A DNA stretch of 64,000 nucleotides from Candidatus Saccharimonadota bacterium (GTDB lineage Bacteria; Patescibacteriota; Saccharimonadia; Saccharimonadales; Saccharimonadaceae). How positions within the stretch are numbered: position 1 is the stretch's first letter; each line of letters opens with the position of its first letter. Below the pieces are notes generated by a model. The model was not told where the DNA came from and ran no database searches. It was given only the letters and a program-made list of their open reading frames with translations. The translations under genes were made by a program, and so were the position numbers. This document shows, one piece after another, positions 1 to 64,000 of this stretch. The stretch is from NCBI GenBank assembly GCA_027312165.1, contig DAICXN010000001.1, forward strand, positions 46,483-110,482, written 5' to 3'.

Positions 1-204
1 AGCTGACTGAACGGCATCATGGCTCATGCAGTCTGTTAGCGAGCCACGAAAACTTGCACCGCGTAGGGCGACGTATACGGCTTCTAGCAAGTTGGTTTTG
101 CCGGTGCCATTTGGTCCAACAATCACGGTTCCAGCCGGACTAAACTTGGTCTCAAATAGCTCGTAAGAGCGAAAGTTGTGTAATTTTATTCTAGAAACTC
201 GCAT
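1..204 (-). CDS. recF: DNA replication/repair protein RecF, N-terminal part (runs off window)
   Basis: Reverse-strand translation MRVSRIKLHNFRSYELFETKFSPAGTVIVGPNGTGKTNLLEAVYVALRGASFRGSL...; RecF N-terminus with Walker A GPNGTGKTN. Confidence 0.85.
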   Translation of the reverse strand, partial: MRVSRIKLHNFRSYELFETKFSPAGTVIVGPNGTGKTNLLEAVYVALRGASFRGSLTDCMSHDAVQSA

Positions 205-278
205 ATTCTTATCTTTATGGTAGCACGGAGCAGCCTTGGTTTGGTATACTTAGGTTCAAGAGATAAATCGGAGGAAAA

Positions 279-833
279 ATGTTTGACACTAAGCCATATG
301 AGGACAGGATAAAACAGGCGCTTGAGCACTTTGATAGTGAGCTTCGCAAGGTGAGGACTGGTCGCGCGCACGCCGGGATGCTTGAAGGGGTGCATGTTGA
401 GGTTTATGGAACCAAGATGCCACTCAATCAGGTGGCTAATGTGACTGCACCTGAGGCGCAGATGCTATTGGTTACTCCTTTTGACCCAGGCAATATTGTG
501 GCTATTTCTGCGGCAATTCGAGACAACCAAACACTTGGCTTTAATCCCTCGGACGATGGTCGAGTGGTTCGCGTACCAGTGCCCAGTCTGACCGAAGAGC
601 GTCGACGTCAGCTTGTGAAGCAAGTCGGCGAGAAAGTGGAGGAGGCGCGAATAGCTGTCAGAAACATTCGCCAGGATGCCCTCAAAGATGCCAAACGGAT
701 GAAGGACGCCAAGGAGATGGGCGAGGATGACTATAAGCGAGTCGAGAAGGAAGTAGACGAGATTGTTTCTAAGACTCAAGCAGATATCGACGAGATGTTC
801 AGGGCGAAAGAAAAGGACGTCTTGACTATTTAA
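279..833 (+). CDS. frr: Ribosome recycling factor
   Basis: ORF with RRF motifs (FDSELRKVRTGRAHAGMLEGV, VPSLTEERRRQLVKQ); SD GGAGG upstream of ATG. Confidence 0.97.
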   Translation: MFDTKPYEDRIKQALEHFDSELRKVRTGRAHAGMLEGVHVEVYGTKMPLNQVANVTAPEAQMLLVTPFDPGNIVAISAAIRDNQTLGFNPSDDGRVVRVPVPSLTEERRRQLVKQVGEKVEEARIAVRNIRQDALKDAKRMKDAKEMGEDDYKRVEKEVDEIVSKTQADIDEMFRAKEKDVLTI

Positions 834-1249
834 TGAGCGATCGGCCATCAGATCGCGTCAAGGCGCTCGGGATCTCTCTTGGTGGTGTTGTCGTTATGGG
901 CAGCGGGATTATGGGCGAGCTGGGTATTCGCGAATCGGACGATATCGACTTAATGCTCGAAGAGCGTGTTTTTGAGGGTCTGGCTAATCACGAGGGCTGG
1001 CGCTCTATCGAGCGGGACGGCCGAGAGATATTTGTGCACGATGAATACAAGGTCGAGGCGTGGCGTAGCTGGGTTGCACCTGGCGGTAGCTTGGTGGACT
1101 TCGCAGCAATCTTGCCACAGACGGTAGTTATTCATGATGTACGTTTTGCTACGCTTGAGTATGTACGTGAGTGGAAGCAGTGGTACAACAGAGACAAAGA
1201 TATTGCCGATGTGGCGCTAATTGATGAATACGTGGAGTTAAACAGATGA
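833..1249 (+). CDS. Nucleotidyltransferase-fold protein (putative)
   Basis: GSGIMGELGIRESDDIDLML resembles the GS...DxD nucleotidyltransferase motif; overlaps neighbours as in an operon. Confidence 0.5.
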   Translation: MSDRPSDRVKALGISLGGVVVMGSGIMGELGIRESDDIDLMLEERVFEGLANHEGWRSIERDGREIFVHDEYKVEAWRSWVAPGGSLVDFAAILPQTVVIHDVRFATLEYVREWKQWYNRDKDIADVALIDEYVELNR

Positions 1250-1935
1250 ATGATGTAGCCCCTCGGCACATTGGCTATATTATTGATGGCAACCGTCGTT
1301 GGGCCAAGTCGCACGGCCTACCTACATACGAGGGTCACTTGGCTGGTTATAACGCCATCAAGGATGTTGCCCTGGCGACATTGGAGGCTGGCGTAAAGTA
1401 TATGTCGGCCTATGTCTTTAGTACGGAGAACTGGAAGCGATCTGAGGATGAGGTGAATCGGCTGATGAGTCTAATTATGAAATTATTTAGTAGCGACATA
1501 CACTTTTTTACCGATAATGATGTTAAGCTAGTGGTTCTGGGTACTCGTGAAGGGCTCGATGATAAGATTGTTGCCGCCATCGAGGAGGCCGAGGCGCTAA
1601 CCGCCGATGGTAGTTCAGGTACTTTTGCCTTGTGTTTTAATTATGGCGGTCACCTGGAGATTGCAGAGGCATGTAAAAAAATTGTTCAATCTGGTATTCG
1701 CCCGGAAGATATTACGCCCGATGTGGTTGCAGAAAACCTTTACTCACCAGAGCTGCCGCCATGCGATTTAATTGTCCGCACGAGTGGAGAGCAGCGTCTG
1801 AGTAACTTTATGCTCTGGCGGGCAGCCTACAGTGAATTGATATTTCTCAAAAAGAACTGGCCCGAGATGACAAAGGAGGATGTCTCGGATATAATTAAAG
1901 AATATCAACAGCGTCACCGACGATTTGGAGGTTAA
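1246..1935 (+). CDS. uppS: Isoprenyl (undecaprenyl) diphosphate synthase
   Basis: HIGYIIDGNRRWAK, FSTENWKRS, DLIVRTSGEQRLSNFMLWRAAYSE motifs. Confidence 0.96.
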   Translation: MNDVAPRHIGYIIDGNRRWAKSHGLPTYEGHLAGYNAIKDVALATLEAGVKYMSAYVFSTENWKRSEDEVNRLMSLIMKLFSSDIHFFTDNDVKLVVLGTREGLDDKIVAAIEEAEALTADGSSGTFALCFNYGGHLEIAEACKKIVQSGIRPEDITPDVVAENLYSPELPPCDLIVRTSGEQRLSNFMLWRAAYSELIFLKKNWPEMTKEDVSDIIKEYQQRHRRFGG

Positions 1936-3084
1936 ATGGAACTGCTTTTAGGGATCTTGTTGGGCTTATTTGTACTGGTCGTACTCGTAGTTGTTCATGA
2001 GCTTGGACATGCGATTGTTGCACGTCGCAATGGTGTAGTGGTCGAAGAATTTGGTATTGGATTTCCGCCCAGGGCTTGGAAGAAAAAACTCAAGAACGGC
2101 GTACTTTTTTCTTTGAACTGGCTACCTCTAGGCGGCTATGTCAAGTTGAAAGGTGAGCACGACTCCGCGCGCGGCAAGGGTACGTATGGTCAGGCTAGTT
2201 TTTGGGTTAAGACCAAGATACTTCTAGCCGGAGTGGCTGTTAACTGGCTGGTCGCGGCGTTACTTTTTGGGGTTATATCTCTTTGGGGGCTGCCGAAGCT
2301 TTTCTCGGATCAAGTAGTTTTGCCATTTGACAATAATGTTACTTATTCGCCGTTAATTATTCAGCAGGTTGGTGAGGGCTCACCAGCAGAAGACGCTGGC
2401 CTCAAGCCAGGTGATGAGATAACTCAGCTCAATGATCAGAAAATCGTTACAGCCTCTCAAATCAGCGAGGCAACCAAGAGCTTGGCGGGCCAGGAAGTGA
2501 TTATTCGATATGAAAGAGCTGGCGAGACCCGCTCCACTATAGCTCAGCTTAACTCGGCTGATGAGGCAATCGACGGGGGTTATTTGGGTGTAGCGTCCGG
2601 ACAGTCTGAGACTATTAATGCCACCTGGTCAGCGCCAATCTTGGGCATAGCGACTGCTGGCCAGATGACCTACGAGGTGATTGGAGGGCTCGGTGAGACG
2701 GTGGCAAAGCTGTTTAGCGGTTTCTTTGGGCAGTTCGCAGCAAGTGACGAAACTAGAGTGGAGGCCAGGCAGGACCTGACGAAGGTTGGCGAGAGCGTGG
2801 CGGGCCCAATTGGTATTCTCGGTGTGATATTTCCTTCGGTTCTTGAGGCTGGACTGACCCAAATATTGCTACTTGCGGCGATAATTTCGCTAACTCTCGC
2901 AGTCATGAATATGCTACCAATACCAGCCTTAGATGGTGGCCGCTGGTTTACCATGACGATATTTCGCCTACTTCGAAAGGACCTGACTAAAGAGAGAGAA
3001 GAGAGCATACAAGTGATCGGCTTTTTGATCTTAATGGCTTTAATGATACTAGTAACCTGGAGCGACCTTGGAAAATTATTCTAA
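1936..3084 (+). CDS. rseP: RIP metalloprotease RseP-like (M50), PDZ domain
   Basis: HELGHAIVARRNG zinc motif, PDZ-like LKPGDEITQLND, NMLPIPALDGGR motif. Confidence 0.93.
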   Translation: MELLLGILLGLFVLVVLVVVHELGHAIVARRNGVVVEEFGIGFPPRAWKKKLKNGVLFSLNWLPLGGYVKLKGEHDSARGKGTYGQASFWVKTKILLAGVAVNWLVAALLFGVISLWGLPKLFSDQVVLPFDNNVTYSPLIIQQVGEGSPAEDAGLKPGDEITQLNDQKIVTASQISEATKSLAGQEVIIRYERAGETRSTIAQLNSADEAIDGGYLGVASGQSETINATWSAPILGIATAGQMTYEVIGGLGETVAKLFSGFFGQFAASDETRVEARQDLTKVGESVAGPIGILGVIFPSVLEAGLTQILLLAAIISLTLAVMNMLPIPALDGGRWFTMTIFRLLRKDLTKEREESIQVIGFLILMALMILVTWSDLGKLF

Positions 3085-3889
3085 ACCCCAATCAGCTGGC
3101 CGCAGAAAGAGCATTAAAGGTTGGTATTGGCTAATCGTCCTGCCAGTATGGACATATGTAGCGTTCCTGCTCGCCCAGCTTGCGGTGGTAGCGGGGCAGA
3201 TGTTGATGATGGCCCTGGGTGTGTCGCTTGATGCGGTAAATCAAACTCTCTATGTCACCACTCTTTCAGCGCTAATTTATATCTTGGCGGTGGTTATAGT
3301 GACTGGTCTGCCGTATCTATTTTGGCGGCGAAAAACAACTCGCAGGGAGTTAGGGGCGCATGCTTGGCCGGCCTGGATGGACATATTGCTGACCGTGCCT
3401 ACCTATGTGGTCTACATGATAGTGACGGCACTGCTTTTGAGCGTGGTTGTTAAGCTTCTGCCCGGCATAGATCTCGAGCAGTCGCAACAGCTTCCATTTA
3501 GTCAAACCATGCTAGCTAGCCAGTGGCACTATCTGTTAGCCTTTTTGACTCTGGTGGTGTTCGCGCCCGTTGCAGAGGAGATACTTTTTCGCGGTTATTT
3601 GTATGGTAAGTTACGACGATCTGCCCCTGTCTGGCTGGCGATTATTATAACCAGCGTGACCTTTGGGGCGGCTCATTTGTGGGGCGGGGCAGGTCAGCCG
3701 CTACAGTGGGCAGTATTTTTTGACACGATGGCCTTAAGCGTTGTTCTATGTGTGCTAAGGGAGCAGACGGGTGCTATATGGGCCAGCGTCCTGGTTCACG
3801 CCCTGAAAAATGGAATCGCTTTCTACTTACTGTTTGTCAATCCACAGCTGATCGAGCAAATACAAGCGGCCATATTGCCATTACTATAG
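3068..3889 (+). CDS. CPBP family intramembrane metalloprotease
   Basis: PVAEEILFRGYLYGKLRR and FGAAHLWGG motifs, multiple TM segments. Confidence 0.88.
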   Translation: MENYSKPQSAGRRKSIKGWYWLIVLPVWTYVAFLLAQLAVVAGQMLMMALGVSLDAVNQTLYVTTLSALIYILAVVIVTGLPYLFWRRKTTRRELGAHAWPAWMDILLTVPTYVVYMIVTALLLSVVVKLLPGIDLEQSQQLPFSQTMLASQWHYLLAFLTLVVFAPVAEEILFRGYLYGKLRRSAPVWLAIIITSVTFGAAHLWGGAGQPLQWAVFFDTMALSVVLCVLREQTGAIWASVLVHALKNGIAFYLLFVNPQLIEQIQAAILPLL

Positions 3890-3899
3890 GAGGATTATT

Positions 3900-5141
3900 A
3901 TGAGAGTGAGTCAATTATTTACTAAAACTAGCAAAACTGCACCAGGTGATGAGATATCTAAAAATGCCCAGCTACTAATTAGGGCTGGCTTCATACACAA
4001 GGAAATGGCCGGCGTCTATACTTATTTACCGCTGGGAAAGAGAGTGTTAGACAAGATAATCCAGGTTATTCGAGAGGAGATGAATCGCGTTGGTGGCAAT
4101 GAGGTGAGCTTAACTGCGCTTCAGCCAAAGGATACCTGGGAGGCTTCGGGTCGCTGGAGCGACGAGGTGATGGATGTGTGGTTTAAGACTCGACTGGCAA
4201 ATGGTGCCGAGTTGGGCCTAGCACCTACTCATGAGGAGCCGCTAACGAAGCTAATGAAAAGCTTCATCTCTAGCCACAAGGACTTGCCGGTTTACCCCTA
4301 CCAATTCCAGATAAAGTTTCGCAATGAGCTAAGATCAAAATCTGGATTGATGCGTGGCCGTGAGTTTTGGATGAAGGACCTGTATAGCTTTTCGCGTAGC
4401 GAAGATGAGCACAACGAGTTCTATCAACGGATGTCGGATGCATATGACATGGTTTACCGGAGATTAGGTATCGGTGATATAACCTATAAGACTTTTGCCT
4501 CGGGTGGCAGTTTCTCTAAATATAGTCACGAATTCCAGACGGTTTCTGATGTGGGCGAGGATACTATCTATATCCACGAGGGTAGGCGACTGGCTATCAA
4601 TGAGGAGGTGTATAACGACGAGGTTCTAGCTGATCTAAACTTAAATCGAGACGAACTGATTGAAAAAAGAGCCGTTGAGGTAGGTAATATATTTACTCTT
4701 GGGACGCGCTTCTCCGATGCTTTTGACTTAAACTACACTGATGAGAATGGTGACAGTAAGCGAGTATTTATGGGTAGTTATGGCATAGGTCCTTCCAGGC
4801 TTATGGGCTTGCTGGCCGAACACTTCGCAGATGACAAAGGGTTGGTGTGGCCTAAAAATGTGGCCCCTTATCGAGTTTACCTGGTCTCGATCGGCGAAAA
4901 TGGTTCGCGCGAAGCAGATAGACTGTACGATGAGCTTACGCGAGAAGGTATAGAGGTAATTTACGATGATCGCGATGAGCGTCCGGGCCGTAAGTTCGCC
5001 GACGCCGAGCTTATGGGTATTCCGTACCGGCTCATTGTAAGCGATCGGCTGGTCGAATCTGGCCAGCTGGAAATAGTCGATCGATCTTCCGGTGAGCAGA
5101 GGCTATTGACAGCCCCAGAGGTGCTTGCTATACTCAGGTAG
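3900..5141 (+). CDS. proS: Prolyl-tRNA synthetase, short form
   Basis: Class II aaRS motifs (FRNELRSKSGLMRGREFWMKDLYSFSR, GSYGIGPSRLMG); only 413 aa. Confidence 0.95.
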   Translation: MRVSQLFTKTSKTAPGDEISKNAQLLIRAGFIHKEMAGVYTYLPLGKRVLDKIIQVIREEMNRVGGNEVSLTALQPKDTWEASGRWSDEVMDVWFKTRLANGAELGLAPTHEEPLTKLMKSFISSHKDLPVYPYQFQIKFRNELRSKSGLMRGREFWMKDLYSFSRSEDEHNEFYQRMSDAYDMVYRRLGIGDITYKTFASGGSFSKYSHEFQTVSDVGEDTIYIHEGRRLAINEEVYNDEVLADLNLNRDELIEKRAVEVGNIFTLGTRFSDAFDLNYTDENGDSKRVFMGSYGIGPSRLMGLLAEHFADDKGLVWPKNVAPYRVYLVSIGENGSREADRLYDELTREGIEVIYDDRDERPGRKFADAELMGIPYRLIVSDRLVESGQLEIVDRSSGEQRLLTAPEVLAILR

Positions 5142-5231
5142 CTTAGTTTATTTATGGCTTAAAACGCTACATATAGAGCATCAGAAAATTTATTTACGCT
5201 AGATATATTAGCACAGGAGTATATTAGAATT

Positions 5232-5687
5232 ATGAAAAAAGCATATCAAATAACAGCAGAGGGCAAAAAAGAGCTAGAGTTGGAGCTGGCTGAATTGAAG
5301 GGCCGACGTGGCGAAATTGCCGAAAAGATTGCCTCTGCTCGTGATTTTGGTGATTTAAGTGAGAATGCCGAATATGACGCAGCTCGTGAGGAGCAAGGCT
5401 TGGTGGAAACGAGAATTGCAGAAATCGAGGACATTTTGCAGCAAGCAGAAATTATCAAGTCATCAAAGGGTTCTAGTGTTGGTCTGGGTTGCACGGTTGA
5501 GCTGAAGTCAGTTGTAAAGACTGTGGTCTATAAGTTAGTCGGCCCCGTTGAGGCCAATCCTTTGGAGGGTAAAATATCAAACGAGTCACCAATTGGCCAG
5601 CAGCTGATGGGCAAAAAGGTCGGTGAGCGCATAGATATCTCTACGCCGAAGGGCGAGACTTCCTACGAGATCATCAAGATCGGCTAG
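5232..5687 (+). CDS. greA: Transcription elongation factor GreA
   Basis: N-terminal coiled coil with GDLSENAEYDAAREEQ motif. Confidence 0.97.
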   Translation: MKKAYQITAEGKKELELELAELKGRRGEIAEKIASARDFGDLSENAEYDAAREEQGLVETRIAEIEDILQQAEIIKSSKGSSVGLGCTVELKSVVKTVVYKLVGPVEANPLEGKISNESPIGQQLMGKKVGERIDISTPKGETSYEIIKIG

Positions 5688-5727
5688 TTCTAAGCGTGGT
5701 GCCACATTGTGCTATACTGTAACAGAT

Positions 5728-7245
5728 ATGGCAACACTACAAGATTATCGAAATGAACGGCTACGAAAGCTAGAAGAGCTAAAGCAGCTCGGCTTCAATG
5801 CCTATCCATCAACAGCTGAACGCACCCATCGCCTCGATGAGATAGTCGATAGGTTTGACGAAATGACGGGGCAGGTGGTCAGTGTGGCTGGGCGCATCAC
5901 TGGGTTAAGGAAGTTTGGCAAGCTGGCCTTTATTGTTATTCGAGATAGCTCGTCGGAAATCCAGCTATTTTTACATGCCCCTGACGTCGCTGAAACAGTT
6001 TCCGAACAAGGCCTGGTTGGAATGAAGCAGCTCAATTTGCTAGACACCGGAGATTTTATCCAGGCCAAAGGCGAAGTCATCAGAACCAAGACCGGCGAAA
6101 AATCAGTTGGGGTCAAAGAATTGCGGCTACTGAGTAAGTCTCTGCGACCACTACCTACAGAGCTGACCAACAAAGAGGAACGATTCCGGCGTCGTTACGT
6201 TGACATGAACGTCAATCCTGAAGTTCGCCAGCGGTTTATCCGTCGTTCTAAATTTTGGACAGCGACAAGAGATTTTCTGAATCAAGAGGGCTTTATTGAG
6301 ATTAATAATGCCGTTCTCGAGGCGACAGCTGGTGGGGCGGATGCTAATCCGTTCGTGACTCACATGGATGCACTAGACCAGAGTTTTTATTTGAGGATTA
6401 GTCACGAGCTGCCTTTGAAGCGACTACTAGTGGCTGGATTTGATAAGGTTTATGACATAGGCCCGCGGTTTCGTAACGAAAATTACACCGAGGAGCATTT
6501 GCCGGAGCACAATGCTATGGAGTGGTACTGGGCTTACGCTGATTGGCAAAAGGGCATGGAGCTCACCGAGCGGATGATTCGCTATATAGTCGATCAGACA
6601 TGGGGGACTCGTCAGTTTACTTTGGCAAACGGTCATCAGGTTGATTTTGGCGTCGACGGCGAGGCTTTCCCGAGAATTAGCTTTGTCGAAATACTAAAAG
6701 AGCAGTACGACATTGATGTATTTGATTCAACGATCGAAGAGATTCAGGCTAAGCTGCGAGAGCATGGCTTAGAGGTAGAAAAAGTCGACAATCGTATCCG
6801 CAACCTTGATAAGTTGTGGAAGAAATACAGAAAGGCCATCGCTGGACCAGCGTTTTTGGTAGATATACCTGTGTTCATGCAGCCGCTAGCCAAGGCTAGC
6901 ACCCAGGATTCAAGGTTGTCTGAGCAGTTTAACTTGGTTTTTGGCGGCAGCGAAATGTGTAAGGCCTATAGTGAGCTGAATGATCCTATCGATCAATTTA
7001 ACAGATTCGTTGAGCAGCAGGCGATGCGCGATGCAGGCGATGATGAGGCGCAGATGCTTGACATTGACTTTGTTGAAGCGCTTGAGTATGGCATGCCACC
7101 AGCTTGTGGACTCGGTTATAGCGAGCGGGTATTTTGGAGCCTCGAGGGTGTGACGGCTCGAGAGGGTGTGCCGTTTCCGCATTTGCGTAGCGAAATTGAT
7201 GAAACTACTAAGGAAATTTATCCAGAAATAAGGTTCGAAGCCTGA
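5728..7245 (+). CDS. lysS: Lysyl-tRNA synthetase (class II)
   Basis: Class II motifs RFRNENYTEEHLPEHNAMEWYWAY, RRRYVDMNVNPEVRQRF; ATG at 5728 preferred over the upstream TTG; -10 TATACT at 5713-5718. Confidence 0.95.
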   Translation: MATLQDYRNERLRKLEELKQLGFNAYPSTAERTHRLDEIVDRFDEMTGQVVSVAGRITGLRKFGKLAFIVIRDSSSEIQLFLHAPDVAETVSEQGLVGMKQLNLLDTGDFIQAKGEVIRTKTGEKSVGVKELRLLSKSLRPLPTELTNKEERFRRRYVDMNVNPEVRQRFIRRSKFWTATRDFLNQEGFIEINNAVLEATAGGADANPFVTHMDALDQSFYLRISHELPLKRLLVAGFDKVYDIGPRFRNENYTEEHLPEHNAMEWYWAYADWQKGMELTERMIRYIVDQTWGTRQFTLANGHQVDFGVDGEAFPRISFVEILKEQYDIDVFDSTIEEIQAKLREHGLEVEKVDNRIRNLDKLWKKYRKAIAGPAFLVDIPVFMQPLAKASTQDSRLSEQFNLVFGGSEMCKAYSELNDPIDQFNRFVEQQAMRDAGDDEAQMLDIDFVEALEYGMPPACGLGYSERVFWSLEGVTAREGVPFPHLRSEIDETTKEIYPEIRFEA

Positions 7246-7664
7246 TGAGGCCAGCTCAGGCTGAGAGAGCGCTATATTCACTATTGGTGGTTATTGCTAT
7301 CGCGGCGTTGATTGGCTGCGTATTCTTACTCAGCCAAGCAGAGTCGGCGGAGCTCGCAGTGTTTGAGTTGACAGCGTTTAGCGTGAGCGTGGTGGCGGTG
7401 ACGCTGGCTGTTCTTGGCTCAATATCCAGTATCCATCAAACTAGGGAGGTGCGTCGCATAGCTCGAACTATCCGTGAAGCACTCGAGGGTTTGAAGGAGC
7501 TTGATCGTGACACGGAGTCGCTTAAGCGTGGTATTGCCCAGGACTATGAACTTTCGCGCGATATCGCCGAAGCACTAGCGGAGGCTGGTATCATCGAAGA
7601 TGAAGGCAAGCGCCACGCGATAGCAGGAAAAATCGAACACAAAATTCGCAACAGGCAGAGCTAA
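7245..7664 (+). CDS. Hypothetical membrane protein with C-terminal coiled coil
   Basis: Two hydrophobic segments; ATGA overlap with lysS stop. Confidence 0.6.
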   Translation: MRPAQAERALYSLLVVIAIAALIGCVFLLSQAESAELAVFELTAFSVSVVAVTLAVLGSISSIHQTREVRRIARTIREALEGLKELDRDTESLKRGIAQDYELSRDIAEALAEAGIIEDEGKRHAIAGKIEHKIRNRQS

Positions 7665-7739
7665 GTTGATTTGAGGCAGCCACACGATATCCTTGGCCTA
7701 ATTTAGTTTAATGGATTGGTGCTATAATTAGATTTAAAT

Positions 7740-8465
7740 ATGATTGAACTAAAAAATGTAACAAAAACCTACGGCAAAAAGCAGAATTTGTTTACTGCTT
7801 TAGACGACGTGAGCCTGAGTATACCGGAAGGGGCAAGTGTCGCTATACTTGGCAAGTCCGGGAGCGGCAAGTCAACACTTATGCATGCGATGAGCGGGCT
7901 TGACCGGCCACAGCAGGGCGAGGTAATTGTTGATGGCCAAGATATATTGAAGTTGAAGCAAAAAGCAGTCGACAAATTTAGAGCCGAGAAGATTGGTTTT
8001 ATCTTTCAGAGTTTTTTTGTCCAGGGAAATGAAAGTGTCTATGACAACGTTAGTTTACCGCTTGAGATTGCCAAGATTCCGCGAGCCGAGCGTAAGCGCA
8101 GGGTCCAGCGAGCGCTAACTAGTGTAGAGATGCTTGATAAGGTGCGCAATAAGGCAAAGGATCTATCCGGGGGCCAGAAGCAGCGTCTGGCGATTGCTCG
8201 GGCTATTGCCAATGAACCAAAGATTATTTTTGCTGATGAGCCGACTGGTAACCTTGACAGCGTAACCGGTGGACTGGTTGAAGATATGCTGTTTGGCTAT
8301 AACCGCGATCGGGGTGTGACGCTGATTATCGTGACCCACGATCCTGAGCTTGCGGCGAAGTGTGACGTATTGGTAAATATCAAAGATGGCAAAATTGAAT
8401 CAGTTGAGCAAAAGAACCGGAGCGATGAAGCTGATTCATTAGCACGAGAGGTGGTCCAGCAATGA
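7740..8465 (+). CDS. ABC transporter ATP-binding protein (MacB/LolD type)
   Basis: Walker [35 protein letters not shown]. Confidence 0.95.
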
Positions 8466-9733
8466 AGTTAATTGATACGGTGCGTCGAGCCGGACGAAGT
8501 CTTCGGCAAGCAAAGGCGCGGACGCTACTCACCAGTCTGGCAATTGGCGTGGGGGCGTTTACGATCACCTTGGCTTTAGCGGCTGGAGAGGGTGGTCGAC
8601 AATATGCTAGCGATATTATCAGTAGCAATACCGACGTGCGCGAATTATATGTTCAGCCTAAGGGAGACGACGCTAGTCTTGATCCAACTCGCCCCAGAGA
8701 GTACGTCCCAGGGCCATCAATGCAGTTCGGTGGTGGTTTTTCACAAAAAATGCTCTCAGGCGACGACATTGAAACCTTGGAGGGGCTCGAGAACGTTAGT
8801 GAGGTGACTCCAATCTATAATGCTTCAGCTCTCTATGTCACCAGAGAGGGCCAGAAGAAATATCAAGCAGGGCTAGAGCCCCACAACAGCGCCATCAAAG
8901 ACGAAATCATAGCTGGCAGCACCGATGGTGTCGGTGATAATCAGGTTATTTTGCCGTCAGCTTTTGCTGAGGTGTTAGGGTTACCCCTTAACAGTTCATC
9001 AATTGGCCAAACGGTTGATATTGTCATGGCCAACTCAGTTACCGAAGAACAAAAGACATATACGCTTGAGGTTAAGGCAGTTGTCAAGAGCTCAATCCTT
9101 TCCGCAGTTGGCAGCACCACTCTTCGAGTCAGTCGTGACACCGTGGCAGATATGTACGATTTCAATATGCGAGGTACGCCGCTGGAGGGCGCGTTTTTGG
9201 GGGCAACAGTGCTGGCTACTGACGAGCAGAGCGTTGAAGGTGTCAAAGAGGCCATAAGTGATAAGGGTTATTTGGCTCAAACTGCTGAAGACTTAATGGG
9301 CTTTTTATTCCAGTTCATTAATGTCTTGATGGGGGTTTTGATCGGCTTTGGCGCGTTGGCGGTGTTGACAAGTGTATTTGGTATTATAAACACTCAATAC
9401 ATTTCAGTGCTTGAGCGGACTCAGCAAATCGGTCTGATGAAGGCACTTGGCATGAGGGGACGCGATGTTGGGCGACTGTTTAAGCTAGAGGCGGCCTGGG
9501 TCGGCTTCCTGGGTGGGGCGATCGGCTCAGGTCTAGCGCTACTGGCTGGAACTTTGGCTAACCCTTGGATCTCCGATGCACTTTCGCTAGGTGATTCACA
9601 CTTGCTAATTTTTCAGCCATGGTCATTTGGAGTGGTGGTTGGCGGATTGATGCTGGTGGCGATTGCTTCTGGAATTCTACCGAGTCGCAAGGCTGCTAAG
9701 CTCGACCCTATTGAAGCATTGAGGACGGAGTAG
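8462..9733 (+). CDS. ABC transporter permease (MacB/FtsX type)
   Basis: N-terminal TM, large extracytoplasmic domain, three C-terminal TMs, ERTQQIGLMKALGMR motif; overlaps the ATPase gene. Confidence 0.92.
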   Translation: MKLIDTVRRAGRSLRQAKARTLLTSLAIGVGAFTITLALAAGEGGRQYASDIISSNTDVRELYVQPKGDDASLDPTRPREYVPGPSMQFGGGFSQKMLSGDDIETLEGLENVSEVTPIYNASALYVTREGQKKYQAGLEPHNSAIKDEIIAGSTDGVGDNQVILPSAFAEVLGLPLNSSSIGQTVDIVMANSVTEEQKTYTLEVKAVVKSSILSAVGSTTLRVSRDTVADMYDFNMRGTPLEGAFLGATVLATDEQSVEGVKEAISDKGYLAQTAEDLMGFLFQFINVLMGVLIGFGALAVLTSVFGIINTQYISVLERTQQIGLMKALGMRGRDVGRLFKLEAAWVGFLGGAIGSGLALLAGTLANPWISDALSLGDSHLLIFQPWSFGVVVGGLMLVAIASGILPSRKAAKLDPIEALRTE

Positions 9734-9738
9734 TTGAT

Positions 9739-10578
9739 ATGATGGACTGGTGGCAGGCGATTATACTAGGAGTCGTTGAGGGCCTGACTGAGTTTCTTCC
9801 GATTTCAAGTACAGGGCACGTGACAATTATTAGTAAGCTGTTTGGTTTCACTATTAACTCTCCCGATATAACAGCCTTTACGGCGATTATTCAAATCGGT
9901 GCGATTGTAGCGGCAATTTTGTTTTTCAGAAAAGACATAGTTCGCATTGCTTTGGCGTGGCTTGATGGACTCTTTAATAAAAAAAGGCGCGATAACGTAG
10001 ACTATCGCTTTGGGTGGGCGGTTTTGATAGGGTCACTGCCGATAGGAATTATTGGACTGCTATTTAAGGATCACATCGAAACGACGCTGAGAAGTCTATG
10101 GGTGGTGGCGGTGATGCTCATTGTTTGGAGTGCTGTGATGTGGCTAGCCGACACTCGCACAACTCAAAAGCGCGGCGAAAAAGATACCAAATGGCACGAT
10201 ACGCTGTTGATCGGCCTAGCCCAATGTCTGGCTCTAATACCTGGCGTCTCACGCTCGGGGGCGACAATTTCAGTCGGTCTCTTCCGGGGCTTCGATCGAG
10301 TTACGGCTACGCGCTTAGCTTTCTTTCTTGGGATACCGGCGTTACTCGCGGCTGGTGTGTTTCAGGCGGCTACGCAATATGAGCATATCTCGAATGGAGT
10401 TGGATGGGGTGCCACAATTATCGCCACAATTTTTTCATTTATTGCCGGCTATGCGGCGGTAGCGTGGCTGATTGGGTTTATCTCAAAGCACAGCTATAAA
10501 GGATTTGTTGTGTATCGAGTGTGTCTTGGACTGTTAATCATGATTCTTTTGACTACCGGAGTGGTGCCAGCTGTTTAG
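9739..10578 (+). CDS. uppP: Undecaprenyl-diphosphatase (BacA/UppP)
   Basis: GVVEGLTEFLPISSTGHVTI and PGVSRSGATIS motifs. Confidence 0.96.
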   Translation: MMDWWQAIILGVVEGLTEFLPISSTGHVTIISKLFGFTINSPDITAFTAIIQIGAIVAAILFFRKDIVRIALAWLDGLFNKKRRDNVDYRFGWAVLIGSLPIGIIGLLFKDHIETTLRSLWVVAVMLIVWSAVMWLADTRTTQKRGEKDTKWHDTLLIGLAQCLALIPGVSRSGATISVGLFRGFDRVTATRLAFFLGIPALLAAGVFQAATQYEHISNGVGWGATIIATIFSFIAGYAAVAWLIGFISKHSYKGFVVYRVCLGLLIMILLTTGVVPAV

Positions 10579-10620
10579 ATTGGTGCATCAAGGCTGAAGA
10601 GTATCTGCTACAATAGAGCC

Positions 10621-11865
10621 ATGTTAGACATTCGTTTTATCCGAGAAAATCCGGAGAAGGTACAAAACTCAGCAGACAAAAAAGGCTACAATGTTAGTAT
10701 CAGACAATTGCTCGAGGTGGATGAGCGGCGTAGGCAGCTCCAAGCCGAGTCCGATAAGCTACGCGAGCGGCGCAATCAGATAGCCTCGCAAATGAAGGGC
10801 GGTAAGCCATCACCTGAGGTGATAGAGCAGGGTAAGGCTGTTAAGGACGAGTTGTCTCGTCTAGAGGCTGATTACGGGGCGGTTGACGAGCAGTATCAGT
10901 CATTGCTTCAAGGCGTTCCTAACGTCATATTTGACGATGTTCCCGAAGGGGGCGAGCAGGACAGTGTCGAGATTAGGTCATGGGGCGAGAAAAAGACTGG
11001 CGCTATAGATCACCTAGACTATGCAACTAATCGCGACTGGTTGGATTTTGAAAGAGGTGCTAAGGTGGCGGGTGCGAAGTTCTACTACCTTAAAAGTGAC
11101 CTAGCACTGTTAGAGAATGCCATTACTCAGTTTGCACTAAACAAGTTGATTGCTAAAGGGTTTACTTTTATGACAGTGCCACATATGGTTAATCAGCGAA
11201 CAATGACAGGAACTGGTTTCGCGCCAAGAACCAGTGACCAGTCGGACGAGTATTCGATTGAGGCTGAAGATCTGAGCTTGATAGCTACCGCTGAAATACC
11301 CCTAACTGGGTACCATGCCGACGAGATTATTGACGAGGATAGGCTGCCTCTCCTTTATGCCGGCTTGAGTCCTTGTTACCGTAAAGAGGCCGGGGCGGCG
11401 GGCAAGCATACTCGTGGTCTATTCCGGGTCCATCAGTTCAATAAGCTAGAGATGTATGCCTTTACGCTTCCAGACAGTTCGGCAGAGGTGCACGAGCAGA
11501 TTCTGGCTATCGAGGAAGAGATTTGGCAGGAGCTCGGCGTGGCCTACCGGGTTATTAACATTGCTGCCGGTGACCTTGGGGCTCCAGCAGCAAAAAAATA
11601 CGACATCGAATACTGGTCGCCAGTTGACCAGTCATATCGGGAGCTTACGAGCTGTTCCAACTGTACGGATTTTCAGGCACGTAACCTCAACATACGGGTG
11701 CGACGAAAGGATGGTTTAATTGAAGTGGCTCATACCTTGAATGGTACGGCTGTAAGCTTAGCGAGATCGCTGGTGGTCATTTTAGAGAACTACCAAAACG
11801 CCGACGGCACGCTAACTGTACCCGAAGCACTCCAACCCTATCTGTCGGGCCGAGAAGTGATATAA
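10621..11865 (+). CDS. serS: Seryl-tRNA synthetase
   Basis: MLDIRFIRENPEKV, class II motifs, ELTSCSNCTDFQARNLNIR. Confidence 0.97.
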   Translation: MLDIRFIRENPEKVQNSADKKGYNVSIRQLLEVDERRRQLQAESDKLRERRNQIASQMKGGKPSPEVIEQGKAVKDELSRLEADYGAVDEQYQSLLQGVPNVIFDDVPEGGEQDSVEIRSWGEKKTGAIDHLDYATNRDWLDFERGAKVAGAKFYYLKSDLALLENAITQFALNKLIAKGFTFMTVPHMVNQRTMTGTGFAPRTSDQSDEYSIEAEDLSLIATAEIPLTGYHADEIIDEDRLPLLYAGLSPCYRKEAGAAGKHTRGLFRVHQFNKLEMYAFTLPDSSAEVHEQILAIEEEIWQELGVAYRVINIAAGDLGAPAAKKYDIEYWSPVDQSYRELTSCSNCTDFQARNLNIRVRRKDGLIEVAHTLNGTAVSLARSLVVILENYQNADGTLTVPEALQPYLSGREVI

Positions 11866-11921
11866 TAGATTTATAAGCATAACAAAAACACTGTTTCCTG
11901 TAAGTAAACAAGGGGGTACGA

Positions 11922-12293
11922 ATGATAAAGAATCTAACTATAACCGGACTGAAGTACGACTTAACCGATAATACGAAAAAATATGTCGAGAAGAAAATCG
12001 GCTCACTGGACAAATATCTACCGCGTCACGCTCGAAAGAGTGTTTCAGCAGATGTAAAAATTCGTCAATTTTCAAAAACCACTGGCGATAAATATGAGGT
12101 TGAGGTAATTATCAACGTGCCTGATAAGGTAATCACAGCCAAGGACTCAACCATGAATGTATTGGCAGCAGTCGATATAGTCGAGGCAAAGCTTAATGGC
12201 CAACTGCGTAAATACAAGCAGGCTTCACTACCTCACATCGGCTTTAGGGGTGCGTTGAGCAAGTTCAAGCGAAGCTATCAGCGCGAGCGATAG
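11922..12293 (+). CDS. hpf: Ribosome hibernation promoting factor / RaiA family
   Basis: HPF fold residues; short form of 123 aa; SD-like AAGGGGG. Confidence 0.85.
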   Translation: MIKNLTITGLKYDLTDNTKKYVEKKIGSLDKYLPRHARKSVSADVKIRQFSKTTGDKYEVEVIINVPDKVITAKDSTMNVLAAVDIVEAKLNGQLRKYKQASLPHIGFRGALSKFKRSYQRER

Positions 12294-12407
12294 ATTGATC
12301 ACTTTAGCCAAGCGGACCTAACAGGTATATTTCCTCTTTAAATCTTTAGACAAAAGCGCTACAATAGTAGAAGTTGTAGATTTATGCTGAAAGCGAGGGA
12401 TTTTTAG

Positions 12408-15041
12408 ATGGGATTGACGAGGCAAAAGGCGCTGACTAAGGTATTTGGTGATCCGCAAGTGCGGATATTGAAGAGGCTGCAAAAAAGAGTCGGAGCTATC
12501 AATGACCTGGCCCCAGCCTACAAAAAAATGACAGATGCGGAGCTGCGCAAGCAGACTGAGCTGCTAAAGGCGAAACTCGCTAAAAAGGGTGCTGACTTGG
12601 ATACTATCCTGCCTGAGGCTTTTGCCACCGTGCGCGAAGCGGCCGATCGCACTCTTGGAATGCGTCCATTTGACGTCCAGCTGATTGGCGGTATCGCTCT
12701 GCATGAAGGTAACGTGGCAGAGATGAAGACTGGTGAGGGTAAAACCTTAGTTGCTACCTTGCCATCATACCTCAATGCATTAACCGAAAAGGGTGTGCAT
12801 GTCGTTACGGTTAATGACTACTTGGCTCAGCGTGATGCAGGCTGGAACGGTGAAATGTTCGAGTTCTTGGGGCTAACCACTGGCTGTATCATTAACGAAG
12901 CGTCATTTGTTTATGACAAGAATTATGACAACGAGAATCATACCGATCCTCGAATGAAAAAGTTGCGCCCGGTGACTCGTAAAGAGGCCTATCAGGCCGA
13001 TATAACCTATGGAACCAACAATGAGTTTGGCTTTGACTACCTCAGGGATAATATGGTCAACGACATGGAGCTATTGCGCCAACGAGAGCTCAATTTTGCG
13101 ATTGTTGATGAGGTCGACTCGATTTTGATTGACGAGGCAAGGACGCCTTTGATTATCTCGGCTCCAGCCGCTGAAAATCCCGACAGCTACTATACCTTTG
13201 CAAAGATTGCCGCAAAGCTTGTGCCGGATGATTATATTCTGGATGAGAAGCGTCGCAGTGTTTCTTTGACCGACCAGGGTGTTGAAAAGGTTCAGAAAAT
13301 GCTCGGCGTGAAAAACCTTTACACGCCAGACCACGTCAGAAGCGTCTACCACATGGATCAAGCGCTAAGAGCGCAGACTCTATTTAAACGAGACAAGGAC
13401 TACGTGGTGACTCGAGAGGGCGAAGTGATTATCGTCGACGAGCACACGGGCCGCTTGATGCAAGGCCGACGCTACAACGAAGGACTTCATCAGGCGATTG
13501 AGGCTAAAGAAGGTGTGCCAGTTCTGCAAGAGAGTATGACTTTGGCCACAGTTTCCTTCCAGAACTATTTCCGCCTTTATGATAAATTATCTGGCATGAC
13601 AGGTACGGCATTTACCGAGGCGGAGGAGTTTCAGCAGATCTACAGTCTTGATGTTATACAGATTCCACCAAATCGACCAATTGCGCGTATCGACAAAGAG
13701 GACTTGATATTTAAGACCGAGAAGGGCAAACTGAAGGCTGTAGCCGAAGCAGTCAAGGAGTACAACAAGCAGGGCCGTCCAGTTTTGGTGGGCTCTGGCT
13801 CTATTGCAAAAAATGAACTTATTGCCGCACATCTTGAGAAAGAGGGTATCAAGTTCGAGCTGCTTAACGCAAAAAATAATGAACGAGAAGCGGCAATCGT
13901 CGAGAGAGCTGGCGAAAAGGGTGCGGTTACTCTGGCGACAAATATTGCCGGTCGAGGAACTGACATCAAGATTACCGATGAGGTAAAGAAGCTTGGCGGT
14001 CTGGTTGTGATCGGTTCGGAGCGTCATGAATCAAGGCGCATCGACAACCAGCTTCGAGGACGAGGTGGACGTCAGGGCGATCCAGGTGAAACTCAATTCT
14101 ACGTCTCTACCGAGGATGATTTAATGCGCATATTCCAGGGTGAACGCATCGCGGTGCTGATGGATCGTTTAGGTGTTGATGAAGATACGCCGATTCAAAA
14201 CCGTGCCGTCTCAAAGACGCTTGAAGCGGCCCAGAAGCGCGTAGAGGGCTATAACTTTGACACTCGCAAACAAGTTGTTCAGTACGACAACGTGATTAAT
14301 CGACATCGTCGGGTAGTCTATACGATGCGACGAAAGATTTTGGAAGGTGACAATATCCAACCCGAAATTCATCGTTTGCTTGAGGAAAAAGTCCGCGAAC
14401 TCACGGCAGTTCCTTCAAACAATAATCCAAAGTTCGTTGAAGAGTTTACCTTTATTTTTCCGGTAGATGAAACTGAGGTTGCGGAGATCGGCAGAGATAA
14501 AAAAGACAAGTCTCGATTTGCTCGAGCTCTTGAGTTGACTCACAAAGCTTATGCTAACAAAGAAGAGGAAATTGGTACCGAGCAGCTCCGCGGAGTTGAG
14601 CGAGAGGTTTATATGGCCGTGCTTGATACTTTGTGGATGCAGCATCTAGAGAACATGCAGCATTTGAGGGAGGGCATTCATTGGCGAAGTGTCGGCCAGC
14701 GTGATCCACTTGTCGAGTACCGCTCTGAAAGCCAGAAACTTTTCGAAAGTCTGCAGACCAACCTAAGAAACGAAGTGCTAAACACCATCTTCCGTATCCA
14801 CAAGCATGACGCAGTGGTTCGGCAGTCTCAGGATGATGAATATGATACAGAGCTGACACGTTTGGCGGAGTCGGCGGTTGAAAAGGGCGTCAACGAGTTA
14901 GGCTCGGGTGAAGCTAATCGTGACGATGATTTTTCAGTAAAAAAAGGCAGCAGTAACGCAGAGGTTAATCGCGCCAAAAACGCTGCTCGCAAGAAGAAAA
15001 AAGCCGCACGACAGAATCGCAAGAAGAAAAACCATAAGTAA
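12408..15041 (+). CDS. secA: Preprotein translocase ATPase SecA
   Basis: MKTGEGKTLVATLPSYLNAL, DEVDSILIDEARTPLIIS, GRGTDIKI; lysine-rich C-terminus. Confidence 0.97.
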   Translation: MGLTRQKALTKVFGDPQVRILKRLQKRVGAINDLAPAYKKMTDAELRKQTELLKAKLAKKGADLDTILPEAFATVREAADRTLGMRPFDVQLIGGIALHEGNVAEMKTGEGKTLVATLPSYLNALTEKGVHVVTVNDYLAQRDAGWNGEMFEFLGLTTGCIINEASFVYDKNYDNENHTDPRMKKLRPVTRKEAYQADITYGTNNEFGFDYLRDNMVNDMELLRQRELNFAIVDEVDSILIDEARTPLIISAPAAENPDSYYTFAKIAAKLVPDDYILDEKRRSVSLTDQGVEKVQKMLGVKNLYTPDHVRSVYHMDQALRAQTLFKRDKDYVVTREGEVIIVDEHTGRLMQGRRYNEGLHQAIEAKEGVPVLQESMTLATVSFQNYFRLYDKLSGMTGTAFTEAEEFQQIYSLDVIQIPPNRPIARIDKEDLIFKTEKGKLKAVAEAVKEYNKQGRPVLVGSGSIAKNELIAAHLEKEGIKFELLNAKNNEREAAIVERAGEKGAVTLATNIAGRGTDIKITDEVKKLGGLVVIGSERHESRRIDNQLRGRGGRQGDPGETQFYVSTEDDLMRIFQGERIAVLMDRLGVDEDTPIQNRAVSKTLEAAQKRVEGYNFDTRKQVVQYDNVINRHRRVVYTMRRKILEGDNIQPEIHRLLEEKVRELTAVPSNNNPKFVEEFTFIFPVDETEVAEIGRDKKDKSRFARALELTHKAYANKEEEIGTEQLRGVEREVYMAVLDTLWMQHLENMQHLREGIHWRSVGQRDPLVEYRSESQKLFESLQTNLRNEVLNTIFRIHKHDAVVRQSQDDEYDTELTRLAESAVEKGVNELGSGEANRDDDFSVKKGSSNAEVNRAKNAARKKKKAARQNRKKKNHK

Positions 15042-15073
15042 TATATAACCAGGTGGGCAGAGGGTACGGGCTG

Positions 15074-16351
15074 ATGAAACACACAGTTGAGGAAATTAGA
15101 TTAAAAAATGGTGCGCGGGGACTGTTGATAGATGTGCCTGACGCAACGGTCATGAGCTTCCAGTTTCACTTTAGGGCTGGCAACCGTTACGTTCGTGATA
15201 AGGAAATCTATGAAACTGCTCATATTATGGAGCACATGGCTTTTGGGGCTAATGATAGCTTTCGTTCGGAACACGCTTACGAGCAGGAATTTACCAAGAA
15301 CGGCGCCTATCACAACGCCTATACTTCTGACTATGCTATGGTCTACGAAGCTGCCTGTGCCGACTTCGAGTGGGACAGGATCTTGGATCTACAGCGAATA
15401 GCTATTACAACTCCACGCTTTAACAACGCAGAACTAGAGGCTGAGAAGGGCAATGTCCGAAGTGAACTAACAGGCTATCTGAATAATCACAATCGGGTGA
15501 TGTGGCCGCGAATCCAGCAGGCCCTCGGTGAGGACATACTTACATTTAACCAGCGCCTGAAGACTATTTCAGGTATAACACTGAGGGACATAAAAGAACA
15601 CCACCGCCGAACACACACACTTCAAAATCTTCGATTCGTCGTGGCGGGTAAGCTGAAGGGTCGAAAAAAGCGAGTTCGAGAAATGCTTGAGAGCTGGCAG
15701 CTGGAGAGTGGCGAAAGGTTTGCGATACCGCATAACGAGTTGAATCGGGCTAATCCCGTGCTAATCAGACGCAAAGAGGCTTCCAATCTGAACTTTGGCT
15801 GGTCGCTGAGCGTCCCGCGAGAGCTGAGCGATGCGGAGGCGGATGCCATGGATAGCTTGAACCATATTCTGACAGGTACAATGAGCTCGCGAATTTTTGG
15901 GGCCGCTAGGAAAAAAGGTTTGGCTTACGGCATGTTTAGCGATACCTCTGTTGGCTTCTATGATTCGGCATGGGACTTTGGGGGCCAGGTAAATCTAGAA
16001 ACTGCAGAAGAGCTGTTCGACGTGATGGTGCGCGAGCTGAGGCGGGTAGTGAACGGTACGATTGAACCTGAGGATATCGAAGCTGCAAAATCATACGCCA
16101 TTGGACGCTACCAAATGGGGGCTCAGACTGTTGCTCAGATAAGCGGCTTTTACACTAGTCGCTACTTTGCCGACGATGTCGTTAAAGACTATGAAAAGGT
16201 TCCAGCGGATATCTTAGCGGTTAACCAGGAGCAAATTGTTGAGACAGCTCGAGAGTTCTTCTCCGCTAATACATGGGTGCTGGCTGGGGTAAGTTGTGGC
16301 GATAGGGAGCTGTTGATGAAACTTCAGGATAAGCTGGAGACGCTATTTTAG
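15074..16351 (+). CDS. M16 family metallopeptidase
   Basis: Peptidase M16 N- and C-terminal domain pattern (HIMEHMAFG, GLAYGMFSD); ATG at 15074 preferred. Confidence 0.85.
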   Translation: MKHTVEEIRLKNGARGLLIDVPDATVMSFQFHFRAGNRYVRDKEIYETAHIMEHMAFGANDSFRSEHAYEQEFTKNGAYHNAYTSDYAMVYEAACADFEWDRILDLQRIAITTPRFNNAELEAEKGNVRSELTGYLNNHNRVMWPRIQQALGEDILTFNQRLKTISGITLRDIKEHHRRTHTLQNLRFVVAGKLKGRKKRVREMLESWQLESGERFAIPHNELNRANPVLIRRKEASNLNFGWSLSVPRELSDAEADAMDSLNHILTGTMSSRIFGAARKKGLAYGMFSDTSVGFYDSAWDFGGQVNLETAEELFDVMVRELRRVVNGTIEPEDIEAAKSYAIGRYQMGAQTVAQISGFYTSRYFADDVVKDYEKVPADILAVNQEQIVETAREFFSANTWVLAGVSCGDRELLMKLQDKLETLF

Positions 16352-16352
16352 T

Positions 16353-17645
16353 ATGAAAATTGCAATTGCCGGCTTCGGGGTTGAGGGTCGGGTCAATTAC
16401 AGTTATTTTCGAGCTCAGTTTCCTGAGGCGGAGTTTACGATTGTTGATGAGAGGCTGAGTCGGGAGGATCTACCTGAGGAAGCTGAGGTTATCGATGGCG
16501 AAGATGCCTTTAGTCAGCTAGAGGGATTTGACCTAGTTATTCGAACAGCCGGCTTATCACCATACAAGATTAAAACCACTGGAAAGATCTGGTCGGCCAC
16601 AAACGAATTCTTTGCTCAATGTCCAGCTAAGATTGTTGGGGTAACTGGCACCAAAGGCAAAGGCACGACAGCGAGTTTGATCACGAATATTTTGTCCGCA
16701 GCCGGCAAAAAGGTCCACCTGGTTGGTAATATCGGCGTGCCGGCTCTTGAGGTTTTGTCTAACATTAAAGCTGATGACATTGTGATTTACGAGCTGAGTA
16801 GCTTTCAGCTTTGGGACATTGAGAGGTCGCCGAGTATTGCAGTAGTGCTGATGGTTGAGCAGGATCATCTGGATGTGCATATTGATATGACGGATTATGT
16901 CAAGGCCAAGGGGCGTATTGCGCGCTACCAGCTGCCTGGTGACGTTATAGTTTATCATCCCACGAACCCTTACTCTCAAGAAATAGCGTCGGCTTCTCCA
17001 GCTAGGAAGATTCGTTATTGTACGGATGACGATGGCGCGGCGAAGGTTGAGGCGAACAATTTTGTTGTTCAGGGGCACGCTATATCTAGTTTTGACACCC
17101 TGCATCTAGTGGGTGAGCATAACTTAGATAATGCCTGTGCGGCAATCACTGTTGCGAAGCAACTAGGGGTTAATGATGAGGCGATTCGCGAAGGCATCGC
17201 CAGCTTTAAGGGCCTAGACCACCGACTTAAATTCGTGGCGGAAGTTGATGGCGTGGGTTACTACGATGATAGTATCGCGACTACGCCTGGTTCAGCTATC
17301 GCCGCCTTACGATCTTTTGATCAGCCAAAAATAATTATTCTTGGCGGGTCGGACAAGGGAGCTAACTATGATGAGATTATTAAAGTCGCCAAGGATACAG
17401 AGTCGAGGGTGGTAGCGATTGGTCAAACGGGAGAAGTAATTCATAAGCTATGTCTAGAGCATGGGGTAGAGGTTTTTCGGGAGCTTGGCGGCATGGTCGA
17501 TATTGTGCGTACCGCGTCATCCTTGGCTCGACCGGGTGATGTCGTTATTTTAAGTCCAGCGAGCGCAAGTTTTGACATGTTTTCTAGTTACGCAGATAGG
17601 GGCGATCAATTTGTAGCTGCCGTCGAGTCTCTTGGTAGATCATAA
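16353..17645 (+). CDS. murD: UDP-N-acetylmuramoylalanine--D-glutamate ligase
   Basis: Mur ligase motifs GVTGTKGKGTTASL, YELSSFQL, HRLKFV, LGGSDKGANYDE. Confidence 0.93.
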   Translation: MKIAIAGFGVEGRVNYSYFRAQFPEAEFTIVDERLSREDLPEEAEVIDGEDAFSQLEGFDLVIRTAGLSPYKIKTTGKIWSATNEFFAQCPAKIVGVTGTKGKGTTASLITNILSAAGKKVHLVGNIGVPALEVLSNIKADDIVIYELSSFQLWDIERSPSIAVVLMVEQDHLDVHIDMTDYVKAKGRIARYQLPGDVIVYHPTNPYSQEIASASPARKIRYCTDDDGAAKVEANNFVVQGHAISSFDTLHLVGEHNLDNACAAITVAKQLGVNDEAIREGIASFKGLDHRLKFVAEVDGVGYYDDSIATTPGSAIAALRSFDQPKIIILGGSDKGANYDEIIKVAKDTESRVVAIGQTGEVIHKLCLEHGVEVFRELGGMVDIVRTASSLARPGDVVILSPASASFDMFSSYADRGDQFVAAVESLGRS

Positions 17646-17662
17646 GGTGTTACAATAAACTC

Positions 17663-18757
17663 ATGCAGCCATTAAAAAAAAGGGTGGAGACACTAGTTGA
17701 AAATCTAGATCGAGCGAAAAGCGCTCTGAATTTTTTTGTGCTGGAGCAGGAGTTGGCTGATTTAGATAATCAGCTTAATGAGCCTGAGATATGGAATAAT
17801 CCTGAATTTGCTCAAAGTTTAGCGAAGAAAGCTTCCGCCGTGCGTCAGGCGGTTCAGCCTTGGCAGATTCTAACGGTTCAATTGGCCGATCTGGTGGAGC
17901 TCATGGAACTTGGAGATGACGACATGATTCCGGAATTTGAGGCGCAAATCGGAGCAATAGAAAGTGAGTTTGAAATTCGCAAAACTGATCTATTATTTAG
18001 CGGCAAGTATGACAACCGCGAGGCAGTTGTGCGGATATCGGCAGGTGTTGGCGGACTGGATGCTCAGGACTTTGCGGCCATTTTGGAGCGAATGTACTTG
18101 CGCTGGACTGAGCGACATGAGATGAAGGCTGATGTTATTGAAAGATCAACCAATGACGAAGCGGGAATTAAGACTAGTGTGTTTGAGGTATCGGGTCCAT
18201 TTGCATACGGCAAGCTCAAATCTGAGAATGGCGTCCACCGTCTTGTCAGACTAAGTCCGTTTAATTCTGATAGTTTGCGGCAAACATCCTTTGCGCTAGT
18301 TGAGGTATTGCCAAAGATTGACGCTCCGGAGGAGGTTGAGCTTGAGCCGGCTGAGTTGAAAATTGATGTATATCGTGCTGGCGGTCATGGTGGTCAAAGC
18401 GTAAATACCACTGACAGTGCAGTTAGGGTAACGCATCTGCCAACCGGTTTAGTGGTTGCTATCCAAAATGAGCGTTCACAGTTGCAAAACAAAGAGACGG
18501 CGCTGAGTATTCTGCGCTCAAAGCTTTTAGCGATGCAGTTAGAGCAGCACGCGTCATCGGTGGCTGACCTGCGAGCGGGTGAGTCGGCTAACTGGGGTAG
18601 TCAAATTCGTAACTATGTCATGCACCCTTACACACTGGTTAAGGATACGCGCACGAAATATGAGGAAAAAGATGTCCAGAAGGTTCTAGATGGGCAGATT
18701 GATGGTTTCATCTATAGCTTCCTTGAGTATAGCCAGTCTAGTAACCTAGACAGTTAA
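17663..18757 (+). CDS. prfB: Peptide chain release factor 2
   Basis: GGHGGQSVNTTDSAV and RF2-type SPF in VRLSPFNSDSLRQTSFA; single uninterrupted frame. Confidence 0.95.
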   Translation: MQPLKKRVETLVENLDRAKSALNFFVLEQELADLDNQLNEPEIWNNPEFAQSLAKKASAVRQAVQPWQILTVQLADLVELMELGDDDMIPEFEAQIGAIESEFEIRKTDLLFSGKYDNREAVVRISAGVGGLDAQDFAAILERMYLRWTERHEMKADVIERSTNDEAGIKTSVFEVSGPFAYGKLKSENGVHRLVRLSPFNSDSLRQTSFALVEVLPKIDAPEEVELEPAELKIDVYRAGGHGGQSVNTTDSAVRVTHLPTGLVVAIQNERSQLQNKETALSILRSKLLAMQLEQHASSVADLRAGESANWGSQIRNYVMHPYTLVKDTRTKYEEKDVQKVLDGQIDGFIYSFLEYSQSSNLDS

Positions 18758-18800
18758 TCCGCTCGCGTTTATTGCCAGTAAATGATACAATAAAACAAGT

Positions 18801-19484
18801 ATGATTTTACTTGATAGGGTAACGAAGGCATACGGTAAAGAGGGTAAGCCAGCACTTAATCGCGTGAGTGTCCATATTAGCGCTGGCGAGTTTGTAATAC
18901 TTGTAGGAACCAGTGGAGCTGGCAAGTCAACCTTGCTTTCGTTGCTAACTCGAGCTGAAAAGCCGAGCAGTGGAAAGATTGTCGTTGGTGGCATTGACTA
19001 TGACACTCTAAAAGATAGGCACATCCCGTTGCTTCGACGCAAAATCGGTGTGGTATTTCAAGATTTTAAGCTGCTGCCGAATCGAACGGTTTTTGAAAAT
19101 GTCGCTTTTGCTTTAGAGATAGCTGGTATGACCAATCGAGAGATAAAGAGCACGGTGCCAAAAGTGATTGACCTAGTCGGACTAACGGGCAAAGAGAAAA
19201 GCTTTCCGCATCAGCTGTCGGGTGGTGAGCGGCAGCGAGTGGCAATTGCCCGGGCAGTGGTGCGTCAGCCGAAGATTTTGATTGCTGACGAGCCTACCGG
19301 AAACCTCGATCCGAAACACAGCTGGGAAATTGTTAAGTTGCTGGAGAAAATTAACAAGTATGGGACAACCGTTCTCCTGACGACGCATAACGTCGACATT
19401 GTTAACAAGCTCAAGCGCCGGGTGATTACAATTGACGGTGGTAAAATTACCTCAGATGAGGCAAAGGGAAGTTATCGGCAATGA
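18801..19484 (+). CDS. ftsE: Cell division ATP-binding protein FtsE
   Basis: [46 protein letters not shown]; followed by ftsX. Confidence 0.95.
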   Translation: MILLDRVTKAYGKEGKPALNRVSVHISAGEFVILVGTSGAGKSTLLSLLTRAEKPSSGKIVVGGIDYDTLKDRHIPLLRRKIGVVFQDFKLLPNRTVFENVAFALEIAGMTNREIKSTVPKVIDLVGLTGKEKSFPHQLSGGERQRVAIARAVVRQPKILIADEPTGNLDPKHSWEIVKLLEKINKYGTTVLLTTHNVDIVNKLKRRVITIDGGKITSDEAKGSYRQ

Positions 19485-20446
19485 GTAAGAAATCTCCGAA
19501 GAAAAATAAGCAACAGCGACGAACTATGCTGGCGTTCATGCGCATTTTTCGCTACGGCATCAGTAACTTTAGTCGAAACGTCTGGCTAACGGTTGCAGCA
19601 ACGGCCGTCATGGCGGTAACTTTGCTTATTGTCATGATTACTTTGGTGTCGCGAAACGTACTGCTTGAAACGGTGTCTGATATCAGCAAGAGTGTCGACA
19701 TGTCTATCTATCTCCGAGGTGACGCAGCTGAAGAGGATATCTTGGAGGTAAAGGATAGGGTAGAGAGCTTGAGTAACGTCGAGTCTGTGCGCTACATTAG
19801 TGCAGCCCAGGCCCGAGAGGACCAGGCGCAGCAGAATAAGGACGACCCGGCAATACTGGAGGCGATTCGTGAAGCCTCAAACCGGATGTCAGCGACCCTG
19901 CGCGTTTCACTGACTGATATAAACGACACAGCTTCACTTGACGAGTTTACTCAAAAAGACGGATTGTACCAGCAAATAAAAGATCCCTCTAAGTCTCCGT
20001 CATTCCAGGGTGAGCGGCGAGCTGCTATCAGCAGCATTGGTGAGTGGGTTAAGTTGGCCGAGGTGGGCGGCGGTACGATGACGGCGGTATTCGTGATTAT
20101 TTCATCGCTAGTTGTCTTTAATACGATTCGAATGGCTATATTTAATCGCAAGGATGAAATCCACATGATGAAATTGATTGGTGCAGGCAAGGAGTTTATC
20201 CGCGGACCATTTCTGGTGGAGGCAGTGATGTACGGAGTTATTGCCGCGGTTGTGGCGACGGCTGCTGGATTTGGGCTGGTTATGGCGGCGAGGCAGCCGC
20301 TGGCTCAGTATGGACTACCGATAGAGAATACTCTTGCTTCGATGGCAGAGAGCGTTGGTCTTATTCTGGTGGGGATGATTCTACTTGGTTCGCTAATCGG
20401 CGTAGTATCATCCTATATCGCCACGAGAAAGCACCTGCGAGTTTAG
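19481..20446 (+). CDS. ftsX: Cell division permease FtsX
   Basis: FtsX topology, overlap with ftsE, extracytoplasmic ECD after first TM. Confidence 0.93.
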   Translation: MSKKSPKKNKQQRRTMLAFMRIFRYGISNFSRNVWLTVAATAVMAVTLLIVMITLVSRNVLLETVSDISKSVDMSIYLRGDAAEEDILEVKDRVESLSNVESVRYISAAQAREDQAQQNKDDPAILEAIREASNRMSATLRVSLTDINDTASLDEFTQKDGLYQQIKDPSKSPSFQGERRAAISSIGEWVKLAEVGGGTMTAVFVIISSLVVFNTIRMAIFNRKDEIHMMKLIGAGKEFIRGPFLVEAVMYGVIAAVVATAAGFGLVMAARQPLAQYGLPIENTLASMAESVGLILVGMILLGSLIGVVSSYIATRKHLRV

Positions 20447-20517
20447 CAGCAGATTAAACTATTTTTTGCCTAAGATATATCAATATATAGACTGAGTCCT
20501 GATATAGTAATTATTAA

Positions 20518-22830
20518 ATGACCGATAAAATAAAAGACTTTTACGAACTGCCAACCCGCGACTTCTACGAAGAGATAGTAAGTTCGGTGGACAACAATCA
20601 AGTGACGATTTTAACGGCCGAAACTGGGGCCGGAAAGAGTACTCAGGTGCCTCAGTATTTAGCTGAGCACGGCTACGACAGGGTGGTGGTAACGCAGCCA
20701 CGTATTTTGGCTGCCCGGAATCTGTCTAACAGAGTCAGGGATGAATGGGCGGAGCGTAACCGTGAGGACTCGACCCAAATTGTTGGCTACAGAACGGCTC
20801 ACGAGAGAGACGACAGCGGGCGGACGCAGATCTTGTATTGTACGGATGGTTTGCAGCTGGTCAGGGAGATTACCGGATCTGGTGTTAAGCAAAAGCAGGT
20901 CTTGGTTTTGGACGAAGTGCACGAATGGAACGAGAACATGGAGGTTCTAATAGCCTGGGCAAAAAAGCGTGTTCAAGAGGAGCCGAGGTTTAAGGTGCTA
21001 GTGATGAGTGCTACGATTGAATCGGCAAGCCTGGCGCAGTATTTTGAAACCGAGTCGGTAATAAGTGTGCCTGGGCGTTACTTTGAGGTTAAAAAGCGTA
21101 TGGGCACCGATGTGCTTAGCGAGCTTTTTGCGCAGCTGTCTAGTCCCGGCAGGAACATACTGACGTTTTTGCCTGGCAAGGCCGAGATTCAGGATGTGAC
21201 TGATGTAATATCAAAGAAAGCCGCAGAGGTGGGGGTGCCAGTCATTCCGCTACACAGTCAGTTGGAGGCCGAGTCGCAGCAAAAGGCTTTTGCTAGCTAT
21301 CCAAACGGAAAAATAATACTTGCCACAAACATCGCCCAGACCAGCGTGACAATAGACGATATCGACATGGTAATTGACAGTGGGCTTGAACGACGAAGCG
21401 AGGTAAGAAGTGGAGTCGAGGGGCTATTTATCGCTCAGATATCGCAAGCCGACAGCTTGCAGCGAGCAGGTCGAGCAGGTCGAACCAAGCCGGGTGAGTA
21501 TATTCTGGCGCCATACGACACCTTGCCGTGCCTAGCATTTGAAGACCGTGAAGAGTACGGCGTTCCCGAGATTCTACGAAAACACATAGATCGCTTGGTT
21601 TTGCGCCTAGCAAATGTTGGCCTGGATATTGAGACTCTGGATTTTTACCACGACCCCAGCAAAAAGTCGATTCAGCGAGCCAAGCGCACGTTAAGAATTC
21701 TCGGAGCAATGACTGCAAAGGGCCAGGTGACTGATATAGGGCGAGCGATGGAGCGCTTCCCGGTTGAGTCAAAGTATGCTCGGATGTTGGTTGAGGGCGA
21801 GGCGTACCCGAGGGAGCTACGAGCTAAACTGGCGGCGATTATTGCTATCCAGGAGGTTGGTGGAATTACTAAAGGGGGAACTCGCTATAGTGGCTGGCGA
21901 AAATATACTCGTCAGACTAAATCCGACCTGCTTGCTCAATATGAAGTTTACTTATCGATCCCGGAGATATTGGAGGATGAGCTAGAGGATCTGGGTATAA
22001 TTAGCAAGAATATCGCGAAAGCCGAAGAGGTAATTGAGCGACTGCACACCGATCTTGGGCTGGTTGACATCTCCTTGGCGCCGCTATCTCCAGAAGACGA
22101 AGATAAGTTGTTGCGCTGTATCGTTGCTGGTCAGCTTGATGAGCTATGGACGGTGAACAGTCGAGGCAACGCGGAGCATATATTTACCGGCAAAGAGAGG
22201 GAGTTGTCTGGCAGTACCGTGGTGAGATTTCCAAGGTTAATTAGCGGTACGCCTTTTGATCTCGAAGTGCCATCGCGCAGCGGGCATCTTGAGACTTTAA
22301 GATTAGTCAACGGAATTAGTGTGGTTGATATTGACTGGCTGGTTGAATTGTCGCCTCAGCTGTTTGTTGGCCGAAAGGGCAGAATCGTCTACGATCCGCA
22401 AACGCATAGTCTGGCTGAGCTTCAGCAGGTTCGTTTTGGCAAGCGAGTTTTGGAGGGTGTGGCAACTCCTGTGATTCAAAATAATACCCGCAATCAAAAA
22501 TTATTTGTTAAAGAGTTTGCTAAGTGGGCACATGGTCGGCTAGAGCAGCAGAGTCTCGGTCGATTTGGTCGCCGACGAAATAGAGTTTCGCTCAATCAGG
22601 TCGAGCGCGAGGTGGCACAAAGGGCCAGTGGAATCATCTCATTAGATAATTTAAGTAAGCACGACAGACAGTCGCTACTGAGCTTGGTTAGGATTGATAG
22701 CTATGACAGCAGTAGGACAAGGCGGTTTGACTACGAAGATAGTTCCGATAGGCCTCAGGGTCCACGGCGGCGCGGCTGGCGAGCAAAGCACCAGCGAAGA
22801 CAGGGAAATAAACGAGGTAATCGGCGGTGA
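20518..22830 (+). CDS. DEAH-box ATP-dependent helicase (HrpA/HrpB type)
   Basis: AETGAGKSTQVPQYL, DEVHEW, SATIES, QRAGRAGRTKPGEY. Confidence 0.92.
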   Translation: MTDKIKDFYELPTRDFYEEIVSSVDNNQVTILTAETGAGKSTQVPQYLAEHGYDRVVVTQPRILAARNLSNRVRDEWAERNREDSTQIVGYRTAHERDDSGRTQILYCTDGLQLVREITGSGVKQKQVLVLDEVHEWNENMEVLIAWAKKRVQEEPRFKVLVMSATIESASLAQYFETESVISVPGRYFEVKKRMGTDVLSELFAQLSSPGRNILTFLPGKAEIQDVTDVISKKAAEVGVPVIPLHSQLEAESQQKAFASYPNGKIILATNIAQTSVTIDDIDMVIDSGLERRSEVRSGVEGLFIAQISQADSLQRAGRAGRTKPGEYILAPYDTLPCLAFEDREEYGVPEILRKHIDRLVLRLANVGLDIETLDFYHDPSKKSIQRAKRTLRILGAMTAKGQVTDIGRAMERFPVESKYARMLVEGEAYPRELRAKLAAIIAIQEVGGITKGGTRYSGWRKYTRQTKSDLLAQYEVYLSIPEILEDELEDLGIISKNIAKAEEVIERLHTDLGLVDISLAPLSPEDEDKLLRCIVAGQLDELWTVNSRGNAEHIFTGKERELSGSTVVRFPRLISGTPFDLEVPSRSGHLETLRLVNGISVVDIDWLVELSPQLFVGRKGRIVYDPQTHSLAELQQVRFGKRVLEGVATPVIQNNTRNQKLFVKEFAKWAHGRLEQQSLGRFGRRRNRVSLNQVEREVAQRASGIISLDNLSKHDRQSLLSLVRIDSYDSSRTRRFDYEDSSDRPQGPRRRGWRAKHQRRQGNKRGNRR

Positions 22831-22897
22831 TATCCGGTCGATCGTTAGAGAAATTATGTCTTGACATGGATATTTGCTTATGCTAATCTTGATACAG

Positions 22898-24082
22898 ATG
22901 AAACCACGGTCCACCACACCAACTGTTTCCAAGATTTCCTTGCGCCAGATTATGCTGGTAGCCCTGGCTGTCTTGGTAGCGGCAAGTAGCGCAACTTATA
23001 TGACTACTTCTGCTTTTGCGCGCGATTACGAATCTGAGATTCGTGCCAAGCAGCAGGAGGCTGATCAGTATAGCAATGAAGCAGGTCGACTTGAGGCGGT
23101 CGCTGATACCTTAGAGGGCGAGCTTAATCGATTAAGTGAGCAAATCGCAACAATCCAAGCCCAAATTCAGGAAAGCGAAAAAAGACACCGGGAGTTGGTT
23201 GAGGAGATTGCACGTAATCAGGCCTTGATCGAGCAGAACCGTGAAGCACTCGGCACTATCTTATCCGATATGTATGTTGATGATCAGATCTCGCCACTAG
23301 AGATGTTGGCAAGTAGTAAAAGTATTGGTGACTACATCGACAAACAAGAGCAGCGATCGGCTCTACGTGAAGCCCTAAATGACAAAATCAAGGGAATCAA
23401 GGAGCTGCAGGCGAAACTAGAGGAGAACAAGCAGGAAGTTGAGCGTATCTTGGTTGACCAGAAGTCTCAGCGATCCCAGGTAGCCGAAAGGCAGCAGCAG
23501 CAGCAGACACTTCTTGCGGTGACTCAAAATGACCAAGCTAATTATCAGAAGCTTGCCGCAGAGAGAAACGCTGAGATCACTCAGCTTCAAGAGCAGCAGC
23601 GTCGCGCTAACTGTGAGGGCATGGGTGGAATCTGGAGCGGCGGCACTTGTCAGTCTCGTAGTGGCGGCTCGAGCAGCGGAGCATTCCCACCAGCTTCATT
23701 TGGCAATGGCGGCTATCCTGCAATCTGGGCCAACGCGCCACTAAATACTTATGTCGATACTTGGGGTCTCTACTCTCGCCAATGTGTTAGCTACACCGCC
23801 TGGAAGGTCGCGAGTAGCGGCCGCTACGTCCCACACTTTGCTGGTATGGGTAACGCTAACCAGTGGCCAGCTACAGCTGCCCGACATGGAATTCCAAGTG
23901 GATCGACTCCTAAGGTCGGATCGGTTGCGATGTGGCCTATCGGCTACTACGGACACACTATGTACGTTGAGGCGGTTAACGGTGACGGAACAATTACTGT
24001 CAGTGACTACAATCTAGCCTGGGACGGTCAATACCGCTACTACACTCGTTCAGCTGCCGGCCTGACCTACATCTATTTCTAG
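22898..24082 (+). CDS. Secreted coiled-coil peptidoglycan hydrolase with CHAP domain (PcsB-like)
   Basis: Signal/TM segment, long coiled coil, C-terminal CHAP-type YSRQCVSYTAWKVASSGRYVP...GNANQWPATA...GHTMYVEAV. Confidence 0.88.
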   Translation: MKPRSTTPTVSKISLRQIMLVALAVLVAASSATYMTTSAFARDYESEIRAKQQEADQYSNEAGRLEAVADTLEGELNRLSEQIATIQAQIQESEKRHRELVEEIARNQALIEQNREALGTILSDMYVDDQISPLEMLASSKSIGDYIDKQEQRSALREALNDKIKGIKELQAKLEENKQEVERILVDQKSQRSQVAERQQQQQTLLAVTQNDQANYQKLAAERNAEITQLQEQQRRANCEGMGGIWSGGTCQSRSGGSSSGAFPPASFGNGGYPAIWANAPLNTYVDTWGLYSRQCVSYTAWKVASSGRYVPHFAGMGNANQWPATAARHGIPSGSTPKVGSVAMWPIGYYGHTMYVEAVNGDGTITVSDYNLAWDGQYRYYTRSAAGLTYIYF

Positions 24083-24127
24083 GATAACCACTAGCGACTT
24101 CGGGCGAGCTGCGATATACTAGCTTAT

Positions 24128-25318
24128 ATGAGAAATAAAAAAAGCGAGGTGCAAAATCACTCGAGCACCCTGTTGGTCTGCTTTATTGTTGCAATTATTA
24201 GCTTTGCCGCCGGGATGCGCTCAGACGCTATTTTCGGATCAATTGGGCCAATCTTTGGCTTTGACGTAGAGACGTCGACCCTCGATCTCTCTAGCGTACA
24301 GGAGACATACCGGACACTTAAGACCAACTACGACGGTGAGCTAGACCTCCAGCAGTTGATTTATGGCGCAAACAAAGGTTTGGTTGATGCGGCTGGTGAC
24401 CCGCACACTGTTTACCTTGACCCAGACGGCGTGAAGGAGCTCGAGAGTGATTTGAGCGGCAATATTGGCGGTGGCATTGGTGCGGAGATAGGTTTGCGTG
24501 ATGAGCAGCCGACAATCATTCGACCACTCAAGGACAGCCCAGCTGAAAGGGCGGGAGTGCAAGCTGGCGATGTAATTGTCGCAATTAACGGTGAGTCGGC
24601 AGCTAACTGGACGGTAGATAAAACTGTTCAAAAGATTCGCGGCGAGGTTGGAACAAAAGTTAAATTGTTGCTAAGCAGAGGTGGTGAGGGTAAGGACGTT
24701 ACAATTACACGTCAAGAAATCAGTTCACCAACAATTGAGTCAGCGATTGATGGGAAAATTGGTGTATTGACTGTCCACCGCTTCAATAGAGAGACCGGAC
24801 CTCTGGCTAGAGCAGAGGCAGAGAAGTTTCTGGCCTCAGGTGTAGACAGGGTTATTTTGGACCTTAGAGGCAATCCTGGCGGAGAAGTACCAGCTGCTCA
24901 GGCACTAGCTGGTCTATGGCTGGATAACCAGGTGGTGCTAACTCAGAGGCGAGGTGCTGAAGTAGTGCGAACTGATCGCTCTACTGGTAAGCCGATTCTC
25001 GGTCAGATAAAAACTATCGTACTAATTAATGGTGGCAGTGCTAGCGCTAGCGAGATTATCGCCGGCTCATTAAAAGAGTACGGCAAGGCGACATTGGTTG
25101 GCGAAACCACTTACGGTAAGGGTAGTGTTCAGGCGGTATTGAGCCTTAGCGGCGGATCACAGTTAAAGGTGACCGAGTCTAGGTGGTATACGCCAAAAGG
25201 CAAGAACATTGATAAAGAGGGGATTGACCCTGATGTCGAAGTCGGGCTGAGCGCCGATGATTATGCTGATGGTGTTGATCCACAGATGGATCGGGCAAAA
25301 GAACTCCTGGGCGATTAG
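24128..25318 (+). CDS. C-terminal processing peptidase (S41) with PDZ domain
   Basis: PDZ ERAGVQAGDVIVAINGE, catalytic region LINGGSASASEIIAGSLKEYGKATLVGETTYGKGSVQ. Confidence 0.95.
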   Translation: MRNKKSEVQNHSSTLLVCFIVAIISFAAGMRSDAIFGSIGPIFGFDVETSTLDLSSVQETYRTLKTNYDGELDLQQLIYGANKGLVDAAGDPHTVYLDPDGVKELESDLSGNIGGGIGAEIGLRDEQPTIIRPLKDSPAERAGVQAGDVIVAINGESAANWTVDKTVQKIRGEVGTKVKLLLSRGGEGKDVTITRQEISSPTIESAIDGKIGVLTVHRFNRETGPLARAEAEKFLASGVDRVILDLRGNPGGEVPAAQALAGLWLDNQVVLTQRRGAEVVRTDRSTGKPILGQIKTIVLINGGSASASEIIAGSLKEYGKATLVGETTYGKGSVQAVLSLSGGSQLKVTESRWYTPKGKNIDKEGIDPDVEVGLSADDYADGVDPQMDRAKELLGD

Positions 25319-25360
25319 CGTTTGTGCTTTTAGAAAAATACATGATATTATGGAGGCAGT

Positions 25361-25738
25361 ATGCAAAGCAAAAAGAAAATTTTACTAGTTGAAGATGATA
25401 CATCGCTAGCCGCTGTCTATCGAGCAAGGCTGGAGCTTGAAGGATTTGATATACGTGAAGTTAACAACGGCGAGGACGCGCTTTCGGCGACGCTTGAATA
25501 CCGACCCGACCTGATTTTGCTTGACGCTATGATGCCAAAAATTAGCGGTTTTGATGTCTTGGATATCTTGCGCAATACTCCCGAGACCATGAATGTCCGG
25601 ATTATCATGCTAACTGCACTATCACAGCCCAAAGACAAAGAGCGGGCCGAGGGTCTGGGTGTTGATGATTATATGGTTAAATCTCAAGTGGTCATTGGTG
25701 ACGTTATCGCCAGAGTTAAGCACCACCTAGGTGTCTAG
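25361..25738 (+). CDS. Stand-alone response regulator receiver protein
   Basis: Receiver motifs LLVEDD, LILLDAMMP, LTALSQPKDKERA; no output domain; SD GGAGG. Confidence 0.93.
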   Translation: MQSKKKILLVEDDTSLAAVYRARLELEGFDIREVNNGEDALSATLEYRPDLILLDAMMPKISGFDVLDILRNTPETMNVRIIMLTALSQPKDKERAEGLGVDDYMVKSQVVIGDVIARVKHHLGV

Positions 25739-25807
25739 TAAGTTATAGGCCTCTCGTTTTATTTAGTGGTTGACTGATCGGCGTTTTGGCCGTATGATTT
25801 AAATGTT

Positions 25808-26533
25808 GTGACAGTCGAAAAAGCAAATATTACTCTGTCGGATCAGCTTGCAAGTCGGTTAATCGAGACTTCTCCCTGGGATGCTTTATCTGACTATGCC
25901 ATGCCAGAAGACAATCTGGCCTCATCTTTAGCTGGCATGAGAGATGTGCGTCGTGTCTACTTAGAGTCTACTAATCATCCTAATGTCATCGACCCCGATA
26001 CACAAGATAGTCGTGGTCAGCTGGTTGGCCGATCGAGGCCGATTGCTGGATTGGATGGCTATATTTATGGGGGTGAGGCTATTGTTGGCGTGCTTTTGAC
26101 TGATCAGTCGGCGCTTGCTTTGACTAAGACTTTTGGTCGCGATGCGGCAATTGAACGCGTCAGGATGCTTGAGATACCTTTAGACGCTCCTGGTGGTCAA
26201 ATAGCTGATCAACCTCTAAGGGAAGTTAGGGTGGCCGAGGTTGGGTTTAAGTATACTAACAGCCATCGAGATGATGATGTGGTTGAGTTTTCTCAGCAGT
26301 TTGAGGTCGGCGATCCAGAGTACCCAAGCTCGATAATATCGTTCACGGTTTATCCTGATGGGCGGGTCTATGCCAGGCCTTTGGCTGCAAAACTAGTCGC
26401 TATCGATCGGGATGACGTATACACCAGCGGCAGTTTTGATCGGGATGAACAAAAGACGATCTCAGACTTCTTGAGGCCACTGCTAGACGAAACTGCCAGT
26501 GGCTTATGGGATAAGCAGAACTTTCGCAAATAA
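25808..26533 (+). CDS. Hypothetical protein
   Basis: Long ORF with coding character and a gap to neighbours; no recognised family. Confidence 0.65.
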   Translation: MTVEKANITLSDQLASRLIETSPWDALSDYAMPEDNLASSLAGMRDVRRVYLESTNHPNVIDPDTQDSRGQLVGRSRPIAGLDGYIYGGEAIVGVLLTDQSALALTKTFGRDAAIERVRMLEIPLDAPGGQIADQPLREVRVAEVGFKYTNSHRDDDVVEFSQQFEVGDPEYPSSIISFTVYPDGRVYARPLAAKLVAIDRDDVYTSGSFDRDEQKTISDFLRPLLDETASGLWDKQNFRK

Positions 26534-26544
26534 AGGTCAGCCTA

Positions 26545-26573
26545 TTGACATAATGCTCAAGCTTTGATATAAT
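26545..26573 (+). promoter_or_regulatory. Consensus sigma70-type promoter TTGACA-17-TATAAT
   Basis: TTGACA 26545-26550, TATAAT 26568-26573, 17-nt spacer. Confidence 0.8.
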
Positions 26574-26611
26574 ATATATTAGTTATTGAAAATAACATAA
26601 AAAAGGAAATT

Positions 26612-27304
26612 ATGAGCGAATATCAAAAAGGCGACAGGAGCGAGCGGCAGACGAACGACAACTGGGACTCCCTGTTAGGCTACGAACAAGAGTCGGTTGA
26701 CGCTCTGGGTAAGTACGCCGTTGATAGCTTTGGTCAAGCGATTCAGGAGGAAGTGACTGATTTAACTGAGCCGATGAAGCGTGCTGATGGCCATACTGTC
26801 GTTTATAAGGGTCGAGCTTTTTTAAGCCCGCTAACCATGCCCATTAGGCGCTCAAGTGGCGAAATAGAGCAAGGCTGGGTCGCGTTAGGTCTGGATCAGC
26901 AAGAAGCGGTAGATGAGGCCAGTGGCTTGGTCAGCAAGGTTCCATACCTAGTTGTGGTCGGTAGTGATCTGGAGGGTAGGCGAATGGCCAAGCGTATTCC
27001 CGCCGAGCTGCAGCTCGGTTTACTAGAAGAGCTAAGGCTATCATCAGATGTGGATTATGAGGAGTCTTATCGAAGCCCTGAAGATATGTTAGAGGGCTTT
27101 TCTGACCAAGATAGGCAAGCTTTGAGTAGGTTTTCATTTCATGCGGCAAATAAGCGTGACGCTCAGTTGCGTGGCTATGGTGAAGAGTCTCTGGCTCACA
27201 CAAGCCTGATGGGTGATGCGCTCCGAGAGATGAGCCCCGAGGCCCAATCAATTGCCCGAGACTACGCTACGAGGGTGTGGGGCGACGATCAGGTAGCTTT
27301 TTAG
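26612..27304 (+). CDS. Hypothetical protein
   Basis: ORF with SD (AAAAAGGAAATT ATG), consensus promoter upstream and terminator downstream. Confidence 0.75.
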   Translation: MSEYQKGDRSERQTNDNWDSLLGYEQESVDALGKYAVDSFGQAIQEEVTDLTEPMKRADGHTVVYKGRAFLSPLTMPIRRSSGEIEQGWVALGLDQQEAVDEASGLVSKVPYLVVVGSDLEGRRMAKRIPAELQLGLLEELRLSSDVDYEESYRSPEDMLEGFSDQDRQALSRFSFHAANKRDAQLRGYGEESLAHTSLMGDALREMSPEAQSIARDYATRVWGDDQVAF

Positions 27305-27314
27305 GCAGCATAGT

Positions 27315-27348
27315 AAAAAATAGCACCCTGTGAGGGGTGTTATTTTTT
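27315..27348. terminator. Intrinsic, probably bidirectional, terminator
   Basis: AAAAAATAGCACCC tgtga GGGGTGTTATTTTTT hairpin between convergent genes. Confidence 0.85.
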
Positions 27349-27371
27349 ATGCTCCGATCAGATGTTTGATG

Positions 27372-27644
27372 TTAGGCTACGCTAACTTGTGTGCGTCGCT
27401 CGGTCTTGCCAGTAAACTTTCGCTTCTTGACTTGGCTAAACTGAACTACGCCGTCTTTTTGGGCGTGAATGGTGTAGTTACGGCTCATATAGGCGCCTTC
27501 ACCTGCGATTTTAGTTGCACCGGTCTGACGAACTAGAACTTCGCCAGCTGATACTTTTTGGCCGCCAAAACGCTTGACGCCTAGTCGCTGACCAGGACTG
27601 TCGTGGACGTTTTTGCTTGAACCACCAGCTTTAACTTTTGACAT
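27372..27644 (-). CDS. rpmA: 50S ribosomal protein L27
   Basis: KAGGSSKNVHDSPGQRLGVKRFGGQKVSAGEVLVRQTG. Confidence 0.96.
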   Translation of the reverse strand: MSKVKAGGSSKNVHDSPGQRLGVKRFGGQKVSAGEVLVRQTGATKIAGEGAYMSRNYTIHAQKDGVVQFSQVKKRKFTGKTERRTQVSVA

Positions 27645-27751
27645 GCGTTACTCCTTAAAACTAATAAAAACAATCTGTAATAGTGTACAGGATGGGAGAA
27701 GGGATGTCAAGAGGTTTGAAGTTTGTGGCTGTCTATGACTCTCAAGAACAG

Positions 27752-27782
27752 TTGACAGACCCCTCGGGGGGGGGGGTACTAT
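27752..27782 (+). promoter_or_regulatory. Putative pilin promoter containing an 11-G tract in the spacer
   Basis: TTGACA 27752-27757, spacer with G11 at 27766-27776, -10-like TACTAT 27777-27782, ATG at 27790. Confidence 0.65.
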
Positions 27783-27789
27783 TAAAAGC

Positions 27790-28338
27790 ATGAATCAAAA
27801 AGCTCGTGGTTTCACCATCGTCGAACTCCTGATCGTCATTGTGGTCATCGGTATATTGGCGGCAATAAGTATCGTGGCATATAACGGCGTTAGCAACAAA
27901 GCCCATGACACAGCTGTAAAGAACGACCTAGCTAACTTCGCCAAGAAAGTCCAGATGATTCATGCGGAGACGGGAGAGTACCCGGCGGGTGGTATGGTAG
28001 ATCCGGGCGGAGGAGCACCAACCAGCGGTGCCTATTTTAGCTTTCCAGGATTTACATTCCAGCCAAGCAAGGTAGCCTATAGCCAGCCTCCCGACGGAAG
28101 CGGTGCGATCAATGTTGTATATTGCACTGGTCCTGAGTTGTCTTCTGGCGATCCAGGGTTTCGTATTCTAGCGAAGAGTTCATCGGGTAAAAACCTTCGA
28201 TATACGTCTGCGCAAGGTGTGGAGTCGGCTAGCGTAGGCTCGATTACTCGAACCTTAGCATGTAGTGGTCTGGGCTTTCCTCAGTCGTTCTCATATGGCT
28301 ATGGTGCTACTAGTAAATGGGCTGCCTGGACGAACTAA
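27790..28338 (+). CDS. Type IV pilin-like protein (prepilin N-methylation motif)
   Basis: MNQKARG^FTIVELLIVIVVIGILAAISIVAYNGV prepilin signature. Confidence 0.93.
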   Translation: MNQKARGFTIVELLIVIVVIGILAAISIVAYNGVSNKAHDTAVKNDLANFAKKVQMIHAETGEYPAGGMVDPGGGAPTSGAYFSFPGFTFQPSKVAYSQPPDGSGAINVVYCTGPELSSGDPGFRILAKSSSGKNLRYTSAQGVESASVGSITRTLACSGLGFPQSFSYGYGATSKWAAWTN

Positions 28339-29528
28339 GCAATAGGCGTGCGCCTTAGAACCAGGAGCTCGCGGGCGACGACTTGATCTGGACGGGCGTA
28401 GACGAGTGGCGGGCGTGTGAGCTCATAGCCGAGATGTGACAGCTTCCTGATGAGCGGTAAATGGGTCAGCGAACCATCGGTGCTGAGCCACGCGGGTACG
28501 GCGAGGCAGAGGGGGGTATTGGGGCTCAGTTGCGGGTGAATATTGGTGAGGAATTGGCTGATGATGTGGTTGCAATTGCCGACGACCTCTTTGAGTTTTG
28601 GAGGCGATGGTGGTGCGGAGAATGGCTGACCGAGATAGGTTTCACAGGCAACGGCGCTGATGGTTTTCGCGCTGTTCCAGGTGTGATTGGTGGCGTCGGC
28701 TTGGCGGATGTCAATGACTGAGCCGTCGGCGTGGTGGGTGGAGGCGAGCCAGGTGAGGTTTTGTTGGGTGTAGTCGATCATTTTGTCGCTGAGGTCGGAT
28801 CCAACGACGTCGAAGCCGCGTAGGAGTGCTTCTTGAAGGACGGTGCCGGTGCCGCAAAACGGGTCGAGTATGGTGAGCTGCCGGGAGGTTGTTGGGGCGG
28901 CTAGGTTTAGCATGATTTGAGCAAGCTTAGGTGGAAGCATGCCAACGAAAGCATCGCGTTTTGGTCGCTGCTGATCGCGCTTGGCATAAGCGGTGATGTT
29001 TTGAGCGCCGATGCTCTCGGCCACGATGATACTTGAGTTGCTCTTGATGACCATAAGTTCAACTTTTGCTTCGCTTTGGCCTAGTTTGTTATTAAATGAC
29101 GTGGCTGTCGATAAAGCTAGATCAGAATTTGGTATGAGTCGCAAGCTTACACCGTCCTTTTTTAAGGAAGACTTTAGTAGTAGGCCGGTTTTTTGTACAT
29201 CGCGTGGAGTGATGCGAAAGTTGTAGCTGCTTATGCCGAGAGTTATCTTGCGATCAGCTGAGCGCCACTTTTTCTGATAATCGTGAGCGATCTTTCTCGA
29301 TACATCTATGTATGCCTTTAGGCCATTAAGTTGGCCCAGCGGATGCTCAAAGACCACTCGGCCAGCTTTAGTGCTGCCACCTAAAATCGACAAGTCAAAG
29401 TCTGGAGTGTCGATTGCTGCCGCCTGGGGGGATAGTTGGCGAACGTTTTCTTTGCCAAAAACAGCTTCAAGTTCGGCTAGGGAGATTTCTGGTTGTCGAC
29501 CTAAAATAGAAATGAACATGTGTCTCAT
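28335..29528 (-). CDS. TRM11-like tRNA/RNA guanine-N2 methyltransferase
   Basis: LDPFCGTGTVLQEALLRGFDVVGSDLSDKMIDYTQQNL SAM motif with TRM11/THUMP-type N-terminus. Confidence 0.8.
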   Translation of the reverse strand: MRHMFISILGRQPEISLAELEAVFGKENVRQLSPQAAAIDTPDFDLSILGGSTKAGRVVFEHPLGQLNGLKAYIDVSRKIAHDYQKKWRSADRKITLGISSYNFRITPRDVQKTGLLLKSSLKKDGVSLRLIPNSDLALSTATSFNNKLGQSEAKVELMVIKSNSSIIVAESIGAQNITAYAKRDQQRPKRDAFVGMLPPKLAQIMLNLAAPTTSRQLTILDPFCGTGTVLQEALLRGFDVVGSDLSDKMIDYTQQNLTWLASTHHADGSVIDIRQADATNHTWNSAKTISAVACETYLGQPFSAPPSPPKLKEVVGNCNHIISQFLTNIHPQLSPNTPLCLAVPAWLSTDGSLTHLPLIRKLSHLGYELTRPPLVYARPDQVVARELLVLRRTPIA

Positions 29529-29594
29529 TATATAACACTCGAGTCTAAATTTTTGCTAGCCTTTTGAGGCGAGGGAGACTATACTGATTAAGGT

Positions 29595-30665
29595 ATGAAT
29601 TTGAAAAGGTTTTTTGCTGCCCTCAAGGCTCCCCGGACATTGATGAGCTTATTGACGGTTGTAGTCTTGGTGATAATTTTGGTTTTATCACGAGATGAGT
29701 TGAGGCAAGCTTGGAGTCTGTTAGGGCAAGCCAACCTGTGGCTGCTGGCCTTGCTGATTCCATTCCAAATCATGGTTTATTTTGCTGGCGGAGAGATGAT
29801 TTTTTCTTATCTACGCCAAAAAAAGATATTAAATCACGTGTCGAGGTTTGAGCAGACTCGCATCGCACTTGAGCTCAACCTGGTCAACCACATTTTTCCG
29901 TCGGGTGGCGTGAGCGGTATCTCGTATACGACCTGGCGGCTCCACAAGCTGGGTGTCAATTCGGCCAAGTCAACTTTTGCTCAGATGATTCGGTATGTTA
30001 CCGGATTTATTGCTTTGGTCTTGCTGTTGATTGTGGCGGTGGTTGGTCTGGCAATCGATGGGGGAGTTAATCGATACATTGTGGCATCCAGCTTTTTGTT
30101 GGTGCTGGTTATTGTTGGTCTGACCTTTGCTCTGATTGTTATGTTTTCTTCGGAGAAGCGAATGCGCGATACGGCTGCCTGGGTGGCCAAGGCTAGCAAT
30201 AGTTTTTTGCGGATCATCACGTTTGGCAGGCTTAAGCGAGCGGTCAGCTCGATTAGTGTTGAAAAATTCTTTAGCGAGCTCCACGTTGACTTTCAGGAGC
30301 TAGCTGCCGATAAGCGATTATTGATCAAACCGCTACTTTGGGGCGTAGTCTTTACTCTATTTGATATCGCGATGTTTATGGTGGCGTTTTGGTCTCTGGG
30401 CGCTACGGTAAATCCAGCCATACTCCTGGTTGGCTACGGTGTGGCGGGGCTTGCAAGCTTGGTGGCGTTTACGCCGGGCGGCGCTGGGGTTTATGAGGTA
30501 ATTATGATTTTCTTTTTGACAATGGCTGGCGTGACACCGAGCACGGCAATTGCTGGTATCGTGCTAACTCGGGTGATTTTGCTTAGTGGTACGATAATTT
30601 TTGGCTATGTTTTTTATCAACACGCTTTAATAAAGTATGGAAAACGAACAGATACCCCAGTTTAG
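29595..30665 (+). CDS. Lysylphosphatidylglycerol synthase TM-region family (UPF0104) membrane protein
   Basis: Multi-TM protein with FTPGGAGVYEVIMIFFL motif. Confidence 0.85.
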   Translation: MNLKRFFAALKAPRTLMSLLTVVVLVIILVLSRDELRQAWSLLGQANLWLLALLIPFQIMVYFAGGEMIFSYLRQKKILNHVSRFEQTRIALELNLVNHIFPSGGVSGISYTTWRLHKLGVNSAKSTFAQMIRYVTGFIALVLLLIVAVVGLAIDGGVNRYIVASSFLLVLVIVGLTFALIVMFSSEKRMRDTAAWVAKASNSFLRIITFGRLKRAVSSISVEKFFSELHVDFQELAADKRLLIKPLLWGVVFTLFDIAMFMVAFWSLGATVNPAILLVGYGVAGLASLVAFTPGGAGVYEVIMIFFLTMAGVTPSTAIAGIVLTRVILLSGTIIFGYVFYQHALIKYGKRTDTPV

Positions 30666-31737
30666 TGTCAGTGATTTTCTGGCAGTGGTTAATCAGTCTC
30701 TCGAGGTGGCTTTTGGTTCGGTTTACATCGAGGGTGAGATTGCTTCATTTAAGGTAAATCATCAGAAGTATGTCTTTTTTGATCTTAAAGATTCAACTGG
30801 TTCGGTTGGCTGTTTTATGACCGTTTGGCAGCTTCGAATGCCCTTGGAGGATGGCATGAAAGTGCTAGTCAGGGCGGTGCCGAAGGTGACGCCATGGGGT
30901 AAGTTTAGCCTAACAGTTCAAGAGGTCCGGCCGATCGGTGAAGGAAGCCTGAAAAAAAGCTTTGAGCTGCTGAAGGAAAAGCTGAGCAAAGAGGGATTAT
31001 TCGATGATTCTCGTAAAAGAACGCTACCTGAGATGCCGTCAGTAGTCGCCGTTATATCGAGCACAGCAGCAGCCGGCTATGCTGACTTTATGAAAATTGC
31101 CAACGATCGGTTTGGCGGAGTGACCTTTAAGGTCGCAAATGTACAAGTGCAGGGCTCGGCTGCACCTGAGCAAATTATTAAAGCGCTTAGCTACTTTAAC
31201 CAGCTATCTGATCTGCCTGACGTCATCGTGATAATTCGGGGAGGGGGCAGTGCCGATGACCTGTCGGCCTTTAATGATGAGCCACTGGTTCGAGCGGTTG
31301 CTGCGAGCCGCGTGCCAGTTCTAACCGGGATAGGCCACGAGACCGACGAAAGTCTAAGTGATTTAGCGGCGGATGTGGCTGCTGTTACGCCGAGTAATGC
31401 CGCCCAGCTGTTACTACCCGATAGGGCTGCAATCATTGATCGCCTGCGCACATCTCAACTGAGCACTTTAGATAAATTCGAAAGAGTCGTTGATGATACG
31501 CTCGAGTTGGCTTATCAGTCTAGGCTAAATTCTGTGAATTCTTGGCTCCAGCGGGTCCAATCTGGATTGCAAACTATTCAGCTTCAGCGACAGCAAATCG
31601 ATGAGTATAATCCGGAGGTTGTGCTGCGACGCGGCTACGCCATGATATTTGGGCAGCAGAGTGTTGGCTCGATGATAAGTATAATAACCAAAGATGCTCA
31701 GATGAAAGCGAGGATTGAATCTTATGAAAAGCGATAA
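30637..31737 (+). CDS. xseA: Exodeoxyribonuclease VII large subunit
   Basis: OB-fold YIEGEIASFK...FFDLKD, IIRGGGSADDLSAFND, GIGHETDESLSDLAADV. Confidence 0.95.
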   Translation: MENEQIPQFSVSDFLAVVNQSLEVAFGSVYIEGEIASFKVNHQKYVFFDLKDSTGSVGCFMTVWQLRMPLEDGMKVLVRAVPKVTPWGKFSLTVQEVRPIGEGSLKKSFELLKEKLSKEGLFDDSRKRTLPEMPSVVAVISSTAAAGYADFMKIANDRFGGVTFKVANVQVQGSAAPEQIIKALSYFNQLSDLPDVIVIIRGGGSADDLSAFNDEPLVRAVAASRVPVLTGIGHETDESLSDLAADVAAVTPSNAAQLLLPDRAAIIDRLRTSQLSTLDKFERVVDDTLELAYQSRLNSVNSWLQRVQSGLQTIQLQRQQIDEYNPEVVLRRGYAMIFGQQSVGSMISIITKDAQMKARIESYEKR

Positions 31738-31918
31738 AACTATACAGCAGAAAATCGATGCGCTCAACGAAAAGATGGCCTGGTTTCAGTCGGATGACTT
31801 CAATCTTGACGAAGCGGCTAAGCACTATAAAGAAATTGAAGAGATGGCTGAAGAGGTAGAGAAGGTATTGCTTGATATGAAGAATGAGATCGAAGTGATC
31901 AAGCAAAAGTTCGACTAG
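31724..31918 (+). CDS. xseB: Exodeoxyribonuclease VII small subunit (putative)
   Basis: 65-aa helical ORF overlapping the xseA 3' end; length and position typical of XseB. Confidence 0.7.
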   Translation: MKSDKTIQQKIDALNEKMAWFQSDDFNLDEAAKHYKEIEEMAEEVEKVLLDMKNEIEVIKQKFD

Positions 31919-31961
31919 TCGACTTTACACCTCTAAAAAACATAAGTATAATAACCTCATC

Positions 31962-32615
31962 ATGAGAAATAGATATCAATCAGGAAGCACTACGGGCTGG
32001 ATGATCGCAGCGGTGTGCGGTATTGCGCTTTTCTTGGCTGCAGCCGCATTCGCGGTGTGGTCTTTTATGGCCTATACTGAACAAAAAACCGACGTTGAGG
32101 GCAAGACTAAGCTTGCTGTAGCGGAAGCTGTGAAGAGGCAGTCCGAAGAAGATCAGAAAAAATTTAACGAAGAATATAAAAAGCCATACCTAGATTTTTC
32201 TAGCCCGTCCGAGTACGGTCGAGTTAGCTTTGAGTATCCCCGTACCTGGAGTGTTTACGTGGAGAATGATGGAAGTAACCGACGAGATTACAAGGCGTAT
32301 CTGCATCCAGTAGCCGTCCCGCCGATAAGCGATCGATCAAACCTCTATGCAGTACGACTTGAGATAATCAATCAAGATTACGACGATGTGCTTCGCCAAT
32401 ACGAGCAGCTTTTGAAGCGAGGGGATCTGTCTTCCAGTACGCCAGAGTATAATGGTCATGCGTCAACCCGGCTTGATGGACGATTTTCGGAAACTGTCCG
32501 CGGGTCGGTCGTTCTGATGAGAGTTAGAGATAAGACAATTCGCTTGTCATCAGATGCAGAGACCTTTAAAGATGACTTTGCCCAACTACTCAGCACAATC
32601 GATTTTATTAACTAG
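31962..32615 (+). CDS. Membrane-anchored protein with PsbP-like extracytoplasmic domain (putative)
   Basis: N-terminal TM; VSFEYPRTWSVYVEND... pattern. Confidence 0.5.
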   Translation: MRNRYQSGSTTGWMIAAVCGIALFLAAAAFAVWSFMAYTEQKTDVEGKTKLAVAEAVKRQSEEDQKKFNEEYKKPYLDFSSPSEYGRVSFEYPRTWSVYVENDGSNRRDYKAYLHPVAVPPISDRSNLYAVRLEIINQDYDDVLRQYEQLLKRGDLSSSTPEYNGHASTRLDGRFSETVRGSVVLMRVRDKTIRLSSDAETFKDDFAQLLSTIDFIN

Positions 32616-32651
32616 TTAAGTCTAGTCTTATCTGCTAAACTTAGGACAGAT

Positions 32652-33371
32652 ATGTTAAGGGGTATGTCGCTTAGTCAAGCTGATGAGTTGCCGCCGAGTC
32701 TATCGGTGGCGGCACACGAGCTAAAGAGCCCCATAACGCTTATGCGTCAACTGGCGCTGGTGCTCCAAGACGGTGACTTGTCCGCGAATGAGCGGCAGCG
32801 CTATCATCATCAGTTGCAGATTGTTGCTGATCAGGCACTGCAGCTTACGACGGATTTGGCTCAAGTGGCTAATTTGCAGCCATCGCTTTTTCCGCTGGAG
32901 CCGGTAAATCCAATCGCTATTTGTCAGTCACTGGCATACGAAACGAGTGCCATTGCTCGACTTTATGGGCGTAACGTTAGCTGGCCAAAGGCTCGTCGAA
33001 ACACTATTTTGGCAGTCGCAAATCCTCACTTGCTCCGTCGGATTGTCGCTAATTTTGTTGACAACTCACTCAAGTACACGGAGGAGGGGGTGCCGATTGA
33101 GGTCAAGATCACCCAAGAGGGCGATGGTGTCAGGGTTGCCGTGCGCGATTATGGGCCCAGGCTTAGCCTAAAGGAGTACCGGCGTCTAACGGATGAATTA
33201 GTTCGCCTAAAAACTATCCGTACTCGACCAGAGAGCAGCGGCTTGGGCATCTATATAGCAGCCCGATTTGCTGAAGCTATGCGGGGAGAAATTGGCCTGG
33301 TGAGGCATCGAGACGGCGTAACGTTTTATGTCGATCTATTAATGTCGCGCCAGACGAGTTGGCTGTCATGA
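32652..33371 (+). CDS. Soluble sensor histidine kinase (HisKA + HATPase)
   Basis: LSVAAHELKSPITLMRQ H-box, NFVDNSLKYTEEG N-box, GLGIYIAARFAEAM G-box; no sensor domain or TM. Confidence 0.88.
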   Translation: MLRGMSLSQADELPPSLSVAAHELKSPITLMRQLALVLQDGDLSANERQRYHHQLQIVADQALQLTTDLAQVANLQPSLFPLEPVNPIAICQSLAYETSAIARLYGRNVSWPKARRNTILAVANPHLLRRIVANFVDNSLKYTEEGVPIEVKITQEGDGVRVAVRDYGPRLSLKEYRRLTDELVRLKTIRTRPESSGLGIYIAARFAEAMRGEIGLVRHRDGVTFYVDLLMSRQTSWLS

Positions 33372-33736
33372 AGCGGGCGCTGATAGTCGAAGACAATCCA
33401 ATATGGGCTGAATTGATCAGCGCTTATTGCCGTAAAGAGAAGATTAAAACTCAGGTGGCAAACTCACCTCAGGCGGCCATGGACCACTTAAGCGGCCACC
33501 TGCCAGATGTGATAGTCCTAGATATGCTGCTAGCCGCTGAAACTGGCATGGCTCTGCTAAATGAGCTGAGGAGTCACGACGATCTATCTCAAATCCCTGT
33601 AATTATTTTTACGAGTATCGATACGCTTGATTTTGACAATCTGGCGGCCTACGGTGTTAAGGCGGTATTAAATAAGGCGCAGGTTCAGCCTGAAGAGGCT
33701 AGTCGTGTCATCGGGGAGGCTGCTTATGGCAAATAG
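33359..33736 (+). CDS. Response regulator receiver protein
   Basis: ALIVEDNPIWAE, PDVIVLDMLL, VIIFTS, K in VLNKAQ; overlaps the kinase gene. Confidence 0.88.
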   Translation: MAVMKRALIVEDNPIWAELISAYCRKEKIKTQVANSPQAAMDHLSGHLPDVIVLDMLLAAETGMALLNELRSHDDLSQIPVIIFTSIDTLDFDNLAAYGVKAVLNKAQVQPEEASRVIGEAAYGK

Positions 33737-34403
33737 CGAGAGGCTGCGCGCTATCGTGCTCCGACGGACCGACTATGCTGAAGCTGATCGCGTGCTGCAG
33801 CTCCTAACTCCAAAAGGTAGACGTAGTGTTATTGCTAAGGGCGTTCGGCGTGAACGCAGTAAGTTGGCCGGGGGCATTGAGCTGTTTGCGCTATGTGACG
33901 TGGTGGTCCGTTCTGGCAGGGGTGAGCTAGGGCTTTTGACCTCATCGCGACTGGTGGCGTTTTACAGACATATCCTTGAAGACTATGATCGTATGCAATT
34001 TGCCTATAGCGCGATGAAGTTGGTTGCTCGGGCTAGCGAAACTATCGACGAGCCTGAATGGTTTTCGGTGCTTGCTACAGTGCTTGAACACCTAGACCAG
34101 CCTGGTGTGCATCGACAGCTAATTGAGACCTGGTTTTATTTTCACTACTCAGAGCTACTGGGTGACGAGGTGAATTTGCGGGTCGATGTTACTGGCGCAA
34201 ACCTAGGTGCCGACAAGAGATATATGTATGACGAGTCAGAAAAAGCTTTGCGGCCAAGCGAACAGGGTAATATAGTTGCCGACCATATCAAGCTTATGCG
34301 GCTAATTAGCGCAAAGCCGCTCGAACAAGTTGCCCAGATCGGTGGCATTGATTCAGTTATTGCTGATTGCTGGCTTATTGCTAGGCAACACTCTGCGGTG
34401 TAA
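33726..34403 (+). CDS. recO: DNA repair protein RecO
   Basis: RAIVLRRTDYAEADRVLQLLTPKGRRSVIAKGVRRERSKLAGGIELF. Confidence 0.93.
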   Translation: MANSERLRAIVLRRTDYAEADRVLQLLTPKGRRSVIAKGVRRERSKLAGGIELFALCDVVVRSGRGELGLLTSSRLVAFYRHILEDYDRMQFAYSAMKLVARASETIDEPEWFSVLATVLEHLDQPGVHRQLIETWFYFHYSELLGDEVNLRVDVTGANLGADKRYMYDESEKALRPSEQGNIVADHIKLMRLISAKPLEQVAQIGGIDSVIADCWLIARQHSAV

Positions 34404-36585
34404 GTGCCGGGTCAATATTTGCCACTTTCCTCAGGTCGACTATGCTGGATAGTTCTTGGTGAAGAGGTGTATCTGTGCCGTTGAGGGGCAGTGGGGCAGA
34501 CAGGCGCTCCAGTACTGCTGATGCGTTGGCGGCCAGCACAAAGGAGTCGTTAGGGTTTAAGCGTATCTCTGCCGTCTCTACGTTGATTGCGGTATTGAGC
34601 AGTAGGGCGTAGTGGCCCCTTGCGCCGTCGAATTGCGGTAGCTTAATTTGAGCGTCGGTGTCACTGGTGTTGGCATAGTAAATAAGACTTCGCTTTTCTG
34701 AAGGTTTTTCTGAGGTGTGACCACTTGAGGCGTACATGCCTAAGACGCCTGGCTGGTCCCAGCTAGGATCGCCGGTTTGTATCTCTTTGCCATCAGCATT
34801 TAGCCACTGTAGGCCGATTTCACCTATGGGACTTTGTGCTATTGGACCTAGGGTTCTTTCTGGTCCAGTTAAGTTGCTGGAGGCGCGCACACGAATTGCC
34901 CTAGAGATGAACTCGAACATTTCGGCTGGTTCCTTTGTCGGGTCATTGGCCAGGCGTTCCCACTGGATGTAGGATAAGTCATTGTCCTGATTGTAGGTAT
35001 TGTTGTTGCCGCTTTTTGTATGGTAAACCTCGTCGCCTGCTAGAATCATCGGCGTACCTTGTGCCATTAGGGCTTTTAGAGCAAGATTTTTTGCTGTCTG
35101 CAGGCGCCTTTTTCGAATAGTCGGGTTGTCGGTTTCGCCCTCATGACCGTGGTTGTTTGAGCGGTTATCGTTTGTGCCGTCCTGGTTGTTTTCTCCATTT
35201 GGCAGATTGTGCTTGCTGTTGTAGGTTGTTAAGTCACGCAAAGTAAAGCCGTCATGTGCGGTTATGAAATTTATACTTTTCTCAGCCCAGGGGCTGTCTA
35301 CGAGAAGGTTGGCGGCATGACCGAGATTTCTGCGCTGCCGGGTTGACCAGACGTCACGCGCGAGATCCCGAAAGCGCCCGTTCCATTCTCGCCAGCCTAT
35401 ATCCTTGAACTGACCTTCTGGCTGCGGGTAGCCATAGATGTCCCACGGCTCAGCTATCATCAACCTGTCCTTTAGCAGAGAGTCCTGATTGATGGCTTCA
35501 AGAAGTGGGTGGTCTTTTATTTGCCACCAGCCGACGCTGTTACGCGCTAGGGCTGGAGCTAGATCAAACCTGAAGCTGTCGATCTGCATCTCGTCGGCCC
35601 AAAGTCGTAGCGAACTTAGGATGAGCTCGCGCCCTTCCGGTCTCGATGTATCGATAGTGTTGCCGCAGCCGGTGTAATCGATATAGTTACCGTCGTCGTC
35701 GAGTCGATAATAGCCACTCTTGTCAAGTCTCTGGAGAGGGTTGTCCTCACCGGTGTGATTGTAGACTACGTCCATGATGACTTCTATCCCGGCCTGGTGC
35801 AGTCGTTTGATCATGGTCTTAAATTCATTGACAGAATCACCTGGATTATCCCCGTAGGCATAGTCGGCATGCGGGGCAAAGAAGTTACCAGTGCCGTAAC
35901 CCCAGTAGTTTCCCATGTCTTTATCAAGGAGCCACTGATTTGTGTAAAATTGCTGAACTGGCTGTATCTCGACAGTGGTAACGCCAAGTTTTTTGAGGTG
36001 ATCAATGTGAGCTTCGTGACAGAAACCTAGGTAGGTGCCTCTTAAATCTTCGGGGATGTCGGGGTGCCTCATGGTCGAGCTTTTAATATGAGCTTCGTAA
36101 ATTACCCGCTGCTCAGGTGATATCATGGGCCGCTCAACAGATTCCCAGTCAAATTTTTGGTGATCAGCAATTGCCGAAAGGTATTCTATGGGGGAGAGGG
36201 AGCCGTCCTGGGTCTTGGTGATTGCTCTAGCAAATGGATCGAGTATTAACTCATTTTGATTTACTCTGAGAGCATAGGTGTCGCCAGCTTGAAGTTTGGG
36301 TATGAAGCCGCTGTGAGCATTTTTTGTTTGCTCATCAGGCATGTTAGTCAGTCGCCACTCGGCATCTATTGACTGGTCATGCTTATTGAAGGTGACGAGA
36401 TCAAGCGTGCGAACAGACTCATCGGTTTTGATGCGGAAGTTGCAGCCGTTTTCGAGTAGTTCGGCGCCCTGATTATTTGTCGGTTCACCGATGTATTTAT
36501 CGGCATAAATCAGTTTATCTTGCGCTTCCCATGATCGCGCGGACGCACTCCCGTCTATACCATAGGTATGTTCGACAGTACTCAT
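34381..36585 (-). CDS. glgX: Glycogen debranching enzyme GlgX / isoamylase-type GH13
   Basis: MDVVYNHTGEDN, SFRFDLAPALARN, FITAHDGFTLRDL GH13 motifs. Confidence 0.92.
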   Translation of the reverse strand: MSTVEHTYGIDGSASARSWEAQDKLIYADKYIGEPTNNQGAELLENGCNFRIKTDESVRTLDLVTFNKHDQSIDAEWRLTNMPDEQTKNAHSGFIPKLQAGDTYALRVNQNELILDPFARAITKTQDGSLSPIEYLSAIADHQKFDWESVERPMISPEQRVIYEAHIKSSTMRHPDIPEDLRGTYLGFCHEAHIDHLKKLGVTTVEIQPVQQFYTNQWLLDKDMGNYWGYGTGNFFAPHADYAYGDNPGDSVNEFKTMIKRLHQAGIEVIMDVVYNHTGEDNPLQRLDKSGYYRLDDDGNYIDYTGCGNTIDTSRPEGRELILSSLRLWADEMQIDSFRFDLAPALARNSVGWWQIKDHPLLEAINQDSLLKDRLMIAEPWDIYGYPQPEGQFKDIGWREWNGRFRDLARDVWSTRQRRNLGHAANLLVDSPWAEKSINFITAHDGFTLRDLTTYNSKHNLPNGENNQDGTNDNRSNNHGHEGETDNPTIRKRRLQTAKNLALKALMAQGTPMILAGDEVYHTKSGNNNTYNQDNDLSYIQWERLANDPTKEPAEMFEFISRAIRVRASSNLTGPERTLGPIAQSPIGEIGLQWLNADGKEIQTGDPSWDQPGVLGMYASSGHTSEKPSEKRSLIYYANTSDTDAQIKLPQFDGARGHYALLLNTAINVETAEIRLNPNDSFVLAANASAVLERLSAPLPLNGTDTPLHQELSSIVDLRKVANIDPALTPQSVA

Positions 36586-36796
36586 AGCGACCGCTCCTCT
36601 CTGATAACGCTTATACTGAAGCTAGTATATCACTCGTGTCTAGGATAGGGCTAGGTTTTGGGGCCTAAGTCACCTAACCTATATATTATATCAAATAATA
36701 TATATTTTGTCAAATAAGTAAACTAGCTAGGGTGTGATACAATCAAGAAGATATTTTGTAGCCATATTTCCAATATGGAGAAGAGGAGTTTTACTG

Positions 36797-38143
36797 GTGA
36801 GTGACACAAAAATGGATAGTATCATCTCCTTGACTAAGCGTCGAGGTTTTATATATCAGGGTTCGGAAGTCTACGGAGGTCTGTCGGGTACTTGGGATTA
36901 TGGTCCGCTAGGCGTGCAGTTAAAGCGCAACATTACCGATGCCTGGTGGCGACATTTTGTCAGCAATCGTGATGACATGTACGGAGTGGATGCGGCGATA
37001 CTTATGAACCAAAAGGTTTGGCAGGCAAGCGGACATGTTGATACATTTGTTGATCCGCTATGTGAAGATACCGTCAACCATCGCCGCTATCGAACGGATC
37101 ATATCCTTAAGGATAACGGAATCGATGCTGAGAGTATGACTATGGAGGAGATGGATGCGGCTATTATTGAGCATGGCATCAAGAGTCCAGATGGCAATCC
37201 GCTGTCGCCGTCGCGTACTTTTAATATGATGTTTAAAACTCACGTTGGTGCCACTGAGGATGAGAGCGCGATTTCTTACCTGCGGCCAGAGACCGCTCAG
37301 GGGATATTCACTAACTATAAGAATGTTGTCGATGCGTTTTACCCGAACATACCTTTTGGTCTGGCTCAGATCGGTAAGGCGTTTCGTAACGAGATTAGTC
37401 CGAGAGATTTTGTCTTTCGATCGCGAGAATTTGAGCAGATGGAAATTGAGTACTTTGTTCACCCAGACAGGTGGGAAGAGTCTTTTGAGGAACTACTAGC
37501 AAGTACCCATAAGTTTCTCTCTAGCCTGGGACTCAGATCAGAGAATATCCATGAGCTAGACGTTCCCGAGGCTGACCGTGCGCACTACTCTAAGAAGACC
37601 ATTGATATCGAGTTTGACTATCCTACGGGCAAGGCGGAGTTGTTGGGCATAGCTTATCGAACGGATTTTGACCTAAGTAATATTCAGCAGGCAAGCGGTA
37701 AGTCAATGGAATATCGAGTCAAGGGTTCAGACGAAAAGTTTATCCCACATGTGATTGAGCCAAGTTTCGGGGTAGAGCGGCTAATGATGGCGGTGCTTAG
37801 TGAGGCGTATCGTGAGGATGAGGTTAACGGTGAAAGGCGTGTCTATCTGCACCTTCCTGAAGAGCTGGCCCCGATAAAATGTGCTGTATCTCCTCTGCTA
37901 AAGAATAAGCCCGAACTTGTTGAGAAGGCGCGTGATGTATATCGAGCGCTGAAGCAAAAATACGATGGTGCAGTGATGTGGGATGACAACGGAAATATTG
38001 GCAAGCGCTATCGTCGCCAAGACGAAATTGGCACGCCGCGATGTGTCGTGATTGACTTCCAGACGCTTGAAGATGACACCGTGACCGTTAGAGATCGCGA
38101 CACTACAGAGCAAGTAAGGGTTAGCGTTAAAGAGCTTGTTTAA
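36797..38143 (+). CDS. glyS: Glycyl-tRNA synthetase (alpha2 class II)
   Basis: RGFIYQGSEVYGGLSGTWDYGPLGVQLKRNI, YLRPETAQGIF, FRNEISPRDFVFRSREFEQMEIEYF; GTG at 36797 or ATG at 36812 are likely starts. Confidence 0.95.
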   Translation: MSDTKMDSIISLTKRRGFIYQGSEVYGGLSGTWDYGPLGVQLKRNITDAWWRHFVSNRDDMYGVDAAILMNQKVWQASGHVDTFVDPLCEDTVNHRRYRTDHILKDNGIDAESMTMEEMDAAIIEHGIKSPDGNPLSPSRTFNMMFKTHVGATEDESAISYLRPETAQGIFTNYKNVVDAFYPNIPFGLAQIGKAFRNEISPRDFVFRSREFEQMEIEYFVHPDRWEESFEELLASTHKFLSSLGLRSENIHELDVPEADRAHYSKKTIDIEFDYPTGKAELLGIAYRTDFDLSNIQQASGKSMEYRVKGSDEKFIPHVIEPSFGVERLMMAVLSEAYREDEVNGERRVYLHLPEELAPIKCAVSPLLKNKPELVEKARDVYRALKQKYDGAVMWDDNGNIGKRYRRQDEIGTPRCVVIDFQTLEDDTVTVRDRDTTEQVRVSVKELV

Positions 38144-38189
38144 CTATAGAGGCTTGACGCAATCATCTGGTAGTAAGTACAATAAGTTT

Positions 38190-38657
38190 ATGCAAAAAGC
38201 TCGTGGTTTTACGATAGTTGAACTGTTGATTGTTATCGTTGTCATCGGTATTCTTGCCGCTATAAGTATCGTTGCTTATAACGGCGTCAGCAGCAAGGCG
38301 CATAATTCTACGGTTCAACAGGATCTTCGTAATACCTATAGTAAGATACTCGAATATAATGTGCTTAACGGCCGATACCCTCAGGCTGATGCTGAACTAA
38401 CTGCTACGGTACAGGCATCTCGTGGATCATATCATAACTCGGGTAATTATATTTATTGCAAAAATAACAGTGGCTTCGCTGTGATGGCTCGAAGTAAGTC
38501 GGGCGACACTTTTTACCATAGCGGTAGCGGCAATGGAAAGATCGCTTTTTCAACAACTGGCACTGCCGCCGACGACTGTGCGTCGCTCGGTATTGCGTCC
38601 ACCTCGCCAGGTTACTGGGCTCGCTGGGTTCAAAGTAGTCTAGGTTGGAACGTATAG
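38190..38657 (+). CDS. Type IV pilin-like protein (paralogue of the 27790 gene)
   Basis: MQKARG^FTIVELLIVIVVIGILAAISIVAYNGVSSKAH; ATG at 38190 with TTGACG-18-TACAAT promoter. Confidence 0.93.
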   Translation: MQKARGFTIVELLIVIVVIGILAAISIVAYNGVSSKAHNSTVQQDLRNTYSKILEYNVLNGRYPQADAELTATVQASRGSYHNSGNYIYCKNNSGFAVMARSKSGDTFYHSGSGNGKIAFSTTGTAADDCASLGIASTSPGYWARWVQSSLGWNV

Positions 38658-38689
38658 GTTCATCTTCGCGTCCATGATAGACTTATCTC

Positions 38690-39688
38690 ATGGATTCGAT
38701 AGGTGTGAAAATCGTTGTGATAGGCGGTGGAACGGGTAGCTTTACTTTACTTAGTGAACTAAAAAATTATACACACAACTTAACGGCTTTAGTTAATATG
38801 GTGGACGATGGCGGGTCTACGGGTGTTCTCAGGGATGAATTGGGCGTATTGCCGGCAGGTGATGTCCGTCAGTGTTTGGTGGCTTTAAGTACGACACCAA
38901 AGGTGCGCGATCTGTTTAACTATCGCTTTGATGATGGTGGCATGAAGGGGCACGCTTTTGGCAACTTGTTTATGGCAGCTCTGGAGAAAATGACTGGCAG
39001 CTTTGCTGAGGCAGTGGAGACGGCCAGCGAAGTATTGAGCGTTAAAGGTCGAGTTGAGCCAATAACGCTGGACAACACCAAGCTAGTTGTTCGACTAGAT
39101 GACGGAACCGTGGTTAATGGTCAGCATATGGTGGGCAGTTTAAAGATTCCAGCAGGGCAGAGGCCATGGCTTGATTTGGAGCCTGAAGCGCATATCAATC
39201 CTCGGGCGCGACAGGCAATTATTGATGCTGATCTGGTCGTAATTGCTCCTGGATTGCTTTACGGCAGCCTAGCTCCGGCACTGCTCGTGCGCGGTGTCAC
39301 AAGGGCGCTTAATGAATCGAAGGCTAAGAAAGTCTATGTCTGTAATCTGGTAACTAAACCAGGACAGAATGATGGCTATCGAGTGAGTGATTTTGCCGAG
39401 GAGATCGAGCGCTTTTCTGGCACCACGCTCGACTATGTCTTATATAACAATCACCGACCCTCAGACGACTTAATCGAGAGGTATGCGCAGGACGGAGAGT
39501 ATTTGGTGGAGTGGGACGAGGCTGAGCTTGAGCGCAAGCACTACCGAGCTTCAGGAAAGCGCCTGATCGCTGATAGGGCATGGGTAAATACTAATGCCTC
39601 AAGTGACCCTTTGGCCGCCCAGAGAAGCTTAATCCGTCACGACGCCGACAAGGTGGCGCGTGAGTTGATGCGAATTTACTTTTCGTAA
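38690..39688 (+). CDS. yvcK: Gluconeogenesis factor YvcK/CofD-family protein
   Basis: VVIGGGTGSFTLLSELK, NMVDDGGSTGVLRDELGVLPAGDVRQCLVALS. Confidence 0.95.
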   Translation: MDSIGVKIVVIGGGTGSFTLLSELKNYTHNLTALVNMVDDGGSTGVLRDELGVLPAGDVRQCLVALSTTPKVRDLFNYRFDDGGMKGHAFGNLFMAALEKMTGSFAEAVETASEVLSVKGRVEPITLDNTKLVVRLDDGTVVNGQHMVGSLKIPAGQRPWLDLEPEAHINPRARQAIIDADLVVIAPGLLYGSLAPALLVRGVTRALNESKAKKVYVCNLVTKPGQNDGYRVSDFAEEIERFSGTTLDYVLYNNHRPSDDLIERYAQDGEYLVEWDEAELERKHYRASGKRLIADRAWVNTNASSDPLAAQRSLIRHDADKVARELMRIYFS

Positions 39689-39761
39689 ACCCAGTTAGTA
39701 TTGAAAAAAATAGTATTTTATTATAAAATATAAAGTGATACCGCTTGAGCGGATTTTAATC

Positions 39762-41438
39762 ATGAGTGTTATTACAGAAAAGTTGCCAGGTATCGAGTCT
39801 GGGTTGAGTAGGCATGAGTTCGAGCATGTGATGGATTTGGCGTACTCTAAGCTCCAAGAATACGGCTACTCAGGCTATGACACTCGTAGTGGAGAGGACC
39901 TCGAGGCGCACGCCATTAGAACCATGGAACTAGTTGCGTCGTTTGGCGGCAACAGATTGCCAGATGCAGCCGGATTGGTGGCACTTTTGCATGATGTTGT
40001 GGATAGGAGCGCCAATACTCGGAGCAATAAGTATCAAGCCAACGGACGCTCAAGAGAGGCCGCCCTTGTAATTGATAGTTTTTTTGCTGAAGCTGAGCTT
40101 CCGGATCACGTAGAGAGATACGTAAGGGTTGTCTCCCATGGACTAATTAGAACCGAAATTGCTTCAAGCAAGCATCGCATCGGCGTAGCTACGCAGTCGG
40201 CTGAGTTGCTTGAGGGCTATTCACCAGATGACGCTGCGGCAATCCGGCCGATGATTTCTGGAAATTACGAGGGGGAGTTGCCTCAGTCAATTTGGCGGGT
40301 GGTTCAGCCCTACCTTGATTTTGACCACATGCGTGATTTTGTTGAAGGGATTGATATTGATGCGATTTTCATAAAAGGTTGCGAGTTAGCAGACAATCTT
40401 AAGTATCCGACCTCTCAGCGCGAGTCTGCATTGCTTCAAGATGTACTTGAGGCCGAATCGTTCTACGCTCCAATACTGGAAGAGCTGAAGTTTGACGGCC
40501 TTGCCTCGCTACTTCGTAGTCGGGCTCATCTGGTCAGGCTGAATAAGTTGGGCTACAGCGGAGCAATAGAGGAGGCCGAAGAAAGGCTGTCGGAAATTGA
40601 AAAGTTAGGCCCAGAAAGGATAATTAGCAGTGTCTTTGGAGAGGGGTACTGCAGTGTCTTGCCTGCGGTGAGGGGGGCGGCTTCGCTGTCCGGCCGGCCA
40701 CCTGTCTTTATTGGTGATATAAGCATAAGTGATGATCATAGCGGTCAGCACGGTCACTACCGGATAAAAGAAGTTGGCTCACTGGCTGACAAAATACTCG
40801 ACAAGGGCAATGTGATGGACATCATGGGGGTGACTGTCGTGTCGAGTAGCTCAATGTCTTCCGTTGAAACATTTGTTGATTTTATTAGTAATCGATTAAA
40901 TTCTGAGGTTACCAATCTGACACCATGCCCATCACCGGGAAAGGAGCATGCTCTCTATGTTCAAGGTGATCAAGATTACGTCAGTCTTGTTAGAAGTAAG
41001 CTGATAGATTCAGGTGTTGACAGGCCTGATGACATGGCGCAATTTGTTGTACACGATACCGACAAGGAGAGCCTGAGAGGCTATAAAGACTTAACTGTAT
41101 CCAAGGCGACTTTTTATGCAAATGTCGACGGGGTGATGGTCCCGACAGAGGTGCAGTTCGTGACCAATGAGGAGCGAAGCCGAATGAGGGATGGGGAGAT
41201 AATGCACTTGGTCTATAAGTATATCCGGCAGGAGAATAGCCTGCGTCGCCTAAGGGGCGAAAGCCCTTTAGCCCCTGAAGATGAGGGAGCTATCGCGAGA
41301 AAGGCTGTGGCGACCCTCAGCGGCTTCAAGGATCGCAGTGACAGTATGAGCGCAGACTCCTATGAAGTTAATCAGATGGCTGAAAGCTACTTTGCCAACA
41401 ATTGGCTTGATGAGAGTGATCGATTTAGGGTAAGCTAG
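39762..41438 (+). CDS. Divergent RelA/SpoT-like protein (HD domain plus synthetase-like domain), putative
   Basis: HD-like EAHAIRTMELV...LLHDVVDRS...IKGCELADNL; synthetase-like RGYKDL, PTEVQFVT, MHLVYKYIR. Confidence 0.55.
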   Translation: MSVITEKLPGIESGLSRHEFEHVMDLAYSKLQEYGYSGYDTRSGEDLEAHAIRTMELVASFGGNRLPDAAGLVALLHDVVDRSANTRSNKYQANGRSREAALVIDSFFAEAELPDHVERYVRVVSHGLIRTEIASSKHRIGVATQSAELLEGYSPDDAAAIRPMISGNYEGELPQSIWRVVQPYLDFDHMRDFVEGIDIDAIFIKGCELADNLKYPTSQRESALLQDVLEAESFYAPILEELKFDGLASLLRSRAHLVRLNKLGYSGAIEEAEERLSEIEKLGPERIISSVFGEGYCSVLPAVRGAASLSGRPPVFIGDISISDDHSGQHGHYRIKEVGSLADKILDKGNVMDIMGVTVVSSSSMSSVETFVDFISNRLNSEVTNLTPCPSPGKEHALYVQGDQDYVSLVRSKLIDSGVDRPDDMAQFVVHDTDKESLRGYKDLTVSKATFYANVDGVMVPTEVQFVTNEERSRMRDGEIMHLVYKYIRQENSLRRLRGESPLAPEDEGAIARKAVATLSGFKDRSDSMSADSYEVNQMAESYFANNWLDESDRFRVS

Positions 41439-41443
41439 ATTTC

Positions 41444-41863
41444 ATGAACATTTACTACACTGACGGCTCAGCTTCACCAAATCCTGGCCCGGGTGGCTTT
41501 GCTGTAATCAAAGATCTAAAGCCGCACATCTTAGGCTCTGAAGATGGCACGACTACCAATATTCGCATGGAGGGCAAAGCGCTAGTCGCCGCACTAAAGG
41601 ATGCAGCGGGAGCGCCATGTGTGATCTATACCGATAGTGAATTTTGGATAAATGTTGTGACGAAATGGGCTGCCGGCTGGCAGTCAAAGGGCTGGATAAA
41701 AAAAGGTGGTGAAATAAAAAACCTGGACATTGTCCAGGAGCTGTATGAGCTATTCACTGCATCGCAGGCCGAACTTCGCTGGGTGCGTGGTCATGAGGGT
41801 GACGCTGGAAATGAGCTAGCCGACGAATGGGCGAACAGGGCCCGCAAAGGTGAGAGAATATAA
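41444..41863 (+). CDS. rnhA: Ribonuclease HI
   Basis: YYTDGSASPNPGPGGFAVI, RMEGKALVAALK, IYTDSEFWIN, WVRGHEGDAGNELADEWAN. Confidence 0.92.
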   Translation: MNIYYTDGSASPNPGPGGFAVIKDLKPHILGSEDGTTTNIRMEGKALVAALKDAAGAPCVIYTDSEFWINVVTKWAAGWQSKGWIKKGGEIKNLDIVQELYELFTASQAELRWVRGHEGDAGNELADEWANRARKGERI

Positions 41864-41871
41864 TTTGTTTA

Positions 41872-41915
41872 TACCCCACCACAAAAACCATTAGGATAGT
41901 TTCTCTGGTGGGGTA
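41872..41915. terminator. Hairpin between convergent genes (possible bidirectional terminator)
   Basis: Perfect 10-bp arms TACCCCACCA / TGGTGGGGTA. Confidence 0.5.
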
Positions 41916-41950
41916 GAGAGGAAAAGGGATCACACTCTACCCCCGGAAGT

Positions 41951-42310
41951 CTACTTGCTGTCAAGTAGGCTAAGGATCTTTTTCAAACCTCGATTTTGGC
42001 TCCGTTCAGTAAGGCCGCTTTCCGATGCGACCTTGGTGTAGTCCTCAAAGGACAGGGCGGTCGATTGACCATGTATTGCCTGCGCTCTTGCATTGATGCG
42101 CATAGCCTCGCACACTCCGGTGGTGTTACTGCTCATCTCGAGAAGCTTGGCTTGGATGTTGCCGATGCTTTGGCGTATGATGCCTTGGTTGGCGTGCGGG
42201 TCTGCCAATAGTAGTCTTTTGGGTTCTCCTCTACGTCGACGAGACGTTGGCGCTGGGTTTTCGTTCCAGCCTACTGCAACCGTTGCGGCGAGTGATCTTC
42301 TGGCAGCCAC
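41951..42310 (-). CDS. Hypothetical 119-aa protein
   Basis: Minus-strand GTG start with AGAGAGG SD-like leader and an upstream consensus promoter on the same strand; no family recognised. Confidence 0.55.
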   Translation of the reverse strand: MAARRSLAATVAVGWNENPAPTSRRRRGEPKRLLLADPHANQGIIRQSIGNIQAKLLEMSSNTTGVCEAMRINARAQAIHGQSTALSFEDYTKVASESGLTERSQNRGLKKILSLLDSK

Positions 42311-42398
42311 AGCTACCTTTTCCTCTCTGTAAAGTCTACGACACGGTGTCGTAGAGTTGCTTTCATCGCCCGAATAAGGTCAGGGGATGAACACGTTC

Positions 42399-42426
42399 AT
42401 TATAACACCGGCGTAAAAAATGTCAA
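42399..42426 (-). promoter_or_regulatory. Consensus promoter TTGACA-16-TATAAT on minus strand
   Basis: Reverse complement of 42421-42426 is TTGACA, of 42399-42404 is TATAAT. Confidence 0.75.
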
Positions 42427-42464
42427 CCCAAGATAAGGTTACCTTAAATGATACAATGGTCTAT

Positions 42465-43448
42465 ATGGAAAATGAAGAAAATCAGCAACAAACAGATATT
42501 TTTTTGTGGGCAAATCAAGTTGACGCACGTAAAAATGACCTAGACATTGAACTATTTTTGTTTAATAAAAACTATACACCCTACAGCGTACCATTGAGTT
42601 CGAGCGTGGAGCAGCAACTTCGACCACTGTTTCTCTTTGACTATATAAATCAGGTTAATTTGGGTGCCGGAACCGGCATGAGTGTTAGAGACTACGAGCT
42701 CAGTGAGGGCGAGGAGAACGTTCTACAGAGGACTGATATTAACAAGGTTGGTAGAGCTGAGACGCTTGTGCATTCGATTGAAAACAGTCGTGATGAGATT
42801 GTCGAGTTTTCTGAAACCGAACATGAGTTTAAGCGGATGAAGGGTATAGTTGCTCGTTTTACGGAAAAATCTGATAGCTCAAAGGTTTTTTACACGATGA
42901 AACTTATCGCTCAAGGTCAGGTCCTCAAGAGTGCTTTAGCTTGGGAGTACGCAGATGGAAAATTTGGCTCTTTTCGGGGTGAAGTTGGCTTTAAGGTACC
43001 TGATGATAACCAGGTGCTAATTATTGGTAAGGATATTTTTGCCTTTAACTCGGCTAAGTTCGAGAGGATGTTTGGCTACGAGTACAAAAAGCAGGTGATT
43101 GCCGATCAGAAAATTGCTGAAATCGAAAAGGCCTATAAGCTAAGTTTTCCTGAGGGCATGGACTTAAACTCGCTGGTTATGGAGCGAAAAAAGACAGTTA
43201 ACAAACTACAGAAGCTCGAGGTGGGTGAAGTCAAGCAAGACCAGGTTATGGAATACGCTGATGAGATGCAGTTAGATCTAATGAGTGATGATAACGGTGC
43301 AATTATTATAATGGATGGAAACGATCTCGATACTTTTGTTAACCTAATCAATGAAGATTATATCGAGAGCAAGATTACCGGTAAGCGCTACGAAATCAAA
43401 TCCAAGAGACTTCTTGACGAGCCTGAGGGTGAGCCACCGCGGGGATAG
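42465..43448 (+). CDS. DUF4868/KwaB-like protein (putative)
   Basis: Domain pattern ...FRGEVGFKVPDDNQVLIIGKDIFAFNSAKFERMFGYEYKKQ... typical of DUF4868; ATG at 42465 follows TACAAT 42452-42457. Confidence 0.5.
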   Translation: MENEENQQQTDIFLWANQVDARKNDLDIELFLFNKNYTPYSVPLSSSVEQQLRPLFLFDYINQVNLGAGTGMSVRDYELSEGEENVLQRTDINKVGRAETLVHSIENSRDEIVEFSETEHEFKRMKGIVARFTEKSDSSKVFYTMKLIAQGQVLKSALAWEYADGKFGSFRGEVGFKVPDDNQVLIIGKDIFAFNSAKFERMFGYEYKKQVIADQKIAEIEKAYKLSFPEGMDLNSLVMERKKTVNKLQKLEVGEVKQDQVMEYADEMQLDLMSDDNGAIIIMDGNDLDTFVNLINEDYIESKITGKRYEIKSKRLLDEPEGEPPRG

Positions 43449-43450
43449 GC

Positions 43451-44962
43451 ATGGATCAGGAACTAGCGTTAGCAATACTGCTATCTGGCAAGTCTGCCTT
43501 GCTGACTGGTGCTGCAGGAACTGGCAAGACGCATTTATTGAATAATTTTATTACTCAGTCAAGATCTCTGGGTAAAAAGGTGTCTGTAACCGCGACGACA
43601 GGTCTGGCGGCTACTCATCTAAACGGCAATACTATCCATTCTTGGAGTGGCCTTGGCATTAACGATTACTTGCCGGATAATTTTTTTGAACGTTTGTCGA
43701 AAACCCGGCGAGAGCTGATTGAGAAGACTGACATTTTAATTATTGATGAGGTTTCAATGCTTCACGATTTTCGTCTAGATATGCTGGATGAAGCACTTCG
43801 AGGGATTCGTGGCTCTGAGCAACCCTTTGGTGGCATTCAGTTAGTGATGAGTGGTGATTTTTTTCAGCTACCGCCGATTAATAGAGGCAATTCCAGGGGG
43901 GGAGGCTTCGTGGTTTATTCTCGCGCCTGGCAAGAACTTCAACCAGTGGTGCTTTACCTGAAACATCAGTATCGTCAAGAGGAGGGTGAGCTACTTGAAA
44001 TCTTGACCGCTCTTCGCAGTGGAGATGTCCGCCGTAGGCACGCCGAGAAACTTCTTGAGCGGACTGAGGCAACACCTAAAGGTGATGATATCACCGAGCT
44101 ACACACAGTTAACGTTGATGTCGATAAGATTAATAGTGCTCGCTTGGCTCAGCTCGTTGGAGATGAGGTGTCCTATTCTCAGATGAGCACAGGGTCAAAG
44201 GTATATGTAGAAAGTTTGCAGCGATCTGTTTTGGCGCCAGAGGTGCTGGTCCTGAAAAGAGGTGCACTGGTTATGGCGGTAAAGAATGCCGCCGATCGTA
44301 AATACGCTAACGGCAGCATCGGCACGGTTGTCGGCTTTGAGCCCCTAACTGACTACCCAATCGTGGAGTTTCGCAATGGTCGAGAGGTGACAATGGTGCC
44401 CGATACGTGGGAGTTGCGTGACGGGGAGAGGAAGCGGGCTAGTATATCTCAGATACCGCTGCGACTTGCCTGGGCAATAACTGTTCATAAGAGTCAGGGG
44501 ATGACTTTGGACGCGGCGAAAATAGACCTCAGGAGGGCGTTTGTGGAGGGTATGGGCTACGTGGCCCTCAGCCGAGTGCGTGACATTGAAAATCTCTATC
44601 TTTATGGCATCAATCATAAGGCACTAGCGGTATCGCCCGATGCTTTGGCAATTGATGAGATTCTCGATGAGTCTTCGCGGCAAGCAGCGGCCGAGTATGA
44701 GTATTTGCGAAGTCAGATCAAAGATGTGCTCAAAAATAAACCACAGCCCAACAAGAGCTCTGCTTGGCAGGAGAAAATAGCAAATATGCGCCAAACTCAC
44801 CCTAACGCTTTTCGTCCATGGACTGCTGAACAGGATAGTCAGCTGAAGGAGAAGTTTCTGAGTGGCCTAGACATTGAAGCTTTAAGTCGAGAAATGGGTC
44901 GTCAGCCAGGATCAATAATCATCCGCCTGAAGAAGCACTTTGGCGAAGATATAATTGCCTAG
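43451..44962 (+). CDS. Pif1-like ATP-dependent DNA helicase with C-terminal HTH/Myb-like segment
   Basis: LLTGAAGTGKTHLLNNF, TATTGLAATHLNGNTIHSW, IIDEVSMLHDF, AITVHKSQGMTLDAA, VALSRVRDIENLYL. Confidence 0.9.
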   Translation: MDQELALAILLSGKSALLTGAAGTGKTHLLNNFITQSRSLGKKVSVTATTGLAATHLNGNTIHSWSGLGINDYLPDNFFERLSKTRRELIEKTDILIIDEVSMLHDFRLDMLDEALRGIRGSEQPFGGIQLVMSGDFFQLPPINRGNSRGGGFVVYSRAWQELQPVVLYLKHQYRQEEGELLEILTALRSGDVRRRHAEKLLERTEATPKGDDITELHTVNVDVDKINSARLAQLVGDEVSYSQMSTGSKVYVESLQRSVLAPEVLVLKRGALVMAVKNAADRKYANGSIGTVVGFEPLTDYPIVEFRNGREVTMVPDTWELRDGERKRASISQIPLRLAWAITVHKSQGMTLDAAKIDLRRAFVEGMGYVALSRVRDIENLYLYGINHKALAVSPDALAIDEILDESSRQAAAEYEYLRSQIKDVLKNKPQPNKSSAWQEKIANMRQTHPNAFRPWTAEQDSQLKEKFLSGLDIEALSREMGRQPGSIIIRLKKHFGEDIIA

Positions 44963-45032
44963 GTCGTGAGTGAGGCCAAAAATGATCATGTGGCACCCGG
45001 GCTGCCAGCGGGGCGTATGTTATGATGGCTCT

Positions 45033-46292
45033 ATGACAGCAAATCGTTCCCAAGTCAAATTTCCCAAGAAATTCCTCTGGGGTGCAGCGACCAGTGCTCA
45101 TCAAGTCGAAGGGGGTCTACATAATCAGTGGACCGTATGGGAGCTTGAGAATGCGAAACGCTTGGCTATTCAGTCGCCTTATAGATTTGGCAAGCTGGGT
45201 AACTGGTCGGCTATTTCGCGAGAAGCTAAGAATCCTAATAATTACGTTTCTGGTCGAGCAGTCGATCATTTTAATCGTTACGAGCAAGACTTTGAAATCG
45301 CCAAGAGCTTAAACCTTAACTCGCTCAGATGCAGTATCGAGTGGTCTAGGATTGAGCCTAAAGAGGGTGAATGGAGTCAGGAGGCGATCGATCACTATCG
45401 CGCCTATTTCAAAAAAATGAAGGAGATGGGGCTTGAGCCGGTGGTAACGCTTTTTCACTTTACCTTGCCGGTATGGTTTGCCGACATGGGCGGCTTTGAA
45501 AAGACGCAGAACGTTAGGTGTTTTGTTAGGTTTGCTGAGAAGGTGCTAAATGAGCTCGGAGATAGCTTCAAGTGGGTAATAACAGTTAACGAACCTGAGG
45601 TTTACGTGACTGAAAGTTATCGACATGGCGAGTGGCCGCCGCAAAAGAATAGCCGAGTTGCTGAGTTTCGTGTCTTGCTTAATTTAGCACTGGCGCATCG
45701 CCTGGTTGTTAGTCGAGCCCGTGGGGCGGGCAGTAAGTTCAAGTTTTCAATTGCAAAGAACTCATCTTATATTTATGCCGGTGATGACGCGTGGCTGAGT
45801 AGGTTTAGCGCCAAGTTGTTTACCTGGAGGAGGGATGATTGGTTTTTGTGGTTCGTTGCGAAACACTGTGATTTTATAGGGTTAAACTACTATTTTAGCG
45901 ACCGGATATATGGTTATCGGGCCCATAATCCGAATTATCAGCTCAATGATCTTGGGTGGGACATGCAGCCGGCAAACATTCAATTTGTACTTGAGCGACT
46001 CAGTTCAAGGTATGGTTTACCGATACTGATAACTGAAAACGGTCTTGCCGATGGCACTGATGAGCAGCGTCAGTGGTGGATTACTGAAACGATCAGGGCG
46101 ATGAGTGCTAGCACGAGGGACGGCGTTAAGCTGATCGGCTATTTGCACTGGAGCTTGCTTGACAATTTTGAATGGGATAAGGGCTTTTGGCCAAAATTTG
46201 GCTTAGTTTCGGTCAATCGCTCAACTATGCAGCGCACTCCTAGGCCAAGCGCTAAGTGGCTGGGTGGGGTGATCGGTCGATTGTCTAAGTAG
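45033..46292 (+). CDS. Glycoside hydrolase family 1 (beta-glucosidase-like)
   Basis: KKFLWGAATSAHQVEGG, VTVNEPEVY, LPILITENGLADG. Confidence 0.92.
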   Translation: MTANRSQVKFPKKFLWGAATSAHQVEGGLHNQWTVWELENAKRLAIQSPYRFGKLGNWSAISREAKNPNNYVSGRAVDHFNRYEQDFEIAKSLNLNSLRCSIEWSRIEPKEGEWSQEAIDHYRAYFKKMKEMGLEPVVTLFHFTLPVWFADMGGFEKTQNVRCFVRFAEKVLNELGDSFKWVITVNEPEVYVTESYRHGEWPPQKNSRVAEFRVLLNLALAHRLVVSRARGAGSKFKFSIAKNSSYIYAGDDAWLSRFSAKLFTWRRDDWFLWFVAKHCDFIGLNYYFSDRIYGYRAHNPNYQLNDLGWDMQPANIQFVLERLSSRYGLPILITENGLADGTDEQRQWWITETIRAMSASTRDGVKLIGYLHWSLLDNFEWDKGFWPKFGLVSVNRSTMQRTPRPSAKWLGGVIGRLSK

Positions 46293-46376
46293 GTCTTTGC
46301 TAAAGCGCACCACGGATAGTGTAATTGAGGCTATAAACGCTAGATGTGGTGTAGCAGGGTTAGTTGAACACTAGGC

Positions 46377-46398
46377 TTTTCCACAGAACTGTGGAAAA
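46377..46398. promoter_or_regulatory. Palindrome of two DnaA-box-like sequences
   Basis: TTTTCCACAG AA CTGTGGAAAA; TTTTCCACA is one mismatch from TTATCCACA. Confidence 0.5.
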
Positions 46399-46407
46399 CA
46401 TTTATTT

Positions 46408-46465
46408 TGGGTAGAATAACCAAAAAATGGGTAGAAAAGGCTTGCAAGTGGGTAGCGGGGGGTAG
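46408..46465 (+). promoter_or_regulatory. Array of GGGTAG repeats upstream of mraZ (putative MraZ operator)
   Basis: GGGTAG at 46409, 46429, 46450, 46460; 10/20/21-nt spacing. Confidence 0.7.
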
Positions 46466-46583
46466 TATAGTGGAGTCAGTGGAAAGAGCCGAAGGCGAAA
46501 CCGCAACCGGCAAAACAAAAAGCCACCGAAAACAATACAATTAACAAACCAAGATCGAAAGGGCGATAGACCATACAAACGCT

Positions 46584-46949
46584 ATGGACTACTTTGAACG
46601 AAAGCTGGATGATAAGCGTCGATTGACGATACCGACAGAACTTCGGGCAGAGTTTGCGAGTGGCGTAGTGCTATCAAGGGGCTTTGGAGAGTATCTCCAC
46701 ATGTACCCGCAGCAGGTATGGGATAGAGAAGTCGAGCCAGCTTTAGCTGGTGACCATATCTTTGACGAAGCCCTGGCAGATCTAAACGTGCGATTTAGGC
46801 GCGGCAAGATAACTCAACACCTTGATCAAAAGCAGGGCAGAGTAGTTATTGAGCAGCACCTACTAGATTACGCGAGCATTGACCGAGATCTAGTAGCCGT
46901 ACGCGTAGGCCAATATTGGCGAGTAGGCGCACCGGATAAGATCGCATAG
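46584..46949 (+). CDS. mraZ: Transcriptional regulator MraZ
   Basis: KLDDKRRLTIPTELRAEF, repeated domain ending with second KQGRVVIEQHLLDYA. Confidence 0.9.
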   Translation: MDYFERKLDDKRRLTIPTELRAEFASGVVLSRGFGEYLHMYPQQVWDREVEPALAGDHIFDEALADLNVRFRRGKITQHLDQKQGRVVIEQHLLDYASIDRDLVAVRVGQYWRVGAPDKIA

Positions 46950-46995
46950 TTAGTTGATATTGCTGAAAGTACCTTAAAAATTAAACACGAACACT

Positions 46996-47251
46996 CTCGA
47001 GATCAACTATCTGAGTAGTAAAAGGGTAGTGGTACCTTGCTCCACATAAAAAAAGGCACGAACATTTCTTAAAACACCTCCCAAAAACTCCACCTCACAC
47101 ATAAGTCTCTTAACGCAAAGTGTTTCTCTTCTATGATTTGCCTACGGCAATCAAAGATTTCGCACAAACACTTTGAACTAAAGACAAACAAAAACAAACA
47201 CAACACACAAATACAAAAAGCCCCGATACTACTCAGTTAGGTGATCTCGAG
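46996..47251 (+). ncRNA. Candidate structured RNA element between mraZ and rsmH
   Basis: 25-nt closing arms 46996-47020 / 47227-47251 (23/25 complementary) enclose G-poor linkers and an inner hairpin 47116-47125 / 47166-47175. Confidence 0.5.
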
Positions 47252-47277
47252 ACTATAGATGATATAATTCTATAGTT

Positions 47278-48192
47278 ATGAGTATAAAAGAACATCCACC
47301 ACAGCTGGAACGATCAAGCGTCGAGCCAGTACATGTTCCCGTTTTACTCGATTCTGTGATTGATTTGCTAAAGCCCAAGAAGGGTGAGCGGTACCTTGAC
47401 TTAACAGCTGGGTATGGCGGGCATGCTAGGGCAGTGATCGGCAAAACGGAAAACTACTCAGGTTCCGCACTGGTAGACCGTGATCAATTCGCGGTTAAAC
47501 ATTTGCAGGATCTGGTTCGTCAAGGCGCAAGAATGCTTGAGGTTGATTTTGTATCAGCCGCAAGGCAGCTAATTGACGAAGGCGAAACATTTGACATGAT
47601 TTTAGCTGATTTGGGGGTGTCGTCACCACAACTTGACAGACAAGAGCGAGGGTTTTCGTTTCAAAATAGCGGTCCGTTAGACATGAGAATGGACCAGCGA
47701 CAGGAGCGAACCGCCGAAGCGATAGTCAATAACTACTCGAAGCAGCAGTTAATTGATATCATCGTGAAATACGGTGAAGAGCCGAGAGGACGGGCTGACA
47801 AAATTGCCGAGGCAATTATCCAAAACCGCCCACTTAGCACTACCCGACAGCTCGCCGATATAGTCAAGCAAGTTAGTTATAAGGTTGGTGGTCACCATCC
47901 TGCAACTCGTACATTTCAAGCACTGCGCATCGAAGTCAACCAAGAGCTTAGGCTAGTTGGTGAATTGTTGCCGCTACTGCCAAAGCTTATGAACAATAAG
48001 GGCAGGGTAGCAATAATTAGCTTTCACAGTCTAGAGGATAGACTAGTCAAGCGCTTCTTTAAGGACCAGGCTGAAGCTGGCTATGAAGCTGAGCTTGATC
48101 TTTTAACAAAGCGTCCGCTTGATGGCAGTATTTACGACGTTCACAATCCGCGGAGTCGAAGCGCCAAGCTTCGAGCCGCAGTTAAAAAATAA
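47278..48192 (+). CDS. rsmH: 16S rRNA (cytosine1402-N4)-methyltransferase RsmH
   Basis: HVPVLLDSVIDLL, LDLTAGYGGHARAV, LADLGVSSPQLD, FQALRIEVNQEL, SFHSLEDRLVKRFF. Confidence 0.96.
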   Translation: MSIKEHPPQLERSSVEPVHVPVLLDSVIDLLKPKKGERYLDLTAGYGGHARAVIGKTENYSGSALVDRDQFAVKHLQDLVRQGARMLEVDFVSAARQLIDEGETFDMILADLGVSSPQLDRQERGFSFQNSGPLDMRMDQRQERTAEAIVNNYSKQQLIDIIVKYGEEPRGRADKIAEAIIQNRPLSTTRQLADIVKQVSYKVGGHHPATRTFQALRIEVNQELRLVGELLPLLPKLMNNKGRVAIISFHSLEDRLVKRFFKDQAEAGYEAELDLLTKRPLDGSIYDVHNPRSRSAKLRAAVKK

Positions 48193-48210
48193 ACAAGGAG
48201 GAGGCAAAAA

Positions 48211-48282
48211 ATGCCAATCCACATCAAAGTACAGTTCCAAGACGCGGACAAGGCCGAGACAGTTCTCGTTCGCCGCGGCTAG
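48211..48282 (+). CDS. Small ORF, 23 aa (MPIHIKVQFQDADKAETVLVRRG)
   Basis: Strong SD AAGGAGGAGG 7-8 nt upstream of ATG; not in ORF track. Confidence 0.5.
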   Translation: MPIHIKVQFQDADKAETVLVRRG

Positions 48283-48381
48283 TTAGCCTTAAGCTAACCC
48301 AAGGAATTACCAATCCAGCTAGGCTACCTCTCAAAATAAGGGGTGGTCTAGCTCCAAATAGTAAAAAATAAAATAGAAATT

Positions 48382-48735
48382 ATGATACAAACCCGATCCA
48401 CCACATTCACACCCAGGCGCTCAAACGTCCAGTCGATGAGGCGCAATCAGAACGCGACGCGCTATCGCTCGGAGACTAAGCTAGGACCAGTTGCTCATAC
48501 TGTCCTGGTTGCATTGATGATTACCGTACTGGGGCTGATCTATCTGACACAGGCTACCAAAACGACTGCCTATAGCTATGAGGTGCAGGGCTTAGACGAG
48601 CAGATTAACGAGCTAACAGCTAGAAAATCAGAGCTAGAAGTGCAAAACGCTAGACTAACTGCTCTTGAGAAGATAAAAGGCAGCTCGGTTGCTTCGGCGA
48701 TGACCGACCCCGCGTCGATTGATTACGCCAACTAA
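48382..48735 (+). CDS. ftsL: FtsL-like bitopic division protein
   Basis: Single TM followed by short coiled coil (INELTARKSELEVQNARLTALEKIK) between rsmH and ftsI. Confidence 0.65.
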   Translation: MIQTRSTTFTPRRSNVQSMRRNQNATRYRSETKLGPVAHTVLVALMITVLGLIYLTQATKTTAYSYEVQGLDEQINELTARKSELEVQNARLTALEKIKGSSVASAMTDPASIDYAN

Positions 48736-48769
48736 AACATAACGTTAGTGGTATAATCACTAGAGGCAT

Positions 48770-50515
48770 ATGCAGCAGCGAACTTTTACTAGAACTGATA
48801 TTCTCGCCATCATCCTCGTTGGATGTATGGCGCTTTTTGTATTGCGATTGTTTTGGCTGCAGGTAGTCCGGCATGATGACTATGTCCAGATTGCCAAGCA
48901 GACTCAGCAGCGCAGTTTCGTTATGCCAGCCCCAAGAGGCGAGATCTATATGATGGATAACGGCAAAGCTGTGCCAGTAGTGTTGAACCAGACAGTCTAT
49001 ACGGTTATAGCTGACCCGGAGATAGTCAAAGACTCGGATAAGTCAAAAATTATTGCAGCACTTCGTGAGGTCGCTAGCGGCGAGATGGTTAGCTCGGCTG
49101 AGGAACTGCTAGATAAGAATAATTCTAGATACGAAGTGCTGGCTCGAAATATTACACGCTCGCAGGCAGAAAAACTAAAGTCGAAGGATTTTTCGGGAGT
49201 CGGTTTTCAGCGGGGTTCTATCAGAAGCTATCCGGAGGGCCAGTTGGGGGCGCAGCTACTTGGATTCGTAAACCATGACGGGGATGGTCAGTACGGTGTT
49301 GAGCAGCAGCTTCAAGACAAGCTTAAGGGTCGCGATGGCTTGCTGCAGTCGGTAACCGATGTCAGAAACGTGCCGTTAAATGTGGGTAAAGATAATATTA
49401 GAGTAGAGCCGCAAGCTGGTGAGAATATCGTTCTCAGCGTCGATCGAAACATACAAAGTTATGCCGAGGAGGCTTTGAAGCGCGGAGTAGAGGCGGCAGG
49501 GGCGACCAATGGCAGCGTAATTGTTATGCGGCCAGACACTGGTCAGGTTTTAGCGATGGCTGATTTTCCGAGCTTTAGTCCTGGGGAGTACTATAACGTT
49601 GAGGATCCGTCGGTGTTTATGAGTGGTACGACTCTAGTGCTTCATGAGCCGGCCTCGGTTATAAAATCATTCACTATGGCAATGGGTATTGATCAGGGTG
49701 TAATTTCGCCTCAAACTGTCTATCAAAATACTGACTGTATTGCGGTGGCCGACCGGACAATGTGTAATGCGCTGAGGGGACTAGGCGGCCAGAGAACAAT
49801 GCAGGATGTCCTCAGCAACTCTCTTAACGTTGGCACGATCACCGTCGGCCGCCTGCTTGGAGACGGCCAGTCGGTAAACCTTAAGGCGAGACAGACAATG
49901 TACGACTATCTATATGAAAAGTTTGGTTTTGGGAAGCGTACCGGAATAGAGCTGGCCGAAGCCAAGGGTATTGTTCATCGGCCAGACACGGGTGACGGCG
50001 ATGAGGTTCGCTATTCCGCAATGACTTTTGGCCAGAGTATGAACTTGACGATGGTGCAGGTTGCATCTGCCTTCAACTCCTTAGTGAATGGCGGCAACTA
50101 CTACCGACCAACGGTATTGGCAGGATCGGTCGATAGCGAGGGTAGGGCAGATCTGCCCGATGTCCAGCCAGTTCGCCGTACGGTTGCTGAGTCAACTTCT
50201 GCTCAGGTTACTCAAATGTTAGTCGACGCACGGCGATCTTCATGGATAGGGGCGAGTGATAAGCCGGGCTATTTAATCGGCGGTAAGACCGGTACGGCTG
50301 AAACCGTGGCCGAGAGTGGCGCGTACACGACGAACGAGACGGTCGCAACTTATCTTGGTTTTGGCGGCTCGGAGAGTCCGGAATATGTCATAATGGTACG
50401 TGTGGCTGCACCCGGTAAAGGCCTAAGGTTGGCCGGTGAAAGGCATGCAGCACCAATTTTTACAGATTTATCTAACTGGATGATTGACTATATGAAATTA
50501 GCACCAAGGAGATGA
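48770..50515 (+). CDS. ftsI: Penicillin-binding protein 2 / FtsI transpeptidase
   Basis: N-terminal TM, SVIKSFTMA region (Ser-x-x-Lys-like), SNSLNVG, GGKTGTAE (KTG). Confidence 0.92.
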   Translation: MQQRTFTRTDILAIILVGCMALFVLRLFWLQVVRHDDYVQIAKQTQQRSFVMPAPRGEIYMMDNGKAVPVVLNQTVYTVIADPEIVKDSDKSKIIAALREVASGEMVSSAEELLDKNNSRYEVLARNITRSQAEKLKSKDFSGVGFQRGSIRSYPEGQLGAQLLGFVNHDGDGQYGVEQQLQDKLKGRDGLLQSVTDVRNVPLNVGKDNIRVEPQAGENIVLSVDRNIQSYAEEALKRGVEAAGATNGSVIVMRPDTGQVLAMADFPSFSPGEYYNVEDPSVFMSGTTLVLHEPASVIKSFTMAMGIDQGVISPQTVYQNTDCIAVADRTMCNALRGLGGQRTMQDVLSNSLNVGTITVGRLLGDGQSVNLKARQTMYDYLYEKFGFGKRTGIELAEAKGIVHRPDTGDGDEVRYSAMTFGQSMNLTMVQVASAFNSLVNGGNYYRPTVLAGSVDSEGRADLPDVQPVRRTVAESTSAQVTQMLVDARRSSWIGASDKPGYLIGGKTGTAETVAESGAYTTNETVATYLGFGGSESPEYVIMVRVAAPGKGLRLAGERHAAPIFTDLSNWMIDYMKLAPRR

Positions 50516-50520
50516 CAGAG

Positions 50521-51552
50521 ATGACGATAGAGACGGTAACCAGTGAGCTAGTGCAAGTGTTTTTACTGAGTGTCGGAGCTTTTTTGTTGGCGATGTTTTT
50601 AACCCCGATTTATACTTATTTTGCATACCGTTATCGATTTTGGAAGAGGCAGCGCTCCCACAGTACTGATGGCAAGGAGCTGTCAGTCTTTAATAAGCTG
50701 CACGCAGCCAAGTTTCGCCGCAACATACCAACAATGGCGGGGATTATTGCTGTCGTGTCGATTACTGTTATCACGCTGTTTTTTAATCTTGACCGGGCGC
50801 AGACATGGCTGCCGCTTGCGGCCTTGATCGGTGGTGGTATAGTCGGCCTGATTGATGACGTGATCAATATACGTGGTCTTGGCGGTGGAGTTGCTGGGCT
50901 TCGCTCCGGGATGAAGTTTACGCTGATAACCCTGATCGGCCTGGTCTTGGGTTGGTTCTTCTTTGCGAAGCTGGGAGTCGATGCGATACACGTGCCATTT
51001 TATGGCGAGCTAGCAATCGGCTGGCTGATTGTGCCACTGTTTGCGTTTGCTGTAGTGGCAACTGGTAATGCCGTCAACATCTCGGATGGCCTCGATGGCT
51101 TGGCTGGTGGGCTGCTGGCTATCAGCTTTGCTGCGTTTGGTATGATCGCATTGCTACAGGGCAATGGTCTACTGGCTGGATTTTGTTTTACAGTTGTTGG
51201 GGCGTTATTAAGTTATCTATGGTTCAATATCCACCCGGCTAGGTTCTTTATGGGGGATGTTGGCAGTTTTGCTTTTGGCGTGGCTCTTGGTGTTGTGGCT
51301 ATGTTGACCGATTCGCTATTGCTGCTGCCGGTGATCGGACTATTGTTCGTTATCGAAGCCGGATCTAGCTTAATCCAGATTTTTAGTAAGAAATTCTTTA
51401 AGAGAAAAGTATTTATCTCAGCGCCAATTCACCATCATCTAGAAGCGCAGGGTTGGCCGGAGACAAAAGTAACGATGCGGTTCTGGGTGGTCGGCTGTGT
51501 GGTAGCGTTTATTGGATTTATGTTGGCTTTAGCCGGGGGTCACATTGGCTAG
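50521..51552 (+). CDS. mraY: Phospho-N-acetylmuramoyl-pentapeptide-transferase
   Basis: NISDGLDGLAGGL, FNIHPARFFMGDVGSFAFG, APIHHHLEAQGWPETKV. Confidence 0.95.
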   Translation: MTIETVTSELVQVFLLSVGAFLLAMFLTPIYTYFAYRYRFWKRQRSHSTDGKELSVFNKLHAAKFRRNIPTMAGIIAVVSITVITLFFNLDRAQTWLPLAALIGGGIVGLIDDVINIRGLGGGVAGLRSGMKFTLITLIGLVLGWFFFAKLGVDAIHVPFYGELAIGWLIVPLFAFAVVATGNAVNISDGLDGLAGGLLAISFAAFGMIALLQGNGLLAGFCFTVVGALLSYLWFNIHPARFFMGDVGSFAFGVALGVVAMLTDSLLLLPVIGLLFVIEAGSSLIQIFSKKFFKRKVFISAPIHHHLEAQGWPETKVTMRFWVVGCVVAFIGFMLALAGGHIG

Positions 51553-52831
51553 ACAGTCTTCTGCCGACACTGTAGGCTCGTCGGTGCGTCGACACCGACC
51601 GCTTTATCAGATCGCCCTATACGTGGGCTTGCTTTTACTGCTGGGCTTAATTGTGATGTACGCTATCGGACCTCAACGGGCAAATTTGCTTAATTATGCC
51701 TATGGATCAAGCTACGATGACAACTTTTTCTTTAGCAAGCAGCTAATCAGCGCCATTATAGCAATTGTTGCTTTTGCTTTTTTTGCCTTTTTGCCATACA
51801 AGGTAGTTACAGAGAAGTACGCCAAGCATATATTTCTGGGGGGATTGGCTCTGTGCGTGCTGCTGGTTTTTGCCGGTGCCGTATTAAATTTACCTTTTGC
51901 GACTGAGACAAATGGTGCATACCGATGGATTTATCTCGGAGGTTTTGGTAGCATTCAGCCTTCGGAGATTTTGAAGTTTGGAGCGCTGGTTTTTATGGCT
52001 GGATTTTTGGGCATGCGTGCTTCTCAGGGGAAGATTAACGATACACAGGAGACACTAGTTCCGCTAGCTATAGCTATGGGCGCGTCATTGTTTGTGGTAG
52101 TTGTAATGCAGAAGGATTTGGGAACGGGAATTTCACTGCTTGCGATCATCCTCTCCATGCTAATGGTCGCAGGACTTGGGTGGAAGCTTTTGTTGAAGAT
52201 TGTTGGCGTATTGGTCGCTGCCAGTTTGGTATTTGTGGTGACAGCGCCGCACCGAATGGAAAGGGTGATGACTTTCCTGCAAGGAGATAGTAATATTTCT
52301 GGGGTACAGGATGATAATAGCTATCATATTGCTCAGGCAAGGATCGCCATAGGATCGGGTGGCTTGCTTGGTTTAGGCATCGGAAACAGTGTTCAGGCCA
52401 CTGGATATTTGCCAGAAGCGATTAATGACTCAATTTTTGCAATTATGGGCGAAACCTTTGGGTTTATTGGTTTAGTGGGCATTTTGGTTTTATTTACTGC
52501 TTTGCTGCTGTCGCTTCTGCACGTTGCAGCTAGGTTGCCTGATATGAAATTGCGTCTAGTTGTCGCAGGTGTCTTTGGTTGGGTTGGTTCGCACGTTTTA
52601 CTCAATGTGGCTGCGATGACTGGTCTGGCACCATTGACAGGCATACCACTGCCGCTACTCAGTTATGGAGGTACAAGCATGCTTTTCATTGCCGCAGGGC
52701 TGGGGCTGGCTTTTCAGCTTTCGAGGTATACCTCACACAAACCATTAACGGAAGGAGGGCTGCATGGCCAAGATTCTAGCAGTAGGCGGCGGGTCGGGCG
52801 GACACGTTACGCCAGTCGTCGCAGTATTTAG
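51545..52831 (+). CDS. ftsW: FtsW/RodA SEDS glycosyltransferase
   Basis: QPSEILKFGALVFMAGFL, PLPLLSYGGTSMLF. Confidence 0.94.
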   Translation: MARQSSADTVGSSVRRHRPLYQIALYVGLLLLLGLIVMYAIGPQRANLLNYAYGSSYDDNFFFSKQLISAIIAIVAFAFFAFLPYKVVTEKYAKHIFLGGLALCVLLVFAGAVLNLPFATETNGAYRWIYLGGFGSIQPSEILKFGALVFMAGFLGMRASQGKINDTQETLVPLAIAMGASLFVVVVMQKDLGTGISLLAIILSMLMVAGLGWKLLLKIVGVLVAASLVFVVTAPHRMERVMTFLQGDSNISGVQDDNSYHIAQARIAIGSGGLLGLGIGNSVQATGYLPEAINDSIFAIMGETFGFIGLVGILVLFTALLLSLLHVAARLPDMKLRLVVAGVFGWVGSHVLLNVAAMTGLAPLTGIPLPLLSYGGTSMLFIAAGLGLAFQLSRYTSHKPLTEGGLHGQDSSSRRRVGRTRYASRRSI

Positions 52832-53927
52832 AGAACTTCAAGATATCGACTCCTCGCATGAGTTAAGGTTTTGGTGTGATAAGAAGTTTGGCCCATCGGC
52901 CCGGGATATTTTCAGGAGGTACGATGAAACGATTCCTGTTGAGTTAATTTCCGCAGGAAAGTTTCGTCGTTATCATGGAGCTGGGCGTTGGCACTACTTC
53001 CAGCCCTCAATCTTCTTGCCAAATCTCGCAGACTTTTTTAAAGTTCTGACTGGTTTTTTACAAAGCGTGTGGCGTTTTTTGAGCTGGCGCCCCGACGTCA
53101 TCTTTATGAAGGGTGGCTATGTCTGTTTGCCAGTTGGCTATGCCGCCAAGCTTTTTAGGATTCCGATAGTCCTTCACGATTCTGACGCGCACCCTGGTCT
53201 GACCAATAGGCTATTGGCGCCATTTGCTGCAAAGATTGGTACTGGAGCGCCCCTCGAGTACTACAAGTACCCACCCGAAAAAACTGCCTATGTTGGAATA
53301 CCAGTTGCGCCTGAATTTAGGCCTTACTCGAGTCGTGAGCGGGCGGAATTCAAGAAGCGCCTAGGGTTTGCTGCCGATCGACCGCTTGTTGTGGTGACTG
53401 GAGGCGGACTTGGTGCCAAGCGGATCAACGATGCCGTGGTCCTAGGGAGAGATAAGCTACTCCAAGAGGCTTCGATCATGTTAATCTCTGGCAAGAGCCA
53501 GTACGAAGAGCTTAACCAGCGGACTGACAGCCGGGAGGGCTGGCGGCTTGAGGCGTTCATCAGCGAGGGCATGGCGATGGTCTTGGCGGCGGCAGATGTA
53601 GTGGTGGCTCGAGCGGGAGCAACCACTTTACTAGAGTTGGCGGCTCTTCATAAGCCAACTATCATTATTCCTAATGGCATGCTTACCGCAGGACATCAAT
53701 TAAAGAACGCCAAGGTTTACCAGGATAAGCTGGCGGCGGTGGTTTTGACAGAAGAAGAGATGGCTCAATCGGGTGATGCTTTAGTTAACAAGATTTTGCA
53801 GCTACTACGAGCGCCAAAAATACTAAGTGGGCTCGGAAATAATTTCGGAAAATTTGCTAAACCCGAGGCAGCCAGAGATATGGCGGAGATGATTCTAACT
53901 GTTCTTCGCAGGAAAGGCAGAAGATAG
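52764..53927 (+). CDS. murG: UDP-GlcNAc--undecaprenyl-PP-MurNAc-pentapeptide GlcNAc transferase MurG
   Basis: AVGGGSGGHVTPVVAV, HDSDAHPGLTNR, VTGGGLGAKRIND, ARAGATTLLELAAL. Confidence 0.93.
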   Translation: MAKILAVGGGSGGHVTPVVAVFRELQDIDSSHELRFWCDKKFGPSARDIFRRYDETIPVELISAGKFRRYHGAGRWHYFQPSIFLPNLADFFKVLTGFLQSVWRFLSWRPDVIFMKGGYVCLPVGYAAKLFRIPIVLHDSDAHPGLTNRLLAPFAAKIGTGAPLEYYKYPPEKTAYVGIPVAPEFRPYSSRERAEFKKRLGFAADRPLVVVTGGGLGAKRINDAVVLGRDKLLQEASIMLISGKSQYEELNQRTDSREGWRLEAFISEGMAMVLAAADVVVARAGATTLLELAALHKPTIIIPNGMLTAGHQLKNAKVYQDKLAAVVLTEEEMAQSGDALVNKILQLLRAPKILSGLGNNFGKFAKPEAARDMAEMILTVLRRKGRR

Positions 53928-54862
53928 TGAGCTTATTTAGGCGCAGTAAGTCATCAAATGAGCGTCGCGCGGACTTAACTCGGCGAGAAATTGTTGCCCT
54001 GCGCCGTAGTCAGGTTACGAACAGCGAATCAGTGGACGGCGAAGGATCATATAGGCGCAGCCGGACTTTAAGTGCTTCTCGTCCAGCGGCCCTAGATAGC
54101 GGATCCTCTGAGCGATTAGCGCTATGGCAGCTTCGACAGAAAAGACGTAAGCTTGTCGCCTGGCTGGCCGGTTTGATCGCTGCGATCGGGCTTATTGGGT
54201 TTCTGATTAGCCAGCTGGTGGTGTCTGTCGCGGTTGAGTCACCCGGTGTCGGAAGAGATGATGTGAGCATATATGCCGGAATTCTTAAGGAATACTATTC
54301 TACGCGACCGATTGAGAGGCTGCGGTTTATGACCGATAGGCCTGCTATGCAGTTGTTCTTTCAAGAAAGAGCCCCTGAAGTACAGTCAGTGCGTGTCGTT
54401 GGCGGTGGCGGTTTGGCGAAAGGTGTGTTGCAGGTGTCATTTCGACAACCTACACTTAAGTGGGCTGTTGGCGGTAAAAGCTATTTTGTAGATAGTCTTG
54501 GTATTACCTATGAGAAAAACTATTTTGACGATCCCGGTGTTAGCGTCGATGATCAGAGTGGGCTGTCGCCGGATCTTGGCCAAGAGATAATTAATCGTCG
54601 ATTTTTGAGCTTTTTAGGTCAGGCAATTGCCCTGCTGCGTGAAGACGGAATTATTATCAATCAAACCATTCTGCCGCCTGAGACGATTAGACAGGTGGAG
54701 CTGAGGGTTGAGGGGCGACCATATCGGATAAAGATGACTGTCGATAGGGGGGTAGAGGAGCAGGTGGCAGAAGCGGTGCATGCTCTGAAGTTTATCGATG
54801 AGCGCGGCTTGTCGCCAGAGTACGTCGATGTGCGAGTTGATCAGCGCGTTTTTTACAAGTAG
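53927..54862 (+). CDS. ftsQ: FtsQ/DivIB-like protein
   Basis: Cytoplasmic basic N-terminus, one TM, POTRA-like extracytoplasmic region; position after murG. Confidence 0.65.
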   Translation: MSLFRRSKSSNERRADLTRREIVALRRSQVTNSESVDGEGSYRRSRTLSASRPAALDSGSSERLALWQLRQKRRKLVAWLAGLIAAIGLIGFLISQLVVSVAVESPGVGRDDVSIYAGILKEYYSTRPIERLRFMTDRPAMQLFFQERAPEVQSVRVVGGGGLAKGVLQVSFRQPTLKWAVGGKSYFVDSLGITYEKNYFDDPGVSVDDQSGLSPDLGQEIINRRFLSFLGQAIALLREDGIIINQTILPPETIRQVELRVEGRPYRIKMTVDRGVEEQVAEAVHALKFIDERGLSPEYVDVRVDQRVFYK

Positions 54863-55313
54863 TAAATGACATCATCGGACGAAGAGGGTGAGGGGGGTTC
54901 AACCCCTACCGTGGGCCAATGTTCGCTTTTTGTTCTAAGGGAAAAATACATACTCCATAACTAAAAGGGGATACTGTCAAACGTAGCTAGCTATTAGGAA
55001 CTAGGGGAGTAGGGCAATAAAAAATAAAAAAAGTCAAATCGTAGTTAGTGAACATTTGTGGATAACTATGATTGGCGAATCTTGTGTTGTGATTTTTGAG
55101 CGAGTTACAAAATAGCTGCTCGTTACTACCGTCTAAGAACAATAAGCGAATAAGATTTAGCGTATTTAAGCCGTTATGATTAGCGGCTGATGGCACTTAC
55201 TCCCCCTAAGTGCCACTTTGTAGTTTTAATGAACGACTATAAGTGCCAAGGTGCCATCTATGTATACGTGACGTAAAAGGTACATTGTGCGACGTAAGGT
55301 TTATCTAATCTTC

Positions 55314-55403
55314 ATGAGTATGTGTTCGTTGATTTCGCCCCTGCTTACTTTAGTTGTCTTGATATTTTTTATGACTCTACTCTTCCGCCTGGCCAAGTCT
55401 TAA
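55314..55403 (+). CDS. Possible 29-aa hydrophobic peptide (MSMCSLISPLLTLVVLIFFMTLLFRLAKS)
   Basis: ATG-initiated small ORF in a 720-bp gap; no good SD. Confidence 0.25.
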   Translation: MSMCSLISPLLTLVVLIFFMTLLFRLAKS

Positions 55404-55541
55404 TCGTTGCCTTGTCTGACCCTGTCTGGATTCAGTCGGTCTTATGGGCCCGAATTGTCTATAGGATTTTAGGCGCCGATCTAAGCCTTGAGTCGGATCG
55501 TCGTCGGACTTTAGCCAGTACTGTCGTCAAGGACTATCAGA

Positions 55542-55578
55542 ACAAAAAGCGAACTAAAAACCTTTCGCTTGTTTTTGT
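55542..55578. terminator. Probable bidirectional terminator hairpin
   Basis: ACAAAAAGCGAA ... TTCGCTTGTTTTTGT flanked by A- and T-runs. Confidence 0.6.
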
Positions 55579-55586
55579 AGTGAGCT

Positions 55587-58295
55587 CTAGTGCTCTATTT
55601 TTAGATCCGTGCTGCTGTCTGAGGCACTGCGTTGCGAGGAGCTGGCCGACACTTTATCTGACGAATCTGACTGAGTAGATTTCTTTCGACGACTTCGGGT
55701 TCGTTTCTTTTTTGGTTTTTGCTCTACCTGATGGTCGCTTTGGGGCGTGGAGCTCGATTGGGCGCGACTAACCTCGATCGGTTGCTGATTATTGTCTAAT
55801 GGTCGAGTGCTATCGGCTTGTGGTGGCCTAGGGGTTCTTTGTGGTTTTGAGGATGTCTGGCTTGCTGGCTTATTGTTGTTTGCCTGTGGCCTAACAACCT
55901 CGGAAATGGCTGCTTCAACCATCTGACGATCGCGGCTGTAGTGTCGTCTAGAGTTTTCGATTATTCGACTGGTATTGTCAGCCTGCACCGGTGGCAATTC
56001 AAGAGTCTTGGCAGAAAAAGCTGGAACCTTCTCGCCGCCAATCACCATATTGATAACAAAGTTGCGATTGTGCATCTGGAGCAGGTCGATCGCCTCAAAG
56101 TTAGGCTCAAACTGCTTGGCTAGTATCGGTGCATCGTCGGCCGACACCCTGAAGGATATAGTGGTGCCTACGTTGCCAAATACGGCATCGCGCACATTAT
56201 CGGTCATTTGAGATATGTATTGGTTGGCTACTGTTAAGTTTAGGCCATACTTTCGAGCCTCGGATAAGATAGTCGCAAAGGAGTCGGTGGCGAAGTTCTG
56301 AAACTCGTCAACGTACAAGTAGAAAGGTCGGCGATCACGAATATCAGGTATGTCAGATCGGCTCATGGCCGCTAGCTGAATTTTAGTCACCATGAAGGAT
56401 CCTAGGATGGCGGCGTTGTCCTCGCCTATTAATCCCTTGGACAAATTTACTATCAAGATTTTGCCTTGATCCATAATTTCTCGGATATTGAACGTGCTCT
56501 TTGGCTGGCCAATAATGTTTCTTATCACGGGGTTGGCCGTAAAGGCACCAACCTTATTGAGTACTGGAGCTACGGCCTCGGCGACAAACTTGTCGTTCCA
56601 GCTTGCAAACTCGACATTCCAGAACTGTAGTACGACAGTATCTTTACAGTACTCGAGGGTCTCCTTGCGGAAGTTCTTGTCAGTTAGCATTCGCGTAATG
56701 TCGAGCATGGTTGTTTCCGGCCTATCTAGTAGAGCTAGAATGGTGTAGCGTAGGATGTACTCTAGTCTCGGCCCCCAGCTGTCGCCGAACATACGCTTGA
56801 GTACGCCAATTACCTCTGACGATATATTGGTCTTTTGGCTGGGATCAGTTACTTCGAGCGGATTAAATCCAAGCGGATAGGTGGTGTCTGCAGGGTTGAA
56901 GTAAACAACATCGTTAACGCGGCTTCCCGGAATAAAGCGCATATTATCGATGGCAAAGTCGCCGTGAGGGTCAATAATCGCATAGCCTTGATTGTGAAAG
57001 ATGTCACTAAGAGCAAACAATTCAAGCAGTCCCGACTTCCCTGCTCCGGTCTGACCGATAATGTATACATGGCGTGACCGGTCATAGCGTAGCATGCCAA
57101 ACTGGTGATTAATGCCACGGAAATTAGTTACGCCAAAGGCAGATATTTGATCGTCCTGGCTGTCATTACCGGTGATGATCGGTAGTTTAGCTGGTGGTTC
57201 GGCGGTTTTTGATGAGGCCCAGACAATGTTTGGCGTCTCGACATTGGTATGAGGCAAGTGATACACGGAGGCCAGTTCCTCGATGTTCAGTATAAATCCA
57301 TCGCCGGCAAATGAGCGGTTGCGGTATTTTTCTAAGAACTCTTTGCCGAAATTAGCTCGGCCTGCTTTAAAGCCGTTGAGGTTGGTGCTGTTGAACTGCT
57401 TAAATGTTCCAACGAGCGCCTGAATGCGTAGCTTGGCGTTGGTTTGACTTTCGCCTAGGTACGCCAAGCGGATCTTGACTTGAAAGCCTAGCTTGGTTGC
57501 CTTTTTTTCAGCTTCGGATATGCGTGTTTTGTCGCGCTCGGAAAGCTCTGGTCCTGAACTGGCCTTGCTCTCCCCTTGCTCTGGTGGTTGCCATAGCGCA
57601 GCAAGCAATCCTCCCAGCCAGGCAGCTCCACCTCCAGGCCCAAATAGCGAACTGCGGCCGCCTTTTACGCTTGATATCCAGCGATCAGCAAAGCTGTGCC
57701 AGTCATCGGCAAGCGGTCGGACTAGTACTTGAATCCATAATTCTTCACCGGTAGATTCTAGTTTAGCAAGGGTTCCGGTAATGCCTGCCAGAGGATCGAC
57801 TTCAAAGTTTTGGAAAGTTCTAATGGGCAGAAACTCGCTAGCTGTCAGTCCTAATTCGGTTGAATAAACTACACTGTGGGTTCTCTCGTGTTCAGTGTAA
57901 TCCTCTTCGGCAGGATATATCTGGACTGACGGATACTGGGCATAGATCTGTCCTTCGACAAAGCTTTGGAGTGATCGCGGTACCCATACATAAAAACGGA
58001 TTTGTCCGTTGACTGAGGCTATTTCGAAACTGAGGTGCTCCTGGTGCCCTCGACTTAACTTTAGCTCTTTCTTGTCGCGCAGTATGCCATGCAGACTAGC
58101 AAACAGCTGTTCCGCTGCAAGCTCGGACTTATCATTTGTTCGAGGGATTTCCAAAATTAGCAGAACACTGTCAACTTCAGCGGCCTGATCTGCTTGCTGG
58201 TAGTTGCGCCAAGTTAAAAAAGACAGGATAGCTACTAGCGGTATCCAGATGTACCACTGTAAAAGGAGCGAAATTAACCACGAGAATATTTCCAT
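55587..58295 (-). CDS. Type IV secretion-type ATPase / TraG-VirD4/DUF87-like protein with N-terminal TM
   Basis: YIIGQTGAGKSGLLELFALSDIF Walker A, YAIIDPHGDFA, FYLYVDEFQNFATDSFATILSEARKYGLNLTVANQYISQ. Confidence 0.88.
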   Translation of the reverse strand: MEIFSWLISLLLQWYIWIPLVAILSFLTWRNYQQADQAAEVDSVLLILEIPRTNDKSELAAEQLFASLHGILRDKKELKLSRGHQEHLSFEIASVNGQIRFYVWVPRSLQSFVEGQIYAQYPSVQIYPAEEDYTEHERTHSVVYSTELGLTASEFLPIRTFQNFEVDPLAGITGTLAKLESTGEELWIQVLVRPLADDWHSFADRWISSVKGGRSSLFGPGGGAAWLGGLLAALWQPPEQGESKASSGPELSERDKTRISEAEKKATKLGFQVKIRLAYLGESQTNAKLRIQALVGTFKQFNSTNLNGFKAGRANFGKEFLEKYRNRSFAGDGFILNIEELASVYHLPHTNVETPNIVWASSKTAEPPAKLPIITGNDSQDDQISAFGVTNFRGINHQFGMLRYDRSRHVYIIGQTGAGKSGLLELFALSDIFHNQGYAIIDPHGDFAIDNMRFIPGSRVNDVVYFNPADTTYPLGFNPLEVTDPSQKTNISSEVIGVLKRMFGDSWGPRLEYILRYTILALLDRPETTMLDITRMLTDKNFRKETLEYCKDTVVLQFWNVEFASWNDKFVAEAVAPVLNKVGAFTANPVIRNIIGQPKSTFNIREIMDQGKILIVNLSKGLIGEDNAAILGSFMVTKIQLAAMSRSDIPDIRDRRPFYLYVDEFQNFATDSFATILSEARKYGLNLTVANQYISQMTDNVRDAVFGNVGTTISFRVSADDAPILAKQFEPNFEAIDLLQMHNRNFVINMVIGGEKVPAFSAKTLELPPVQADNTSRIIENSRRHYSRDRQMVEAAISEVVRPQANNNKPASQTSSKPQRTPRPPQADSTRPLDNNQQPIEVSRAQSSSTPQSDHQVEQKPKKKRTRSRRKKSTQSDSSDKVSASSSQRSASDSSTDLKIEH

Positions 58296-58341
58296 ATGTC
58301 TATTGTCTCACCCCTATTAGCAGAATGCAAACTCTTCGATT

Positions 58342-59400
58342 TTAATTAGAAGTTTCTTCGGCTAGAGTGTAGGTGGCCTTCGCGGCACGCTTGAACTGAG
58401 GCTTGCTTTGAAGGTTGAGCAAGATAGTCGTCTCTTTGACCTGTCGGTTTTTCAAGACTCGTTTGACTATCTCTTCTCGGTGAAGGGGCTCGCCCGCCTT
58501 TTTTAAGACCTCGGTGATGATATCTGCCACTGTGCCGCGGCTGTAGCCCCAAGATTCAAGGGCGTAAATCCCGCGACCTATCAGGACGAATCGTTTGTCC
58601 TTAATCAGTTCGTTGTGGATTGCCTGAGTAGTTACGTCTTTTCGCTTAAAGTCACTCTCTTTGATAGCTTTGGCAATAGCGGAGAAGTGCATTGGCTTGC
58701 CTTTGTCTTCAAGGATGACGAAAATCTTGTCGCGAATATTCTTTGGGTTGACGGTTGGCCACTTGACAAGTCCCCAGTTACCTTTTAATTCAGCCAACTT
58801 TTTGCTAATACTAGCAAGTGCAGTGATATTGAGGGGATGCTCATACTTCATTGAGTTATGCATTTCCTCGGCAGTTATGGGCTGACCGTGATTTTTGATA
58901 AACTTAACGATTTCGGTGACCTGTCGCTTAACTTCTTTTTCATCGCCGATTGTGCCGATTACTGCTGCCTGATGAAAGTCGTCGTTTTCATTTATTGAGG
59001 TTATCGATGGTGCCAACTCGGCTATAAAGGCTACGTGAGATTTCTCGGTGGCTGATCCCGCCCTGCCAAGTAGATGAGATGTCAGATCCTGTATGCGAGC
59101 AGCTCGACCCATCTCAGATAGTTTTGAGGTAATTGTCTTCTCAAGAGCCACCGCAGAGGCAATTTTGCCTTCACTCATTGCCAGCCTGAGTCGAACCAAG
59201 ATTGCCTTTTCCAGCTGCCTAACACGCTCCCTTGTGATGCCGAGCATTTCACCAATGTGCTCAAGTGTTTCCTTGCGGTCATATAGGCCGAACCGTCGAC
59301 TAATGATTGTCTGCTCGCGTTCTTGGCTTATCTCGCCTAGAATATCTTTTACTGCATCTGTTAGATCGGTTGCTGTGTCAGTTTTTGCTGGCTGGCTCAT
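58342..59400 (-). CDS. Sigma-70 region-4-like HTH fused to HARE-HTH winged-helix domains
   Basis: REQTIISRRFGLYDRKETLEHIGEMLGITRERVRQLEKAIL (sigma4) then KIFVILEDKGKPMHFSAIAKAI...ALESWGY (HARE-HTH-like); ATG at 59400 or GTG at 59430. Confidence 0.8.
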   Translation of the reverse strand: MSQPAKTDTATDLTDAVKDILGEISQEREQTIISRRFGLYDRKETLEHIGEMLGITRERVRQLEKAILVRLRLAMSEGKIASAVALEKTITSKLSEMGRAARIQDLTSHLLGRAGSATEKSHVAFIAELAPSITSINENDDFHQAAVIGTIGDEKEVKRQVTEIVKFIKNHGQPITAEEMHNSMKYEHPLNITALASISKKLAELKGNWGLVKWPTVNPKNIRDKIFVILEDKGKPMHFSAIAKAIKESDFKRKDVTTQAIHNELIKDKRFVLIGRGIYALESWGYSRGTVADIITEVLKKAGEPLHREEIVKRVLKNRQVKETTILLNLQSKPQFKRAAKATYTLAEETSN

Positions 59401-59611
59401 GATTTTTGTGGATTTTCCTCTCTGCCTCACCTCAGGATTAGTGATTAATATAACTCAATATTCTTATTATACAACTAGCTAGATAAAAAGTCAACTGTAT
59501 AACTAAGCTATATAGATTATAGCACAAATTTTACTAAAATCACATACAGTGTCATGGGATATTTTTAGAGTTTAGAGTGTTTGGGGCAAAACAAATTTAG
59601 TGGCTGAGCGG

Positions 59612-61948
59612 CTACTTTTTCGACTTCTTTGCGGGCGATTTTTTGGTCGTAGTCTTGCGTGGCCGTCGCGATGACTTGGCTGGTGCGGCCTTGAGGATTT
59701 CCTTGGCCTGGTCGTGAGTTATTGACTGCGGCTCAATATCTTTTGGTATCTTTGCGTTCTTTTTGCCGTCAGTTATGTAAGGACCGTAGCGACCATTGAG
59801 TACTTTTATGCCATCGCCGAAGTCGGCAATATTCTTCGCGGCTTCTGCCTTTAGTTTTTCGTCGTACAGCTCTAGCGCCTTTTCAAGAGTAATAGTATGA
59901 GGGTCTTCTGGCTTGATGCTGACGAATAGCTTGCCAACTTGGATGTATGGGCCAAAGCGCCCGATGTTCGCCTTAATGTCCTCACCTTCTTTAGTCTTTC
60001 CGACGAGTCGAGGTAGCTTGAACATCTCAAGCGCTTGCTCTAGGGTCACGGTCTCAATACGGGTGCCTTTAGGCATAGGGGCAAACTGGGGCTTTTCTTC
60101 GCTGTCAGTAGAGCCAAGTTGGAGCATTGGGCCAAAGCGGCCAAAGCGAGCAATGATTGGCTTGTTGGTCTTTGGGTCTAGCCCCACCTCACGATTAGCG
60201 CCGACTTTGCTGCGGTCGATGCCGCCAGATTTTTCTACTAATTCATGAAAAGGCGTGTAGAAAGCGTGCAGCATGTCGCTCTTCGCCAGCTTGGCGTCAG
60301 CTATTTGATCGAACTCTCGTTCAACATTGGCGGTAAAGTCATAATCAACTATCTGATCGAAATGTTCTCCCAGAAAGTCGGCAATAAGCTCGCCACTTGG
60401 CGTGGGGATTAGCTTGCCTTTGTTGCTGCCTGTTTTTTCCTGAACAACCTCACGCTCAACCGACTCGCCGTTGTAGGTGATAGTAATTACATCCCTAGGC
60501 TCGCCTTCGCCAGTTCCTTTTTCAGCATAGCCCCTGGTTTGGATGGTGTCGATAATTGTCGCATAGGTAGATGGTCGACCGATTCCTAGATCCTCTAGCT
60601 TTTTAACGAGCGATCCTTCGGTGTAGCGGGCTGGAGGTCTGGCGAATATTTGTCTAGCCTCAATGAAGTGAGTCTCGAGCCGTTCGCCGTTTTGTAGTTT
60701 TGGTAGCATTTCGTCTTTGCCGCCGCCGTAAACTCTCAAGAAGCCGTCAAATATAACAACCTCTCCTTTGGCTTCAAACTTCTTGCCTTTTACGCTACTG
60801 ATGTTAATCGAGACGGTGGTTTTTTCGAGTTTTGCAGGGCTCATCTGGCTGGCAAGAGTGCGTCTGCGGATTAAGTCGTAAAGTTTTTGATCGTACTCAT
60901 TAGAAGAGACCGATTCGCGCGATATGTCTGTTGGTCGAATTGCCTCATGGGCTTCCTGGGCGCCTGCCGATTTGGTTTTGAATTTACGAACAGTTGAGTA
61001 CTCGGGGCCATAGAGACGTTTGATAAACTCGGTAGCAGCGGCGATTGCTTGGCCGCTCAGGTTGACTGAGTCTGTTCGCATATAGGTAATTTTTCCGGCC
61101 TGGTAAAGTTTTTGAGCCGCAGCCATGGTTGCCTTCGAGCTAAAACCAAGCTTGGAGTTAGCTTCCTGCTGAAGGGTCGATGTCGTGAAGGGGGCGGCAG
61201 GGTTTCTGGTACCGGGTGTTTTAGCGGTATCGGCAACTTCAAAGCTGGCGCCCTTAAGGCTGTCGAGGAACTCTTGAGCATCCTCTTCCCTGTCAAAGCG
61301 GTTATTTAATTCAGCCTTAAACTCGTGCCCATCGTGTATAAATAGAGCTGTAACTTTAAACTGCGACGAGCCCTCAAAAGAGTTGATCTCTCGCTCTCGC
61401 TCAACCAGCAGCCTGACGGCTGGACTCTGAACGCGCCCGGCAGATTTGCCACCAGGTACTTTTTGCCAAACAACGGGGCTTAGTTCAAAGCCAACCAGGC
61501 GATCAAGTATTTGCCTGGCCTGCTGCGCTTGGACTAGGTTCATGTCAACGGTACGCGGCTTTTTGATGGCTTCTTCGATCGCCCCTTTGGTAATCTCGTG
61601 AAACACTATTCGTCGTACGGTGGCAGGATCGAGGTCCAGAACCTTGCAGAGGTGCCAGGCAATAGCCTCCCCTTCGCGGTCCTCGTCAGTGGCTAGCCAG
61701 ACATTTTCCTTGCCGACACTTTTAACTGCCTTTTTGAGTTCAGAAATGACTTTCTTTTTCTCGGGATCAACTTCGTACTGAGCATAAAAATCATTAGCGA
61801 CATCAATCGGCGGGGTGTTGTCTTTAGTTTTTTTAACGATCGAACGAATGTGGCCGATACTTGAGAGTACCTGAAAATCCTTACCAAGATATTTCTCGAT
61901 TGTCTTGGCTTTGGCTGGGCTCTCAACTATTACTAAATTTTTGCTCAT
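59612..61948 (-). CDS. topA: DNA topoisomerase I
   Basis: MSKNLVIVESPAKAKTIEKYLG, TDEDREGEAIAWHL, GKITYMRTDSVNLS; lysine-rich tail. Confidence 0.97.
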   Translation of the reverse strand: MSKNLVIVESPAKAKTIEKYLGKDFQVLSSIGHIRSIVKKTKDNTPPIDVANDFYAQYEVDPEKKKVISELKKAVKSVGKENVWLATDEDREGEAIAWHLCKVLDLDPATVRRIVFHEITKGAIEEAIKKPRTVDMNLVQAQQARQILDRLVGFELSPVVWQKVPGGKSAGRVQSPAVRLLVEREREINSFEGSSQFKVTALFIHDGHEFKAELNNRFDREEDAQEFLDSLKGASFEVADTAKTPGTRNPAAPFTTSTLQQEANSKLGFSSKATMAAAQKLYQAGKITYMRTDSVNLSGQAIAAATEFIKRLYGPEYSTVRKFKTKSAGAQEAHEAIRPTDISRESVSSNEYDQKLYDLIRRRTLASQMSPAKLEKTTVSINISSVKGKKFEAKGEVVIFDGFLRVYGGGKDEMLPKLQNGERLETHFIEARQIFARPPARYTEGSLVKKLEDLGIGRPSTYATIIDTIQTRGYAEKGTGEGEPRDVITITYNGESVEREVVQEKTGSNKGKLIPTPSGELIADFLGEHFDQIVDYDFTANVEREFDQIADAKLAKSDMLHAFYTPFHELVEKSGGIDRSKVGANREVGLDPKTNKPIIARFGRFGPMLQLGSTDSEEKPQFAPMPKGTRIETVTLEQALEMFKLPRLVGKTKEGEDIKANIGRFGPYIQVGKLFVSIKPEDPHTITLEKALELYDEKLKAEAAKNIADFGDGIKVLNGRYGPYITDGKKNAKIPKDIEPQSITHDQAKEILKAAPAKSSRRPRKTTTKKSPAKKSKK

Positions 61949-62038
61949 ATATCTATTGTACCCGAGTGGATACAAGGCTTGAGTGTAATGCAATAATTCA
62001 CGAATGTCAAAGGCGGCGGCCGTGGAGTCAGTCTAGGT

Positions 62039-62911
62039 CTAGCGAGTTGTCCACTGGTTTGCGCCTAGGGGTTTGACTAGCCCGTTAATCTCGAGCATGG
62101 TTAGAGCAGTAGCAAAGTCGCTGGCACTTAGTCCGGATTTTTGCTGTAGCTGCTCGCCGTCTCTAAGTCCTGAGGCAAGTAGTTCGAGTATGGTATTTTC
62201 AGCAGGATTGTCGCCGAGTGCTAGTTTCGTTTGGGTTGTGGCGCCGAGGATCAGTTCAGGGGCAATGACCTCTAGGATACTTTCGGCTGATACCGCCAGG
62301 TGTGCACCTTGAGCCAATAAAGAATTGCAACCCTCCGACAATGGACTCGTTATATTTCCGGGCACCGCAAAGACTTCCCTTCCTTGGTTAAGAGCATGAC
62401 CGACGGTATTTAATGTGCCACTTTTTGCGGCGGCTTCAGTGACCAAAACAGCATCCGAGACGCCGCTGACTAAACGGTTCCTTTCGAGGAAGCTCCATTT
62501 CCCGACCAGTTTGTCGTCCCCTTCTCCCCACTCTGACATTATTGCTCCGCCGTTCTCAACGATTCTTTTGGCGAGCCCTAGGTTGGATCGCGGTGAGATG
62601 TCGGGCAGAGCGTTGGTTACAACGGCGATGGTTTTTCCGCCCGCTTCAAGCGCAGCCTGGTGGGCGACAGCATCTATGCCAAGAGCCAGGCCGCTAACTA
62701 TTACTACGCCTCTTTTGGCTAGATCATAGGTCAGTCGTTGAGTTACCTCTATGCCGTATCGGGTGGGCTTGCGGCTACCAACCACCGCCACTACCGGTAG
62801 GCTCTCGTCGGGGAGTTGACCGATGTAATTAATTCTTTGTGGCGCATCAGAAATTTCGCCAAGTTTTCGGGTAAATGTGTGGTCTTCGGGACGAATTCTA
62901 TTGATTTTCAT
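62039..62911 (-). CDS. dprA: DNA processing protein DprA
   Basis: VAVVGSRKPTRYG, VVIVSGLALGIDAVAHQAALEAGGKTIAVV, NRLVSGVSDAVLVTEAAAKSGTLNT, VPGNITSPLSEGCNSLLAQGA. Confidence 0.95.
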   Translation of the reverse strand: MKINRIRPEDHTFTRKLGEISDAPQRINYIGQLPDESLPVVAVVGSRKPTRYGIEVTQRLTYDLAKRGVVIVSGLALGIDAVAHQAALEAGGKTIAVVTNALPDISPRSNLGLAKRIVENGGAIMSEWGEGDDKLVGKWSFLERNRLVSGVSDAVLVTEAAAKSGTLNTVGHALNQGREVFAVPGNITSPLSEGCNSLLAQGAHLAVSAESILEVIAPELILGATTQTKLALGDNPAENTILELLASGLRDGEQLQQKSGLSASDFATALTMLEINGLVKPLGANQWTTR

Positions 62912-62931
62912 GCAATTTATGTCCGAAACTA

Positions 62932-62960
62932 TTGACAATATGTCAAATGACTGCTATAAT
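62932..62960 (+). promoter_or_regulatory. Perfect consensus promoter TTGACA-17-TATAAT overlapping a palindrome
   Basis: TTGACA 62932-62937, TATAAT 62955-62960; TTGACA ATA TGTCAA palindrome. Confidence 0.85.
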
Positions 62961-62962
62961 GA

Positions 62963-63278
62963 TGCATGGTTGGTTGATCTGCGAGATCAACCAAATGCAC
63001 CTTATACCCCCTATTCTAACATTTTGTTAGGGTGTGTGCGACGGCAATAAGTATCTATACCCTCCACTTCTTGCATCAAACGTTCGCACGCATACTAATC
63101 CCTTTGACCCCTCGATTGGTTCTTAAGCCTGTCGAGGAGCCCGTTCAAGCATGGACTATCCAGTAGTGAGAGATCAGGCGCGCCGGTTGTAGATAACACC
63201 GCGATGACGCTTCCATGAGGGGTGGGTTGAAGGGTAAAAAAGCACCAGGTGATGCCCACCCTTACCTGGTGCTTTTTT
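62963..63278 (+). ncRNA. Candidate structured noncoding RNA, about 310 nt
   Basis: Follows a consensus promoter, begins with a 16-bp hairpin, ends in a strong intrinsic terminator, no ORF. Confidence 0.6.
63241..63278 (+). terminator. Intrinsic terminator
   Basis: AGCACCAGGT ... ACCTGGTGCTTTTTT, preceded by complementary A-run. Confidence 0.92.
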
Positions 63279-63356
63279 ATTTGAAAAACGCGTCAATAGT
63301 GTTAAGGTAGCAGTAGCGGAACTCGTGTACTTTATCGGCATCAAAGGAGGTGAGGA

Positions 63357-63512
63357 ATGACACCTGCGGTTAAGAAAGTGCTACTCGTGCTAGTAGTTAT
63401 CTACTTGGTCTTTCGCCTAGTTACCGATCCGGTCGGTTCGGCCGAATCAGTCAAGGTCGTTTTTGGCGCTTTCGAGTCACTGGGGGTATTCTTTGAGGCC
63501 CTCGCTACATAA
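63357..63512 (+). CDS. Small membrane protein, 51 aa
   Basis: MTPAVKKVLLVLVVIYLVFRLVTDPVGSAESVKVVFGAFESLGVFFEALAT; SD AAGGAGGTGAGGA; terminator follows; not in ORF track. Confidence 0.75.
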   Translation: MTPAVKKVLLVLVVIYLVFRLVTDPVGSAESVKVVFGAFESLGVFFEALAT

Positions 63513-63522
63513 CTATCCGCGT

Positions 63523-63560
63523 ACCTGGGGTGTTTGATGTTTTATATCGACACCCCAGGT
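63523..63560. terminator. Hairpin terminator
   Basis: ACCTGGGGTGT / ACACCCCAGGT 11-bp perfect arms. Confidence 0.7.
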
Positions 63561-63588
63561 AATTAACCTTTCAAGCTCTGGCATATTA

Positions 63589-63617
63589 TTGACAATAAAG
63601 CATCAACCTGCTATAAT
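63589..63617 (+). promoter_or_regulatory. Perfect consensus promoter TTGACA-17-TATAAT
   Basis: TTGACA 63589-63594, TATAAT 63612-63617. Confidence 0.85.
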
Positions 63618-63625
63618 AAAGATAT

Positions 63626-64000
63626 ATGACCACTATGGATTTTGATGAGATGCGATTGAAGCAGTGTCGTGACTTTGTCAGAGACTATTTCCGCCTAAGC
63701 TTGCCAGTTGATAGACTTCTTTTTGATGACATTGAGACCGGAGATGGGTCTTATTTGATGATATTTCAAGGCGGTGACTCGCCTTACGGGTTGTTTATAG
63801 CAGATGGTTCAAAAACTCAAACCTATGGCGACGTTAAAGAGATGGCCAAACAGGTTGGACTTACCGTTGAAAGCTGCTTTCCTCCTCGTGCCGATCAGCA
63901 ATATTTTAAGCGCGAAGGAGAGAAGTTGTTTCAGGCGGCCTTCCCTGCTCTGAAATCTTGGACCGAAGAGGACACCAAGTTTTATCAGCAGTTAGTTGAA
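63626..64000 (+). CDS. Hypothetical protein, partial (continues beyond window)
   Basis: Open frame MTTMDFDEMRLKQCRDFVRDYFRLSLPVDRLLFDDIETG... to window end; leaderless-type promoter. Confidence 0.75.
   Translation, partial: MTTMDFDEMRLKQCRDFVRDYFRLSLPVDRLLFDDIETGDGSYLMIFQGGDSPYGLFIADGSKTQTYGDVKEMAKQVGLTVESCFPPRADQQYFKREGEKLFQAAFPALKSWTEEDTKFYQQLVE

Follow-up and report, generated by a model that had tools for sequence, protein, structure and literature searches.

We identified, in the window (the whole stretch of 64,000 nucleotides that was analysed, from a genome of ~0.67 Mb belonging to the Saccharimonadales), a predicted RNA gene which almost certainly represents a real new RNA family, absent from Rfam, on genomic evidence only. 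As an overall explanation we propose a stand-alone Saccharimonadales RNA acting in trans on translation initiation through the loop of its P3 arm; we give this reading about an even chance, with both expression and mechanism being inferred. Large structured bacterial ncRNAs are a known kind of molecule; within the reach of the searches made, this family is new, as are its architecture and its occurrence throughout the order. No paper on a Saccharibacteria noncoding RNA was found in the literature searched. Saccharibacteria are tiny parasites living on other bacteria, with genomes of ~1 Mb or less and with many ribosome-assembly factors lost; cultured members exist (Nanosynbacter).

An Rfam cmscan, which the first-pass annotation had suggested as a check, returned no family match. 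At the gathering threshold, none of the 4227 families of Rfam 15 matched the window or five related loci of other subtypes. When the RNA locus was scanned at E<=5, nothing credible appeared, the best score (E=0.2, STnc320) reflecting a similar hairpin on the opposite strand. Of the identities left open earlier, among them a new family and a housekeeping RNA that had gone unrecognised, the one supported is a new family with a housekeeping-like distribution, as Rfam was negative and the stems covary.

The gene lies where it had been placed before, between dprA and a small membrane protein gene (ORF 63357-63512). Its setting is the following:

62932-63279, + strand: RNA gene including the promoter; predicted transcript ~62967-63280, ~315 nt
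62932-62960, + strand: promoter, with the -35 box TTGACA (62932-62937), a 17-nt spacer and the extended -10 TGCTATAAT (62952-62960)
62932-62946, no strand assigned: inverted repeat TTGAC-N5-GTCAA, spanning the -35 box of the RNA
62039-62912, - strand: dprA, outside the RNA and divergent from it, ATG at ~62912 (Pfam DNA_processg_A, E=1e-65)

The TTGACA-17-TATAAT promoter claimed for 62932-62960 proved exact. It is of sigma-70 type and matches the consensus at 12/12 bases, with the TG of the extended -10 also present, and the transcription start is predicted at ~62966-62968. Relatives retain the -35 box and a TGCTA -10. The inverted repeat was found in 83 of 120 promoters of relatives; it is possibly an operator, or else back-to-back -35 boxes shared with the divergent dprA, its function being inferred in either case. 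Among the loci having sufficient flank, dprA is divergent upstream in 102 of 107, with topA behind it, and the promoters of dprA and of the RNA, a few dozen bases apart, probably overlap. The downstream gene varies; pth is frequent there, on the opposite strand. At four loci (L083, L106, L108 and L119, examined as loci and not as whole genomes) the RNA persists with an intact core where the neighbouring dprA was deleted or replaced. Since the RNA has its own promoter and a 3′ hairpin/terminator, is kept where the neighbouring dprA is gone and is not followed by a fixed gene, we regard it as a stand-alone gene. That it is expressed is an inference, as all evidence is genomic and there are no expression data.

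Other features were observed in the same part of the window. The 51-aa small membrane ORF (63357-63512) has a strong Shine-Dalgarno sequence, AAAGGAGG, shows no Pfam match and is not a conserved neighbour of the RNA. A second exact TTGACA-17-TATAAT promoter was detected at 63589-63628; as 9 bases separate the end of its -10 box from the ATG of the next ORF (63626), the mRNA of that ORF is probably leaderless. At 58342-59430, a 362-aa protein carries sigma-70 region 4 and HARE-HTH domains, an unusual pairing.

The folding energy of the predicted RNA (~62967-63280) is -117 kcal/mol, that of dinucleotide shuffles -87 (z -5.7); with a few extra 5′ bases, z reaches -6.15. Over the versions folded, energies ranged from -117 to -122 kcal/mol compared with -87 to -90 for shuffles, and 0 of 100 shuffles equalled it. 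The remark that the region holds no ORF of note agrees with our reading, the internal ORFs being only 44-57 aa and conservation tracking the helices. From these predictions and comparisons, the RNA appears to be a noncoding, structured, stand-alone gene, with these elements:

62970-62994, + strand: P1, the 5′ hairpin, TTGGTTGATCT (62970-62980) with AGATCAACCAA (62984-62994), with compensatory A-U/G-C changes
62997-63015, + strand: conserved unpaired strand GCACCUUAUACCCCCUAUU
63016-63020 with 63026-63030, + strand: P2 local hairpin, strand A (CUAAC) with strand B (GUUAG), invariant core
63026-63030 with 63095-63099, + strand: P3 extension, strand B (GUUAG) with strand C (CUAAU), pairs changing clade by clade
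63033-63040 with 63085-63092, + strand: P3 outer stem, arms GTGTGTGCGA and TCGCACGCAT (up to 63032-63041/63084-63093)
63044-63052 with 63066-63074, + strand: P3 inner stem, its pairing anchored on the loop
63053-63065, + strand: P3 apical loop AUCUAUACCCUCC, with the anti-Shine-Dalgarno core CCUCC at 63061-63065
63100-63108 with 63226-63234, + strand: P4, long-range helix with nine base pairs, 5′ strand CCCUUUGAC with 3′ strand GUUGAAGGG
63109-63219, + strand: variable middle domain, closed by P4, with hairpins including 63110-63115/63132-63137
63220-63225, + strand: GGGUGG, directly before the P4 3′ strand and complementary to the P5 loop
63235-63279, + strand: P5, the 3′ hairpin and terminator, adjoining P4, with a near-invariant loop GAUGCCCACCCUU

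Compensatory changes among the aligned relatives back at least five helices: P1, P3, the P3 extension, P4 with its long-range pairing, and P5 at the 3′ end. Lack of stem conservation in relatives had been named as what would refute a structured RNA, and the compensatory changes in the helices pass that test. Of the 5′ hairpin proposed at 62963-62999, the P1 core stands and the outer TGCAT/ATGCA arm does not, as it is not conserved; because this arm begins at 62963, 3 nt past the -10 box, its 5′ half is probably untranscribed. Within the unpaired strand that follows P1, CCUUAUACCCCC is retained by 42 of the 69 loci in the model-derived set, and one large clade has CACCUAAAUAA in its place. The proposed pairing of GTGTGTGCGA with TCGCACGCAT was confirmed at 63032-63041/63084-63093, and the outer stem of P3 shows compensatory change at 10/10 pairs in 30 aligned 5′ halves. 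On every measure, the combined P1 and P3 structure outscored each of 500 shuffles, and it lay far above slid controls (30 sequences).

P4 and the P3 extension were missing from the first-pass annotation. All nine pairs of P4 are intact in 161 of 162 copies, with the compensatory classes GAC/GUC, GUC/GAC, CAC/GUG and GCC/GGC, and in another clade the helix reads CUCUAAC/GUUAGAG or CUAUAAC/GUUAUAG. The middle domain that it closes differs in length and sequence among clades, with ACGCUUC conserved near its 3′ end; the CCTCGA/TCGAGG stem noted before is present in it (63110-63115/63132-63137) as a lineage-specific helix. As for the strong terminator reported at 63241-63278, the hairpin and the U-run are there, and the extent has to be corrected to the longer 63235-63279. 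P5 shows compensatory change at 12/15 pairs, with 98.7% of cells paired, and its covariation too exceeds that of every shuffle and slid control. Its covariation lies on both sides of the U-run, including UA/CG and AU/CG/GC/UA on the far side, and some copies are without a proper U-run; for these two reasons we assign P5 to the RNA itself and not just to a terminator. The P5 loop, which reads GAUGCCCACCC or GGUGCCCACCC, hardly varies, and a pseudoknot with GGGUGG (GGGUGG/CCCACC) is possible from complementarity. Covariation is uninformative here, as the pairs are nearly invariant, and in the G009 clade GGUGGG is located elsewhere, inside another hairpin; hence, the pseudoknot is kept merely as a possibility. 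In outgroup families (L175, L176, L178, L025, L042, L090 and L092), we also observed an extra strong hairpin between the P4 3′ strand and P5.

The CTAACA/TGTTAG stem recognised before is present as well (63016-63021/63025-63030) and corresponds to P2. Its next outer pair is A-U in some main-lineage copies and U-A in others, given a long loop. The P3 extension is GUUAG/CUAAY, AUUGC/GCAAU, GUUGC/GCAAC or GUUAC/GUAAU, according to the clade. P2 and the P3 extension compete for strand B and are mutually exclusive. Strand B may thus switch between two folds, or the exchange may be a co-transcriptional folding step, a possibility inferred from the pairing and not shown.

The region was recovered by blastn in most close relatives. 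An exact pattern drawn from two conserved blocks matched about 111-112 contigs of a named genome collection. Nearly all of these are labelled Saccharibacteria/Saccharimonadia or are unnamed MAGs; a single match, in Antrihabitans, is evidently due to chance. Two covariance models were built, R1 for the 5′ half (149 positions) and R2 for the 3′ end (62 positions). Of 295 genomes of the class, R1 matched 156, R2 matched 201 and their union 247, with nearly always one copy per genome. In a sample of 380 genomes of the phylum, R1 had 25 matches, every one in the order Saccharimonadales. Strict filters were applied with R1, which misses diverged copies; hence, the absence of the RNA outside Saccharimonadales is likely but not proven. 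One contig titled Candidatus Nomurabacteria (L089, JAISBI010000013.1) has a clear Saccharimonadales dprA-RNA locus, and the contig matches genome G011, which is of the window's family; that label looks wrong.

The most constrained exposed element of the RNA is the P3 loop. Most clades have (U/C)UACCCUCC here, and a large clade of small genomes that includes G009 has UUACCUCC; UACCCUCC or UUACCUCC occurs in the great majority of copies, and the loop-closing stem varies (AAGU/ACUU and others). The 3′ tail of the 16S rRNA, as read in 7 genomes of 4 families, is GGAUUACCUCCUUU. This tail, to which Era and mRNA bind, has CCUCC in common with the loop, and in the G009 clade nine loop bases, AUUACCUCC, are identical to the tail of the order (as read in the 7 genomes, none of them from that clade). 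The commonest loop, UACCCUCC, has one C extra compared with the tail, and hence is an inexact copy in most clades, including that of the window; moreover, the 16S sequence is a free tail, whereas that of the RNA sits in a closed hairpin loop. A conserved unpaired anti-Shine-Dalgarno motif within a hairpin loop satisfies one criterion of sRNAs with anti-Shine-Dalgarno loops; for the other, pairing with the ribosome binding sites of mRNAs, no conserved target was predicted. In alphaproteobacteria, the CCUCCUCCC loops of the alpha-r14/NfeR1 sRNAs silence mRNAs, and likewise have a conserved motif in the loop and a variable stem (PMC10746234). However, NfeR1 is 123 nt long and comprises three hairpins, carrying CCUCCUCCC three times, compared with the one loop, the 300-nt scaffold and the long-range helices found here.

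We searched for fixed partners of the other conserved segments. An antisense action on one fixed target through the other conserved strand (CCUUAUACCCCC, GGGGGTATAAGG) was rejected and no conserved target was found, as the exact complement was met only at the RNA gene and in one stray copy across 21 genomes. The three C-rich motifs that are conserved showed no more complementarity to the rRNA locus than shuffles did, and a 12-nt match first taken for 23S falls outside any recognised 23S sequence.

In the mechanism that we propose, the RNA would be transcribed from its own sigma-70-type promoter, divergently from dprA, and would fold into P1, the long P3 arm with its extension, P4 closing the variable middle domain, and P5 beside P4 as terminator. 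Pairing of strand B with strand A, or with the near-identical strand C, may switch the fold during synthesis or on binding. The scaffold would display the P3 loop with its anti-Shine-Dalgarno core (a copy of the 16S tail in one clade), and the RNA might then pair with Shine-Dalgarno regions of mRNAs, or compete with the 16S tail for a partner. That this loop is the working part is held only tentatively, at somewhat under an even chance; its action on translation is inferred, with no interaction data. Counting against it, CCUCC is just five bases, and C-rich loops serve other purposes. Short-seed sRNAs also seldom maintain so constant a 300-nt scaffold.

Era binds the 16S 3′ tail (PMC9032327). 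Saccharimonadia almost entirely lack both Era and RbfA (PMC12641178), which makes a tail-like RNA more curious but does not count as evidence of a link. A role as Era decoy was rejected, as the class is nearly without era (PMC12641178, PMC10582724). It is unlikely, and offered as speculation, that the RNA is a 16S-tail mimic on a switchable scaffold which replaces part of the missing Era/RbfA control and governs 30S maturation or initiation throughout the order.

Perhaps the RNA is instead a housekeeping-type scaffold or protein-bound RNA, as may hold for raiA/ModT and OLE RNA, with the C-rich loops making protein or tertiary contacts and not serving as antisense seeds. We consider this possible but rather doubtful. 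The order-wide single copy, the long constant scaffold, the near-invariant 3′ loop and the possible pseudoknot would all suit it. The raiA/ModT RNA of Bacillota and Actinomycetota is likewise a structured, stand-alone RNA of 200-300 nt with a strong housekeeping promoter, pseudoknot(s), an added 3′ terminator hairpin and an adjoining competence gene, comFC there and dprA here (PMC11706538). The two differ in their helices and conserved motifs and in their neighbours (comFC/raiA vs dprA), and the new RNA was found only in Saccharimonadales. The raiA model (RF03072) was blank in 21 relatives, where its controls were silent too, and matched nothing at the locus in cmscan at E<=5; no partner protein is known. 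A competence link could also run through dprA itself, the RNA regulating the product of its neighbour or being bound by it. The near-constant divergent dprA and the overlapping promoters speak for such a DprA partner, which we hold to be quite improbable, since the core is intact at the four loci without a neighbouring dprA (the rest of those genomes being unsearched), and topA and pth are also frequent neighbours, so that the association may be plain synteny. A 5′ or 3′ UTR acting in cis on an adjacent mRNA is scarcely credible: the position between two genes would allow it, but the RNA has its own promoter, its 3′ hairpin/terminator and a divergent upstream gene, and the downstream gene varies and, when conserved, is mostly on the opposite strand.

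The 6S RNA, which had been suggested as a candidate, is likewise a housekeeping-type ncRNA with no ORF, and a functional counterpart of it binding RNA polymerase would fit the strong promoter and the housekeeping distribution; besides, hardly any Saccharibacteria are picked up by the Rfam 6S model. Even so, we judge this just as improbable as a DprA partner. No 6S match was obtained at the locus at E<=5, and the fold is multi-domain, with P4 and the middle domain, unlike the single rod with central bubble of 6S. Among 21 relatives, the 6S model (RF00013) scored in just one, and there at another locus, next to the RNase P RNA (rnpB). That lone match (L013, G014:C51:16563-16716, minus strand) has 32 bits, below the cut-off, and sits a few hundred bases from the RNase P RNA; it is possibly a diverged 6S of Saccharimonadales. 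It is very improbable that one of the known housekeeping RNAs (SRP RNA, tmRNA or RNase P RNA) is present here in a diverged form. The first-pass annotation had already been unable to match the hallmarks of any of the three, and none of their families matched; the genome has its true RNase P RNA and tmRNA at other positions, G000:C33:9459-9799 and G000:C33:12616-12999, respectively. This contig holds RNase P RNA, tmRNA and 16S rRNA all within 20 kb. The SRP RNA of the group remains unaccounted for, as the small bacterial model (RF00169) matched 0 of 21 relatives; yet no SRP S-domain motif is visible in the RNA, and no SRP family scores on it at E<=5 (the large model having been run on the locus only). 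The small SRP model was silent in these relatives (G000-G020) although RNase P RNA was found in 19 of them; their SRP RNA may have diverged strongly or belong to another type.

Since almost all genomes of the order retain this 300-nt RNA, it probably matters to these reduced bacteria; being missing from Rfam, it is presumably unannotated in the genomes concerned. Should the anti-Shine-Dalgarno loop prove to be the working part, the RNA would be unusual, among those acting at the Shine-Dalgarno step, in its size and constancy.
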